Part shown: in pieces, positions 1 to 64,000 of the stretch | Numbering within the stretch: position 1 is the first letter of the stretch | How the letters are laid out: every line of letters begins with the position of its first letter | Assembly: GCA_022539475.1 (NCBI GenBank) | Contig: VCMS01000107.1 | Coordinates: 47,475 to 111,474, forward strand | Length of the DNA stretch: 64,000 bases | Source: Gracilaria domingensis | Taxonomy: Eukaryota > Rhodophyta > Florideophyceae > Gracilariales > Gracilariaceae | Direction: 5' to 3' | Program-made: the position numbers and the translations under genes | Notes under the pieces: generated by a model | Told to the model about the DNA's origin: nothing | Database searches by the model: none | What the model saw: only the letters and a program-made list of their open reading frames with translations

Positions 1-460
1 GTAGAAACTTTCGCAAAATGAGCCTTGTCAAGTTCAAAGAATGAAAAAGAGTTGGATCTGTTCTCATAAATGCCTTTTGTTGCTTAGAAATGTTCGAGGC
101 AAGTTGGCGTTTGGCAACATTCATTTTCTTGGTACGATCCGACAGAATTATGTGCTTGTTTCTCAAATGATCCGTAATATTGGTGTAGCATCTACCGAGC
201 TTGATTTTGCTTGTGCAGTTTGTAGCAACACAAACCCAATACTTTTGATCTGTAGCAACCTGTTTAAGTACAATTCCTGTCTCATATATGATTGATCTGG
301 TTGATCGCTCCGGAGGAAATGGGACAATTTCAAAACCATTTTGAGGGACAAATGCTGTTAACCGCTCTTTGAAGCAGTGTGAACTTGTGTTTAGAGCAGA
401 ATTGGATATCTGTGAGGTATCATTTGCTGTTGTTTCTGGTGGCTCTGTCACGGATGTCAT
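1..460 (-). CDS. BED-type zinc finger protein, hAT-transposon-like (partial, off left edge)
   Basis: A minus-strand frame opens at an ATG at 460, the first Met after an upstream in-frame stop, and stays open to base 1, giving at least 153 residues. About residues 65-100 carry a BED-like finger: the stretch YWVCVATNC gives C-x4-C and DHLRNKH gives H-x4-H about 19 residues later. BED fingers of this spacing bind DNA at the N terminus of hAT transposases and of host proteins derived from them. The first 45 residues are Ser/Thr-rich. No stop or frameshift is seen. The catalytic domain would lie beyond the left edge, so an active transposase, a domesticated gene and a decayed copy cannot be told apart. 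The finger is clear; the hAT assignment is inferred. Confidence 0.6.
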   Translation of the reverse strand, partial: MTSVTEPPETTANDTSQISNSALNTSSHCFKERLTAFVPQNGFEIVPFPPERSTRSIIYETGIVLKQVATDQKYWVCVATNCTSKIKLGRCYTNITDHLRNKHIILSDRTKKMNVAKRQLASNISKQQKAFMRTDPTLFHSLNLTRLILRKFL

Positions 461-679
461 TTGTTGAGGAATTTCGCGTGTTGTGTTTTACATCATTCTG
501 GTGATCGTTAGGAAGACGAAAAGTCATGGGGAAGCAGATCTGCAGCATGAAGCAAAGGAAAAATTGTTTTAAAACTTTTGAAAAGGATGTAAAATATTTG
601 TGAAATGTTTTGCAAAGGTTTTTCAAAATGTTTTGAAATATGTGGTTTTAACTTTGGTATAGTTAATATTTTTGAAAAC

Positions 680-905
680 TTTCAGTCAAGTTTTTGAATG
701 CATTAAAGTTTTGAATATAGTAATGGATTTGGTTTTAATGGATTTGAAGGTTTTAAGATATAGGTTTTTGCTGTATTTAATTGTTTTCACATATTTGACT
801 GGTGTAAGCTTTCAAATTTTGAATGCATTCAAAAAGCATTCAAATGTGCTGTAAGCATGCAATTGACTGCGTAACGTGTCAAACGGAGTCAAATGTTGCA
901 GCATT
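680..905. repeat. AT-rich tract with clustered ATTCAAA / TTTGAAT motifs
   Basis: This interval holds repeated short motifs of the type TTTGAATGCATT and GCATTCAAA on both strands, plus GTCAAA variants at its end. Similar clusters occur near 21.06-21.30 kb and 34.25-34.38 kb. No gene is recognisable here or in the flanking 461-680. It may be the end of a non-autonomous element, but no target duplication was found. Confidence 0.35.
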
Positions 906-966
906 CATTCCATCGGAGCAACATTGGGACGCAACTAAGAGAGGGCGCCTCAGTCGGAATTGATTT

Positions 967-1391
967 ATGGTAGACGGTAGATGGGTTTCAGCGTCTCAGA
1001 GCACTGCAATCTCTCGCTACCGATGGGTCACAGAAATCGAGGAGAATATGCAAGTCTTGGCATTACAATCTTCTGCAACGAAGAGATGGGCGTCCCATTT
1101 GGATGGAGGAAATTTTATGTGTTTGTTCCTACCTAAGGGAGTCCACTTGTATACGGAGGATAATCTTTGCCGACAACGTTTACTCTATATCTGGTGTCGT
1201 GTCCGTTCTAATTGAAGATGTTGAGGGGTTAACAGCCGAAGACGTGGATCCTGCCAAACTGACAGAAGTATTCAAAAAAAGCGCCCACTGCTTATTAATG
1301 TGAAAGAGCGTCATTATCTTAGATGTGCAAATTTCGCGCTGCAACTCTTGTCTCGTGATGGGATGCTGGAGCAGTTCGAGGTTATATGTGA
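967..1391 (+). pseudogene. Unrecognised coding debris
   Basis: Two overlapping plus-strand frames look protein-like but break into each other. One reads an acidic stretch around 1190-1275 (VEGLTAEDVDPAKLTEVF). The next frame continues at about 1275 with KKRPLLINVKERHYLRC and runs to a stop near 1390. Joining them needs a frameshift in an A-rich run at about 1272-1280. I do not recognise the family. It lies upstream of the epimerase-like pseudogene but does not resemble that enzyme. Confidence 0.22.
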
Positions 1392-1962
1392 AACTTGAGT
1401 GAAATAGGTCTCACACACCTGTCCCAGGCCCCGCAGTATGTTTTGCATGCCGAGGAGTATCTTTCATTCTCGATTTTCTCCAAATGCTTCGATTGAAAGG
1501 CAAGTCGACCAAGACGAAGCAATGGAAAAGATTTGAGAAAGTTCATGGTTTCTTCTAGTTTACCGATAGAGCTCATATGAGAAGACATACCACAAAGTGT
1601 GATAATGTTTTATGAAAAGTAAGGAGAAGACTAGAAAGTGACCAATGAATGGAGTCGGTTGCTAACTTCACTTGTACAAAACTAGTTACTTAGAGCTTTA
1701 ATACAGGATGAAAAGAAGCGTTTTGGCTCCATAAAGGACGTGAATGGGTTACAACCTCAGTCAGATGGCTTTCATCTCCGTTTTATCTAGGTTATAAACG
1801 GTGATTATTTGTGAGAGGGATCAGGTTGATATTACTGGAGTTATCGAGAATATGCAGTATGGATTCTCGTTTGATTGTTGCGACATTAATTTAGGCTTCA
1901 TGATTTGCTTACGTTTCGCATGAAGCGAGTTCAATGGGAGAAACTGGAGCGGACTAGCTGCA

Positions 1963-2925
1963 TATAGATATAATGCACTGTCATTCTGCGGCGAACCTTA
2001 CTGTTGACCCGCCTCTTGCCGAAGCCCTGCGGAGGTATACCTATTTTTTTCGGACTTTCATTTGATGGTATCAGATCCTGGTCGATGGATAAAAGACCTT
2101 GCTGAAGCAGGGGCAGACAGAGTCATATTTCATATCGAAAGAGTGACTAAGGGACTAGACACCTGCAAGGTACCAACTGAGGAGAAGAACTTGGTGGTGA
2201 AAGAATTATGTAACCGAATTAGAAGGATGGGGATGCAGGTTATAGTGGCTCTGCGCGCGAATACATGTATGAAGCCCCAGGTGAACATTTGGGTGGTGTA
2301 TGTATGCTGCATATCTGATATCGGGGTCCAGATGTCTACGATGTGCCTGGTTTGGTACCGTGTCGTATGTAAGTCGTATCAACGTCAACTATGTGTCGTA
2401 TACGTGTCTAATGCATGGCTGATGATTGCAGATGTAACGGAATAAAAAATGGTCATTTTTTGAGATTGGCACTGTGCCTGTTGTGTGCGAATAACACCCG
2501 TAAACCAGTCATGCGTACGCTTTAGATGCGACAAAGATACGCCATACATCAGATTTTGTGCCAAAACAGGCACAGAGTAGACAAATGAACCCCTTGAACA
2601 GGCGCAGACAGTACATAAACCGCGCAAATGTTCACCAGGGAAGGTCATAGAAATACTTAAGAACGAGGGACTTGTAGACATGATATTGTTGATGACGGTA
2701 GACCCAGGGTTTGAAGGACAGGCAGTTATGGAGGGTGCTGTCGATAAGGTGCACTAGTCAGAAGAGTTGTAACCAAGAAAATCGATACAGATGGATAAAA
2801 GCATTGGAATGAAAACTTTGAAAGGAGCAGCGAGCGCCGGTGCAAAAATTTAGTTGCAAGATCTGCCATTTTTGGCTCGAGTGACCAAGCTCGTGTCAAC
2901 GCTTTACTTTAAAAAGTCGTTTAAA
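1963..2925 (+). pseudogene. Ribulose-phosphate 3-epimerase-like pseudogene
   Basis: Fragments in the right order match the TIM-barrel pentose-phosphate enzyme that interconverts ribulose 5-phosphate and xylulose 5-phosphate. They are an NLTVDPPLAEALR-like strand near 1990; MVSDPGRWIKDLAEAGAD at about 2065-2115; the motif VDMILLMTVDPGFEGQ at about 2668-2720; and a C-terminal GSAIF-like segment, read as ARSAIFGSSDQARV, at about 2860-2900. The pieces lie in different frames. A TAG follows the VDKVH segment near 2755, and a frameshift falls within the KIDTDG region near 2790. About 340 bp of unrelated sequence (roughly 2265-2620) separates the two halves of the barrel; it is either an insertion or a decayed intron. 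A functional product is unlikely. The family match rests on several separate motifs. Confidence 0.78.
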
Positions 2926-3178
2926 GGTAGAAGTTGGGCTTAAATCGTGTAGAAGAGAATGAATGGGGATGATTGAGGTAAGATGGGTGGCGATTTGCAT
3001 CGCAACTCGGGAGGAAATGGAAACGCAAAGTAGCACTAGCGAAGATTCGGGAGAGGGGGGCGGAGAAGAGTGGATGGGGCGGTGGCACGAAGTAGAACAT
3101 CTACGAAACCTAGAAGAACCAGGCACTAAAGTGCGTTAGGTTTCCTAAGCTTTTAAGTACCAGCCTCTGGCATCCCCC

Positions 3179-4026
3179 TTGCGCGCCACTAATATGCCAA
3201 AAACTATCTTATTTTCCAAAGCGCACAAAAAAAATTCACCTTTGCAGAACATCTTGAGGGTGGTCAATGGGGAGGTAGCTCAAAATCAGCAAAAAGAGGA
3301 GAGTTTGCCAGATGACCTTTTTCTGTTGAAGACAGAGCAGTTACGAGGCTTGGATACACACAAAGAGGTATAGACAAATCTCCGCGATGATCGTCTGTTG
3401 TCAGTTCCTTAACTTATTGACTCCTCGTCAAATCGTGTGAAAGCATTTGAGAAAGAAAAATGCAAAACCCAGCGTTTTCGGAATTTTGTGCTGACATCTT
3501 GGACGATTTGGGTTGCAAAGTGGTACCAGATGTACCCCTTACTTGGAAGAGACTCTTTGATTGAAACTAGAGAGCTTAAAATCTGAACATGATTTATGTT
3601 CTGAAGGAAAGATTACTCCACGATAGAGCTTAGGCAGTGGTATATATAAGCCGAACAACTGGTCCCTCTGGATGCGACCGAAGATCATATCTTCTCTCTT
3701 GTAGGAATGCGATTGTTCTTCAGGTTGTTGTATGCTTTCGCCATGCCAATTTCTGTACTTCCTATCCGATTTCTATCACTTTCATCCCTGGCCTTCCGTC
3801 GAATCCAAAATATGGAGCCGCTCACCCCAAGTCTAAGAAACTGTCACGGTTCTATGACTTTTTGATTTTGGTCGCGTACGCACAGTTGCCATACACCATT
3901 TTACAACGTTCAGATTCTTTGGACGTTGGCATTGAACTGCTCATTGGTCAGTGCAGTATCCGCCAATCCATATACCATGTGTGTAACCATCCATTTCTAT
4001 TACTCACTATGTACTTTCTTGGTTAA
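3179..4026 (+). other. Unrecognised short open frames
   Basis: Short plus-strand frames at 3179-3373, about 3458-3564 and 3637-4026 have no motif I recognise. The first two are charged and may be neighbouring parts of one decayed mobile-element protein. The third (129 codons) is Ser/Cys-rich and does not look like a conserved domain. The only support is their position between two broken genes, so no function is given. Confidence 0.15.
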
Positions 4027-4559
4027 CGAGAGCTACATATATGGATGAAAAGCGAGCATCAGGCGCTTTCCAACGATGCCCTCAAGAACTGAATTGGATC
4101 TCCAGAACCATAGATATTTTAAGTTACATTTCATAACCTTGTCGTCATTACAAAATTAAATCTGACGTAGAACAGAGACACTGGCAATGCAAGTGCATGG
4201 CCCAGACCGCTTTTCTTTCAACGGCCCAACATAATGGGCCACCCTTGCTACATTCTTTCTTTGCCACCCCATTAAGATGAACAAATCACATCTGTTGTGT
4301 GAAGCCGAATCAACTCAAGAGCTTGATCTCTGCACAAACTCAGGCGAAGCACGATCCCTTTCTCCGTTAGATTATAACAGCGCAGGCCACGATGAAGAGG
4401 GACGTATGATTTTACCTCTTACGCTTCATACTTCACCGTCTTCACCTAGTGTTTCTGCAACGGAACCACTTGCAGAGGTCAACAAACAGTACGCCTTGCG
4501 CCACTACACAACATAAATTGCGAAATGAAACTGCGATCACCAGTGTGGGTTTTAGGGCA

Positions 4560-6260
4560 CTGTACGTCTGTCCATGAGCTTTGCAGCTATGAGTGAGGCA
4601 GAGCGATCCACAGCAATGAAAAGTATTCTGGTGCCATTTTCTGCTCCACCCAATACGACAAACGAGCTGCGAACGTAAGCGGAAAAAAACTCGAAAACAC
4701 GAAAACGACGGAGACAGGTTCATCTCGACAGCGCACGACTAAATACAAGGTATGCATTGCGGGGAGTACCCATGTGCATTAACGCATTTTCGGCAAAAAA
4801 ACAGGTTCAATCTCGCACAATTAGCTCTTTTGCCAATGTTGTAACGTCAAGCAGTTCATTCACATCTCACGGCGCTAGAGGACATGAACGTCGAAGCGGT
4901 TGTTTCTCAGCACAATCGATGATTGCATTGTTTTTCTTGCAAAGATATGGCGATTTGCATGCCACGGGCTGCCGAGCTGGACACGGTTCATCAGGGGATA
5001 AACCAGTCCTCTTTCTTTCAAGCGCCACAACAAAAGCAGCGTTTCATACAGCTTATGTTTCTGAATGGTTAGATATAGTGACTGCTCATTCGGAGAGCAC
5101 CGGGAGCACCAATCAACGACCAGAGAACGGGCTAATGAAGGAATCTTTCTTCAAGGAATGGCGAACTTACTACCTAATACTACGTAATCTCCGAGAACGA
5201 AGCGCTTCTGCGGTACGTGCACCAAGCTGGCGAACGCTATTGATGTTTCAAACGATCTTGACACGAAAGAAGCCTTACGTCAGGCGAGACAAAAGCATCG
5301 AAAGGAAGCTGGGAAAGAGTTCTTGTTTTATAAATCTCTGCAAAGCGAAGCGAAGCAGTCTACTAACATTCTTCACATCATCTTCGATTTTTCTGAAAAA
5401 GCGTTGCTCCTGCACTTGCTCCGACAACCCGACCAGTTGTATTTCGTAACGGGTTTAAAGTTCGACTTCTTTGGTGTTCACATTAGCAAAAATTCCTGGA
5501 CCAGGATATATGGGTTCCCTAAAGATAACTGGCCCAGCAAAAAGACTGCAAATGAAGTCCGTTCCTGGTTCATGATGCAATTAAGTTCTGTAAACAAGCG
5601 CATACACGCTTAAGAATCCTCAAACTACAGGCTGACAACTGTGCTGGACAAAACAAGAACCAGTTCATGTTGTTCTACTTTGTATGGAGGGCAATAATCG
5701 GAAGGGAGGATTCTATTGCACTGTACTTTCTGATCGCGGCTCATACAAGGAACACATGTGATGGCTCGTTTGGTTTAGTAAAGCGAAGAATAAAGGAGCG
5801 CAATGACAAGACACTGGCTCAGATCATGTGTGTTATTGAGGATAGCGCCTCTAGTAATACAGTTATACCAGCGTCTTTGGTGAATTGGGTCGAATGGAAA
5901 AAGCGTCTTGTAAGTTACTTTGTCGTGCCAAGCACCTTTAAGATTACTCGGTACCAGGTGTTCACGTTTGAAACTTCAAAGCCTGGAAAAATTACTGTCA
6001 AAGAGCTTGTTAAAAGCACAGACGATCGCCAGTTTAAGCATTTGAAGCGTGGAGTATCCTTGGCTGATGTTGTTGCTGGTACATTAAGTGATTCTATTTC
6101 TAACTTAAAGGCTCCGTGCAAGTGCATCAGTTTGGTTTCGTCGGCTCAGAAAGAAAACCGCGAGGACTACTTTATCAAAAACGTTCTTAAACGTTACTAC
6201 TCTAGTAGTCACGAGATAGCAGCTGTGCGCTTTGCCACCGGGGCTGGGTTGGCTACTTAG
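4560..6260 (+). pseudogene. DUF7869-type mobile-element protein, frameshifted
   Basis: Three successive frames make up one protein of roughly 550 residues. The first (about 4560-5190) has a basic KTRKRRRQVHLD segment and the LRGVPMCINAF region typical of the N-terminal part of this family. The second (about 5190-5613) starts with RFCGTCTKL, a CxxC element, and continues to HIIFDFSEKALL and TGLKFDFFGVH. The third (about 5600-6260) carries the hallmark ADNCAGQNKNQF (5631-5666) and, about 30 residues on, AAHTRNTCDGSFGLVKRR, the HT-x4-D-x-x-F signature. An in-frame TAA at 4676-4678 and frameshifts near 5190 and 5600 break it. DUF7869 proteins occur in many copies in algae, oomycetes and animals and are probably transposase-like (inference). 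The frame at 4277-4516 just upstream may be a further N-terminal piece. Confidence 0.72.
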
Positions 6261-6539
6261 ACAAGAAAGTGTTTTCGTTGTATTTCTGGATGTAGGCCTC
6301 GGACTTTAAGTCTGCAAAGATTCAGAAGAAGCCAAGCAATAGCTCTGTAACTTTCGTTTTGGTGCCCAAAAAGGGCTTAATAAAAGTTTTGAGTGATATC
6401 TCTGCTTCCGAAATCAGTACATAGTGAGTAATATAAATGGATCATCACACATGCTATCGACCATGGGAAGAATAGAATATGAAATCCGCAATTCATTTGC
6501 AAGTGTCGCTTCTGTAACTCCAGTCATGCCGATGATATC

Positions 6540-7079
6540 CTCTAATGATCATAAAAACCGAACCTCACCTTTATTTTCAAAACGCAGACCAACGGTTTGT
6601 ACATAAACTAAACCATTGCTTCGCAAATTTAGATCCTCCTCCTCAGATAGAACTCCAATAAGCTTTTCTCTCAGCTCTGTATTAATTCCTGGAACAATAT
6701 GTGCCCTTGCATCATTGTAGTATCACTCAGACGGACCAAATCAGTAGAAATAATCATCAGGAATAGCTATGGTACCGACTGGAATCTCTCGAAAGAGAAC
6801 CTACACAACAAACAGATATGGTTCTATCAACATCTTCTGCTGCCACAGCCGCCGTATTTGCACGAATCGTGACGAAATGAGGCCGTCGGTACACGTTCTT
6901 CCCGGCTGCTCCTTCCCCATGATGACGTTGAACGAAAACAACTGGATCAGAACTTCAGGATTGCAGTACACAATGACATCACCCTGTGTAGTGCTAACAG
7001 TTTTGGGCTGCAGTGACGATAACGTGACGTTTTGAACAAGATCGCGCTCTCGAGAAAGCCAAGCTTTCCAATGTTCCAT
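6540..7079 (-). pseudogene. Unrecognised minus-strand coding debris
   Basis: Minus-strand frames at 6801-7079 and about 6540-6760 read as ordinary protein (for example TELREKLIGVLSEEEDLNL) but are in different frames and separated by stops. They lie downstream of the hypothetical gene at 7107-7934 on the same strand and may be a further part of the same locus. No domain was recognised. Confidence 0.22.
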
Positions 7080-7106
7080 AAAGGAAGTTACTCTGAAAGA
7101 CTTGCT

Positions 7107-7934
7107 TCAGAGCAAATCTTCGTTGCGAGCCTGGTGGGATGATTCAAACTCGTTGATTACTGTCTTCTGACGGATTCGCGGTGCTTCATTTCGCGCCCTC
7201 TGTTCTAGGTCTTCTACTGCGCATGGCAAAGCGTCCGTAAATTTTCGCGCTCTCTGTTGGCTCAATCCAGGTTCCTGAAACTCTTAATGCGTATTCGTGT
7301 TTTCATTTCTTCCATCTGCTACATGCGAACTCCAAAACAACTGTCTTTGCTACTCACCTACGTTTCGTGATGGCTGATCGTCTTGCTGCTCGTCATAATT
7401 CTCAGCGCGATGCAAGTTGGAATCCATACCTCTGACAACTTCCCTCGTTGGCTCTTGAGTTTCATTGCCTAACTGGGCTACAGCAAATGTGGACGGAGCA
7501 TAAGCCCATCGTATGTTCTCCATCTGACCTCCAGTGTGAGCGGCAGCTAGCAATGTTGATGGTTGCGATAGTGCAGCAATCGCAGATTGCATGGCTTGTG
7601 TCGTAAGGGTTAATATCGTCGGCATTTTACCAACCGGTAATGACCTCAATGCTTTTGATGTGAGAAATGCATCACTTCCACATATTCCTGGCAGTAAATG
7701 TTGACTGGTTCTCTTATGTGCAGTTACTGCAACGCTAGCAGTCGGGATTGATTGCGTAGAACTATCCGGTGATTGCGAGTGTAGCGTATTTAGTTGCTCT
7801 TCTTCCTCCACGACGACCGATTGTAAAGAGCGATCGGTTTGAATCTCTTGGCCCAAGTCATCGCCATCGCATTCAAAAGCGAAGTTCCAAAACATGTTAT
7901 CGCTTACTGAAGACTTTTCGAAGAAAGCGCGCAT
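7107..7934 (-). CDS. Hypothetical protein, probably two exons
   Basis: The first exon begins with ATG at 7934 and gives about 191 residues rich in Ser, Thr, Gln and Glu, with an acidic run (VVEEEEQ) near residue 40. A donor-like GTAGGTGAGT lies at 7361-7352 and an acceptor TTTCAG ends at 7275. Splicing at 7361 keeps the frame and adds 55 charged, helical residues (QQRARKFTDA and onward) to a TGA at 7109-7107, for about 246 residues in all. Using the stronger GTGAGT donor at 7357 would give a different, shorter tail. I do not recognise the protein. It lies directly downstream of the hAT remnant on the same strand and could be an accessory protein of that element; this is inference. Confidence 0.33.
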
Positions 7935-8164
7935 TCCAATCCCAGGACGAACTTTCTGTCATTAGCTTCTCAATCAGTTTTCCATAAGTAGAGATATTTT
8001 CGTAGTAGTCAAATATCTTTTCAACGCCAATTCCACGTCAAATGGTTTTGGCTTGCCATCTCTCAATAGCAATTCAATAAAATCGCGTTTTAATCAATTA
8101 ACAGAGAACCTAAGAATTGTTCTTCAAGCGTGAATGAAATATTAATGACAGACGTACTACAATT

Positions 8165-10482
8165 TTTTCACCTGAAAATGTGTACATACGATCAATTGTG
8201 TACTTCTCTCATCCAGTTTGCTTCGATACTTGTTTGGTAGACGGCTCTGTGAACTGAAACTTCGTTCGGCGGCACATGAAGATGGTGAGCACGATAGAGT
8301 TCGACATGCGATCTTCGCAAGCTCCTTATTGCGCTGATCTGCGGCTATTCGCCACTACAATAAAGGTGCTCCGCGGTACTGTTCTAAGTATCGAACGCTT
8401 TCTAAGTGCATTGAACTTTGGTCTTGCCATCGCATCATCTGAGCGTGAAGTTGGCGAAGAATGGTGTGCATCAATGGAACGGATGCTTCAAATCTAAAAG
8501 CAGTGCAGAACTGACGAAGATGGCTCTTGAAGGGCTCCATGTGCGCTGTTGTATCTCCAGGAAACTGAAAGGGATCTAATAAATATGCGGCAAAGTGAAA
8601 GTCATCAAGTGTGTGCACTTTCATACGGGAGTTGCTTTGCCTCGGAGCCTTCCATTTTTGAGCTTGAAACAACCCCAAAAAGTTTTGTTTTCTCGCTAAT
8701 GTTAAATGCCTTCCTGTAAAAAGTTGAGAAAGGCTTCTTTCGAGTTCCAATGTTTTCGGCAGTACATCAGCAATCGAGCAGCTTTCGCTGTCCCAAAAGC
8801 GTAAATAATGGCGAACAACACGAAGAGGACGACGAATTTCTTGCGCTGATCCTTGAAGATCATCATCTTTGATCGCGTAGTCAAAGAGAGGGACCCGGCT
8901 TTCCACAGCCTTCTGTGATCGTGTCGGGTAGAGAACGGTACGACAGTCTTCCTGAGAAATTGGATTCAAAAGAACAGGCTGGCAGCGTATGATTGACTCA
9001 AGCATGTCTTCTACGACTGCTAAGCGCGTCAAAAAGTGTATACGAGGGAAAATAACTCTAAAGTTGGTGAGATCCTCATCACTATCACTCCTTGACTTTG
9101 AAATGAGAACGATACAGTTTTGAAGATTGTCATTGTGTTCCTGTATAAGAGTTTTCAACCTGGAGAGGAAAAGCTTGTGGTTCCTTGTCTCAAAAACGAT
9201 ATGAGCCACCTAGGATATGACCATCTTTACCCACATAATCTTCCCAAAATATTCCATGAGAACATGCAAACCATGCGCTTGATACTGAATACCAACTAGT
9301 CCTTTGTACGTCATGTTCAAAGCCTTTCTAGCATTAACACAGGCCTGCGCATAATCACTGACGACACCAAATATGCGCTGCTTTCCACCCAGTGGCTCAA
9401 CGACATTTTCAACGACCTGGACGTACTTCTCAGCCCCAGTAGCCGATCATCCCGTAGAAATAAACTCCACGAAAATTCAGCTGTTGTGATCTTTGTCGCC
9501 CTTCAATACAAAGAAGTAAGTTGACGACAATCGAAGATTTTGCATCTTGCCATGCATCAAACATGACTGTTCCGTAACCAGACTTTAACATGCTATGCAT
9601 ACCAGCCAAAGAAACACATCCTATTCATGGCAGGAATCATCCAGAAGCTCTTCGGAAAGCTTTTGAGAGGTATGCAAATACCTGTCCACATATCTATTCC
9701 TTATTTGCCTTGGGAATCGTACAAACATGTTCTCTTGAACGTCTTGTTTGTCGAGTAAACTAAATGGCCAGCCTTTCTCGCATATGGTGGCAATCAGATT
9801 TCTGTTTATCTCCGCTGCTTCCTGCGGTGAACACTGATCAACTTTTTGAACGTTCAGTTGGGTTTTATTGTATAACGGATGATCTTTCTGAAGATTCGAT
9901 AGCAATGTTCCCGCAAGCCGCTTGGTGCTTCTTGAAAGTCAATTATTTCCTGTTTAGCGATAGTCCTCTCGTCAATAATTGAGCGAGATTGAACTCTGTC
10001 TTGCTTTAGAGCACGACATTGGACGGCAATAACCTTGCGCTCAGCAGTATTCATCACAAAGCAACGCAAGTTATGTTGAGGTTTTTGTGGTTGCGTTGTC
10101 TGTATCAAGAATTGCGCTACAGGTCTTATATTCCAAGCTTTTCACTCAGACTTGGTCACTTAAACTTGATACCATTGACTTCTCCAATATGCAAGTTTTC
10201 GGCCTCCTCCCGTCTACGGCGGCACCCACTTGAAGCCCTGGAGAGAGCTTCTTGTTCTTCAGAGTGAGACTGTAAATTCGACAGTGGTGGTGCAGAAGAT
10301 ATGATCGCAGTGGAAAGCTGCTCAAAAATATCAGGGGTTGCAGAGAAAACCTGGTTGGGCGAACGGGCACTGTCATAATTGTCTTCCATGACGAACACTG
10401 AAGCCCGAGAGAGGTAGATCTGAATCTTGAGACATGTTTTTTCACTTGGAACGTTGATTAGATTGTTGTATGTATATATCAA
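8165..10482 (-). pseudogene. hAT-family transposase remnant (DUF659 and dimerisation regions)
   Basis: Reading leftward on the minus strand, the pieces appear in the order of a hAT transposase. An N-terminal Ser/Arg-rich segment lies at about 10400-10156. A helical EINRNLIATICEKGWPFSLL segment, typical of the region before DUF659, lies near 9820. A DUF659-like block follows with VMFDAWQDAKSSIVVNLL near 9540 and then VSDYAQACVNARKALNM near 9330-9380. A 284-residue open segment spans 9209-8355. The dimerisation signature AAERSFSSQSRL falls at about 8240-8270. Several stops and frame changes, for example near 9205, 9420 and 8350, separate the pieces. The order and the two signatures make the assignment firm; the copy is clearly dead. 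Confidence 0.8.
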
Positions 10483-11575
10483 GATATGTTGCGATCAATT
10501 TTGCCAAAATTATGTGGTTGAACGGTGTCTGTTTGCAGCAGATCTGATTTGGGCAGTAACGTGATGGTCTTCAAAACTTGTCTCATGAGCTCTTCCGTAG
10601 TTTGAAGGACTTGCGAGGCTTACAGAAGAAACGAAATCACTTCGGAACATCAAGTCGAGATGCTTCTTTCTCGGTATAATCTTCTATCATATATGTGACT
10701 CACATGATGTTGGGCTTGAGGAGAGAAGAGAAAACGAATTGGTTGCTGCCTGTCTCTCCGGTAATGGATAGGTTAATCTGATGATATTCATAACTTGGCA
10801 GGTAATATTAAGATTATACTGTCGATGTCTCTCGCTTCTGGACAGGTACTTCACCGTCAATTTCGTGCTCTTTTCACAAAGAAGTATCGGGAAATGTAGA
10901 TAATCCTCGTTCTGAGGTTCGGCTCTAAGTGAACTCCACTTCTTCATTAATTCTTTTCTTATCACAGCTCGTTCTAGTACATCTCGAGTTCTTCTAACTA
11001 TGTTCTAAATATTCTACGCAGAGATACTCTCTCCATCGTAAACTAAAGATATGAGCCGATTGCATAAAATTACACCGCTTCTGCGCTTAGATCGAATGCA
11101 AAACAGAAAGCCTCTGAATCTTAATCATGTACTGGACAATCGCCATCACCAAATCCACCTCCTATCAGAACAAATTCATCACCAGCAGTCCTTCAAACAC
11201 ATATTCAAAAGCGCATAACATTACAAAGCGTCAACATCAGCACAGCAGCATAAAAAGAGCCACCAACCAAGAATTCTGCTTCACTTGGCTCCGCGGAGCC
11301 CAAACCAGACTAGCGCCCCTCCCAGCAATTTTAATTCCTTTCAGATTGATCATCACCAACATGGCTCTAGTTGTCATCAATTGTTGGACGCGGATGTCCG
11401 AGAAACGCATTCATCGGATGATTAGCAGAGAAATGGAACTCGTCGATTCTGGTTGCTCGTTCCACACTGCGGAGGAAGACCTGCTTCTCGGTACATCTTC
11501 GCTTCATTAAGAATTCAAAAGAAGGCCCATGAGAAGTCAATACTGTCCAATTCTAGACTTTAGCTCAAACCAACA
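10483..11575. other. Interval with no recognisable gene
   Basis: Two short frames (10687-10965 minus, 11127-11510 plus) show no domain. The sequence is AT-rich and lies between the hAT and the pogo-like remnants, so it is probably mobile-element debris. The promoter or left end of the hAT element may lie in the first few hundred bases, but I found no terminal repeat. Confidence 0.2.
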
Positions 11576-11577
11576 GA

Positions 11578-11995
11578 GGAGAAGCAAATTGTTTCGCTAT
11601 TGATAGAATACAGCAAGGAAGGTAGAGCACTGTGCCGCAGCGATCTACAAGAATATGTTCAGATGTTGGTAGCCACTGTTCCAGCTCACCGTAGCGATAG
11701 AATTCGATTCAAGAATGGCAAATCAGGGCGGAGGTTTTGTGACTTGTTTGAAGCCCGGCATGCCCAGAAAATCATACTGAAGATACCCTCTCGGCAGGAC
11801 GACAAACGATTTGCCACGAGCAACGCAAAGGTACTCGTCTAGCATACGTTAGCTGTGAAGGATATCATCCACCGTCACAATATTCTGCACTCTCATATTG
11901 TCAATGTCACTGAAACAGGCTTTTCACAACGCCTCGATCATTGCAGATGAGGCGAGTGGTTGAGAAGTCGGGCGTGGCTGCGCGGAGACAAATGC
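11578..11995 (+). pseudogene. pogo/CENP-B-type (DDE_1) transposase remnant
   Basis: A frame from about 11570 reads LKPTEEKQIVSLLIEYSKEG, like the CENP-B-type helix-turn-helix start. The middle has FKNGKSGRRFCDLFEARH, comparable to the Pro-Gly-x-x-Trp / Phe-x-x-Arg-His segment of this family. After a TAG at 11840-11842 the same frame continues to NVTETGFS at about 11911-11932, matching the N-x-D-E-T-G catalytic motif that begins the DDE_1 domain, with Thr in place of the catalytic Asp. After about 11950 the match shifts frame. The remaining catalytic residues are not found, so only the N-terminal third survives. The assignment rests on motif order and is moderate. Confidence 0.5.
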
Positions 11996-12412
11996 CTTCT
12001 GTTCCTAGCTTGTGAGTCGAACGATGTTGCTGTCTTCGAGGGTTGTAACGATTTAGATTGCGTTTCACAATTTAATTCTGTTTATTTCTAGGGGGTGTCT
12101 ATAAGGTACAAATCTTGCGTTTTGTCTACATTGTGTCTAATTGCGTATTTTGCGGTCTTGGTCTTATATGCGTCTTCCTGCTAAAGACTTTTCTTTGCGT
12201 CCAGATTGTGCAGATCTGGACCATGTCTTCTGCAAAGTTTCACATAATTGGAGTACATACTGCCATCGTGAAGGCATTTTATTCTCATTCTTTTCAACAT
12301 TTGGGTGCACCTACAGTAAGCTTATGGTCAGAATTCGTTTTTGGCACAAAACTAAAGATTTTGTCAGGACAAAACTGGAAAAGCGCTGTAAAGATCGGCA
12401 GATATGCTGCGT

Positions 12413-12545
12413 AGCCATTGATTCAATGCTAAGCATTGAGCTCTAAGCTTATCAATGCTTAGGATTGGATGATAAGCATTGAATCAATGACTTTGAAAGT
12501 GAATCATTGCGGCGCAATGCGACGCAATGAATCAACTAACGGGAC
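12413..12545. repeat. Cluster of inverted AATGCTTA / AAGCATTGA repeats
   Basis: Within about 130 bp the motif TCAATGCTTA or its complement occurs at least five times in alternating orientation. It is followed by CAATG-containing variants with GCGGCGCAATGCGACGCAATG. The arrangement can form several alternative hairpins. No gene overlaps it. It could be a terminal region of a small transposon or a decayed satellite. Confidence 0.5.
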
Positions 12546-12789
12546 CTTTATCCTCGCGCGTATAGAAATGTTCAAAAAACTATTTGAATAAAACCAAACG
12601 TTTTAAACCAGTTCAGAACGTACTTAAGAGAGAGCCCATTCATAAAAACGTTCAATACGCTTACGGTAAAGCAATAATACGGTAACGTTGTTTCATTTTC
12701 AGCCTTGACTTTTCGAACACCAGATGACTGCTTGAATGACAAAACTGCTACGAACGACTTCCCTTCACCTCCCACACGCCGATATCGTG

Positions 12790-13490
12790 AAGTAAAGCAG
12801 TGCCAATCTCAACCTTCTGCCTTTCCGGCGCTGCACGCGCGCAACTTGGCGCGCCAGCAACATAACGCGCTTCATATTGGTAAGGCGCGCCGAGCCATCG
12901 CATGCCGCATGTTCAAGTTGCTGCGCGCTGAGCATTTTGATCTGTGCACGGCATAAATCAAGACAATGAGCTTAGCCTACAAGAAGAGAAGCGCTACAAA
13001 CGCGAGCCGCTTCTGGGACTAAACCTGCTGAGAGTAACCTTGCCGTATTGTGCTCACCACTCCCATCTTGTGTTTTGATGTATGACGATCACGCAACATG
13101 CCGCAAAAGCGGCCTTCGACTGAATGAACTCGACGCTTTTGCAGCGCTGGGCTCCTGCAGGTTGTGAAACCGGTCGTTCAGCATTCCGCTCGCACCGTTC
13201 TGAGAGTTACGATGAGAAGCGCTTTCGAAGCGCAGTGCCTGCACAAGCAGCTGCTGGCGCAGCATGCGGCTCGCGAAGCAAGCTACTAGGGCAGTGTGCC
13301 GCTCGCTCGCGCAGGACTTCGCTCTCTGAGCAAACTGCAGGTGCAGCGTATCGCTCTTGCAGCGTGATGCTCGTGCAGCGTGCTGCTCGCAAAGGATGCG
13401 GCTTGCGCTGCTTGCAGCTCGCGGAGCAAGCCATACGAACAATACTTTATGCCCTTTTACACGCAGAAGAGCGCTTGATGGATCCCTGAG
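12790..13490. repeat. GC-rich degenerate repeat tract (CTCGC / GCAGC words)
   Basis: In an otherwise AT-rich neighbourhood this tract is built of recurring words such as GCGCGC, GCTGCTCGC and TGCAGCGT. Open frames on both strands (for example 13124-13489 plus and 13089-13496 minus) are Ala/Arg/Cys-rich mirror images of each other. That is expected of short-period GC-rich repeats, not of real genes. I treat it as low-complexity repeat, not coding. Confidence 0.45.
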
Positions 13491-13859
13491 TGTCACTGGT
13501 ACTGGGACTGGGCATGGATTTTTCTGCAGCTTTCTTACCTATGGTTTCTCTAGGCTTGTTGGAATACCGGCATCCGCGCGGTACTAGCGACCGGTTGACA
13601 AAATTCTGGTTCTCGTGGCACCAGCTGGTAGAGTTGTCTCTGCGGCATCCACATGACGTGCCGGAGTGCGACGGTTTCGTTCAACCATATCAACAAAGCC
13701 GATGGTGAAAGATATGAACATGGGATGATGGGTCTCAGGGTAGAGTGACAGGTGAGAGAAAGAACAGGGTATAGTTTTGTGCATGGCGCACTAGTTCTAC
13801 CTGTGCTTTCCATTTCAGAATACCAGCTTACAACTTTCGATACTCAGAACTTTTTTAGT

Positions 13860-14640
13860 ATATTTTTCGCCCGGATTGGGACAGTAATTCAGTCTGTTCA
13901 GCCCAAGACGTTCAAAAAGCAAAATAAGGTAACAAAAGCATAATTCTCCTTGTAGGTCTACTGTCCAGCTTACGCTTATGTCCACTTCGTACACATCTCC
14001 TCATCACTAATATCTTCCGAAAAATAGGTTTATGGCCGGACAGACTAAGTCATATACTAGAATGTCATAATTCCTTATTCTCGACGTTGAAATCATAGAT
14101 ATTTTTCTCTTTGAATTAAATGTAATATAATGCGAAACCTCAAATTGTTGTCCAGCATAATATTATGCTTCATATGCTAAAACTTCATAAAACATAATTT
14201 TCTAATAAGAAATAAAATAATAATATGTCTTTGATAACACGAAGAGTAAAGCATTTGCATCAGAATTTTAAATAAGTTAAAAAAAGAGATTCTTTTAAGA
14301 AAAATGTATTGCTATTTTGATGACACAAACAAGCAAGTCATACTTTAGGAGGTCAATGCAGGGTAAGTTCCGTAAGAAGAATCATGTGAGTAATGTATTT
14401 GTCAGGGTTCTGCTCTATTTCTTTGCCTAGCATGTTTTCAAGTCCGGATATCTTAGAGATAAGCTCTTCAAAGGCCTTGGACTCCCTCTCTGCGCCCTTT
14501 CGCGCTTTTGTACAACTTTTTCTTTTCATTGCTTACTTAGGTTACTGAGCTGAAACCGGTTGCTCATCAATAATTATGACATCAGCAATGTTTCGCTTTC
14601 CTGCCTTAGATTACGTTCGTGTCCTCGGTCTAGAAGTCTC
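13860..14640. other. AT-rich interval, nothing recognised
   Basis: Strongly AT-rich sequence with no frame longer than about 60 codons and no clear repeat unit. It lies just downstream of the MULE-like remnant and may include the 3' end of that element. Confidence 0.3.
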
Positions 14641-14650
14641 CTGGTACCCA

Positions 14651-16398
14651 TTAAGAGGAGTAAGTTTCCAAAGATTTTGCTGCGTCGATTTGATCAAGTT
14701 CTCGTAGTAGCTGCAAAGCATTCATAAACTGCACGCCACGACCATTTCTCTCTGCAAATTTGGGGAAGGACTTCACCCTATTGTGATACGACTCATTTGA
14801 ATTAGTGTCAAAAATAAGGGCTCTGTATCTTTCTGCCAGAGAAATAGAGCAATTGAACGTCTGAAACCATAACGAAAAGTCACATTTGTTAGCGCTCAGC
14901 CAGTCTGCAAAGGATTTATACTTCCCACCCATTCCTTTCATGAAATCTAGAGCCTGCTCACACTGCTGACTAAGTGTCAAGTCTCTTGTCCCTATTGCCC
15001 ACTGGAAAAGATCTCGCTCATACGAAAGGTTGAACTTTTCGAGAATGCATCTTTTCGCATCAACATCACAGTCTATTCCCGTTGCCTTCATATAGTCAAT
15101 AACAGAACCTGAATGTAACACGTCGCTCAAAACAGTGGCTAAACTAAAAGCATATGTGGCTCCAAAGACCGTGGCCATAGTCAGACGAGCCTTTCCTGAG
15201 GTATTGAGTAGATCCTGTAGTCTGCGAAATCGTAGCTGCCTAATGAACTCGTGGAATAGTAATTTCCTGGACCCCATGGTTTTCCGTGTACAAACGTGAT
15301 GCATTACGCAGTATACACATCTCGTTTCCTCATCCCTAGCCACAATTGAAACCAATGCGAATGATAAAACGGCCTCTTTCTCGTTATATCCATTAACAAT
15401 GCCAAACGTGCCATCACAGCCAAATCGTGGGTACATTGCAGATTTTTCACGCAGTCTGCAATTTCAGAAAATCACTAACAGACCTTTTTGTTCCCGAACA
15501 GCGCTGAAATTATCACTTTCTCTCTCATTTTCGACTGCAAGTATATAAGAGTGTTTAGTTGCCCTGAGCTCCTTCTTCTTACGAAAGATTTCTAGAAACG
15601 CGGCTAGAGACCTTCCTAACGGACTAATTTCTTTCCGAATGTTTTGAAGAATACTTTTCACTGTCGCAGGGGAGGAGGCACAACCAAAATTTTCTTCGAG
15701 CTTTCTTAGAATCCCTGGACCAGTGAAATATTAGATTCTCATCATAAATAGATGATAAGTATCTGAACTAGCCTCGAAGAGGGCTTCATTCTGGGCCGAG
15801 TATGCTTTTGTACTCCAGTTATGACGAAAATAGCCCAAGATAAATACTCTGTAGCGCTATTTCCTTTCATAAGAAAGTAATGGTACTCTACATCGCACTT
15901 AGTACGCACCAGTGTAGGGGATTCCTGCATGTGAAGGGGGCATCAGTATAATTTGGAACGAGCGCTTAGGGGGTATGGCGGACATTTACTGCTACTCGAA
16001 GAGCTTTTCGGCAAACTTCCATTTGTCGCAGATGTAACCAAACTATCGACAAGGTCTTGATCTGTCCCTTGCAAATGGGGTGGTATTTTAACAAGAGAGA
16101 ACTTCTTTGGATCCTTGATTCCTTCCATACCAAAATGTTTTCATCCTGTAAAATCTGGTAGTTTAGACCCAGCGACTTGACCACTCATATCTCGAATGTA
16201 CTTCATCCTACCAACTCTAAAGACCCAGTTCGGATATCTTCTTCGCTGATTTTGAGCGTGTTGCAAAGATTTTATCTGATCCAAGTTTGAAACAAAGTCA
16301 ACGTGCTGGCAAAGCAGCAGAAATGCGTTCTGGGCGAAGAGAAACACTTGCTTAGCAAGCCTTATGTCACATTCGGATACATTTCGTCCCTTGGCCAA
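14651..16398 (-). pseudogene. MULE-type transposase remnant
   Basis: The longest piece (15436-14651, 261 codons) starts with RFGCDGTFGIVNG, matching the D-G-T-F motif that opens the MULE catalytic domain. It continues to DTNSNESYHNRVKSF near its end, matching the T-N-x-x-E-S-x-H-N-x-x-K motif of this superfamily. Upstream (16398-15464) several minus-strand frames read as N-terminal parts. One has an EYHYFLMKGNS segment followed by TGVQKHTRPR, like the H-x-H end of a FLYWCH or WRKY-type zinc module. Stops and frameshifts separate them. No terminal inverted repeat was found. The 92-bp palindrome at 16642 lies just beyond the N-terminal side. Confidence 0.6.
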
Positions 16399-16641
16399 CG
16401 TTCTTTTCTCAGAAAAAGCTGGAAGATACGTTTTTGTTCAGGGGAGTAACTCAAAAAATGTATTACATTATTTAGACGGATCATATATAAAGTTGGATTA
16501 TTTGACGCGCAAAAGTAATCTTCGCTGTCGCTGTTAGCTCTTCATGAGGATATTGAAGTATAATTGGCAATGTTTTCGGTGTCTGCCGAACCTCTTGCCA
16601 CTTCGGAACAATCGCCTTTCAATTCATTCGAACTTCGGATC

Positions 16642-16733
16642 GCATCTAGTTCGGAGGGCTGCAAAAGTCCTCATGATGGTCTCTGGATCCAGAGACCATC
16701 ATGAGGACTTTTGCAGCGCTCCGAACTAGATGC
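16642..16733. repeat. Near-perfect 92-bp palindrome
   Basis: The two 46-bp halves are exact reverse complements except for one mismatch (GGAGGGCTGC on the left against GCAGCGCTCC on the right). The centre is GGATCC with no loop. Each strand could extrude a cruciform or, if transcribed, form a hairpin. No coding sequence overlaps it. It may be a fold-back element or a solo terminal repeat dimer. Confidence 0.95.
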
Positions 16734-18380
16734 CCAACACTTTATACCCAAAGAGGAAAACGATTTTCGTGTTACAGGTATGCGATTACCCAGTAGATAA
16801 ACCAAAGACGGTCTGGCTGTCTTTGATCGCAAAGAATATGAAGAAGTCCCACAAAAGGTTATTCTGTTAAGTCTTATCCCTCCAAATTAATGAAAGAAGC
16901 AAAACTTTGTTCTTGAGGGGGACTGTACGGAGGAGGTTTGTCGACTATTTGACCTCTCTCGGCGGAGACATTTTGAGATATCTTATACATTCAATCTTTC
17001 TTCGTTAAAAGGATATCTTCTGTCTTGCTCGTAAAGGCACGATCTCTATCATATGATTCACATCAGATAAGATCTTCTACATCCATAGCCAGTGCTGCGG
17101 AAAAAGAATTGACAGCAAAAGAACAGGTCTCGGAACAAGAAAGGTCTGCAAACGAAATCATTAATAGTTCTGGAAGTACGGAGACGAGTAAAACATCTAT
17201 TCACATATATTCACTTGGTTGAAGTATAAATTTGCAATTTTTTATTTTGCAAGGTTGAGCTGCGAATGGAAGTTCGCTTATGAAAACGAATATAATTAAA
17301 GCATTTATTTCGTTGCATCCCTTACTTTTTGCTTTTTATTGATCTATTCGTCAGCAAATTATAGGCCTCCGTCTTTGTCGAATCCGTTACTTTCGTTTTT
17401 GATTGATTTATTCGGTTGCAAAACATATGTGTAAGTTTACCATCGATAAATGTAAATCTCTGGTTCTAGTTGTAGTGAAGCAGTGGGTGCCGTTTGTATA
17501 CTACATCAGTTTAATAGGCATTTTTGATGAAAAAATAGTAATAAAAATCAGCAGAACGGCTAAGACAAGGCAGGCTTTTCTTTTACACGATACTCTCGTG
17601 AGATAATCTTCGATGATGTCATCTAATATTCTAAGTTATTTCTCAAAAAAATAGAGTTAGTAAATTATGTACCATAAGAATCATCTTTGTAGCTTAGAGA
17701 TGCAAAAAATATAAGTTTATATGGGCGTTGCAATTTAAAAATAATATTTTATGGAAGGTTTGTGAAAATGGTAAAACTTTATTGGAGTTAAAGAGCAAAT
17801 GTCATTCGTTATAAAAGAGCTGTAACAGGCATATAATGTTGATGTCGTATGATTCAAACACATATATTTACATATGCATTTCAAAGTCAATAGGAAATCT
17901 TATAAAGTTTCTGTGGGAAAGATATCCTGTTATATGAGTTGAAAATCAGATGTAATAATTTACAAAGTTGCTGTAACAAACGTTATATTTTATGTGTGTT
18001 GTAAAGAAATTATAAATTTTTCACTACGATTATGAAAAATAGAATGCAATGGGTTCATAATCTCGCGGACAAAGTTCTCACTCTGTAGCATTCTGGATAC
18101 AGTAGTTACTTATAGTGCGCACATAGTTCTTTAAGGTACGTATGACTGTCTTAGATAGTCTAAGATGACAGAATTCAAAAAGATTTTTTGAAAAAGGTGA
18201 CAGTGACCTTAATTTTCGAAAATTTGTGATTTGGGGTCCTTCTGAACTGGAGTCATGACTTATTCCATGAATTAAACGATTTGGGTATAGGGTAACCTAT
18301 ATCTTGCGGCACGTCGTGCGGCACGTCGTGCCAGGCACATGCCAGGCACGACGTGACGCACAAGGGGAAAGTGTCCCGTT
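16734..18380. other. AT-rich interval with no recognisable gene
   Basis: Short frames occur at 17025-17222 (65 codons, Ser/Glu-rich) and 17403-17606, without a recognisable domain. The stretch 17600-18240 is very AT-rich. Near 18300-18360 a small nested inverted repeat of CACGTCGTGCC and GGCACGACGTG lies just outside the Harbinger left end. Confidence 0.3.
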
Positions 18381-18811
18381 CGTTCATTGGGTGCATCCAA
18401 GAAACATCAAAGAGCCAGCCGGCCAAATATAGTCCAATGAGAAGCCGGGAATTTTGCCAAGCGTACCGCCAAAATTGGCCGTTGAAAATCACCTTCTCGG
18501 GTGATGTCAAACCCTCAAACCGTCCAACACTCGAATAAACGACGACTTGACGTCCCGTGACTTTTGCAATGACGCAAAATTGCGAAAAAGCTGCCATCAC
18601 TGTGGCATTCAGTGCCGTGGTCACAACAATTGCCGTCATTTTGAGCATCTCTAAGCGACAATCGAAGAGTCGCTCGCACAAAGCGGCGAAACATACCCGT
18701 CAAGGCCTGCTTCATCCCACAAATGACGGCACAAAACGCACATCTTGGCAGCAGATCGTAAGCTAAGGAACAAACAACGACTACATTTCTGCAACTAACT
18801 TTAACAAAAGG

Positions 18812-19762
18812 GTGTTTCACGACACACTTATGCCGCTGTTTGAGACTTACAGATCGCAATGCAACTATGGGAGTCCGTATCGAAAGAGCGAGGACAAGCG
18901 AGGGAGGAAGCCACTTCTGTCTTCCACCGCTTTGCTTGCACTTGCGTTGCTTTACATGAAAACGTCCTCAAGCACAGCACAGTTGTCTGTCTTCTTTGGT
19001 CTAGTGCCGTCATTTATAACAGTATGGCATGAGTACTCATTACTAGTACTGCAGAAAGCACTGCGTAGTACGGATGCTTCTTCTTTCGGCATAAGATGGC
19101 CCAATGTAAATGAAATAAGACAGTCTGCGACTGTAATGGGAAACAATCGTGGCTACGGTCCACTTCTTCGCGGCGTTTTTGGCATAACAGATAGGGGGAG
19201 GTTCAAGTGTCAAAACTACAGAGACACTAACCTACAAAACGCGTTTTACGAAGGATATACGCAACAGGAGGAAGTCACTATCCTTTTTGTCTTTAATTTC
19301 TTTGGGGAAATCATATATGTTGCTATAAACTTTCCCGCCAGTTGGCATGACAACAAGTTAGCCGGCGTTTTGGGCCTTTACTATCCTAAGATCAGCGATG
19401 AAATGACTCCCCCAGGCATGGCCATTCTCGGTGACTCAGCGTTTGTAAACAACGCCAAATGTACGAACGCAAAGATACTGCGCGCACGGAAAGCAGACGA
19501 AACCACTGACGTCCCGAAGTCTTCCGAACTGGCTGCAATAGATGTGAGTATGCAGCGCATAATGCCAAGTGAACGACAGAGTGCAGAGAGGGGCATAAAG
19601 GAGTTAAAGAGCCCATTTAAACGCCTCAAGACAGTACTACTGAAGGACGCAAAGCGGCGAAGCATGATTATTGAGATAGCGTGTCATTTACTGAACGGAA
19701 GAACGCGTCTTATGGGCCGCATTCAGATCGCAACCACCTACTTTACCGCTCCTGCACAATGA
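18812..19762 (+). CDS. Harbinger transposase (DDE_Tnp_4)
   Basis: An uninterrupted frame of about 316 residues; the first ATG is at 18830, and an upstream in-frame extension is possible, so the start is uncertain. It has an N-terminal helical region with the KRGRKPLLSSTALLALAL segment seen before the catalytic core. The likely DDE triad is Asp127 (FGITDRGR), Asp208 (AILGDSAF) and Glu259 (SAERGIKELK). Between them lie the FYEGYTQQEEVTILFVFNF and PASWHDNKL segments (Pro-x-S-x-H-D), which are diagnostic. The enzyme cuts and rejoins the element at short A/T-rich target sites. All three catalytic residues are present, so the protein may be functional if the Myb-like partner is supplied from elsewhere. 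Confidence 0.9.
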   Translation: MFHDTLMPLFETYRSQCNYGSPYRKSEDKRGRKPLLSSTALLALALLYMKTSSSTAQLSVFFGLVPSFITVWHEYSLLVLQKALRSTDASSFGIRWPNVNEIRQSATVMGNNRGYGPLLRGVFGITDRGRFKCQNYRDTNLQNAFYEGYTQQEEVTILFVFNFFGEIIYVAINFPASWHDNKLAGVLGLYYPKISDEMTPPGMAILGDSAFVNNAKCTNAKILRARKADETTDVPKSSELAAIDVSMQRIMPSERQSAERGIKELKSPFKRLKTVLLKDAKRRSMIIEIACHLLNGRTRLMGRIQIATTYFTAPAQ

Positions 19763-19897
19763 ACGCGGGCTCTTGCCCAAGGAGTAAAGTCCGCCATTGC
19801 GAGCCTGCGAGCCATAAGGCCGACTTAAAAAGCCCACGCGAGCAAAAACCCTGACGGGATAGAACCGTCATCGACGATCCCATTACTTCCCGAAGCT

Positions 19898-20728
19898 CTA
19901 ATAGGTGTTCTCAGCAAGGGTTTTGGAGAGCTGCATAAGAACTGTGTTCATGCCCGCAATCATCGACTTCGTCTCCTCCATGTTCCTCTTCGTCTCGTCC
20001 TTTACGGATAAGAGCTCCTCCTTCACCGTGGCTTGACTGACAGAGAGATTGTTATTGTTGACGGTTGCGGCACTGGATGACTGCATCGAGTTTGCGATGA
20101 TACCAATAAAGCCTGTCATGGCATCCAATCTGTCCACCAAAACATCTTCCACCTTCTGTTTCTTGCTCACCAAACCACCTGTGCCTAGTCGGCGCTTGTT
20201 CTCATTTTTGCATAACGTTTGAAGTACACTGCCTGCTTCAGCGTTAGCGCTGGAACCAACATCATCCATTTAATGGTCTCCATTCGATTTCTAGTGGTTA
20301 TCTAAAACCATTGCCATCATTTTTGCTTGTACTTCTCGCGCAATGTGTTTGCATCTGCGCACAGGCGGAGGGCAAGTCGGGTCACTTTTTTTCTTTTCTG
20401 TGAAACACAGTTTGTTGTACTTGCTTTTCAAAGATTCATGATCAAGTACTAGTCTGTGTTCTTCGTTTGTGTATGCTGCATAGTTATCGGCAACAATCGC
20501 CCACATGTTGGCACCAGTTGATTCTACGATCTACATAAGATCAAGCGGCATGTTTACATCCTCTCTGTTGTAGTTGGGTGGTTTAGTTTGCCACTTTGTT
20601 TTTGTTTTAGGCGAAGTTTTAGGTTGTTTGTCAGATTTAGGCTTGTATAGATCGAGTGGCGTGAGGTTTAAACAAGAGGATGTCGGAGTAGCGTCTTGTG
20701 TTTTAGTCATGATGGCTACGAATGGCAA
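19898..20728 (-). pseudogene. Harbinger Myb/SANT-like partner protein, with stop codons
   Basis: A minus-strand frame begins near 20710 with a Lys/Pro/Thr-rich N terminus. It reads NYNREDVNMPLDLM, an in-frame TAG, then TGANMWAIVADNYAAYTNEEHR, a Trp-containing helix-turn-helix like the SANT/Myb fold of Harbinger DNA-binding proteins. After VRRCKHIAREVQAKMMAM come further stops (TAG and TAA near 20275-20295), then a coiled-coil-like C terminus (KEELLSVKDETKRNMEETKS). Apart from the stops the frame is continuous. In this family the protein binds subterminal sites and brings in the transposase. As read, it would be truncated. Confidence 0.6.
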
Positions 20729-21055
20729 TAAACAGAAGCTTCGCTCGTGGATGTAAGTTATTAAGGTACAAAAAAGAGGAGGAATCTTAACCGAAATACG
20801 GTGTTACTGTTTTGGAGATTGGCGCCAAATTCTGGGACGCTGTGTACTTCGGTTTTTCTGAACGGCGCCAAAGTTTTGGTGAGATGGGGTTTTGGGTATT
20901 TCTGGATGCACCCATTCATTGCGCCGCATCCCATCCTGCGAGGGGACATCAGTAGCCTTACTTCCTAAAGAAAACTCAAAATTTGTAATTTAATTACATC
21001 CCATTCCGAACTGCGAAGCTAAGAAGTCACTTTTGAGGCAGCCTATAAGGGCAGC

Positions 21056-21300
21056 TCAGGTCGAATGAATGGACTACCATTTGACTGCATTTTGAACAAA
21101 TTGCCACTCAAAACCTTCTTACGGCTCGGTTAAAGGCATTCAAATTTATGCATGCTTACAGCATTTATACCGTGCAACTGCATTTGAAAGGATCAAGCAA
21201 AGACCATTCAAAGTAATAAAATGCATTCAAAATGTTATTACTTAATCCATTCAAAACATTATTGACTGAATTTCGAATGCTCAAGCATTAAATCTTTATG
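21056..21300. repeat. Second cluster of ATTCAAA / TTTGAATGC motifs
   Basis: At least eight copies of CATTCAAA, TTTGAA or GAATGCA variants lie within 245 bp on both strands, including ATGCATTCAAAATGTTATTA and ATCCATTCAAAACATTATT as near-mirror neighbours. The style matches the clusters at 0.68-0.90 kb and 34.25-34.38 kb. It lies directly upstream of the tyrosine-recombinase element and could be part of its terminal region. Confidence 0.4.
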
Positions 21301-21593
21301 TTTCAGAACCAAAGCAGTGGAATTTCCAGGAACGCAGAAGAAGATTTATTACAGCGACACGTGCGGCGCCATTGCATGCGAGAGAACGACGCCGGCGGAT
21401 ACAAGAGCTCTGCTCTGCTCTCTGCCTGGCAGTCGGATGCTCGGAGCGCCAGCCGCCGGGGCGCACGCGCACGCTGACGTTGTCTGCGTCCCTGGAGCTT
21501 CCCTGGGTCCGTTTGAGTCAAGTAACCCGTCACAGCGCCAGCTGATCCCCCCCTGCGTCCCTCGACCCTCCTTCTGTTTGTTCGAGATAAACC

Positions 21594-22857
21594 ATGGATT
21601 CGCTCAGTAGCAGAGATCTGTCTCCGTCCGCAGCACTCATGCTGCAAATCAAGCACGAAAAACGCGAACGCAATAAGAACCGCCTTCGCAGAGCACTCAA
21701 CGACACAAGTCGTGCTCAAGATAACCAAGACAGCAATCCGCCTCAGTTTGAGGACATTTTAACCCACATTGAAACACAGACGTTTAGCGAAAGCGCCGCT
21801 CTGCTTCTCAGTCCTACTCTTCCGCAGCACTCTAACGCATGCGGCAATCTAGCGTAAATCAACACAGCACCCTTTGCATCACCAGGGCTCACGAACGTCC
21901 ACTTCCTGGTTCCTTCGGAAGCCTTCTTCGAAGAGAACCCTCTAATCGCTCCGACCATTAACGACGCCACGCAGCTAAAGTATATGTCTGCCTATAAAAG
22001 GTTTCGCACAGCATGCGCGACCATAAGGTCTGACAACATCTCTTTGTACCAGCTGATATCTGTGTACATCCAAAACCGCTACGTCAGCGATCCAAGGCCA
22101 GGCCAGCGACAAGAAATGTCAAGCCTGCTTTGCATGTTGCTTTTAAGGTTTCCCAATCACCGTGAAGAGTTTGGTCTTGCCTGAAGTTGCTTTAAAGGCT
22201 GGAAACACCTCGAGCCATCCTCCAGTGCAGCCCGGCTTTCAAAAGAATTCACATTCGCGTTTGCGTGGCGTTTGACCCAGCAACATCTCTGTCACTCGGC
22301 AGCAGTTCTACTCCTTTGCTACGGAGGCTGCTTGAGAGTCTCTGAAGCTCTAAATCTTCTATAGTCTCGGATGGCGTTTCTGGGAGATATTCGAATGACT
22401 TTCTTTGCCATGAACGTTGCTGGAGTCAACATAATCGATGCCAAAACCTCCAGAACGACTGGCCGAGTGCAGTTTGTCCTTATTTATGACCAACATATTA
22501 TAACCTACCTTCCTAAGCGCCTTGCGCGCTGCCCGTCCCGACGAGTTAAAGGCTTGTGGTGAGATTGGATATGCCTCGTATCTAAAACATCTCAAAAGTG
22601 TTGCGGGTGCTTATGGCTTATCGCAAACACGTTTTTCCACCCATTCGGCGAGAATAGGCAGAGCTACCGAGGATTGCATCAACGACACTCCCGTTAAGCA
22701 GATTTCCCTTAATGGCAGATGGAAATCGCTCAACCCTCTCCCGTATTACGTAGACAACGGCAAATCGTGGCTCTTAGACATGAATATTACCGCAGAAGCA
22801 CATGAACTAATCCGTCAACACGCGGAATCTTTTCAAGATCATTTGACAAATCTGTGA
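21594..22857 (+). pseudogene. Tyrosine recombinase (DIRS-type), broken
   Basis: The N-terminal part starts with ATG at 21594 and is interrupted by a TAA at 21855-21857 and a TGA at 22182-22184 in the same frame. A core-binding segment is readable at 21960-22180. The catalytic part is recognisable in pieces: the first active-site Arg in GGCLRVSEALNLL (about 22323-22362), then FSTHSARIGRATED (H-x-x-R, about 22636-22677), GRWKSLNPLPYYVDNG with the nucleophilic Tyr region (about 22711-22758), and an end at 22857. The last part lies in a different frame from the first. Such enzymes integrate circular cDNA of DIRS elements. The residue set is complete; the frames are not. Confidence 0.7.
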
Positions 22858-23042
22858 CCGTCAACTCGCAGCCTTATTCAAACACTGAAGCCCGCTCTAA
22901 TCTTCGGGCCAAGCAATCAAAGTGAAACGAAAGGACACCTTCCGGTTCACCCATGATCCCAATCCAACATTCGCGATGCGGTTAGGTCAACCAAACCCGG
23001 AAAGAAACGCGAGTAATATAACACCACCCAAACGAATCTCCC

Positions 23043-24734
23043 TTGCCTCGCGACCAAAAGCAGGGAACCAACCCCATTCGAGCAACCATTATTGAAAGCA
23101 CTCAGAATAACAAGACAGCCCCAACTATGTCACAAGCACCAGCTCCACAAGAGCAAAACGAACCCGTTCCATCCTATGGAAATCTTGCTTCGCAAGATCA
23201 TATGTTCTTCTTACAGCTACCCATAGAGCAGCTGCTTAATATGTCAACCAATGCCCCGCCCTCTGTTCCCAAAGATCTTGGCGCATCTCCCTCCAAGGAG
23301 CAAATTCTCGCGGGTGTATTCCGCCTACGAAAACTTGAAGCAGTACCCGCTACCCAAAGCCCCGGCACCAATGCCAATCTTCAGAACCACGCCAAGCTCA
23401 TGCGAATGTCTGCCTCAGACATTCGGAAGCTTCTCAGCACGAATTTCAATGAGCTGCTCACTCTCATGCAATCAGCATTAACAGTGGACCAAACTCTTTC
23501 TCCCCGAGAAATCCCAACAGAGAACCCCTTTGAGACCGCTTCAATTACGATATTCTGGCACCTCGAAAGCCTGATAAAAGCCAACACCGATCATGCACCC
23601 AACGGGAACCGCCTGGTCTCCTCCCGCACAGACGTATCACCTCTCAGAGCGCTGCGTTCCAGTCCTGCGGCACTGGAAGCCCCGCGCAATGCTCTCGAAG
23701 GAAACGATTCCTCAGATGAAGACGAGCAGCGGCCTCCCAAGAAACGCTGCAAACACGACATTAACCCCAAGACCTACTCCATAGGATTGTTGTCGGCAGA
23801 AAACGCACACTTGTTGCACTACCCGGGAAGAGGCCTATGCTCCACCAGTCTTATGGTGGAGGAGCTCATGGCGCCTTCGATTTTGGCAATGCTGACTTCT
23901 AGAGGCTCCGGCATACCGAACTTTCTCCAGACAAAGTTCCAACACTGGAACCGTGGAGCGTCCGGACAACCGCTCGCCGCCGAAATGGAAGCAGTGTCTC
24001 TCGGTCGAATGATTCACCTGGATCTTCTTACATTCGACATGCCGAAAGAGGCCATCGAACGCCTTCCCTCAATCGAGGTCGGACTGCGTAGGCTATACGC
24101 CATTCTCCACGTTCAGGAGGCTCTATCAAAAGATACTGAGCACTCCAACAAGAGCGACGCCTGGAGCGAAGTAATGCCCCCTCCTAGAGTACGTTCCGCA
24201 GTGCAAAGTGAGGTCAAACGCTCTTCAGGAGTCTGTGACGCGTCTGCTCACGAACCAGAAGAAGCGCTACCTAGCGATAAAAGCCATGAAAGATGCGCGC
24301 TCAAACCCTCGTCAAATTCGGGGCGCTCGAGAAACGGAACCCAAAGAGGAAACCAGACAGGAAAAGATGTAGCTCACATTACCCTTTCGAAACACCGGAT
24401 CTTCCCCCTTCCTCAATTACCGTCTCTTTACGTCAGCAACGCCGCATTCAATCAGTGTGCCGCAGCCCTGAAAGACCTTTACTATGGTCCCAGCCTATCC
24501 CCGGAAGTGCAAAGAGAGCAATGTATCGCCCCAAACCGCTCCCAGGGAGGTGCAACGAGGTCCCTTCTTTCACGGCTCAAGAAGCGACCCCGAATCACTA
24601 TCAAGAAGTCTCTCACCTTCAACATATTGGCAGTCGAGAGGAAAGCAGCCCAATTCCATCGTGATGTTGAACAGCATTTGAAAGAATCAGACTCGTTGTT
24701 TCTGAGAGGTTCTTTCAAACGAATCAAGGCCTAG
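23043..24734 (+). CDS. Gag-like protein of the DIRS-like element
   Basis: An intact 563-codon frame. It has a Gln/Pro-rich N terminus, a helical middle (about residues 75-180), an acidic-basic switch DSSDEDEQRPPKKRCK near residue 230, a possible nuclear-targeting signal, and a Lys/Arg-rich C terminus. I see no CCHC knuckle. The assignment comes from position (just upstream of, and in frame with, RT) and from composition, not from a recognised motif. The terminating TAG at 24732-24734 is followed in the same frame by RT-like sequence, so the stop may be a decay mutation or a natural gag-pol boundary. Confidence 0.55.
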   Translation: MPRDQKQGTNPIRATIIESTQNNKTAPTMSQAPAPQEQNEPVPSYGNLASQDHMFFLQLPIEQLLNMSTNAPPSVPKDLGASPSKEQILAGVFRLRKLEAVPATQSPGTNANLQNHAKLMRMSASDIRKLLSTNFNELLTLMQSALTVDQTLSPREIPTENPFETASITIFWHLESLIKANTDHAPNGNRLVSSRTDVSPLRALRSSPAALEAPRNALEGNDSSDEDEQRPPKKRCKHDINPKTYSIGLLSAENAHLLHYPGRGLCSTSLMVEELMAPSILAMLTSRGSGIPNFLQTKFQHWNRGASGQPLAAEMEAVSLGRMIHLDLLTFDMPKEAIERLPSIEVGLRRLYAILHVQEALSKDTEHSNKSDAWSEVMPPPRVRSAVQSEVKRSSGVCDASAHEPEEALPSDKSHERCALKPSSNSGRSRNGTQRGNQTGKDVAHITLSKHRIFPLPQLPSLYVSNAAFNQCAAALKDLYYGPSLSPEVQREQCIAPNRSQGGATRSLLSRLKKRPRITIKKSLTFNILAVERKAAQFHRDVEQHLKESDSLFLRGSFKRIKA

Positions 24735-26510
24735 CGACTGTCCCTTCCTCCACCTCGACAACCCCTAATCACTGAGCAGTCCCAAGTCTGGCTTCATCGG
24801 CTACCGACTCATGTCCGAGATCTGTTCTCAGATCATCCGCACAAGAGCTTTGGTGCAATCATCAGTGGAAAGCTCTTGCAAACCGTTAAGATTGAGAACG
24901 CCACGAACTTCATTGCAATTTCGATGCTCCATGCCTCTTTATCAGAATACCACACCCTGTTAGACCGCGCCGACGCGGCAGGCATGTTGAACTCGAGTAT
25001 TATCAGTTGCGAAAACTGATCCCAATCCGCCATACTAGATGCGCTGGAGATGACCCTCTTTGGTGTCACCAAAATAACTGTGCAAGACAGACTCATATCG
25101 TGGCCCAGGGCGGAGAACGAGCTTTTACTCGACCCTCCGCACACCCCGCTGCCAGATCCAGGACTATTCGAAGCACTCCATGCGGATCACAGCAGCATCT
25201 CCGAATTTTACCTAGATATCCAGAATATGTTTCATAACATCACATTACCCCTCGAAACATCGAGACTATTCCCAATGCAAAAAGGTACACTCCAGGCATT
25301 ACCGCCAAGACTGGGCACTCGGCTGCTTTGGAGATTGCATCTCGACGAATCACATATGCTGGAAGAAATTCGTCCCTGCCAAGCGACAATCCAAATGGGA
25401 TTTAAGTGGTCAGTTTTCGTTGCCCATACGTTCGCAGCAAAACTGCTGGACGAAGCATTTTATATCTTCTTGCAGTCAAGAATCGCAACAGATATAGATG
25501 AAAAGTTTCTACACTTCACCAAGGCTGCAGCCCCATTTCTCCTGACATGATCCACGTGCATGGCATTGCACATAATCGAAGATATCAGCACTGCCGCTTG
25601 CGCATGGCCCGACAGAGCTGTCCCTCTCTTCCATCGCATACTTCGTGCGGTGCTTCGTTCAGCAAATCTTCCTGTGAAGGAGAGCAAATCATGCGCACCG
25701 CAAACTGTTGTCAAAGACATCATTCCCTTTATTGGATGTCAATGGGATCTTTCTGTACATATTATTCGCCCCAACCCTTCTAAGCTGAACAAAATATCTC
25801 TCTGCAAAATTGGCATATACTGCACGGATACTGTGAAGACAAGGTCATGTCAGTCATTTCTGCGGAAAATAATCTGGTTTGATGTTCTAAGAAGACCTCT
25901 ACTGTCGTGCCTGAATTCAGTATTTTCTTTTTTGTCTACCAAAGACAGTGAGTTTAAACTCATCCCACAAATGCGCCGTGAAATATCACTTTTTTCGAGC
26001 CTACTGCCACTTGCAATGTTAGAAACAAACCTGCCTATGTCCAAAATTGCAATATCCTTCGAAGTTTCGCTCAAAGCTGGAGCCGTAATGTACGTATCGA
26101 TCTCAGCCCAACATGGTGAACAGTTTTGGTTTTATGGGAAGCGATGTGGTGTATTGAATAAGAGCTTTCAATACTCGAGTAACATTCTAGAGCCTTACAA
26201 AAATCAGCAATAAAAATTAACGTTTACGCACTATTGGAGAAAAGAAGAGCATATTAACATGCTAGAAACATCAACAGCCATTCTTGCTTCTACTTGGCTT
26301 GTCCGAAAAGGAATCAAAAATCGAAAGGTTATTATCTTCACTGATTCAGCCGTGACGATGGGGGCCTTTTCTATATGGCGGTCGTCTTCAGTTCCGCTCT
26401 TTTTAAGATGCTGTCGCTTCGCCGCACTGTGTCTTGCGAACAATATCAATTTGCAGTTTATTCAAGTACCGTCAAACGTGAATACAGCTGACCGCCCTTT
26501 TTGGTCATGA
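24735..26510 (+). pseudogene. Reverse transcriptase - RNase H of the DIRS-like element, with in-frame stops
   Basis: The frame is the same as gag. Recognisable RT blocks are FYLDIQNMFHNITLPLETS (about 25206-25262; an aromatic-x-x-Asp catalytic block) and IQMGFKWSVFVAH (about 25389-25430). Then comes the place where the Y-x-D-D box should be. It reads PFLLT, a TGA (25548-25550) and STCMALH, so the catalytic Asp pair is lost. RNase H follows with IIFTDSAVTMGAF (about 26331-26370) and QVPSNVNTADRPF (26464-26502), like the V-P-S-x-x-N-x-A-D ending of DIRS RNase H. Stops occur at 25017-25019, 25548-25550 and 26211-26213 with no frameshift. Dead as read. Confidence 0.72.
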
Positions 26511-26813
26511 GTTATTGTAAGCGGATGCTGCGGGTTTGAACGCATGGTATCTGAGGTCTTTGCGATGCAGAGCTCAAATGAATACTGGCGTTTTCTCTCA
26601 CGGGATGGGGGACATTTTGTGTTTCTGTTTGGTTCAAGCCGCGCTGCGCCTTGAATGGAAGAGCGTCGCTGACGCCTCTTGACCATGCCGACAATAAAGA
26701 TCGCCAAAGAGCAGCACGCTACAGCGAGAAATAATGGGGTTTAGCTTCTTGCGTTGTGATCATCATTTTAATCCCAGTATCAGGACTATTTGAAGGTTAT
26801 AAGACTATATTAA

Positions 26814-26828
26814 CCCTTTTGGGACTGA
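26814..26828 (+). repeat. piggyBac left terminal inverted repeat
   Basis: CCCTTTTGGGACTGA directly follows the TTAA at 26810-26813 and matches the right end exactly in reverse complement. Confidence 0.92.
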
Positions 26829-27048
26829 GAATTGTTAACGCTAGTCAGATAGCGTTACGAACGATCCAATCAGAGCGCAAGTGAATACTTAAACATGTGG
26901 ATGACAGAGCAGCTCTGATTGATTGAAATCGACGTTTGGTTTCAATCAACAATCAGGTGCACTCTACGTATTTTGTAAAGAGTGCAGCTGCACTGCAGCG
27001 GTGAGGTGAACCTCAATGCTATGACCACTCCCAACGTCATGCACCAGT

Positions 27049-27585
27049 ATGGACGACGATGGAAACAAAACTCCAATACTTCAAACTTCACCGTGCAAAC
27101 CCACACCAAAACAACCAGAGACCTTCAAGTCGGAGAAAGACAGCCCAAAATCCTCATGTGTTGTTTCTATAGAGCGCTCAAGAAATGCTGTCACAGTTTT
27201 TCACACTTCTCTCACCAACCGTGCGTCACTTCCAAACAAATCCTCCGATGAAAGCGCCCAATGCCAGGTCTTCTGTAATACAGTTCTTGCCGTGACCCCC
27301 GCAAATGAAGACGTTGCGTGCCATAAGTGCGGAGGAACGCCCTGCTATTGGCTCCAGTTTGGAGCTGCAGTAGTAGAAAAGACATCAGTCGATTATCCTG
27401 TCTTGGGCGTACCAAACGGGAGCAATAATACGGCCCGTAAAACGGCCTACAAAGCCTACGTATACGAACGCCACGGTTTCCTACGATCCGGTAACCGAGT
27501 TCAACTTCCGCAATGTGTGATTGAAGGTATTCGAACAATCTGGCCTGATGAAAAAGGGGCGTATATGGGATTCAAAGAAATTTAG
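27049..27585 (+). CDS. piggyBac-borne protein with a P2RX7_C-like Cys-rich domain
   Basis: 178 residues. The first 80 are Lys/Ser/Thr-rich and probably disordered. The C-terminal 90 residues carry CHKCGGTPCYWLQFG and then a conserved-looking stretch RKTAYKAYVYERHG, NRVQLPQCVIEGIR and DEKGAYMGFKEI. The order Tyr-x-x-Tyr, Leu-Pro-x-Cys-Val, Ile-Arg and Gly-x-Tyr-x-Gly-Phe-Lys resembles the intracellular C-terminal domain of P2X7 receptors, a Zn-binding module also found on transposon proteins. The frame is inside the piggyBac ends and convergent with the transposase, so it probably travels with the element. Its role is unknown; DNA or RNA binding is a guess. The resemblance was judged by eye. 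Confidence 0.6.
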   Translation: MDDDGNKTPILQTSPCKPTPKQPETFKSEKDSPKSSCVVSIERSRNAVTVFHTSLTNRASLPNKSSDESAQCQVFCNTVLAVTPANEDVACHKCGGTPCYWLQFGAAVVEKTSVDYPVLGVPNGSNNTARKTAYKAYVYERHGFLRSGNRVQLPQCVIEGIRTIWPDEKGAYMGFKEI

Positions 27586-27587
27586 AT

Positions 27588-29580
27588 TTACTTATGTAAT
27601 ACTTTGGCGGTTGCGAGCGTTGTGGTTACTTTGTTGTATCGATTTCTGTGTTGCTTGGAGGATAGAACTTGTTCGGAAGATAAAAGTGATTCATGTACAT
27701 CAGGACGAATGTTGCGAAGCGATTCCTTGTTGTGAAAAAGAGAAAAGCAGTTCACGTGGAACCCTTTTTTGCACTTACTACAAGAGTACATTGTATAGAT
27801 TCCATGATGCCCAGCCTTTCCAAGAGTACACAGAAGGCACCGTACGCTTTTGCGTCCTTTGTCTCCAACAGAATATGCTCTCTGCTATGCATCGCATTGT
27901 TCGATACAGTAAGGGCCCCGCTCTCTTCCATTGTGCAAATGGTGTTTAGTGCAGCACGTTGCTGCTTGTATTCGACATGTTCTGCGACGAGCTGCTGGAT
28001 GATTCGGTGCTTCATCTGCATAACATCAATAATCGTAGTCCTCTCCTGCGCAATAGCATTTAGAAGTGCATGTGCATTTATAACACTTGCATCGAGAACA
28101 AAAGAAAGCAGACTCATTGGCACTCTCCTCTCTTTCCGTACAGTGGCCGATGTAGATCTGAGTTGATCAAACCGGTCAACTCCATTCATAAAAAGATTAT
28201 ATGCTACAATCACTGATGGAACTTGGAGCGTCGTGCGTGTCATTGACTCTTTGCCAGTCCACCTTTCTAAACGGGCCAGTCCATGGACGCATCTCACTGC
28301 TTCAACTTTGGGAGTCTGAATTCTCGTCGAAGGCGTATCGGCTAAATCGTTGGTATAAAACGTTACGATGGCGCGGTCCTTGAAGACTATGAAGCCGGCG
28401 TTACGGGCTACTTTCGGAGGCGCATTTGTGACATCGCTGCGTTCAAATACCTGAACCAGGCACCAATCTCCTCGTCTTGCGCTCTTCATGTTTTCCATAG
28501 CCTCTTTCAGAGCAGGGCGATTGAGTCCATCGATGTTATTGAAGCGAACCGTTCCAAGAACCTTACACTCCCCATCACTTAGAATATCCAGTTGGTGTGC
28601 CAACACATGGCGCGTGTAGAAGTTGTCCATCACTATCAATCTTCCATTCGTCGGTGTGGCGTGTAGCTTTGTTTGGTGTGCCACTTGTGTACACCAGAGT
28701 GCCGAAGCCGATGATTTAGCCACCAAGTTACCATCTATCTTGCGATTTACTGCACTACGTAGGTCCCGAAACACATTCGTATACCTCTGCACCGGGCTTT
28801 GGCCAGAAGTATTCCCAGAGCCGTTGTCCTGAAGACTATGCAAGTACGCATGCGCCCATTCTACCACAGCATAAAACCTAATGCCAAACTTCACTGGTTT
28901 GGATTTAATATACGAGCGCGCTTGAGTGCGCCCTTTGCACCTGATTGTATTCTCGTCGAGAGTACTAACACCAACAGGAACTGCTGGGGTAGCCGCATTC
29001 CTCGCATAATGTTCCAACAACTGGCGATTGTGCCCTAATGGGTCCGACACCGCTACGTCATGTTCGTAAGCGGGGTAGATACGCAAGGCTGCACGAATTG
29101 ATAAAAAAGAATCCCGGGACATGACCCTCTTGAAGAATGTTATTCCCAACAAATCTGAAGAGCTCCAGAAGTCTTTCAAGCGGTTCAAGCGGTGCACGGA
29201 TGTTGCGAGCTCGAGACCTAGATAGGCCATAAGCTGATCCATTCGAAGTGGCTTGGTCCTCTTTTCTCGTTTCTTTAGCTCTGCACTCGGCCACAAACGA
29301 ATACAGTTGAGACACGTATTGTTGAGAAACATCTGAAAGAGGCCGAATTCTCTCTTGTGTGCGTACGCCCTTCTGAGGAGAGCATCCTTAGCTAAGTGTA
29401 ATCCACTTCGCTCACGCCATTTTGCGCAATATGGGACGTTCTCGTATATATTGTGCTCTTTAGCTGCAGCCAATGCTGTGACTACAAATTCCTCAGAATC
29501 GACACTGTCCCAAAACAGTTCTCCAACAGTTTCAAAATTGCATTCATGTCCACCAGTGTTTGCGCTGTGAGAAAGACCTA
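27588..29580 (-). CDS. piggyBac transposase (DDE_Tnp_1_7), C-terminal frameshift
   Basis: A minus-strand frame is open from about 29580; no ATG is visible near its start, so an upstream exon or a non-ATG start is likely. Counting from 29473, the catalytic Asp residues are Asp173 (STLDENT), Asp283 (LIVMDNFYTRHV) and Asp433 (NGVDRFDQLRS). They lie in the three blocks typical of piggyBac. The first frame runs to 27752. The Cys-rich C-terminal finger is in the next frame (RCLLC, then YSCSKCKKGFHVNCF, ending at 27588), so a one-base shift near 27850-27865 separates catalytic core and finger. The finger normally binds the terminal repeats. If the shift is real the protein lacks it; if it is a sequencing error the gene is intact. 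Confidence 0.88.
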
Positions 29581-30229
29581 GAATAGTGAGTAGAGTTTAC
29601 TTTTGCTGCATACTGTGATTGCTTTAGAAATCTTCGAAACGAAACGAGAAAGCGCTTGAGAAGTTGAGCGCATCAAAGCGCTAACATTTTCATGCAATTG
29701 CCATCGCACTGGGAATCAAAATGCTTGAGAAAGGTTTGGAAAATTTGTGAGGTTTTTAAAGTGCTGAAGAAGAAAGCGCAGCAGGAAAGTAATCGACAAA
29801 GGCTCTGCGAATATGACCAAGGTAGAGTGAACGGAGTGTGAAGCATGGTGGTCACTGAGTTTGGCGGTCTGCTGGTCAGTTTGGGATAGCTGTGTGTCTG
29901 GCGTTTACTGTACACGACCGCAACCATACCACAAACTCATGAGCGCAGATTGAGATTAAGATCTCATGCAGGCCTTGTGGTAAGAAACTTGTTGCACATA
30001 GTAGACGACAGGTTTTAATGAAAGGAGTTCCCTCCAAAGAAGAAAACAACAGTAGTAACTGGATGTATCAGGAAGCGATTGAATTGTACCCAATAAGACG
30101 AGTTTATCTTAAAGCTATTGAGATAGACTTTAAGTAAACCGAACAAGTAGCGTCGCGATATCCAAAGGTTTCCTGTCGTTACCCAATAAGACTGCACGCT
30201 TAAAAAGCTATTCTGCTGGACTTAAGGGA

Positions 30230-30244
30230 TCAGTCCCAAAAGGG
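30230..30244 (-). repeat. piggyBac right terminal inverted repeat
   Basis: Exact reverse complement of the left 15-bp repeat, followed by TTAA at 30245-30248. Confidence 0.92.
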
Positions 30245-30347
30245 TTAAGGTGGATACGAGGTCGCAGATATGCATCGGCAAGAAGTAATAGTTGAACACG
30301 TGTCACACTCAAACCACCATTCAAATGGTAATATCCCTAATACTGCC

Positions 30348-30369
30348 AAGGTACAGTATACTGAACCTT
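30348..30369. promoter_or_regulatory. Subterminal palindrome 1 of the 3.9-kb element
   Basis: A 22-bp palindrome, AAGGTACAG, TATA, CTGAACCTT, with one mismatched base pair. A candidate transposase-binding site, inferred from its position beside the left terminus. Confidence 0.6.
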
Positions 30370-30399
30370 GGCTATTTTTGGAAATTGCCATTTCTTCCT

Positions 30400-30421
30400 A
30401 AGGTTCAGTATACTGTACCTT
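30400..30421. promoter_or_regulatory. Subterminal palindrome 2 of the 3.9-kb element
   Basis: The same 22-bp palindrome with the mismatch on the other side (AAGGTTCAG, TATA, CTGTACCTT). It starts 52 bp after copy 1. Confidence 0.6.
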
Positions 30422-30642
30422 ACAGCCTGATTGAGTCTCCCTAAGATGACTCAATTATCGATTAATGACTTTCTTATGCGTACAGCAAAGCCCGCATCCG
30501 GAATAATCTGCCTTTTTGGATTTCAGAACAAGTTGAACGAGAGCTCAACGCTACCTGTGTCCTGAGCAACAGGGTATTTCTTCCACAACAATTTGCCAGA
30601 CCCAAAACCCCGCCCCAACCATTCTAAGGTCTTCCAAAGACC

Positions 30643-33600
30643 ATGAGCAGCACTCCTCTGACCGATACCGACGAAATCGAACACGTCTATGCACGATTCC
30701 AGCACAGTCGAATACAAGAGCAACATCTTGATCATGATAGCGATCTTGATGTTCCAATTGCGAGGCTAAGAAGCAAAAATGCACCAGAAGCGCACATTAG
30801 ATCTACTCCTCGCATAGCAAGGCAATAAAGTTCACCTCGACATGCCGGAAAGAAGACAGGTCGTTGCCAGATTGGCCGCAAACGAACCACCTCGCGCTCG
30901 GCTTTCATGAAAGGAACTGCAGATTGGAGTTTTGAAGATTTGGAAACCACAGTAATTGATATTGAATCTACCTTCACCCAGACCTTGATGAGTGAACGAG
31001 CACGATTGTTCTGTCTTTCTGTAGTATCAAATCTGGAAACGCAGCTTAACGCGCGCGTTTTACCCGAAAGACGACTAAGCTTTGTTTCATTGTTAATTGA
31101 ACCTATCCTGAAGAAGCACATTGAGTGGTTGAACGAGTTGATTCTATTACGAAATCTTGAATGTGATTCCCTTGGACTTCACGACGGGTACAGGTTCTTG
31201 GCGGTTTTGTTATTTTCTCATTGTACTGGCTTTAGCTTCGAGAAAACTATTTCTATCATGCACGAAAGTGGTATAAGTCCACCTACTCTTGCACGGGTCC
31301 AGTTCATTACAAAGAACATTATGGCGTACTCTCCAACAATACGGAATGTCAGCCGTTCAACTTGGCTGTGTCAGAGAGACCAAACACGACAGTTAACGGT
31401 TTTTGAAAACTCTACTTTTGAGGAAACTCGTAAGGTTTTCTTTGTGCCACTACACATGTTTGCGACACTTGACGACGACCTTTATGGGACGAGGGCAAAA
31501 GATAACCAAGTCAAGACGCTCAGTAACCGAAAAGCAGATGGAGAGGGACATGCAGCTGATGTAATTGCAGATGCATTGCTGCGTGTTGTTTTAGGAGTGC
31601 GATTCAAGCGGCGAGGTGAGTCTACGATGCAAGCGGTGGACAAACTTGTAGATCAGCTAATTGACGGAAGAGGTGAACAGTCATTGGGCGGTTTATTACT
31701 CACCGCCGATAGAGGATACGGTAAGCGGGAGCTTTTAGAGATCATGAAGGAGAAAGGTCTCAGTACGATCTGCGTAATGCCGGAGCATCTTATTAAGTGT
31801 CATCCTTTTGTCGGAGCGTCCTTCTTGCGCCCTGGAAGCGACAAATACGATCAAGATGGAGATGCTTCAGATTCTGAGAGTGCATCTGCGCGCGAGAATC
31901 CAAATGACACTGAACCCAGGCTGGCGGGCACACCATTTGTGTTAAACGATTCTGCCTTAATGGGCTCCGCGGCCTACTATGCCCGTTCTAAGACGACTGG
32001 AAAAAAACGAGCAATTCGTGCTGCTGCCATCCGAGAGCACGGAACAGATAAGTTTGCAAATCTCTTAAGGTTTCTATACGACATTCCAGAAGACCTACGA
32101 AACAGACTGCATTGTTGGATTGCGGTACCGAAAGGGGAAACGTACTGCTCTCACCTATTCATGGGTCTGAAGTTCGAAACTCCGCTCGCCTCTCTAACTG
32201 AAACAGCGCTGAAGCTTTCTTGTACTGTGCTAACAACAGCTCAAAGATGTGCGGATTGGTTTGTGCTGCGGCAGTTTAGAGTAACTGCAACCTTAGCGGG
32301 CACGGCTTTATTGCAGAGGAACACTGTTAGGGCACCTCTCGGAATGACTGCTCGGACGGCTGTGACGAACCAATGCCCAAGAGAGTGGGTCAACAAATTT
32401 GCAGCATCGTGGTTCAGTACCAAGCGAAGCACAGAAGCTATGCTTCGCGGAACTCTTAACGAAAAAATGGTTCTATCCGCACTGAAGGAGTTACCGTACG
32501 TAGCAGATCTTTTTGAGGTGGGTTTACTCGCTGCAAAGGACAAAGAATACTTTGCGTTTTCTCCAGATGGCGTCGCTCTGGTAGATTTAGAGGAGCTTCA
32601 AAAACAAATGAAAGGAATAGACAAAGTTGGCTGCAGAGCAGTCACCGGAATTAAAACGAACAACAGGTGGCTGGCTCTGGCGTCTGTCGAAATCAAAACG
32701 CGGGTGAGCAGGAATACTTTAGAGTCTGTCGTTGGTCGAGCTACTGATGAACTGCTCGTGGGAAAGTTAGGTTCACCGTTGGTGAGAGAGTACGTTCCCG
32801 CCGAACACATGGGACAAGTAATGCATCAGATTGTTGTTCTAAATGTGAACATGTGTCCTTATGTTTGTGTTGGGGAAACCGGGATGATCTAAAAGGTTTT
32901 GATTACTTGTGACGACCAACAAACAGATATTCTTATCAAAGAACTCAGTTGTTTTGTCGAGCGTATTGTTTGCTGGGCACATGAGAAAGAGCCGACCATA
33001 CCTGACTTTGTTGATAATGAGCTGCGAATTATTGTGGCAAGGAGACTGTCCTTTTGGAGTGTGATTAATCAAAGAGTGAAACAACAAGGACCGTTTCCTC
33101 CCATCAAAGTATTCAAACATGCGTTGCAATCGTTATACTCAAAGACAAAAAGTGGGGTTGATGGATCTACTCAGACGAGGGCAATTTTGAGGTCGGCTAC
33201 TTCGCATTTTAAGTGGGAGCAAAAATTGGTTACTCAAGTATTGAAAACGTTGGTTGTCAATGGGTTTATCGCGTAGCGTATGACAGAACGTAAGGATAGA
33301 CTGGAGTCTCCCGAACTGTTTGGAAATCTTGACAGTTACCGTCATGCTTTAAATTGTGTTCAATCCTTTGCTGACTTTATTCATCATCTATCTCGAGAGA
33401 TGGTTCAGTACGCAGACTCTATTGAACGCAATCACTGCAATGTTGAAGAAGAACATCACAATGTAAGTGGAAACGAAATCACAAGGCTTAAGCGCCTTGC
33501 ACGAAGAAAAGAAAGGCATAGATGGAAAATTTTCAACCATGGAGATGGTTTTAAGCTTCGTTTACACGTTAGTGGACATGAACAGATACAAAAGAAGAAA

Positions 33601-33738
33601 GCCACGTCGTGCGTCTTATGCGGTTCGAAGAAGCCGGAATGGCGTGTTTATCGATCAACATATCATTGTTCACATTGCTCTGTTGCGTTGTGTGTTCGTC
33701 TTTATCAGTCATTGAAGAAAAGCTGCTGGTCGCTTTGA
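30643..33738 (+). pseudogene. DDE transposase fused to a YqaJ-like PD-(D/E)XK nuclease and zinc ribbon, three in-frame stops
   Basis: One reading frame of about 1030 codons spans 30643-33738. It is broken only by TAA (30826-30828), TAA (32890-32892) and TAG (33274-33276). Counting from Met at 30907, a transposase-like core has Asp189-191 (TLDDDLYGT) and Asp268 (LLTADRGYGKRELL), followed by HPFVGASF and later CADWFVLRQFRVTATLAG. A nuclease domain follows: an NEKMVLSAL helix, SPDG with Asp554, and VEIK with Glu595 and Lys597. That is the D-x(n)-E-x-K signature of YqaJ/lambda-exonuclease-like folds. A later QVMHQIVVLNV helix is also typical. The C terminus has a zinc ribbon (CVLCGSKK, CSHC) like the piggyBac finger. 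The fusion suggests an element coding both for transposition and for DNA-end processing. The exact DDE family and the third acidic residue are uncertain. Confidence 0.7.
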
Positions 33739-33978
33739 CATTCGCAGCGTGTATTGCAAAGAAGATCTGTACCACTGCCCAACGGATGGTCGAAGAAAAA
33801 TGAGGGTAATCAGCATTCTAACAAAGAAGATAGCTAAATGTGCTTCTTTCTAAGATTAGATTTGAGAACGACATTAAAGAAGATAGATTGCTTAAAGCGG
33901 TTTTCGCAAGTTAGTACGTGATTTCTGAAATGACGAGAAGTAATGAGATAACAATTCAATCTACAAACTGAGAATTAC

Positions 33979-34000
33979 TAGGTTCAGTATACTGTACCTT
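33979..34000. promoter_or_regulatory. Subterminal palindrome 3 of the 3.9-kb element
   Basis: The same palindrome (AGGTTCAGTATACTGTACCT) on the right side of the element, about 230 bp from the right end. Confidence 0.6.
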
Positions 34001-34181
34001 AGCCTGTTTTTGAGCTTCTGAAGAGAAGAAGAACTGCTTCAAGGAAAGTGTGATATCTACAGAAGTACTTGGTTTCAACACTAGAATTTTCCTGACAGCA
34101 AAGAAGACATTATCAGCATTACTTCAAAGCTTCGATAAACAAAACGGTTGCATTCTTGTGCTCCTTTACCACAAGAGAAGT

Positions 34182-34203
34182 AGGGTACACTATACTGTAC
34201 CTT
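34182..34203. promoter_or_regulatory. Subterminal palindrome 4 of the 3.9-kb element
   Basis: A diverged copy (AGGGTACACTATACTGTACC) about 25 bp inside the right end. It mirrors copy 1 at the left. Confidence 0.55.
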
Positions 34204-34249
34204 AAAATACGGTATTAGGGATATACCATTCTCTTTCTTGCTGATAAAG

Positions 34250-34378
34250 ACATTCAAAACAATTGAATGCATTTGAATAGCATATTTGTGAACCATTCAA
34301 ATACATGAATGTATTCAAATGCTCTGCTTTCAAGGCAGTCAAATAAAAGAATGCATTCAACATGGCATTCATCTTACC
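34250..34378. repeat. Third cluster of ATTCAAA / GAATGCATTC motifs
   Basis: Within 130 bp there are at least six ATTCAAA or its complement, including GAATGCATTTGAAT, ATGAATGTATTCAAAT and GAATGCATTCAAC. It starts directly outside the right end of the 3.9-kb element. The left flank of that element also contains CATTCAAATGG, so the element may have inserted into such a repeat. Confidence 0.4.
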
Positions 34379-34393
34379 TGTGAATGGAATCTT

Positions 34394-34455
34394 GATTCCA
34401 GATCCCTCATGTCAATACTGCCCTTGCGCAGTACTGACATGAGGGATCTGGAATC
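34394..34455. repeat. 62-bp hairpin
   Basis: Two 28-bp arms (GATTCCAGATCCCTCATGTC and onward) are reverse complements with one mismatch around a 6-base loop CCTTGC. It lies in non-coding sequence between the ATTCAAA cluster and the GCC/GCT tract. It resembles the palindrome at 16642 in design but not in sequence. Confidence 0.93.
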
Positions 34456-34499
34456 TCCGGTGCCGAATGTTTCCCAGACACAAACAGACGTCTCTCTCT

Positions 34500-35445
34500 T
34501 TTTCATTGATATCCTGCGTCCCGCCGCCCCAACCGCCGCTACTCCCGCCACAGCTGTCACCGACGCTATCGCTGGCGCCGTCGTCAACACGACGTCAACC
34601 CAATCGCTTCCGCCACTGCTGTTGCTGCTGCTCTTTCTCTCGCCGTCGCCGCTGCTATTGCCACCTCTGTCGTTACTGCTGTTAATGCCGCCGCCGCCGC
34701 TGCAGCTATCGCAACCGCTGCCGCCACCGAACTCGCTGCTGCTACTGGCTCCGCTCTAGCTTTCGCCGCCGCTGCCGCTGGGACTCCCTCTTTCACCGCA
34801 GATATTGCGACTGCTATCATGAACGTTACCGCCGCTGTTCCCATAGAAAAAAATCCCATCTACGGCCGCTGTCGCCGCTGCTACCGCCGATGATCTGGCC
34901 GCCGTTGATCTGGCCGCCTCTGATATCGCCGCCGCTGTCGAGCCTGCATTCTCTGCCGTTACCTCTCCAATCATTGCCACCACCACCTACGGCCGCCATC
35001 GCCACTGCTACCACCGCTACCAGTCGCCGCTTCCGAGGCTGCCGCCGCCCCGGCTTTCACCGCAGCTTTCGAGACTGCTCTCTCTGCAGTTGCCTCTCCC
35101 GCTCCCAATGCCTCAACCACTACTCAAGGCCACTGTTACCGCTAATTTCGATCCCGTCGCTGTTCCCGCCGCTGTTCCCGCTGCTTTGGCAACCAAAGCC
35201 CCCTGCTGCTACTATACCGCTCCTGCGTCTGGTATCGCTGCCGCTTCCGCCGCAGTTTCCAGTACAATACCACTGCTACCGCGGCCCTTGTGTGGCCACT
35301 GCGGTGGCCGCAGTCGTTGCCGCTGTCCCTGTAAGGTTGCCGTTGCTGTCGGAACATCTGTAGCAGTATCTGGTGCCTAAACTCTCACCACTACTACTGC
35401 TGCCGCTATCACGACCGCCGTACGTTAAGATACTTTTTTTTTTTT
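34500..35445. repeat. Imperfect GCC/GCT trinucleotide tract ending in poly-T
   Basis: About 900 bp composed largely of CCGCCG, CCGCTG and GCTGCTA words. Both strands show open frames that read as Ala-, Leu/Pro- or Arg-rich depending on frame, and none is continuous. This is a decayed microsatellite-like tract, not a gene. It ends with a run of T at about 35430-35445, shortly before the 3' end of the GHKL-like gene. Confidence 0.6.
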
Positions 35446-35461
35446 TTCCCAATAACCCAAC

Positions 35462-37620
35462 TTATTGGACAGGTTCTTCTTTAACTGAAGTTTTCTTAAC
35501 AGAGACACTAAATGAAAGATCCCTACCGTCTTTTTGATGCATTTCGCAACCCTCGGGAATCTCTACCTCCGTCGTTTGTGTCACTGGTATATTCTTGCAA
35601 CTTTCGCCTGCTCTCAGACTGAAGGAGACCGATTTCTGCTTTTCTGCGATCGGTGTTACAAGTTCCACACAATATGAGTTTCCAAGTCTAAAGTTGGTCC
35701 GCTCATATTTTCTTTGCTTACGTTTCATGACGATATCATCCCCAACCGGGGCCTTGTCACTTCTCGCTTGATTGAGTAAGTGGTTCTCCTGTTTCAGAGT
35801 ACTGCAATCTTCTACCTTGATAACTTCGTTCGACAGTTTGAAGTTGTCATCATCATGGTTAATGACCTCGACAGACGGTTGCTCGGGATCAGCTAGGCGT
35901 AACTTTTTGGACGGTGGTGAAGAATGATGATTAGAGTTATTTGAATCATCATGTATCAGTGGTGGGAGTGGCGTGTCCTGGTTTTCCACTTGCGTCATTG
36001 AATCCAAACCTGAGGCCATTGGACTGTGACCATCCTCAATGTACGTCCAAAATGCACTGCTTGCGATAAAGTTCTTACAAGCTAGCGCAATACGCTTAAA
36101 ATCTTTCTCAGAAACATGTTGAACGAGTTCAAACTCGATCTGGTTCAAAACGTTGATGACTTCTGCCTTGCTCGCCTTGCTCGTTATTAGTGCTTCACTG
36201 ACAAAAAAAGTAGAACCTGAAACATAGGTGTCAAGTAAAGCATTACTTTTGACGAGTACCTGAAGGTCCCTGTCAACGCGGGAAACAAAATCCCTTACCA
36301 TACGACACAATTGCAATTCTTGAACTTCTTCGCTCGCCGTGACAGCGTTCACAAACGCCTCTTTCTGTGCTTCCTCAATCGACAGCACGTTTGAGCTCTT
36401 TCGAAGCAATGTAAAAAGTGCTTGCGAACAGGGGTACGTGTGCCTTTTGAGAGTCTGTGAAATAACCTTGGCTTCGTCTGGCTTTTCAACAAAGAACGGA
36501 AAGATGTTTTCATGAATTTCCAATCTCAAGTACGCGAGCACCACATCTGCAGTTTTCGACGTCATGTACTCTAGAGACTGTGTTTCCATCAACTGTGGGC
36601 GTTTCTGGCTGAACTCAACCAGTTTCTTCGTGTAGATACGTTCGTCCAGACCTAAACGACTCTCATAACGAAGTCTTGTAGCCCATATATTTCCTATTCT
36701 GCGTATCAATTGTGGCATTTCTACCAGAACCTCCCGATCCCGAAGTAAATTACTTCAGTCGAGGAAATTGATTGGTTCCATTAGTTGTGGTGCCTGATAT
36801 ATAAAGAGGCCTTTGACGTAAACCCAGCCTTTGTACGGAAGCTTTTTGCGCTTTGAAGGTTGTTCGTTTGTGGTAACCAGAAGCGATCCTGATTTACAAA
36901 CGCTGTACGCTAAAGTACTTATTCTACCTTGTGAAAAAGATAAGTACTTTTCAACCTCAAACATGTCGATACTGACATTGGAGATATGTACAGTTAGCTT
37001 CGGATAATGGTGTAGACGTGATCGCGCTCTCATGAACAACACGCGATTGCGAGAGTCAGAAGCCCTATTTAGAAAAAAGTTCCAGTCTGTATGTGCGCTC
37101 GAATACGTGACGCTGCTTCCACTTCGAAGAAGACAAAGAATTGCAACTTTCATGCCTTCGCCGTGTGTGCCGATGAGTTCATCGCTCTGCTTCCCTGAGT
37201 TGCCCATATACCACACGCTGTCAAGGAGAGCAACGTTTTCGTTCTGCTCGGAAACATCGCGCAATAGCAAAAGACTTTGAAAGTTAGAAACCTTTCTTTG
37301 CTTTGAAACCAATTTTGTACACTTACGGTGATGATCATATCCAATGTGTTCATGTCCCATTCAATACGCCCTATTTCTGGGTTGGGATTATCGGTCAGAT
37401 GCGAAGGTGCCTCAGCAATCCATATACGTTTTTGAGCTTGCTGCCGGTATGAAAAGCGCACATGTTTGCGCTGAACGTTGTTGGCGGTAAGAAGACCGTC
37501 AAGAAAGCTTTGAAGTATTTCGCGCATTGCAGCGGATTCATCCCATGAATGACAATAGTTTTCGTCAAGACGTACGTTGACGAGTCGAGTCTGTTTCTGT
37601 GTGCTTGGTGTCATTGGCAT
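35462..37620 (-). CDS. GHKL-ATPase-like protein, one intron, one in-frame TGA
   Basis: Exon 1 runs from ATG at 37620 to 37327 (98 codons). An 83-bp intron (37326-37244) has donor GTAAGT, a TTTCTAACTTTC branch-point-like site and acceptor CAG. Exon 2 runs to 35462. The N-terminal 200 residues match the GHKL fold: WDESAAMREILQSFLDG (N-box Glu and Asp) and, across the splice, GNSGKQ then GTHGEGMKVAIL (G-box). GWVYVKGLFIY follows. The frame then meets TGA (36757-36755) between NFLD and SNLLRDREVLVEM, in the middle of what looks like one conserved segment. It stays open for 417 more residues: a helical region, then an acidic and basic tail with PPSKKLRL. The cellular role is unknown. The TGA may be a decay mutation (CGA to TGA), an error, or recoding. 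Confidence 0.68.
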
Positions 37621-38427
37621 TGTGAAAATCCTAGAGGGCTTGATGCCATCACGCGATCATCTGGCCTGTCGAGCGGGGTTTGCCTTGTTAAATTGAATCA
37701 GGACAACTCACGGCTGAGCACTGAAATCGAGCACACGCGCCGTCATGTTGCAGTATCGCTGAAAACAGCTAATTACCCACAAAGAGGGCTAAAGATAACA
37801 TCTGCAAAACCTACCCTTGTAGATCACAACTTTGCAGTTTGTGGGGCCCGCATCAGACAACAACAATGGTAGAGCTAACACAAAAACCTGCTGAGCGATT
37901 ATGGATGGTTCACAATGCTTCTTTTCCATATCAACTTGATCTGAAGATTAGATAATGGACGCATCAACCATATTCATCGAAACTTGATGGAGATAACACA
38001 GACCCCAACCAAACTGTCATCACGTTTACTTCCGTGAAGTTCGGCAGTGTCACATTGCAATTAATGGGTGCTCCTCTCAATCAAACTTGAACATTGAAGA
38101 GCATATCACTGGAATCAATGCAATTAGAAATGCGAGAATCCATCGGAATTATCTTTCTCCCAAGCTGCTAGTGACGGTCACGGTCACTTATATTGCTTGT
38201 CGCGTCCTGCATTGCCAGACAGAGAGAGGTGGAATGTTAAGTGCAATTTCGCGGCTGCTTTTCTTTTGCTGAAAGATACGGACTTAACCCAAAGGTACTT
38301 ATATACCTTCAGCGCAACGATTCTTCTTTCTACTGCTTCCGCTGTCTTGGCTTCTTCTTGACTCTCTACGTTATCAGAATTTTCTTTTCAACAAACTGTC
38401 TTTCTTGCACCACAGAAGAACGAAACA
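37621..38427. other. Intergenic region between divergent genes
   Basis: It separates the GHKL-like gene (leftward) from the unknown gene at 38428 (rightward) and should hold both promoters. A TATATACC element at about 38309 precedes the rightward gene by about 120 bp. No other feature was recognised. Confidence 0.3.
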
Positions 38428-39093
38428 ATGTGCCTCAAACGTTCTTCAAGCAAGCCCTATACTACCAATGAAACCCAGCTGCATGAAATGCTACAAAGCA
38501 AGTTGAACATCAATAATGATGGGCTCTTTGGCTTCTGCAGTGAAGCATCGACGGAAACATCATTGTTCAAATCTGGTGTTTCTTTGGCTGACAGATATTG
38601 CAAAGGATGCAACATTCATGAGCAGAACATGGGCTATGCAGTGACATCAGACGAGTGGTTGTGGGATGTCATGGAAGACATTCACGCCCCTCTTCAAGGT
38701 GGCACTGAACACGGTAAGAATATGCCAGCCCTATTTGTAGATCAGGAGCAGTATTCCTGTTGTCCCTTAACTGCATCTGCCTCTTCTAGGCCAGATCATG
38801 GCGTTGGAAGAGAGAAAGAGGCCGTTAAATGGAGCAAGACATTGTGTTCTGAGACATATGCTCCAAGGGAAAGTTTACATTCCAAGCAGTCCAGTCGAAA
38901 ATCTACTAACAGTATGAAAAGACATGGAAAGGCACGAGCTTTATTGCAAGTTGGTGTTAAAGCCAGGAATGACAGAATCGGGGGTATAAAGAAGAAGAAG
39001 AGAGCAAAAAATGTTCTCAACGAGAGACGTCTCTTAGAAGAAATGGAAGCATTGGTTTACTCGGGAGAAACCGACTTTGCTCAGCTTTGTTAA
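38428..39093 (+). CDS. Hypothetical basic protein
   Basis: 221 codons starting at ATG 38428. The N-terminal half has several Cys and His residues (YCKGCNIHEQ near residue 55), and the middle is Ser-rich. The C-terminal third is strongly basic (GGIKKKKRAKNVLNERRLLEEMEAL), compatible with a nuclear signal followed by a short amphipathic helix. I recognise no family. A transcription-factor-like role is conceivable from composition only. The gene is intronless and lies between the GHKL-like and fasciclin-Hint genes. Confidence 0.45.
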   Translation: MCLKRSSSKPYTTNETQLHEMLQSKLNINNDGLFGFCSEASTETSLFKSGVSLADRYCKGCNIHEQNMGYAVTSDEWLWDVMEDIHAPLQGGTEHGKNMPALFVDQEQYSCCPLTASASSRPDHGVGREKEAVKWSKTLCSETYAPRESLHSKQSSRKSTNSMKRHGKARALLQVGVKARNDRIGGIKKKKRAKNVLNERRLLEEMEALVYSGETDFAQLC

Positions 39094-39779
39094 GGTTGAA
39101 TATTTGCCAGGCTGATATTTGTTTGGAATTCTGTGAGCTTAGCGACAGTATATCATCATGGTGGATATCATAGATTTGCCGTGATGCTGTTCTGTTTCTG
39201 CCTCTACATTGGAAACTGCAATGGGGAGGCTCAAGAGAGTTTTGACTTTGTGTTAGTATGTACGTATGATGGGATGTTTGATGCGCGAGATACTCATGTC
39301 GCATTACGTATTGTGATCCAAGACTCGGGAGGTCGTATCACTCGCCCCATCTACTTGGTTTGATTTCGCTCTCTGGTCAGGTACAGGTTTTCGCTGTGTT
39401 TATCAACTGTGGATGGTTCAATCAGTGTCCCACAGCCTGAAGCCCCTCTGCGCTAATCCCCAAGTCTCGTTTGCGGGAAGAGTATCGGAAACCACGGAAA
39501 GCTTCGATATTGTTTCGGTTGTGGATTCCTCGTTATCTCGTTCAGAGCGCAACACAAAGTCAAGTTTACTACTGTTACAAAGTGTGCAAATACGAGTGAG
39601 GGGTTTAGAAAAGGGAAAGTTCTCCGTTGCGTACGTGGTACTTTGCGTCTATCGTGCAGCACTAAGGTTGGCTTGCAGTGTATTCTTGCTTGACTGAGAT
39701 GAAGCTTCACATGAGAAGAACTGCCTTATGACGGTGTACGGTTTGGCTCATTCCGAAACAATCGAGAAGCACCGGCCAA

Positions 39780-41129
39780 CTACGAAAACGATCGGCCGGA
39801 TGGCAGCCACGACGCGATCCGTGGTGAGATACCATAATACAGCAAGCCCCTTAGCGGTTCAACCGAGAGTTTGACTTTCACTAGATAGCGCAGCGGTGTA
39901 AGAGCAGAATGTGCTAGGATGGGGTTAAGAGCCATTGTATACGTTGAGGCGATAATGCCATTAACTACAATGTCTCCATGAAGAGTGTGTGGCGCTACAA
40001 GACCTCTACTTTTCACGTATCGCAGTGTTCGCACTCGTGAGGGACCTTCCACTGTCCGCAGCATGTCGCCTTCCCTTACGACATATGCGGCTACTCTTTG
40101 ATTGTTGGCATAGATGTAATGACCTGGGGTGAGCGTGATTGTCTGGTTATCGTCAGAGGTAATTTCGATGAAGTTGTACACGCCATGAACCTCCTTGTGG
40201 GTGAATAGGAAAACTTTGCTTATTGCCTTCTCAGAAACCAAGACTTCATGCCCCGCCTTGAGTCTGGAAAGAGGTAGAGAGGTTCCATTACGCATGCGGA
40301 CTGTGGAAGATGACGAGAAGCAAGCCCCTGCTGGCTCAGGTGTTGGCACTGGAGCTGTCGAGGGAGAGGGCTTCTTCGATTTGGATGGCCTCGGAGTGGG
40401 AGATGATGAAGGCGATATGGAGCGACTCGGTGCAGCAGAAACCGACGATGAAGCTGAAGGAAAAGCTTGTTGCGCGTTGGAGTTCAGTGACAGAGAAGAG
40501 AAAGACGGAAACAACATTCGGTCTACAGCGACAACAAAGCCGTTACGTGGTTGAATAGTCGGTTGGCTGGGTGGTGCAAAGGCGATCTCAGCGTAAGGAA
40601 ATCGGGGATCTTTGTGGGACAAGCGCGTGACTACTAGATCCAGGTTCTGTTCAGCAAATGTACTGAACTTGAATGAACCGAGTTCAAGAATATCTTGAAA
40701 CGAATAGGCTCCGGGTACAATGTGATATTTCAACCAAAGCTCAAGTGCTTGAGTGGCGTTCTCGAAGCGCTGAAGCCAATTCGTTTGTAGTGAATAAAAA
40801 GCATGTTGTTCTGTGTTGACGTCGCTTATTACGAACGAAGAGTTATCGGCAAGCGCGATTACATCATTGGCGGTCTGCGAACATCCCAAATCATTGGGCA
40901 AGAAGACAGTGATGGTCTGAGTGTCTAGAATGGATTTGACAGCAGGTACAGTTTCGACCAAAGAGCGAAAGACGTCAAAGTCCCATGGATCAGTGTCGAA
41001 TCGATTGACCGCATCGTCTCCATGTCCGCGAATAAGATCCCAGACCGAAGGGTCGGAGTCGCGTTCTATTCCGTTGCATACGATGAATGTGAGGTGCAAG
41101 ATAAGGAGCACAAGTATTGACGGTGGCAT
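39780..41129 (-). CDS. Secreted fasciclin (FAS1) - Hint protein 1
   Basis: The frame is open from 41240, but the Met at 41129 is followed at once by a signal peptide (PPSILVLLILHLTFIVCNG), so I choose it; this gives 449 residues. A FAS1 domain spans about residues 49-208 (ITVFLPND, then LKYHIVPGAYS, then VVAVDRMLFP). A Ser/Pro linker of about 60 residues leads to a Hint domain starting with Cys270 (GACFSSS). It has the T-x-x-H motif Thr334-His337 (LTPGHYIYAN) and ends near VAPHTLHGDIVV and IASTYT. Hedgehog-type Hint domains use the initial Cys, Thr and His to cleave themselves at that Cys. FAS1 domains act in adhesion or matrix. So an adhesive secreted domain may be released by autoprocessing; that is inference. 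Residues needed for the first thioester step are present. Confidence 0.88.
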   Translation of the reverse strand: MPPSILVLLILHLTFIVCNGIERDSDPSVWDLIRGHGDDAVNRFDTDPWDFDVFRSLVETVPAVKSILDTQTITVFLPNDLGCSQTANDVIALADNSSFVISDVNTEQHAFYSLQTNWLQRFENATQALELWLKYHIVPGAYSFQDILELGSFKFSTFAEQNLDLVVTRLSHKDPRFPYAEIAFAPPSQPTIQPRNGFVVAVDRMLFPSFSSLSLNSNAQQAFPSASSSVSAAPSRSISPSSSPTPRPSKSKKPSPSTAPVPTPEPAGACFSSSSTVRMRNGTSLPLSRLKAGHEVLVSEKAISKVFLFTHKEVHGVYNFIEITSDDNQTITLTPGHYIYANNQRVAAYVVREGDMLRTVEGPSRVRTLRYVKSRGLVAPHTLHGDIVVNGIIASTYTMALNPILAHSALTPLRYLVKVKLSVEPLRGLLYYGISPRIASWLPSGRSFS

Positions 41130-41240
41130 GACGACGTCGGAATGACTGAAAGATGAGAGCCCGGAAGTTTTCACTACATGGCGACGAAAAACGACCTCTG
41201 TCCTGGGATCCAGACGGCACGGAAAGAGCGAAAAGCACAC

Positions 41241-43992
41241 CAGCTGGGGGTTACAATGCGTGGAGGGTAGAGCGCAGATATCGGAGGGCGGAGAGTTCGA
41301 TCATCGAGGTGGACAGAGATCGTGTTTTAAGTAGAACTTCGAGCGGGCTTGCCATGGTTATATTGCGCCATATATTGGTTAACGACTTGCCCTCTAGTCA
41401 TCAAATATATGTACGGCTGAATGAGAACGATTGATTCTTGTTTGCGCTTGCATGCATACAGCCGGTGTTGCGATCGTAGCACTCATACATGGTGCTTTTT
41501 TCGCACATGTGTGTCACGACGAAGCGGTTCGGAATTGAGGGCGTATCCACTATCGCTTTGCTCCGCGAGGGGTGCGTTTCTTCGACGCGGGCTCGCATGG
41601 CGTGCGACTGCATCGCTTTAATCCCAAGGGGTGGGAAGCCGTTTCTCTTCATCTGTGTCACTTGCTGTTGAACGCTTTATTGAATGGTGTGCGACGCTTC
41701 TTCCGCGTTATATTACTGTATGCTGCGCTTCCAAACCGTAACGAAGACGCACTACGGGGCCCGTTCAGCATCTCGCGTTGGAACATTAACGCCCCTCACC
41801 GGCGACCAAGCTATTTGTCCCTTGCTGGATTCGCGAGCGCTCTTGGTTGTTACATGAAGTTGGGGAAGGAATGCTGGAAAACAAGTAAGTTGCAGCCATT
41901 TTGATTGCTTCATCTGCATCCACAGCTTTGACGCCTATATCATCAGGTTCATTTGTGAAGTAAGCTCTCTTGAGCTACCCATCCTCAATCAAGCATTAGA
42001 GTTACCGATTCGCGTTGTACAGTATCTTTAACGCAGTTCTCGCGGAAACAAGTTCTTCGCTGCCATGTCATGTAGAATGACATCTTCATAACATTAAACA
42101 GCTTCTTAAGTTTTAAGCCTTAAACACACATTTCCACCGGAAAAGCTTATGTTGAACTCGCGGCAACCTGTATCCAACAGATGATCCTGTGTAGGATAAG
42201 CTCACAAAGAGTGCAGATCGGGTGGTGATCGTGACGAACATAAATGCAACACAACAGTATGTGATTCGCCTCAAGTTTCCTACAGTAGATTTCCTCCTAT
42301 ATCTCGTCCAACAACCTCTCGAAGACGGATTAAAAGGCTAACGTTTATAGCGCATCATCCTAAATAGGAAGGCTCCTACACATACTGCCAGTACTTAGCG
42401 TACTTGTGAACCATCTTGTATGTCACAACCGCTCTCGCTTCATTTAGTCATGTCAATCATTTGGATCTCTAGGTTAGTACTCTGTAGAGGTTGTAGAACA
42501 CGAACACTTAAGGTACAGAGTAGTTCTTCGCTTCGTTTGTCGCTCAGCTCTCATGGTTCAACCCTTGTGAGATCGGAGCAACTTTTTCTTTGCTCGCATA
42601 TCTTCTCATGTAACACCATCATACCACCATACTGCAGATAAACTTATCCAGAGGATACTCTGACTGACTTGAAGACGATAAGCAAACTGACGAGATGAAA
42701 GCCATAGTGCGCGAAACCAATGGCACAATACGACACAAACAGTCGACGCAGTGGAAATGTTTGTACCGAGCAATAATCAGTTTTCACCTTTTTACTCGAC
42801 ACGAAAGGGCCGTAATGTTTTGTCTGTACATGCTCGAACCTTTCGCTACACATGAATTAAGAGTCAACTCATTCGCTGACTCGTGAATGTCTTACGTTTG
42901 CTGGGTCCTCTTAGCACAAAAGTGTGAACACCTTTATCCCTTCATGGAGCACGTGAACCTAACATTTATGCCCCCATCTGTTTTTGATAGCAATGATGAT
43001 GAACCTACCTCCAGAATTGTGGCCCGCATAAAGAAATGAACCCAACTCTCAGAATTGCGGCCCGCATAGCTACTACAGGGTACTGGTAGTTATTGGAGCC
43101 GAATTGAATTCAGCGGGATGTCGGTAACAAGACAATGATGGTATTCACGTCGGCAGTAGCCTACACGGTGCCCATTCACCCTTGGTAAATTACAGGCATG
43201 GAATCCATGGCTCTCGCAAGGAGCAAGACGAACTGATAGGAGAGATCCTCCTGCCAACTCCGTAGCTAAAGTTGGGTAATATTAGACCGCTGATTTCAAA
43301 ACGTGTCTCGCACGCACACAGTGAAAGCCAAGTCGTCGGCTGCAACGCCAAACACAAAGATCCGGGTGGAAGAAGTTACGTCTGTCCGGTCTCTGGAGCT
43401 CCCTCCCTCCAGACCGGACAGAATTGACTTCATTCTAGGCAAAATCACCGTCCCCTCCGGTGCGTCTGTTCGCGCCAAACGAGCTCCCCGAGCTGCGCTC
43501 AGAGCTCAGCGTAAACCACACTTCTCGCGTTAGGGGCGTGTGTTTCACACACTTCCTGTGTCACCATCACACACCTGTACTGCATTAGATTGCGTAATTG
43601 CTATACAACTCATATATTGTCCAGTTTTCCTCAACAACACCCATGTATTTCGTTCGTACGTTAGTTGCACCTGTGCTCTGGTCCAAGTGAAGTCTGGGCC
43701 CCATTCTGGCTCTTTGAGGTTAATCCTACGCGTTCAGAGAATCAACCGACCAAAAGTGAGCCCTGAACACCAAACCCGTGCGAACAGGGTGCTCTGCCCC
43801 ACGTCAACATAGAACTGGTGGCTCTTCGTAATTCCCACATGACAGTAATATCCTCCCTTCCGGCGAGAACTACAGATGCGTTTCTCCTTGTCATCTAATT
43901 ACTTAAACTCGCCGCTTCAGTTTCGTCCCCTTTGAGATAAGGCAAAGCTTGTCACACTCTGGGCTATCGCCTGGCATCTTGATATCGTCTTC
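41241..43992. other. Gene-poor interval
   Basis: About 2.7 kb with only short frames on both strands (for example 41572-41904 plus) and no recognised domain. It contains an imperfect direct repeat of CAGAATTGTGGCCCGCATA (43014 and about 43056) and the hairpin at 43381-43422. The promoter of the first fasciclin-Hint gene should lie at its left end. Confidence 0.3.
43381..43422. repeat. 42-bp hairpin
   Basis: TCTGTCCGGTCTCTGGAG and CTCCAGACCGGACAGA pair across an 8-base pyrimidine loop, with a 2-base bulge on the left arm. It lies in a 76-codon open frame that I do not consider real. Confidence 0.85.
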
Positions 43993-45620
43993 ATGTCTTC
44001 GCCGCAGGGAAGTACCGCTGCTTCCTCTACTGACAATGGACCAAGACCACGGCAGTCAAACGACATGAATCGAAAGCGAATTGCGACTTCGTGTCCAATT
44101 GTTCGAAGGGATGCGCTTCGGGGTGCTATCAATTCTGGCCTTAGATATCAACGAGTCCTTGGAAGAGCAGTTCACTTCGTTCCTGGACTTGCTCACCGAA
44201 GAGTGTGTGTCGAAGCGCATAGGAATTGCACGTCTTCATCCCTGTTGTACGTGCCACAGAGAGAAGGGATCACGGAGGCCCAGATTAAGAAGGTGAGACC
44301 AAATGCCAAAAACGTGGTTCGTCGTGGGGACGAGTTCTTTATATCCTTTATCGGTATGAGCATCGCGTCATTTGATAATGGAGCTGGATTTAGTAGGCAC
44401 AGATCCGACAATGAGTTGCTTTTGTATAGCATGCAGTGTTTGACAAGGACTCAAGAATTGGAACCTGTCGCGCCAGCGCGAGATGTCGTCCAAGAGCCCG
44501 AAAGAGAAATCGAGCCTCCTCAGGATCAAGACCAGGGTGCTCCCATACCGGACATGGGGCCTTCGGGAGAAGACCCACCGGGTGGAGGGGGTGCTGAAAC
44601 AATAGGTGTCGCTCAACAAGCAGCCCAGAATGCTCGTGTGGATACTGGTTATGCAGCTACGTTTGCTTCGGACGACCATGTGTACATTCATTACGACCCT
44701 GTCATAGATGGGCGTAATAGCGGCACTATGGCGGACCAATTTGTCACTATTCCAGCAACAAAAAGGATTTATACTTGTAGTGATTTACTCCCACTGGCCG
44801 GTGACGAGGGTGGGGATGAAGATCGTGACGAAAATAATCGTGAGTCCCCCTGCCTTGAATCTCTATTCATGAGGTTTACGGTGATGGAAATTGACAAGAT
44901 AAGCGATTTGCAGGCTCGAGCAGTTATCGGTGTCGACCATTTAGGAAGCTTTGTATCCAGCAGCGCCGGAAGCATTCCATACATTCAGCTCCTCACCAAG
45001 GCTTTTGCTGTGGCTAGTTCTGCTGGAAAGCATGGTTTGAAGAGATATTCAAGACCGGATCATGTACTCTCGGTGAACAAGGAGTTCATTCTTGCCAATC
45101 CCGAGAGAGAAGGTGAAGTGCAAGAGAGAGCAGGCCGAGAAGCCAAGGAAGAGAACTATTTACGGGTAAGTTTGCCAATTTTTACGTCAACAAAAGACAC
45201 ATTTCATTTCTAACAACGAATCGTTCCTCTGGTTTTCCGCTCTGTCTTTTGGCTGTGTTCGAGAACCTCGGGTTCTTCTTCTGTGCTTAGTATGGTTACT
45301 ACTACTTTCTGAGCAGGCCAGTACCAGAAAAATTGTACGCAGTCACAAACAATGCCGATGAACATATTCCGCTGATGATGAAACGAACTGATATCAACCA
45401 GAGAAGAGGTCGAAGAGGATGTAAGTACATTCCATTGACAGAGGTAAGTTACGTTGTGATGAAGGTCAGTCGGGGGTGTTGCAATCTTTCCCAAGAGGAC
45501 CAAAACAATCGAGGTGAAGGACACAAGCTGAGGCTGGAAAATATGCTCAGCATGAGCACAGCAATCGAAGTGCTGGCAGAGGCTGAAAGGAACAGAAGCA
45601 GTCGTCTACCAAGACTGTAG
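43993..45620 (+). CDS. Hypothetical protein, probably two exons
   Basis: Exon 1 (43993-45165, 391 codons) is followed by a clear 125-bp intron (45166-45290): donor GTAAGT, CTAAC at about 45212, acceptor CTTAG. Exon 2 continues in frame (YGYYYFLSRPVPEKLYAV, then MMKRTDINQRRGRRG) to a TAG at 45618-45620. Another GTAAGT at about 45445 suggests a possible further intron. The N terminus is basic. Residues 155-210 form an acidic, Pro/Gly-rich linker, and a second acidic patch (GDEGGDEDRDENN) follows. I do not recognise the family. The mix of charged linkers and folded blocks would suit a nuclear multi-protein-complex subunit, but that is only an impression. Confidence 0.5.
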
Positions 45621-45998
45621 AGTAATGCTCACCACGACGCAGAGACTCAGACGGTCTGTGCCATGGAGCTTACGAACTAGGAGCAATCTCTTCTTTAAAG
45701 GTATAGCAGGCTGTGCTGATCACAGGGACATTAGAATTCGAGAGCGACACCATCTCTGCTAGTCTTGTGCCACCTTGTCCCGTCCCACAACAGTATTAGT
45801 TAACTTGATTTATTTCTTGAGTCTTCTTGCTTCCCTAAAGTAATGAAAGTTAGCACATGAGAGCAAAGCACTTTTCGCATGCTTAATACCTCTTGCTTTC
45901 TCTTCGAAATATGCAGAATCGGGCACGAATGAACTAACACCAAACATTCCATATCCGAACTGGAGAGCGGTAAATTGAAGCCGACGCAATTCTCGCTT
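45621..45998. other. Short convergent intergenic region
   Basis: It lies between the unknown two-exon gene and the 3' end of the VPS33-like gene. Nothing is recognised beyond likely 3' untranslated sequence. Confidence 0.3.
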
Positions 45999-48266
45999 CT
46001 AACCCGACGCCACTAGAGTGTCATCAAGAGAAAGAACGAACTCATCCGGTCCCATAACAGCAGTAGTCGCAATCAATGCTTTCATTCCACTCACTTTGGA
46101 CGCCATTCGGACCGCCGTTGCTTCGGCTCTGGTTATTCCTCCGACGAAAACAATCACGGCATCAATCCCGTCTTCGTCTCGACGAATCTCTTCACGGCGA
46201 TGTTCTAGTGTGGCGTGTCCTGGAGGCAAAAGAGACATGTGGGATAGAATATGTGGAAGAGAACCCCACCCCTCTTCGCATAAACCAGCCTCCACGAGTC
46301 GCACGCTCAGTGGCGTATATCCAGAGTAGGCGGCTGCCACGGCGGCCCTCGTGCCTGGGTTAGCCGGCCGATCTTGATCAAGCTCAGTGATCAACTGCAA
46401 TGCGCGACGCGCAAACTGCCACGAGTATTCAGCAGAGCGAGAGCGAGAACGCCTTGACTCATCACTTGCTGTTGTCGTGAAGCTTCGGACGCTACCAGTG
46501 GTAGACCCCGTTTCGCTTGGTATGTACCGCTCCGTATGCCCACCACCGAAGTTTGGAAAGATCCACCCCAGATTATTCCTTGGTGGCTCTCGCAATGACC
46601 TAACGAGAAGACCAGCCCGTTCCAAATTTGCGAGCAATGGCATCACCCTCAACCCAAAAATGGCCAGAATCTCCTTCCGAACAAAGTCAAAATCATCACT
46701 GTCAATTCCTGACGTAGTTGCACTCCACAAACAACAGAGTCGGAGCACATGAGTGAGACTCTCCCCCCTTGCAATCGCGTCAGTTACATAAGTACCTCTA
46801 GGAGTGGCGTTTCCATCCTCTATCATTTCACGTTCCATCTCAAAGCGTTGCCGAAACTCGTAGGAGTTGAAGGTTCTAGCCGCAACCTCGTATCCCAGAG
46901 CAGTGTGAATTGCGGCCAGGGAATGATCCGATGTGGCGCCTTGGAGACCCTGCATCCAGGTTTGAAGCTTTCCCATTTCGGACGTTTCCCGATTTGGACG
47001 AGAGTCATAGTACTGCTGCAAAGAGTTTGCCACAGTACCGATTTGGCTAAACGCAGCAGAAAAGGAGAGATCGCGCAACTGACCAAAGACGGGGTCGATA
47101 TCTGCTCGGAGGCGCTTGCGGGCGGCTACCGTGGTGGCCGGGGTATTGCTCTTGGATCGCAAGAGCTCCATAGCATCCTCCGAGATGATAGACGAAATAG
47201 GAAGGTCAATAATGTTATTGTGAAGACCGATAGCCTCATCTAGTAAACCCTCGTATGTACCTTGAGTAAGAAGCGGGCTGACAAGATCGCAGCCGCGGTC
47301 AACAATGACGAGATTGACTGCGCGACGTTTGGACGATTTGTCGGCGACTTGAGCCAGCGTGAGCATGTGCGATTCGTATTCCGGGTCGTCGGGTGGTGCG
47401 TCGGCTGCAGTAGATTTGGGGTCAAGCATTGAAAAGTTGTGATGAGCGGCAAAAGCTGATGCGGTCATCTGGCGCGTGGACACCGCTGGAGAGGACTGAA
47501 TGGAAGACGGGAGCGAGTCAGAGTGATGGCGATTGACGCTGTACATCTGGCCGTGGGTCTCCAGCAGCTCCTCAGCCACGGCAGCGGCAGCGGCTCCCGC
47601 CGAGCGAATGGTGGCAAAGTCGAGATTCAAGGTGGTGGCCATGGAGGACAAGGCGGCGGCCGTGGCCAGGATGGCGGAGTTATCGCCGTCAAGAACAACT
47701 TGGCGGAAGGCCTGCGGCCAGTCGAGGGTGACGAGATTGGCATCGAACGGAAGAAAGCCAAACGGCAGCACGGATATGTGCACGTCCGCGAGCGCCGCCT
47801 TCTCAAACACCTTCTCGACAATCTTGGAGCGACGCGGCGTGGTGAGCACGAGAAACTTGGTGGCGGCCGGCGCGGCGGGCGCGGCGGACGACGCGGACGG
47901 GTCGGCCGGCGCGGGCGGCGCGGAAGGCGGCGAAGCGGGCTGGCGCGCCGACAGAATGAGCCGCACCAAGTGGCGCGCGGCGGCGGCGTTGACGCCGCGC
48001 ACGATCGCGACGACGGACGGCTGCGCCAGCGCGTTGCTCAGGGCGGCGGTGGGCGGGCTGTGCACGGGCGCCACGGAGCGAATGCCGTGCTCGCGCAGGA
48101 AGGTGGCGTCGGCAAACAGCTCGAGCGGACGCGCCAGCGACAGCTGCGCGTCGTACAGCGACGGGTCGAGCAGCAGCGCCTTGGCGCCCGGCAGCGCCGA
48201 CAGCGCGGACGCGAACGAGCGGCGCGCCGCCGACTCCAGCGTGCGCTGCGCTATCTCCGGCAGCAT
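45999..48266 (-). CDS. VPS33: VPS33-type Sec1/Munc18 (SM) protein
   Basis: 755 residues from ATG at 48266; the frame continues further upstream only through low-complexity Arg/Ala sequence, so I start here. SM proteins clasp SNARE bundles. VPS33 is the SM subunit of the HOPS/CORVET tethering complexes at late endosomes and the lysosome or vacuole. Diagnostic segments are VNLVIVDRGCDLVSPLLTQ and TYEGLLDEAIGL in the middle and VIVFVGGITRAEATAVR near the C terminus, which favours VPS33 over Sec1, Sly1 or VPS45. An Ala/Pro/Ser-rich insertion lies near residues 105-135, and a Ser/Arg-rich one near 590-620 (SRRSRSRSAEYS). The length is somewhat above the usual 600-690, explained by these inserts. 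The 5' third is far more GC-rich than the rest. Divergent from the P4-ATPase gene. Confidence 0.88.
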   Translation of the reverse strand: MLPEIAQRTLESAARRSFASALSALPGAKALLLDPSLYDAQLSLARPLELFADATFLREHGIRSVAPVHSPPTAALSNALAQPSVVAIVRGVNAAAARHLVRLILSARQPASPPSAPPAPADPSASSAAPAAPAATKFLVLTTPRRSKIVEKVFEKAALADVHISVLPFGFLPFDANLVTLDWPQAFRQVVLDGDNSAILATAAALSSMATTLNLDFATIRSAGAAAAAVAEELLETHGQMYSVNRHHSDSLPSSIQSSPAVSTRQMTASAFAAHHNFSMLDPKSTAADAPPDDPEYESHMLTLAQVADKSSKRRAVNLVIVDRGCDLVSPLLTQGTYEGLLDEAIGLHNNIIDLPISSIISEDAMELLRSKSNTPATTVAARKRLRADIDPVFGQLRDLSFSAAFSQIGTVANSLQQYYDSRPNRETSEMGKLQTWMQGLQGATSDHSLAAIHTALGYEVAARTFNSYEFRQRFEMEREMIEDGNATPRGTYVTDAIARGESLTHVLRLCCLWSATTSGIDSDDFDFVRKEILAIFGLRVMPLLANLERAGLLVRSLREPPRNNLGWIFPNFGGGHTERYIPSETGSTTGSVRSFTTTASDESRRSRSRSAEYSWQFARRALQLITELDQDRPANPGTRAAVAAAYSGYTPLSVRLVEAGLCEEGWGSLPHILSHMSLLPPGHATLEHRREEIRRDEDGIDAVIVFVGGITRAEATAVRMASKVSGMKALIATTAVMGPDEFVLSLDDTLVASG

Positions 48267-48852
48267 GGCGCGGCGGCGCGGGCGACCACGGCAGCTGCTG
48301 GCGCGCGCGGCTCGGCGACGGCGCGCGGCGGCTCGACGGCGAATGACAAATGTGCGCGCGCGCGTTTTTGGGGCCCCCCCCCCCCACCCCCACACCCCGT
48401 TTGACGCGCGCCGGCGGCGATGACGCGCGCGTCTGTCGGGGCGGCGACGCCTCCGCGGCGCCGCCCCCGACGGCGGCGCGCGGCGCGGCCGTTCGCGGCG
48501 GCGACAGCCGCACGGCGCGGTGGCGCGCCGCCGCGCGTCCGACAGCGCACAGCGCACAGCGCGGCGCAGCGAGCAGCAGCGAGCCGCAGCGAGCAGCGGC
48601 ACCGCGGCCGAGTCGGGAGGCGGTGGAGTGCGCGCCGCACGCGCTCGAATCAAAAAAACGCCGCGCCACGCAGACCAGCGCAGGCTTTGCTTGTTGCCGC
48701 CGCGCCAACTTTGGCCGCGCCGCGCGCACGTCCGCCGCGTCGCGCAGATCCGCGCGCGCAGCCGAGCCGTCCGCTGCCGCCGCCGCCCGCCGCCCGCCGC
48801 CCGCCGCCCGCCGCCCGCCGCCCGCCGCCCGCAGGCCGCGGCGATCGGCCCC
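48267..48852. promoter_or_regulatory. GC-extreme divergent promoter region (VPS33 / P4-ATPase)
   Basis: 586 bp separate the two start codons. The sequence is very rich in G and C with dense CpG, contains a run of 12 C at 48374-48385 and ends with a 7-bp minisatellite before the P4-ATPase start. Long open frames cross it on both strands but are Arg/Ala/Pro nonsense. A single bidirectional, CpG-island-like promoter for the two membrane-traffic genes is inferred from the layout. No TATA box is visible. Confidence 0.6.
48784..48832. repeat. 7-bp minisatellite (CGCCCGC, about 7 copies)
   Basis: Seven perfect consecutive copies of CGCCCGC lie 20-70 bp upstream of the P4-ATPase start codon. In the 5' untranslated region this could affect translation or be prone to length change. 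Confidence 0.93.
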
Positions 48853-51800
48853 ATGCAGCAGGATGAGTTGCCGCTGTTCACGCCGTCCGCCGGCGCGCCG
48901 CCCGCGTCGCCGTCGCTCGTGTTCCGCGCGCTGCACCGGCTGCGCCCGGCGTGGGCGCGCCGCTACCTGCGCCTGACCGCGCCGCCGTCGCCGCCGTCGC
49001 AGCCGGCCGCGCTCGCGCCCACGCTCGCGCCGCGCGTCGCGCCGCTGGGCACGTGCTCCATCGCGCACGGCAGCGTGCGCGCCGCGCGCTGGCGCAGGGC
49101 GCCGCACCTGCCGCCCGTGCCGCACACGCGGCCGCACAATGCCGTGTGCAACCGCAAGTACACCTTCCTCTCCTTCATCCCGCTCGTTCTCTACGAGCAG
49201 TTCCGCATGTTCTACAACCTGTTCTTCCTGCTCGTCGCGTGCTCGCAGTTCATCCCCGCGCTGCGCGTCGGCTTTTTCTGGACCTACTTTGGCCCGCTCA
49301 TCTTCGTGCTGCTCGTCTCCATGTCCAAGGAGGCCTTTGACGACATTGCGCGCTACAAGCGCGACCACAGCCTCAACCAGTTTCCGTACACCCTGCTGCT
49401 GCGCGGAGAGCGCCCCAACACGTCCAATGCCGTCCGCATCGCCAGCCAGGACATTCGCGTCGGAGACGTGCTGCTGCTGGAAACCAACGATCGCGTGCCG
49501 GCAGACTGCGTCCTGCTCAAGGCCATTCCGTCCGAGCCCGTCAACAGCGAGTCCCATGCACACGACGCGCCCGACCCCACCGACACCTTGTTCATTCGGA
49601 CCGATCAGCTGGACGGCGAGACAGACTGGAAGCTGCGTCGCGCCGTTGCCGCCACGCAGTCCGTGCCGCGAGACGAGGACATTCTCTTCAGTGATTGCGT
49701 CATCGAGGCAGAGGCCCCCAAGCGCGAGATTTACGACTTTGTCGGTACCTTTGTTCACCCGTCCGGCGCAAAGGAGCCGCTGTCGTTGGAGAACACCTTG
49801 TGGGCGAATACTGTCCTAGCGTCGGGACGCGCTGTTTGCGTCGTCGTGTACAACGGCAATGAGACTCGTGCAATGCTCAATACGTCCACGCCGCAGAGCA
49901 AGGTTGGCAAGCTGGATCTTGAGGTCAACCGAACCTCCAAGATGCTTTTCATGCTTTTGTTTTCTCTTTCGGCCTTGCTCACCGGCCTGCGAGGCTTCTC
50001 CGGCCAGTGGATCTTGTACTTTTTCCGCTACTTCTTGCTGCTGTCGGCCATCATTCCCATTTCGATGCGCGTCAATCTGGATATGGCCAAGATCGCGTAC
50101 ACCACCTTTATTGAGAATGACAGCTCCCGCATGCCTGGCTGCACCGTGCGCAATTCTAATCTTCCCGAGGAGCTTGGTCGCATCGAGTACCTCTTGACCG
50201 ACAAAACCGGCACTCTAACCCAAAACGAAATGTCGTTCAAGAAGCTGCATCTCGGCACCATGCTCTTTGCCAGAGATTCTTTGGAAGACATCTACCAATA
50301 TGCACGCTCAGCGTTTCAACAGGATCGCACATTGCTTGACGTCTACTCGTCGGGGTCTGTCCCGACGGACAACCGAAGTGTTCAGATGACAGAGGATGCT
50401 GTGGTGTCTAATTCGATTGCGCCTAGCAGGTCAAGAGAATCAACTTCCAGCCGCCGCGCTCAGAAACAAGTGCAGGAAGCCCTCCTTGCCGTCGCACTCG
50501 CGCACAACGTTACTCCCGTCGAAGATGGGGGTGAACGAACGCTCCAAGCAGCAAGTCCAGATGAGGTTGCTTTGGTCAAGTTTGCCGAATCCGTCGGTGT
50601 AGTTCTTAAAGAGCGCTCCATCAACCGGGTTGTGCTTCGAGTACCAGGTGGCTTTGAGCTAAGCTACGATATCCTCGCCGAATTCCCGTTCACGTCCGAA
50701 GCGAAGCGAATGGGTGTGATTGTACAGAACCGGCAGTCGAAGAACATCACCCTGTACGTGAAAGGTGCCGATACCGTCATGTCTCGAAAGGTTCGGTACA
50801 ATGACTGGCTGGATGAGGAGTGCGGCAACTTGGCAAGGGAAGGTTTGCGAACTCTGGTGTATGCGAAGCGCGACCTGTCTGTCACAGAGTATGCTTCGTT
50901 CTCAGAGAAGTGGCAAACGGCCAGAACGTCTTCGTTGAATCGAAAGGAATCTATGGCAGCCGTGCAGAGTGATGTTGAACACGATATGACCCTGTTGGCG
51001 TTGACTGGTGTGGAGGACAAGTTGCAGCCCAATGTTCGGGAAACGCTCGAGAAGCTACGTCATGCCGGAATCCGAGTGTGGATGTTAACTGGAGACAAAG
51101 TGGAAACCGCTACTTGTATTGCCATCTCGTCTAGACTTGCCGAACGGTCTCAGGGTATTTTTAGAGTAACAGGCCTGAAGAGCAAGAATGAAGCCAGTAG
51201 AGCACTCTCACGATTTCGGCGGCAAGCTGGGTCGGACGTGCTCGTGATTGATGGATCGTCTCTTCAGATTCTGCTCGATATGTTCCCGGAGGAATTTATC
51301 GAGCTTGCAGCAACAGCTCCTGCTGCGGTAGCATGCCGATGTTCGCCAACACAGAAGGCCACTGTGGTGGAACTGTTGCAAAGGCAACTGGAAAAGAGAG
51401 TAGCTGCGATTGGAGACGGAGGTAATGATGTCGGAATGATTCAACAAGCGCATGCCGGTATTGGAATTCCAGGAAAAGAGGGAATGCAGGCTTCACTAGC
51501 CGCTGATTTCAGTGTAACATCATTTGGCCACCTTACTCGACTTCTATTATGGCATGGCCGAAATTCGTACCGACGATCGGCGAGACTGGCGCAGTTTGTG
51601 ATTCATCGTGGTCTCATTATATCGATCATTCAGACTGTGTACTGCGCTCTGTTTTTCTACGCAGCTGTGAGCGTTTACTCGGGATGGATCTTGGTAGGAT
51701 ATGCAACTGTATTCACGATGTTTCCCGTGTTCTCATTGATCCTTGACGAAGACGTATCAGAACATGCCGCAGACACTTATCCGGAGTTGTACAAGGATTT

Positions 51801-52215
51801 GCAAAAGGGTAGATCATTGAATTTGAAGACTTTCTTGATTTGGGTATTCAAGTCAATCTACCAAGGGACGATGATTATGGTTTTCTCTGTGTATGTACTA
51901 TGGGATGATGAGTACTTCACAACGTTACACTTGAGCGCTATATCCTTTACCTCATTAATATTAACAGAACTGCTTATGGTGGCGTTCGAAGTTCACTCAT
52001 GGCATTGGATGATGTTTGCGGCGGAGTTGTGTAGTCTAGCTTTCTATGGAGCGGCAATTTTTGTTCTTCAGGACACATTCGATCAATCTTTGATCTTCAA
52101 GTGGGGGTTTGCTGGGCGAGTGATTGCAGTAACTTTGGTGTCGTGTTTACCAGTGACAATAGGAAAATGGTTGAAGAGAAAATTTGCGCCTGCTCCGTAC
52201 GCCAAATTGGCATAA
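48853..52215 (+). CDS. P4-type ATPase, Neo1/ATP9 subfamily (phospholipid flippase)
   Basis: 1120 residues from ATG at 48853; the open frame upstream is GC-rich low complexity without further conserved sequence. P4-ATPases move phospholipids from the lumenal to the cytosolic leaflet. The catalytic Asp is Asp450 in LLTDKTGTLTQNEM. LDGETDW is the actuator motif, with TGDKVETA and GDGGNDVGMIQQA in the P domain and YVKGADTVM in the N domain. In TM4 the sequence PISMRVNLDMAK replaces the PISLYVT-like motif of other P4-ATPases and is typical of Neo1/ATP9, which act without a CDC50 subunit at Golgi and endosomes. About ten membrane segments are visible. The N-terminal 90 residues are Ala/Pro-rich. 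Divergent from VPS33; convergent with SEN2, 95 bp between stops. Confidence 0.93.
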   Translation: MQQDELPLFTPSAGAPPASPSLVFRALHRLRPAWARRYLRLTAPPSPPSQPAALAPTLAPRVAPLGTCSIAHGSVRAARWRRAPHLPPVPHTRPHNAVCNRKYTFLSFIPLVLYEQFRMFYNLFFLLVACSQFIPALRVGFFWTYFGPLIFVLLVSMSKEAFDDIARYKRDHSLNQFPYTLLLRGERPNTSNAVRIASQDIRVGDVLLLETNDRVPADCVLLKAIPSEPVNSESHAHDAPDPTDTLFIRTDQLDGETDWKLRRAVAATQSVPRDEDILFSDCVIEAEAPKREIYDFVGTFVHPSGAKEPLSLENTLWANTVLASGRAVCVVVYNGNETRAMLNTSTPQSKVGKLDLEVNRTSKMLFMLLFSLSALLTGLRGFSGQWILYFFRYFLLLSAIIPISMRVNLDMAKIAYTTFIENDSSRMPGCTVRNSNLPEELGRIEYLLTDKTGTLTQNEMSFKKLHLGTMLFARDSLEDIYQYARSAFQQDRTLLDVYSSGSVPTDNRSVQMTEDAVVSNSIAPSRSRESTSSRRAQKQVQEALLAVALAHNVTPVEDGGERTLQAASPDEVALVKFAESVGVVLKERSINRVVLRVPGGFELSYDILAEFPFTSEAKRMGVIVQNRQSKNITLYVKGADTVMSRKVRYNDWLDEECGNLAREGLRTLVYAKRDLSVTEYASFSEKWQTARTSSLNRKESMAAVQSDVEHDMTLLALTGVEDKLQPNVRETLEKLRHAGIRVWMLTGDKVETATCIAISSRLAERSQGIFRVTGLKSKNEASRALSRFRRQAGSDVLVIDGSSLQILLDMFPEEFIELAATAPAAVACRCSPTQKATVVELLQRQLEKRVAAIGDGGNDVGMIQQAHAGIGIPGKEGMQASLAADFSVTSFGHLTRLLLWHGRNSYRRSARLAQFVIHRGLIISIIQTVYCALFFYAAVSVYSGWILVGYATVFTMFPVFSLILDEDVSEHAADTYPELYKDLQKGRSLNLKTFLIWVFKSIYQGTMIMVFSVYVLWDDEYFTTLHLSAISFTSLILTELLMVAFEVHSWHWMMFAAELCSLAFYGAAIFVLQDTFDQSLIFKWGFAGRVIAVTLVSCLPVTIGKWLKRKFAPAPYAKLA

Positions 52216-52310
52216 GGTGGGAGTGTAGTTTTGTTTGCTTATTACTTTTAACTGATGTGTGTAACTTAACTGTTCGGTAGACAAACAAGGGGAAGGGGGT
52301 GGAAGTATTT

Positions 52311-53279
52311 CTAAGGAAGCCATCTGTCGATGGTGAGTTCTGTAACTTTGACAACTGCAAAGGTGTCAGAAATCGACGACGCGAAATCCACTTCCTTCTC
52401 AGCATGAACTCGGGTGATAATAAGATTCTTTGCGACGTTCTTCACGAGTCGTAAACGATTCTGCAGAGCAATCCAGGATAAGGCGATTGGCGGTTCTTCC
52501 CCAGGTATGGAAAACTGAAGAATGACGCAGTACGGGGCATGGGTATGCGTGTAGCTCTTTGTCGGGTATAGCACCCAGTTCGCACCGTACTTCAATGCGG
52601 ACTTGGGCAGCCAACCTGCAGAGCGGTAGCGGCAATAGGCGACAAACATTAAAGGGAACTTTTCGGAGCGGGAACAAAAAAGACTCCAAACTCGTTGACG
52701 ATCCGTAAGGGGTTGCTTGCTATGCGTGTCGAGTATGACGATATCATTTGTGACAAATGCAGCATAGAAAGCTTCTACAAACGTGAGTTGCAAATGTTCC
52801 ACATTCACACGATCAACGTCGTTCGACGAAGCCTGAAGCTGTATCAACTGGCGCATAGCACGTCCCTTCCAGTTTGCATGTTGCGAATGAACAAGCGCAT
52901 TATAAGAAGGCGCTGAGCGAGAAAGATTAGCTTTCCCACAAGAAGTACGCTGCCAAGCGGCAGCAACAAACGAATCAGAACATATCCACACTGAACAATG
53001 TCTCAGAATCGCCGGGATCGGATGTGGTACGTTGGCAGTAATCGCATCATGCAGTGTTGAAAATGGGGCCGAGATGTTGAAGGAACAAGGCACAGAAAGA
53101 TTAGGAGGGGTGGTAGAACATGCTTCTCGTAGGCGTGATTCTAGCTCGGAGCGTAATCCAGTGGTGGGAAGGTTTCGCCGATGAAGCTCAAGGCGAAGAG
53201 AATGAATGGAAAGAGCGGAGATTGGCGGGGGTTGATCGTCAGTCCTTGGACGACGGCGTTTTCGAGGACGGGGATCCAT
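52311..53279 (-). CDS. SEN2: tRNA-splicing endonuclease catalytic subunit SEN2, with SAP domain
   Basis: 322 residues from ATG at 53279. The C-terminal third is the tRNA-intron endonuclease fold: GWLPKSALKYGANWVLYPTK, then HAPYCVIL, then RLVKNVAKNLIITRV. The catalytic triad would be Tyr238, His247 and Lys284. SEN2 cleaves the 5' splice site of intron-containing pre-tRNAs within the SEN2-SEN34-SEN54-SEN15 complex. The N terminus starts with a basic nuclear-signal-like run (RPRKRRRPR) and then a SAP-like motif at about residues 20-54 (LRLELHRRNLPTTGLRSELE), a helix-extended-helix module often binding DNA or chromatin. I do not recall a SAP motif as a standard part of SEN2. SEN2 is preferred to SEN34 from overall similarity, by eye. 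Confidence 0.85.
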   Translation of the reverse strand: MDPRPRKRRRPRTDDQPPPISALSIHSLRLELHRRNLPTTGLRSELESRLREACSTTPPNLSVPCSFNISAPFSTLHDAITANVPHPIPAILRHCSVWICSDSFVAAAWQRTSCGKANLSRSAPSYNALVHSQHANWKGRAMRQLIQLQASSNDVDRVNVEHLQLTFVEAFYAAFVTNDIVILDTHSKQPLTDRQRVWSLFCSRSEKFPLMFVAYCRYRSAGWLPKSALKYGANWVLYPTKSYTHTHAPYCVILQFSIPGEEPPIALSWIALQNRLRLVKNVAKNLIITRVHAEKEVDFASSISDTFAVVKVTELTIDRWLP

Positions 53280-54007
53280 AGCCGATCAAACTCGTCGTAT
53301 AGTTGTAGCGTTCTCCTTCGCGTCTATTGGGAAAGGGGACTAACGCACGACTTCGATTCATACTCGACCAGGGGTATTTCTGATAGGCACATCCCTTTTC
53401 AAAACAAAAAAGCTTTCCACTTAATAATACTATTATCCATGTTTACTTGATTTAGGAATCATATGTATATTCAATGTCGTCCATAACCTTCTATCCCAGG
53501 TTGTATTAAACCCTTCGGTAAAGAGAGTTCTCCCTGTCGAATCGCTGAATGAACGTCAGGTTTTGAATTCAGAATCTCAACTTTTACGAGTGCTCCAACT
53601 TATGGGGATAGGGATTATACTAAGGGTAGCAGCATACATATTATGTAGCCTACTTATGTATACTGACGCATTTGTAAACATGAGTCCTCCAAAACGGATG
53701 ATCGCGAGAGAATTCAAAAACGAACGGTTCTTGTAGAACTGTTGCGAAGCCTAACACAAACGGTATCCAGGTGGACGTTGCCTTACCGCAACAAAGCCCT
53801 CTCATGTCTTTGACGTCGATCAGCACATGCAGTTCAAACCAAACCTAGATTTTCCTTGCTTTTTGCATCAACCAAAGTTTCTTTCGTGACTATTATGTAT
53901 AGTACTCAAGTCCATTCATTTCAAACCAGATCAGGTTAGTTAAGTACGAACACGCTCACTCTTCTCGACTGATGTCTGCTAGCATTCTATTTGGTTAGCG
54001 AAACACG
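53280..54007. other. Intergenic region between divergent genes
   Basis: 728 bp, moderately AT-rich, between SEN2 (leftward) and the second fasciclin-Hint gene (rightward). No frame or repeat of note; presumably both promoters. Confidence 0.35.
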
Positions 54008-56146
54008 ATGGTTTCCATATCTGCGATACTCTGTTTCCTAACCAACATTTTCCTTTTGGTAAACGTATTAGGAGTTCCTCAACCGCCTCAAAATGACTGC
54101 AACACGAAAACAATTCTTGACTTCATAGTCAGCGAAAACTTATCTCCTGCACTCAACTTCGACAACAACGGGTCCAATTTCAACATTCTAGCGAATCTAC
54201 TTGCTGCTGGAAATAGCGAGGGAATTTTGAACGTCAGCACCCCCGGTGGTATCACTTTCTTCGCTCCCAATGACGAAGCCATGATGCGTACCGCTCAGGA
54301 CTTAGGCTATGAAGGGGGTGGAGAATACGAAGTGTTCCAATACATAGTCTCTTTCCTTTCGAATATATATGAAAACCCCATAGAGTACCTCTTCAGTATG
54401 CCGTTGTACCATATCGTCGCTCCCAGTATGAACTCGACCGAAATCTTGAAGAAAACATCGTTCGCAACTTGGGACTCAGGACTTCCACTGGAGCGTAGTG
54501 GGCTTCAACTTATTGACCGCAACCCGGAGCTGCTAGATGCAGAGCTTGTCCCGGAAATGTTAGATATATGCGCATCAAACGGGTATATCCACGTGGTTGA
54601 TAGAGTTCTCTTTTCTGGTATCTTAAATCAAACAGCGAAACATTCAATTCGCCATGATCAAGAAGAGCCATGTTTAGACCATTCGGAAGAACCCACGTAC
54701 TCTCCAGAAGAAGGGGAGCTGGAACAAGCGAACGGTCTCTCTGAGCCTACTACTACGGCTGAGGCTTATGGAGAAGTTGAAGCAACCCCTGGAGTCAAGC
54801 AATCCTCTATTTCCACGTTGTTACGTTCTATTGTGGTGGGACCTGTTGACTTCACGAGAACAATAATACATCGCACAAGTCCGTCATCTAATCACCCCTC
54901 GACGTCGTTCGAGGTTCCAGAAGACGATTTTCAAACTGAAACAACGAGAGCGGAACTGCTTGCTTCTCCGGAACTGACTCCACTCTTGTCGCCTGGTTCG
55001 AATGGTGAAGAGTTGGTTGATTCGACATCCGTACTTCACGAAACTATTGCATACAACTTGGAATCCTCCCCGCTAGTGGATGATATCTTGTATCCGTCAT
55101 TTTCACCAAGGATTTCGTTTGCTTTCCGGACACCAGTTTCATTCGAGGAATACATACCGAGCCCAGAAGCTCAGGAAAGCTTTGTAGGACCATCAGTTCT
55201 ACCAGCACCTCCTACCTCATTCCCGTCAAGCACCTTCGTTTTCTCGACACCTGTTTCATTCGAGGAATACGAACAAGGCCCAGAAGCTCTGGAAAGCCCT
55301 GTAGAGCCATCAGTTCTACCAGCACCTCCTATTACATTCCCGTCAAGCTCGGAGCCATCAGAAACTTTCGAATCCGAAGCGACGAACATAGGCCTACTTG
55401 ACGATGAACTGAGTCCAGATTATACGGTCGCACCCTCCCCACAGGAAACCTTCGCTTTCAACGTCGGCTCTGTGCTGCACTCTCCCGAAAGCTCGATTAC
55501 AGGAGAACCAGAATCCCTGGAAGACAGTGCGACCCTCGAAGTAAGCAAAGAACCCAATTTCGAGGCAGGCGAAACGAACTTTCCCGAAGTGACAGGCATT
55601 CCCGACATTGACGGTTGTTTCCCAAGAACCGCCACCGTTCATTTATCTAACGGTAATGATATAGAAATGCATGAACTTCAAGCTGGTCATGCTGTCATGG
55701 CTTGCGAGTCAAAGTCAAGTACGGTCTATATGTTTTCGCATAGGCAAGCAATTGGTGTGCACACGTTTGTTCGCATAGAGTCCATAGACAACCATACTAT
55801 TGAACTTTCTCCAGAGCACTACATCTACGCAAACGGCCGACTAGTTATTGCTCAAAACGTGAAAGTTGGTGACATGCTTCGTACCCTCGACGGGCGGTCG
55901 AGAGTGTCTCGGATTTCAAAGGTTAACCGAACTGGGTTGTACGCTCCTCATACCATGCATGGTGATATTGTCGTTGGAAGGATTGTTGCATCGACGTACA
56001 CAAACGCTCTTCCCTACTGGATAGCACATCCCATCTTGGAAGTCATACGATTGCCAGTACGTTTCGGGTTAGCCAAAGAACCTATCGGTTCCCTTCTATA
56101 CAATGGAATCCCAAAGTCGCGGGACATCAGAAAGTGGTTCCTTTGA
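54008..56146 (+). CDS. Secreted fasciclin (FAS1) - Hint protein 2
   Basis: 712 residues from ATG at 54008 with a signal peptide (ISAILCFLTNIFLLVNVLG). A FAS1 domain covers about residues 30-205 (GITFFAPNDEAM, then MPLYHIVAPSM, then IHVVDRVLFSG). A linker of about 310 residues is rich in Ser, Pro, Glu and Thr. It contains an imperfect duplicate of about 40 residues (FRTPVSFEEYIPSPEAQES against FSTPVSFEEYEQGPEALES, each followed by PSVLPAPP). The Hint domain begins at Cys537 (DGCFPRT) and has Ser601-x-x-His604 where the paralogue and Hedgehog have Thr-x-x-His. It ends with APHTMHGDIVV and VASTYT. The Thr-to-Ser change is conservative, so autocleavage remains possible. It shares the architecture of the gene at 39780-41129 but with a much longer linker. 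Confidence 0.88.
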   Translation: MVSISAILCFLTNIFLLVNVLGVPQPPQNDCNTKTILDFIVSENLSPALNFDNNGSNFNILANLLAAGNSEGILNVSTPGGITFFAPNDEAMMRTAQDLGYEGGGEYEVFQYIVSFLSNIYENPIEYLFSMPLYHIVAPSMNSTEILKKTSFATWDSGLPLERSGLQLIDRNPELLDAELVPEMLDICASNGYIHVVDRVLFSGILNQTAKHSIRHDQEEPCLDHSEEPTYSPEEGELEQANGLSEPTTTAEAYGEVEATPGVKQSSISTLLRSIVVGPVDFTRTIIHRTSPSSNHPSTSFEVPEDDFQTETTRAELLASPELTPLLSPGSNGEELVDSTSVLHETIAYNLESSPLVDDILYPSFSPRISFAFRTPVSFEEYIPSPEAQESFVGPSVLPAPPTSFPSSTFVFSTPVSFEEYEQGPEALESPVEPSVLPAPPITFPSSSEPSETFESEATNIGLLDDELSPDYTVAPSPQETFAFNVGSVLHSPESSITGEPESLEDSATLEVSKEPNFEAGETNFPEVTGIPDIDGCFPRTATVHLSNGNDIEMHELQAGHAVMACESKSSTVYMFSHRQAIGVHTFVRIESIDNHTIELSPEHYIYANGRLVIAQNVKVGDMLRTLDGRSRVSRISKVNRTGLYAPHTMHGDIVVGRIVASTYTNALPYWIAHPILEVIRLPVRFGLAKEPIGSLLYNGIPKSRDIRKWFL

Positions 56147-56472
56147 ATTCCATGAACCATGTAAATGCAAACCTTTCAAACAATACAAATCGAAACATTA
56201 CATCCGTAGTCCCAGCGGAGGTGACGTTGTCCCATTCCAAGGTCAGACACACTTGGTCAGCGAGGTGACTAGCCCCAACAATCTACGTATCAAGCCATTT
56301 TGGGTGTTGGTGTGACATTGGAAGAGGAATAGTGTCTACGAATATCAGTCGACCTCTTCGTGAAGCATATGGCTTCAAAACGGCATGAGACCAGCACCAC
56401 AGCTAATTTCAGAAGGGCGCTACGGCTGTTTTGAAGAATACGTACGAATAGTTAAGCGTCATGCAGGAACCG
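56147..56472. other. Short convergent intergenic region
   Basis: 326 bp between the stop codons of the second fasciclin-Hint gene and eIF2B-gamma. It should hold both 3' ends; nothing else is seen. Confidence 0.4.
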
Positions 56473-57861
56473 TTAAAAGAATTCAATATTGTCCAGTCCA
56501 TATAAATCTTCCTGGACTCCTGTAAAGTGTTTTCCATTAGCTTCTGAGTCTGGGGGGACAGCAACACTTGCCGCGACTTGACACTCTTTCAGTGTTGAAC
56601 CCTTTTGAACGACAGCATCTTCACACACAATACACGACGAAAGATTAACTCCCTCTTCAAGAGTGACATTGGCCATCAACACACAACCGTTGATCTTGAC
56701 GTTGGAGGCCAGCTTGCAATTCGGTCCCACTACACTCTTCTTCACAGAGGTGCGGTCACCTGCCGTGACATTCTCCGCCACCTTGGAATCGGGCGACACT
56801 GAAACCATCTCACCAGCTGTTGCGAATGGTAATTTCCTCTCCATCTTCTTGCCTTTCTTCGGTTTCTCCGCTACTTTTGCAGAGCTATCAAGAAAGGCAT
56901 TAAGACATCCAGAAGCAACCTGTATGTTGGCATCGAGGAAATTAGTGACAGTGTTTACTCTCTTTGCGTACGTGTCGGTGACATCCAAAACAAGAGCGTT
57001 GACAACAAGTTCTTCACCGGGATAAGGCCAGTCCAAAGTGTCCGCGGTGCGTTGCAAAGTATGTTGCCGTCTAGCAAGGTATGGGATAAGATCAAAACGC
57101 ACGGAAGAAATAGCCGGGAAAAGACGGAGAGCGTTGCGGACAGTGCGCTTATCAAGGACATACACATGCGTATCAAACACGTCGGAACACAATGTGATGG
57201 AGTCGTATCGATTTGTGAGGGCGGCACGAACAACAAGCTTGTTTGAAGTTAGATCGGACGGACTCATGAGACCGAGCAGACGGTGGCGATCTGATAAGAG
57301 CGCATAGTTTGTCACGGTGTAGGATGAGGAAGAAGAAGACGATTTCTTAGACGCCTTTCCTTTCTGCTTTGCCTTTTGTGGAGGAGGGTGACATGGTTGC
57401 CGTATAAGCGCGACGGTAGCGGTTGAGAGGGAATCATAATGATGTTGAAGCACGCGAGAAAGATCAATATCGCCGACATAATCCGAACTAAGTACAATGA
57501 GACTGGTAGCATGGGCATCAGATGGCGCCATATATCGAACAGCATCTGCAGTTCCACTATCGGCAGCACTAACCCTGACATCGCATTTCAGCGAACACGG
57601 AAGCTTCTCAACAAGCTTGTCGTTTGGAAAAACATCATTGACATACGTTCGTATTTGCTTCAGACGGTCGGCGGGGACGAAAACGGTGCAAGATGGCACG
57701 CCGGCGCGCGCAAGGGAGAAGAGCGAGTAGAATAGCATGGGGCGGTTCGCGATGGGAAGAAGAGCCTTGGGAGTGGAGTCGCTTGGAAGACAGGACATTC
57801 GACTCCCGGCGCCGGCGGCGAGCACCAGAGCGTGCGTCGTGAGCGCGATGGACGAGTTCAT
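56473..57861 (-). CDS. EIF2B3: Translation initiation factor eIF2B, gamma subunit
   Basis: 462 residues, intronless, from ATG at 57861. The N terminus is a nucleotidyltransferase-like fold: LVLAAGAGSRMSCL, then TPKALLPIANRPML, with VLSSDYVGDID further on. The C-terminal third (from about residue 360) has left-handed beta-helix hexapeptide repeats (SVVGPNCKLASNVKINGCVL, VTLEEGVNLSSCIV) typical of eIF2B gamma and epsilon. The short length and lack of a W2/HEAT C-terminal domain point to gamma. eIF2B exchanges GDP for GTP on eIF2, and gamma pairs with epsilon in the catalytic subcomplex. A Lys/Ser insertion (KAKQKGKASKKSSSSSSSY) lies near residue 170, and a second Lys-rich one near 345. The first 49 codons plus 119 bp upstream are copied at 62240-62505. 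Confidence 0.88.
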   Translation of the reverse strand: MNSSIALTTHALVLAAGAGSRMSCLPSDSTPKALLPIANRPMLFYSLFSLARAGVPSCTVFVPADRLKQIRTYVNDVFPNDKLVEKLPCSLKCDVRVSAADSGTADAVRYMAPSDAHATSLIVLSSDYVGDIDLSRVLQHHYDSLSTATVALIRQPCHPPPQKAKQKGKASKKSSSSSSSYTVTNYALLSDRHRLLGLMSPSDLTSNKLVVRAALTNRYDSITLCSDVFDTHVYVLDKRTVRNALRLFPAISSVRFDLIPYLARRQHTLQRTADTLDWPYPGEELVVNALVLDVTDTYAKRVNTVTNFLDANIQVASGCLNAFLDSSAKVAEKPKKGKKMERKLPFATAGEMVSVSPDSKVAENVTAGDRTSVKKSVVGPNCKLASNVKINGCVLMANVTLEEGVNLSSCIVCEDAVVQKGSTLKECQVAASVAVPPDSEANGKHFTGVQEDLYGLDNIEFF

Positions 57862-57980
57862 GGTGGCGACAAAGGGATCTGCGCGAGCGCGAGGAATGGG
57901 CGATGGGGGTGCCCTTCAGGTGGAGCGCGGCGGAAGAGACGCACGCGGGCGCGATGTGAGATTTGTGGATTTGCTAGCAG
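57714..57980. repeat. Source copy of the duplicated eIF2B-gamma 5' segment
   Basis: 267 bp containing codons 1-49 of eIF2B-gamma (minus strand) and 119 bp upstream. It repeats in the same orientation at 62240-62505 with two substitutions and one single-base indel. All three differences lie upstream of the start codon. Confidence 0.97.
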
Positions 57981-60105
57981 GTTTGCGCTGCTGTATCTGC
58001 CCGGCGTGAAGTACACGCACACGTGGGTGCTATCTACAGTACGTGTACTGTCGGCGGGGCACATCAAGTGACACAGTGCGTCAGTTTTGTCCACTTGGTC
58101 ACTTCTCAATACCCGCACGGAAAGCATCGATGTACCAAGGGTAATCAGAACTTCTGATCATACAATCTCAACTGAGATTTTCAATTCTTCGCAAAAGTTG
58201 ATCGTGGCAACATTTTCTCCCTTTTTACCAGGCCCGAAATCGATTTCGATGACTGGCTGATTACGGCCATTTTTGACATGACTACGACTCCGTGACTTCT
58301 TAGATCTGAACTGTAGTCATAAAAGTAAAGCTGTCTAGAGCTCCCGGTAGAGTCCATCAAACCAGTTTGTGCGACCTAGGTCGCATTGAAGGCCATCAAA
58401 GGCAGTCTCTATTGTCTGGAACTTTAGAAATGACGGAGATTATAAGGTCTTTTGTTCATTCTGAGGTACAATCACCCTGCCAGCCTCGAAGCTCTTTGCT
58501 CCATGCAAAGGCATCAGCGTTTCGTAGGACTGTTCTTAAGGTCGCAAACAAGATTTTAGAGCAGTGAGTTACTTATACGAACTAAACAATTCATGTGCTC
58601 GGCCAATGCTTGCCTGATGACTACCACTGACTACCACAGGGGCGACTACAGCCAAATTCGCCCGACTTCTTGGCTTTTAGCACCTGACTACAAGTAGTCA
58701 CCAATACGCCCCTGCTTTTTACCTTACTACTACCCCTGGTATGTTCCAAGTTCGTAGACGCAAGGAGCTGGACTCAAAACTCTTTTGAAAGGAAACTTTT
58801 GCCACCACAGCCATCTTTTTCCCGACAGCAGTGCTCGGCAAACTCCGGTGCTTCCGAACATTCAAGCGAAGAAAGCAATATCTAAACATATCTACAGTAT
58901 ACCAATCATAACTAAGTTGCTCGGAAGAGTACGTTTTATACGAAGGTATTCTACCTTCGTGCAGGTTCAGCTTTCGGCTTGAGTGAAGAAACCTTACGAC
59001 GCCTTATCTATTGGTTTCTGTGGCACCACATCCGCTAATCACCATGCATCCGCAAGACTACAACAATTCTTCTTTGCAGTCCTCCGTTGGAGATCCGTTG
59101 ACGTTCTCATTTCGCTCTGATTCTTCGTGGAAGGATTGGACTCTGGCACACTACGTGAAGGCGAGCTGCACGTGCCCGACTACAACAATAAACCCCGAAT
59201 TAACCGATTGATAGTCATACGCGACTAACCGACTTTCATACAACTGTAGAACAAGTGGCAGCGCATTTCCAACCACAATCCCATCGATATTGAAACAGCT
59301 TCTGATGGGAGCCGCACCATATTTAACCACGAGTAGTTATGCCCTCTACAGTCATGAGTTTCTTTTTACCATCACCATCACCTGAGGTGGAACTCCAAAA
59401 AGACCTTCATCAACAATCTGTGTTTTAAAAGGATTACAGAAACGAGATGCCTGTTTTCTGTATGCCGTACGACGAATTCCTCTCGAGTAAGGGCTTGTTA
59501 CTGATTCCTATGCATTTGTTTGGTGGAAGGGTAAGGTTCTAGCCAATGAGTACAAAGACAAAATGTATGCTCTATCTGAACAACAACACCTCCTCCATAG
59601 ACAGCCTATTGTAAGCTGCCTTTGGAGGAGGCATGCTCGTTGTTTGCATGAGAGAGAGAGAGAGTGCGAGAAAAAGCCAGCACAAAACCCTTCACGCAGC
59701 TCGATGAAACCATAAATTCCTCAGCCGATGATGAACTTTTTATATCAGTGCTTGGGGATTAGCTTTATCTGTAGCTGCCGGAGAACGTATACAGTTGACT
59801 TCCGTCCGGCATTGATAATGAGCGATTATAACAAAGAATACGCCAATCACACCTGAGAGTTTTATCCGACCAATACCCTCATTCCTTGCGGTAGGATGTG
59901 CTTTCGCATATAAGGCACCCAACATTGGCTTCTGGTTTACATAGCACCCTTTAGCTGATCTTGACCCCAGAATTTACGTTGTCCGAGTACCGGTCGCTGT
60001 CTTGAATTTATCCCTCTAAACAACCACGAACAATCTACGAACAACAATTAAGCCCACTGAAAGACGAGTCCTCTTCTTCTTCGACACGAAAGAACGAAAA
60101 AGGCT
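57981..60105. other. Gene-poor interval
   Basis: Only short frames (58367-58567 and 59011-59211, about 66 codons each) with no domain. There are repeated GACTAC words around 58617-58700, a 21-bp hairpin at about 58939-58959 (ACGAAGGTA, TTC, TACCTTCGT) and a short AG run near 59650. The left end should hold the eIF2B-gamma promoter; the right end that of the gene at 60106. Confidence 0.3.
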
Positions 60106-61101
60106 ATGGTACCCTTGAGAGCATACATCCAAGTGTTCGTCTTTCTCCTTTTGAGCACAACATGCTTGGCCTTTGGTTCTGTAACGAAACTAGATGAATC
60201 ACAGCGTTGGAGACAGAGTGTAGCAGTACGTCTCACAACCCGTGGTCCAGACAGGCCATACGATGTGCTTCGCACCCGTCGAGATTCATCAGTGACTGTA
60301 ACATTCAATCGTGCAATCAGTACCGTTTTGAATGCAACTAAGCGGTGCACACCTTCGGATGAAAAACGATGTGTGCTTGCTCACAATAGTCCAGGGCTTG
60401 TTGGACAAGTGCACTACACGTTTGCAGATGAAGCTAGAAAAATCCGGGGGCACTCGACGCAAGTGCTTATGGCATGCAGATGTCTGGATACTGGCTGTCG
60501 CGAGGCCATCGTACTCGAGCCGAGACAGATTGTGTTGAAGAATGGTACTCGAAAAAACGTTTGTTTGTACTCTAGAGTTGAAGGGAAGTGGAAAGATTGC
60601 CATACAGAGCTTCTTCGGCTAAAGGAAATTGATGTGAGTGACTTTCAGGGAGTTCCTGATCCTGATAAGTTTGCTGTAGAGCTTAGTGAGAACAATTTTT
60701 GGGGGGCCAAAGGCAGACGCCGGTACATACGAGACATATCACAGACGGAACGCAATAAGCTTGAGAACATGAGCTTTGAGAGAATTCTGGCAGACTTTGA
60801 GGACAACGCACGTAATTTGTCCAACTTCTATGTGTTTGGCAATGATACAGTGGGTGACTCCCAGTTCCCTGATGAGCTGGTAGTGGAAAGTGAAGACGAA
60901 GATGAATGTGCAAAACTATTTGACTACGCGCAAAGAAGTGCAGACTGGATGGGTGCACAACAAGATCAACTAGCAATCGGCCGAAACGAGGATTCTTTTC
61001 TTGTTGCGCGACCTGAGGAACCGTCGTTATCAGAAGCGTTTCTCGCTATTGGTACAGGGCTAACTGGTCTTTTTGCATCAATCGGAATCTGGCATACATA
61101 A
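60106..61101 (+). CDS. Secreted or membrane-anchored protein of unknown family
   Basis: 331 residues from ATG at 60106. A signal peptide (YIQVFVFLLLSTTCLAFGS) is followed by a lumenal region with several Cys (CTPSDEKRC, CRCLDTGC) that probably form disulphides, and N-glycosylation sequons (for example NATK). A charged, helical segment follows at about 190-250. The last 25 residues are hydrophobic (AFLAIGTGLTGLFASIGIW), a likely membrane anchor. I recognise no family. The stop at 61099-61101 is only 8 bp before the next frame (61110), which starts with a basic stretch and a membrane helix. The two may be one gene split by a missed intron or frameshift, or a tandem pair. Confidence 0.6.
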   Translation: MVPLRAYIQVFVFLLLSTTCLAFGSVTKLDESQRWRQSVAVRLTTRGPDRPYDVLRTRRDSSVTVTFNRAISTVLNATKRCTPSDEKRCVLAHNSPGLVGQVHYTFADEARKIRGHSTQVLMACRCLDTGCREAIVLEPRQIVLKNGTRKNVCLYSRVEGKWKDCHTELLRLKEIDVSDFQGVPDPDKFAVELSENNFWGAKGRRRYIRDISQTERNKLENMSFERILADFEDNARNLSNFYVFGNDTVGDSQFPDELVVESEDEDECAKLFDYAQRSADWMGAQQDQLAIGRNEDSFLVARPEEPSLSEAFLAIGTGLTGLFASIGIWHT

Positions 61102-61109
61102 AACACGAC

Positions 61110-61625
61110 ATGAGGACAAGCGGAAGGCGAAAGCGACGCATGTTTGGTAAGCTTGGGATTGCATTCAAGGCGATACTTTATCTTTTCGTGACTGGGGTAG
61201 AAGTAGCAACACTGGTGACTACATGGATGAATCAAAACAAGGCGCAGAATTGGAAGTCGTTCTTCACGTGGTTCGATGCGCCTGTGGCGCTATCGTCGTC
61301 AGTTAGTGGATGCGACACTGGGACGAAATTCTTTTGTTCGGCCGCAGGCAGCGTGTATGTAGTGACGGGGTTGATGGGGACAGCAATGGCTTTCCACCCT
61401 AACCGGTCACGCTGGAACTGGTTGCTGGTGTCAATGGCGCTGATCATAGCCGCTAGCTCTGCGTTTGTGTGCGCGTCTTTTGTTAAGTGGTACCGATGGC
61501 AGAGAAGTTCTGCACGACGGGGATCAAGTCGAATGGCGCATTACGGTTTGCAGTGGAAACTATTGGTGTTCCGAAGCAAAGATGGCATGTGGTGCTTGAA
61601 CAACTCACGTAAACTCGGCGTGTAG
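61110..61625 (+). CDS. Small multi-pass membrane protein, unknown
   Basis: 171 codons from ATG at 61110, or ATG at 61140 (MFGKLGIAF). Three likely membrane segments are visible: about residues 17-38 (FKAILYLFVTGVEVATLV), 78-93 and 104-125 (WLLVSMALIIAASSAFVC). Two Cys lie in the loop after the first. The C-terminal 40 residues are basic and look less conserved. It follows the secreted-protein gene by 8 bp on the same strand. It could be its C-terminal continuation or an independent gene. No family recognised. Confidence 0.5.
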   Translation: MRTSGRRKRRMFGKLGIAFKAILYLFVTGVEVATLVTTWMNQNKAQNWKSFFTWFDAPVALSSSVSGCDTGTKFFCSAAGSVYVVTGLMGTAMAFHPNRSRWNWLLVSMALIIAASSAFVCASFVKWYRWQRSSARRGSSRMAHYGLQWKLLVFRSKDGMWCLNNSRKLGV

Positions 61626-61694
61626 CGAGCCGTGCGCGATGCTGAGGTGCTGCACCTGAAGGATGTGTAGACGAGATCATCCATCCGATCATTG

Positions 61695-61775
61695 ACGCCA
61701 TCATGATGATGATGGAATCATGATGATGGCGTGTGGAACAGGTACGACGGTACCGACGGTACAACTTGTACCGTA
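61695..61775. repeat. Two adjacent hairpins
   Basis: Arms ACGCCATCATGATGAT (61695-61710) and ATCATGATGATGGCGT (61717-61732) pair with one mismatch around six bases. About 24 bp on, ACGGTACAA and TTGTACCGT form a second hairpin within GGTACC-rich sequence. They lie about 70 bp after the membrane-protein gene; a transcription-end role is possible but not shown. Confidence 0.8.
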
Positions 61776-62239
61776 CAAGGCCTGCCCTCTCCGGGCAGCG
61801 TTTCGTAGAATTGTCTAACGTGCAAAAGACTAGACTCCAGATTAGTGTGCACATCGTGTTCTCATCGCACAGATTGCCATACTATGGCCTATGTCCCGTC
61901 GGTACTGTAACGCACTGTGCCCAAATGTGGATAATTCTCACTTCTCAGAGACTCACATCAAGTTTGGAGCACCGTTCAGCTCACAAGGCTCAGAAAAATG
62001 TGCTCCTTGCCTTGGACAAAGGCGAAGATGGTAGTCAAGCCTCGTTTACAAAACTGGAAGTCATGCTTCAATGGTTTTCAACAGACTCAAAGCAAAAGAA
62101 TCTTCTCAAACAGGTGCCTGTTTCACAGAATCGAACATGTGCCATAATGTGATTTGAAATATCTCTAGCGCACGTGACAAGTAGCTTATGAAAACTGCAC
62201 AAAGTCTACGACTGCAGCGTGTTGGCTAGCGCATTTTGT

Positions 62240-62505
62240 GGGAGAAGAGCGAGTAGAATAGCATGGGGCGGTTCGCGATGGGAAGAAGAGCCTTGGGAGT
62301 GGAGTCGCTTGGAAGACAGGACATTCGACTCCCGGCGCCGGCGGCGAGCACCAGAGCGTGCGTCGTGAGCGCGATGGACGAGTTCATGGTGGCGACAAAG
62401 GGATCTGCGCGAGCGCGAGGAGTGGGCGATGGGGTGCCGTTCAGGTGGAGCGCGGCGGAAGAGACGCACGCGGGCGCGATGTGAGATTTGTGGATTTGCT
62501 AGCAG
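62240..62505. repeat. Duplicate of the eIF2B-gamma 5' segment (truncated gene copy)
   Basis: 266 bp nearly identical to 57714-57980, same orientation. On the minus strand the ATG at 62387 opens the first 49 codons of eIF2B-gamma, then leaves the repeat and stops after four foreign codons (TAG near 62226), for a 53-residue peptide. The upstream sequence copied with it may keep promoter activity. No target duplication or flanking element was found. Confidence 0.95.
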
Positions 62506-62939
62506 CCAACGATCTATAATAGCTCAACATTGCAGCTACTAACCATTTCTCATTAGCCGTCCTGCACTTACTGAGCTACGACGAGGAAGCATTAAGAATC
62601 TTAAGTGTTTCCGACAGCAAGGCGTTCCGTCACCGACGCTTATCGCCTTCGTCTTTCCCTCTTCATTCAACCTCTAGTGCCCGTCGGCTTAGAAGCAAGA
62701 CACGACAAGGGGCTTCACATGTACCACCTTGCCCGCTCAAGAAACCCTGAGCGATGTTCTTTCCACCGCATTTCACCGTCGAAACCAGGTGCACGAACCA
62801 GTCCGTAGCCTTTCACCAACATCCAATCCTAGTGTAGTCCGTCCAAGAAAGCCCTGGAAAACCCCCTTCCTGCTCCCCGTTGGAGCTCTTCCTTCGGAGA
62901 GAAAATTAAGGGAACGGCACTAGGATCTTCCTCCATGAC

Positions 62940-63075
62940 CTGCACGTGACCTACTGCTTACGTGCAGCTTCTTCTTCTTCTTTAGTATGGTCTGCAACTC
63001 CTTATTACGAAGAAGAAGGAAAACTACGCTAAACTAGAGGTAATTTTCTCTCCTTAAGAAGGCCATACGTGCAGC
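62940..63075. repeat. Repeated module, copy A
   Basis: A stretch with CTTCTTCTTCTT, GAAAACTACGC and TAATTTTCTCTCC resembles 63485-63610 in the same order. On the minus strand both copies read as related peptides (FLLLRNKEL here, FLLLRNEEV there), so they are diverged copies of one coding fragment. Confidence 0.7.
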
Positions 63076-63239
63076 TAAACGGGGGGAATTTAGCGAAACA
63101 CCACCCAGGTCCATGAGGGCGACCGGCGAGCTAACTGATCACTCAGACCAGCTTACCGACCTCCCGGGTCGACTCTCTCTCTCTGTCTTTCTTATTATGC
63201 GGGCTGAAAGTGATCATGTCCACCCCAAAGCTTCGGCCT

Positions 63240-63545
63240 TTTGCCAACGTCGGTCTGTCTCACCTACTCAAGGCTTTCGCCCAGTCCCAGCACCAAGCTC
63301 GTCCTGGTGTACATCCCGTTTTGCTTCGCCACCACCGGTGCAAAACCGACACCCCCCGCGCGCAAGTGTGGCCCAGCACCAAGATAGTAGCCGTTCCACT
63401 GTTCCAACCGTCGCAAATGTTGGGACAAGCCGCCTCGTCGCATACTGTGTGAAGGCCCCGCGATCGAAGCGAACCCTTCAGCACATCGTGCTGCAAGTGC
63501 GTACTTCTTCTCCTTCGTTTGTACGATTCGCACCTCCTCATTGCG
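63240..63545 (-). pseudogene. Lipoyl synthase (radical SAM) pseudogene with internal deletion
   Basis: The minus strand reads SRGLHTVCDEAACPNICDGW and GTATILVLGHTCARG, the conserved N-terminal cluster motif of lipoyl synthase with its auxiliary-cluster Cys residues. In the next frame it continues GCRFC, completing the radical-SAM C-x3-C-x2-C motif after a shift in a G-run near 63350. Where about 150 residues should follow, it jumps to NGMYTRTSLVLGLGES, which matches the much later T-K-[ST]-S-x-M-L-G-L-G-E segment, and ends soon after. Lipoyl synthase inserts sulphur into octanoyl groups of mitochondrial or plastid dehydrogenases. This copy lacks the barrel core and cannot work. Confidence 0.78.
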
Positions 63546-63610
63546 CAGGAGCAGGAAAACTACGCGATGTATTTAAACGTAATTTTCTCTCCTGAAGAAG
63601 GCCAAACATT
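63485..63610. repeat. Repeated module, copy B
   Basis: Diverged copy of 62940-63075 (TTCTTCTCCTTC, GGAAAACTACGC and GTAATTTTCTCTCC in the same order), about 545 bp downstream. It overlaps the 5' side of the lipoyl synthase remnant. Confidence 0.7.
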
Positions 63611-63764
63611 TCGACGGGTATTGCTTGCCCCACTCTAACAGAGGTTTTCCTTCTCGCTCTCTTGAAGTACGGACCTCGTCTCGCCGGGACACGCTTGTAA
63701 GCGGGCAACGAACAAGAACGAGGTCTACATCCTTTTTGACCTGCGTACCACACTCACACTTCAA
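63573..63764 (-). pseudogene. Possible non-LTR retrotransposon C-terminal fragment
   Basis: A 63-codon minus-strand frame begins MKCECGTQVKKDVDLVLVRC, giving C-x-C and then C-P about 16 residues later. That is like the Cys/His motif at the end of many LINE-type reverse transcriptases, though the usual His is missing. The rest shows nothing diagnostic. Weak call. Confidence 0.2.
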
Positions 63765-63779
63765 TATGCGTTTTTCTAG

Positions 63780-64000
63780 TTAAGATGAAACCAGATGAAG
63801 TGCAGGCACGTGTCGCGTGCAGAATTGCGCTAACAAAACTTCAAATCTTCGCGCCTCACGCTGATCGGCGATGGTTTCCTCACAGTGACCACCGATTGTT
63901 TTGCTCCTCGATTTCAGCTTCAAAATAGCCCTCACATCTGCATAATCCATTTGTATTTCGGGTTGAAGACCTAACGGTATATGTAATCCGCTTTTGGCAA
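63780..64000 (-). other. Open frame running in from the right edge
   Basis: A minus-strand frame is open from base 64000 to a TAA at 63782-63780 (about 73 codons, internal ATG at about 63950). It reads as plausible charged protein (ADVRAILKLKSRSKTIGG) but shows no domain. It may be the 3' end of a gene outside the window. Confidence 0.18.

Follow-up and report, generated by a model that had tools for sequence, protein, structure and literature searches.

A decayed PiggyBac-type transposon of the red alga Gracilaria domingensis with a predicted YqaJ-type nuclease nested in its transposase

The element and its reading frame

The DNA analysed here (the window) is a stretch of 64,000 nucleotides from the genome of Gracilaria domingensis, in which a DNA transposon occupies positions 30335-34220. 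Its ends were fixed by comparison with a second copy on contig C3, since the likeness between the two copies breaks off at identical bases at both ends. An earlier reading of the sequence without database searches (the sequence-only reading) had placed an element at 30326-34228; the element is there, but its true ends lie a few bases inside these positions. The matching terminal repeats described in that reading were borne out as 9-bp inverted repeats, CCCTAATAC on the left (30335-30343, + strand) and GTATTAGGG on the right (34212-34220, - strand), both with a boundary common to the C3 copy. The termini begin with CCC and are followed inwards by subterminal 22-bp palindromes, two on the left (30348-30369 and 30400-30421) and two on the right (33979-34000 and 34182-34203). 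An ATAT directly outside each end (30331-30334 and 34221-34224) was recognized as the target-site duplication by the C3 comparison and by the empty sites of a relative on contig C117.

Between the ends lies a transposase-nuclease reading frame at 30643-33738 on the + strand. It is a single reading frame, as had been noted, but not one open reading frame (ORF), being broken by three in-frame stops (30826-30828, 32890-32892 and 33274-33276). The longest open piece, 30907-32892, encodes 661 aa. Because of these stops the window copy is a decayed pseudogene from which a full-length protein is not possible.

The frame (all features on the + strand) opens the catalytic domain with the first part of an RNase H-like core at 31459-31779, delimited by the strands of the window ORF model and their piggyBac match. 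Catalytic Asp 1 (31471-31473) and Asp 2 (31708-31710) were located by the family alignment and fall in the two Asp blocks that had been read from the sequence, TLDDDL (Asp codons 31471-31479) and TADRGYGK. A beta-strand insertion domain as in piggyBac follows at 31936-32124 (model strands 344-406, piggyBac match), and the structural match of the window model extends to piggyBac residue 430. Next comes the YqaJ/lambda-exonuclease domain at 32227-33063, its start taken from the window model and its end, which falls beyond the stop at 32890, by projection from the relative P0001. The nuclease residues are Glu (32461-32463), Asp (32566-32568), Glu (32689-32691), Lys (32695-32697) and Gln (32827-32829), and include the SPDG and VEIK residues singled out beforehand, Asp554, Glu595 and Lys597 of the 661-aa ORF. 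The third acid of the transposase, whose whereabouts had been left as a point to check, was found downstream of the nuclease in the motif KTKSGVD (33160-33162), equivalent to piggyBac D447. Since the third catalytic Asp comes after the nuclease, the nuclease is nested in the transposase core between Asp 2 and Asp 3, and not appended after the transposase as first thought. The frame closes with a C-terminal Cys-rich domain (33610-33726), the zinc ribbon of the sequence-only reading, whose Cys codons are present and which resembles the piggyBac CRD with weak sequence support.

A canonical PiggyBac element with TTAA on both sides (26814-30244) lies 90 bp from the nuclease-bearing element, with its ORF at 27752-29473 on the - strand (PF13843, E 2.6e-38), and an ORF at 18812-19762 (+) encodes another transposase type, DDE_Tnp_4 (PF13359, E 1.9e-16). 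Immediately beyond the nuclease-bearing element, 34394-34455 holds an inverted repeat of 28 bp, nearly perfect, whose loop is 6 bp long. Two further proteins, encoded at 39780-41240 (-) and 54008-56146 (+), carry a Fasciclin domain (PF02469) and, after it, Hint, the hedgehog-type self-processing module (PF01079, E 8.3e-26 and 5.5e-25, respectively).

Conservation of the nested architecture

Three protein searches recovered 59 proteins (41, then 9 more, then 9 more). Six of these carry an organism name, four from Gracilariopsis chorda, one from Chondrus crispus and one from Spongospora subterranea, that is five red algal records of six and one protist. The public database names of some members reflect one half of the protein, either 'YqaJ viral recombinase domain-c...' or 'PiggyBac transposable element-d...'. 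In a family alignment of 50 of the 59 proteins and the window, the expected residue stands at the catalytic columns in nearly all rows that cover them. Exceptions in the transposase triad are His for Asp 1 in P0030 and, for Asp 2, Glu in P0024 and Gly in P0033. In the nuclease, P0013 has Gly for the first Glu and one fragment row has His for the SPDG Asp. Of the VEIK residues, Glu is replaced by Lys in P0048, and Lys by Glu in P0005 and by Gln in P0027. P0038 has His for the second Gln, P0019 is without the SPDG stretch, and the remaining gaps are due to fragments. Among the 21 relatives of at least 993 aa and the window, the residues D, D, D, E, D, E, K and Q are all retained, except that P0006 has a gap at the first D owing to the deletion of one residue from LDDD; the nuclease set is complete in 21/21 and the window. 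The relatives thus carry two complete catalytic residue sets, DDD and nuclease, and their domain order is identical in all 21 cases, at 37-57% identity to P0001.

Across 22 rows (the 21 relatives and the window), the nuclease is more variable than the DDD core, with a mean pairwise identity of 0.42 against 0.60 in the part with Asp 1 and Asp 2 and 0.55 in the Asp 3 block; the N-terminal helical part stands at 0.40. Pairwise identities of the protein parts correlate with one another (0.41 to 0.76), and trees of the DDE and nuclease parts have supported clades in common (P0012/P0016/P0043/P0042, P0002/P0008, window/P0049, P0010/P0011, P0046/P0047 and P0004/P0009). The two trees differ by a Robinson-Foulds distance of 20, and the best tree of one part is rejected by the alignment of the other part, in both directions (AU p 2.8e-5 and 0.009, from only 2,000 resamplings). 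We favor a long shared history of the two parts, which these comparisons of sequences suggest, with some exchange between them, or model error, as a possible contribution.

A search with the alignment of the DDE half, in which scoring covered the 7,999 candidates with the most words in common, gave no nuclease-less relative or pre-insertion form; the 10 proteins that it returned are short or extend into the nuclease region (P0041, P0053, P0054 and P0056). A second, deeper metagenome clade (P0041, P0052-P0056 and P0058) shows roughly 23-29% identity to the window ORF and fits the PiggyBac Pfam model better, three of the eight proteins scanned scoring above its cut-off; its members, if long enough, extend into the same nuclease region. 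An AAA_16 domain match in 2 of 21 members (P0004 and P0019) overlaps the DDE region and the following stretch and was taken as chance. No sign of viral carriage was found, as a scan of viral contigs produced 33 pattern matches and no relatives.

Structure comparison of predicted models assigned the nested domain a lambda-exonuclease-type fold. By itself the window ORF scores 17.5 bits against the Pfam YqaJ model, below the cut-off of 22 bits, and it found no match in a sequence search of the PDB, while a profile of the nuclease only retrieved no nuclease there and one weak unrelated match (E 0.94). Lambda exonuclease was absent among the 50 Foldseek matches listed for the window ORF model and present only in the VIA list.

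PiggyBac likeness, genomic copies and target site

Sequence and structure comparison identify an RNase H-like DDD transposase with the fold and domain order of piggyBac and piggyBat (PF13843; PDB 6x67, 9c0f). The third Asp lies in the GGVD motif equivalent to D447 (SGVD in the window copy), and the ends starting with CCC, the 4-bp palindromic target duplication and the palindromic subterminal repeats are likewise shared with piggyBac (PMC7351741); a C-terminal zinc domain may be a further common feature. The Cys pattern of this putative zinc domain is conserved in the family alignment, and zf-Tnp_2 was matched by 4 of the 21 members with E values no higher than 0.1; the piggyBac CRD segment aligns with the family C-terminus at -3.5 bits. 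A comparison by hhalign of the family alignment with that of five canonical copies of PiggyBac from the same genome, a shallow alignment (Neff 1.8), was not significant. Unlike piggyBac, the family has a nuclease of ~270 residues placed after the insertion domain and before the D447 helix, and a Ser at the position of N440, and this element is flanked by ATAT where piggyBac has TTAA. Since ATAT and not TTAA was found at the window, C3 and C117 copies, we place the element as a PiggyBac-type relative and not as a typical member.

In piggyBac, Y439 contacts the backbone of the hairpin loop, N440 recognizes A-2 of the TTAA loop through a base-specific contact, and V414, L416 and Y439 form a pocket for T-3, according to the structural study (PMC7351741). 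The residues that align with Y439 and N440, Y756 and S757 of P0001, are invariant in a family alignment of 21 sequences, and the insertion point of the nuclease corresponds to piggyBac 430-437, adjoining them. Between TTAA and ATAT the central TA is retained and the outer bases are changed; the Ser or the nested domain may have caused this change of target.

In the 77.9 Mb of the genome (680 contigs), the nuclease-bearing type gave 11 matches versus at least 83 for the protein of the canonical PiggyBac element. The genome search for further copies with the same ends, proposed in the sequence-only reading, found one with identical boundaries on C3 (479532-483813), 98.6% identical to the window over 2,289 columns and 95.0% over 2,009 columns; the two stretches overlap in the window because the C3 copy has an internal duplication. 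This copy is without the three stops of the window copy. Its duplication, tandem, partial and about 400 bp long (about 3405-4260 of L015, C3:478000-485500), is probably an assembly error, since the twin versions show no mismatches and differ by indels only, at 18 positions, of which 13 lie in homopolymer runs. A diverged relative on C117 (130395-134414) is represented by three protein pieces of 51, 58 and 51% identity, two with stops; it ends in CCCTAATG and CCCTAGTG, has ATAT on both flanks, and carries subterminal palindromes of related sequence in a matching layout, three of them with no more than 5 mismatches and a fourth that is partial. A fragment was found on C99.

The 22-bp palindrome is specific to the element. 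Allowing up to 3 mismatches, it was found at 9 places in the genome and its reversed control at none; 8 of these places lie within the two main copies, four in each. The ninth, an orphan at C117:38336 (positions 2337-2358 of L056, C117:36000-42000), has no recognized element ends nearby and is perhaps the remnant of an element end. The 13-bp end pattern gave 29 genomic matches at up to 1 mismatch versus 27 for its reversed control, and no MITE family was seen in the genome from the palindrome places and the end pattern.

The C117 element is inserted in a repeat with at least 39 other places. All five empty sites examined have a single ATAT while the filled site has ATAT on both sides, so that insertion duplicates ATAT, not TTAA, a conclusion that rests mainly on this relative. 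An empty paralogue of the window element's site on C116 is 90% identical across the junction (225/249 columns) and is one base short of a single ATAT; this locus likewise has no insertion at the TTAA used by the adjoining canonical PiggyBac, which served as a positive control. For the C3 copy the flank matches start at query base 35, and the flank search thus showed no empty site across the junction.

Possible roles of the nuclease and known systems

It is very probable that the element is a decayed PiggyBac-type DNA transposon encoding a single protein with a YqaJ nuclease between Asp 2 and Asp 3; the nested architecture, the catalytic residues, the termini with their subterminal palindromes in a conserved layout, and the ATAT duplication rest on evidence from sequence, from structure prediction and from genome comparison. 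The sequence-only reading had proposed that the element might bring its own end-resection step. This proposal is supported in part: the composition, nesting and conserved active sites are supported, and the resection step itself is one that we infer. In piggyBac the DDD site cleaves via hairpins and leaves the donor with 4-nt overhangs (PMC7351741). By analogy, the DDD site of this family would make PiggyBac-type breaks, with a hairpin on the transposon end and 4-nt 5' overhangs on the donor, while the zinc domain would read the subterminal palindromes. The tethered, predicted nuclease might then resect the newly broken donor ends by digesting their 5' strands, which would spoil seamless rejoining and push repair towards the sister copy, and such sister-templated repair would restore the donor element and raise the copy number. 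The presence of such an enzyme within the catalytic core suggests that the transposon carries out its own processing of DNA ends when it moves. To the whole statement, the anatomy together with a tethered nuclease that resects donor ends and steers repair, we assign a probability of roughly 0.4. Counting against it are the YqaJ score of the window ORF below the cut-off, the lack of lambda exonuclease among the listed Foldseek matches, the outcomes of hhalign and of the nuclease-only profile, the greater variability of the nuclease and the conflict between the two trees. A more far-reaching form, in which a PiggyBac-derived lineage rebuilt its excision by placing an active 5'-3' exonuclease at the hairpin and target-reading site, changed TTAA to ATAT, and had its resected breaks copied from the sister in an effectively replicative manner, must be considered doubtful.

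The nuclease could instead act within the core cut-and-paste chemistry, opening or trimming the hairpin or the 4-nt 5' flap, or cutting the non-transferred strand in the way that TnsA acts alongside TnsB in Tn7. The insertion point adjoins the hairpin-loop contacts Y439 and N440, functional TnsAB fusions exist in nature (PMC8188705), and the authors of the Dada study propose 3'-end processing for its exonuclease (PMC3706591); it is by analogy with these systems that the role suggests itself. Yet the DDD triad, the sole cutter in piggyBac, is complete in the relatives, and the piggyBac scheme already yields a 4-bp duplication unaided. No TnsA-like endonuclease is known to have the lambda-exonuclease fold. 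Such a role, the main alternative to donor-end resection, seems rather unlikely. That the nested domain is mainly an architectural module for DNA binding or oligomerization near the target, helping to choose ATAT with a dispensable nuclease activity, appears improbable; the domain does adjoin the target-reading segment, and TTAA relatives such as the canonical copy in the window do without it, but a purely structural role is made less likely by the metal-binding and catalytic residues, which are retained in every near-full-length relative at the divergence given above. Least credible by far is the chance junction of two unrelated genes that the sequence-only reading had allowed for, or their joining by assembly error: the assembly-like duplication in the C3 copy indicates that artefacts do occur in this genome, but the layout is met again on contigs C107 and C117, among red algal records and on many metagenome contigs, and is already contradicted as an accident by the identical order in 21 of 21 relatives.

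PiggyBac is a workhorse of genome engineering, favored because of its traceless excision and TTAA insertion. A natural DDD relative with ATAT insertion and a nested nuclease would make the target choice of PiggyBac testable, as well as the way in which transposons steer the repair of the breaks they leave.

The nucleases of the lambda exonuclease, LHK-Exo and YqaJ phage group are free-standing proteins, lambda exonuclease being a ring (title of PDB 1avq), whereas here the domain lies inside another enzyme. In agreement with the sequence-only reading, which knew of no family with this layout, the listings and passages searched, from freely available papers, contained no description of a PiggyBac-type transposase that duplicates ATAT and has a lambda-exonuclease-type domain nested in it. 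Two related arrangements are already known, a YqaJ gene beside a DDE transposon and an unrelated exonuclease after the second Asp. The first is ISL2EU (PHIS/Harbinger-like), a DDE transposon reported from animals that encodes a YqaJ exonuclease as a separate, second ORF beside a Harbinger-like transposase (PMC4482050, PMC9179366), whereas the present relatives have a single nested protein with a PiggyBac-type core. The second is Dada of Laccaria and Ectocarpus, in some members of which an exonuclease domain follows the second catalytic Asp within the DDE transposase; it differs in having a DEDDy 3'-5' exonuclease, not one of the lambda-exonuclease type as here, a transposase of another superfamily, and small-RNA genes as targets (PMC3706591). 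The TnsAB fusions of Tn7-like CRISPR transposons also combine endonuclease and DDE integrase in a single polypeptide (PMC8188705), but are bacterial and joined end to end, whereas the element here is nested. Taken with ISL2EU and Dada, the family suggests that exonucleases have been recruited to DDE transposases more than once, and that two of those recruitments were into the transposase itself, after its second catalytic residue.
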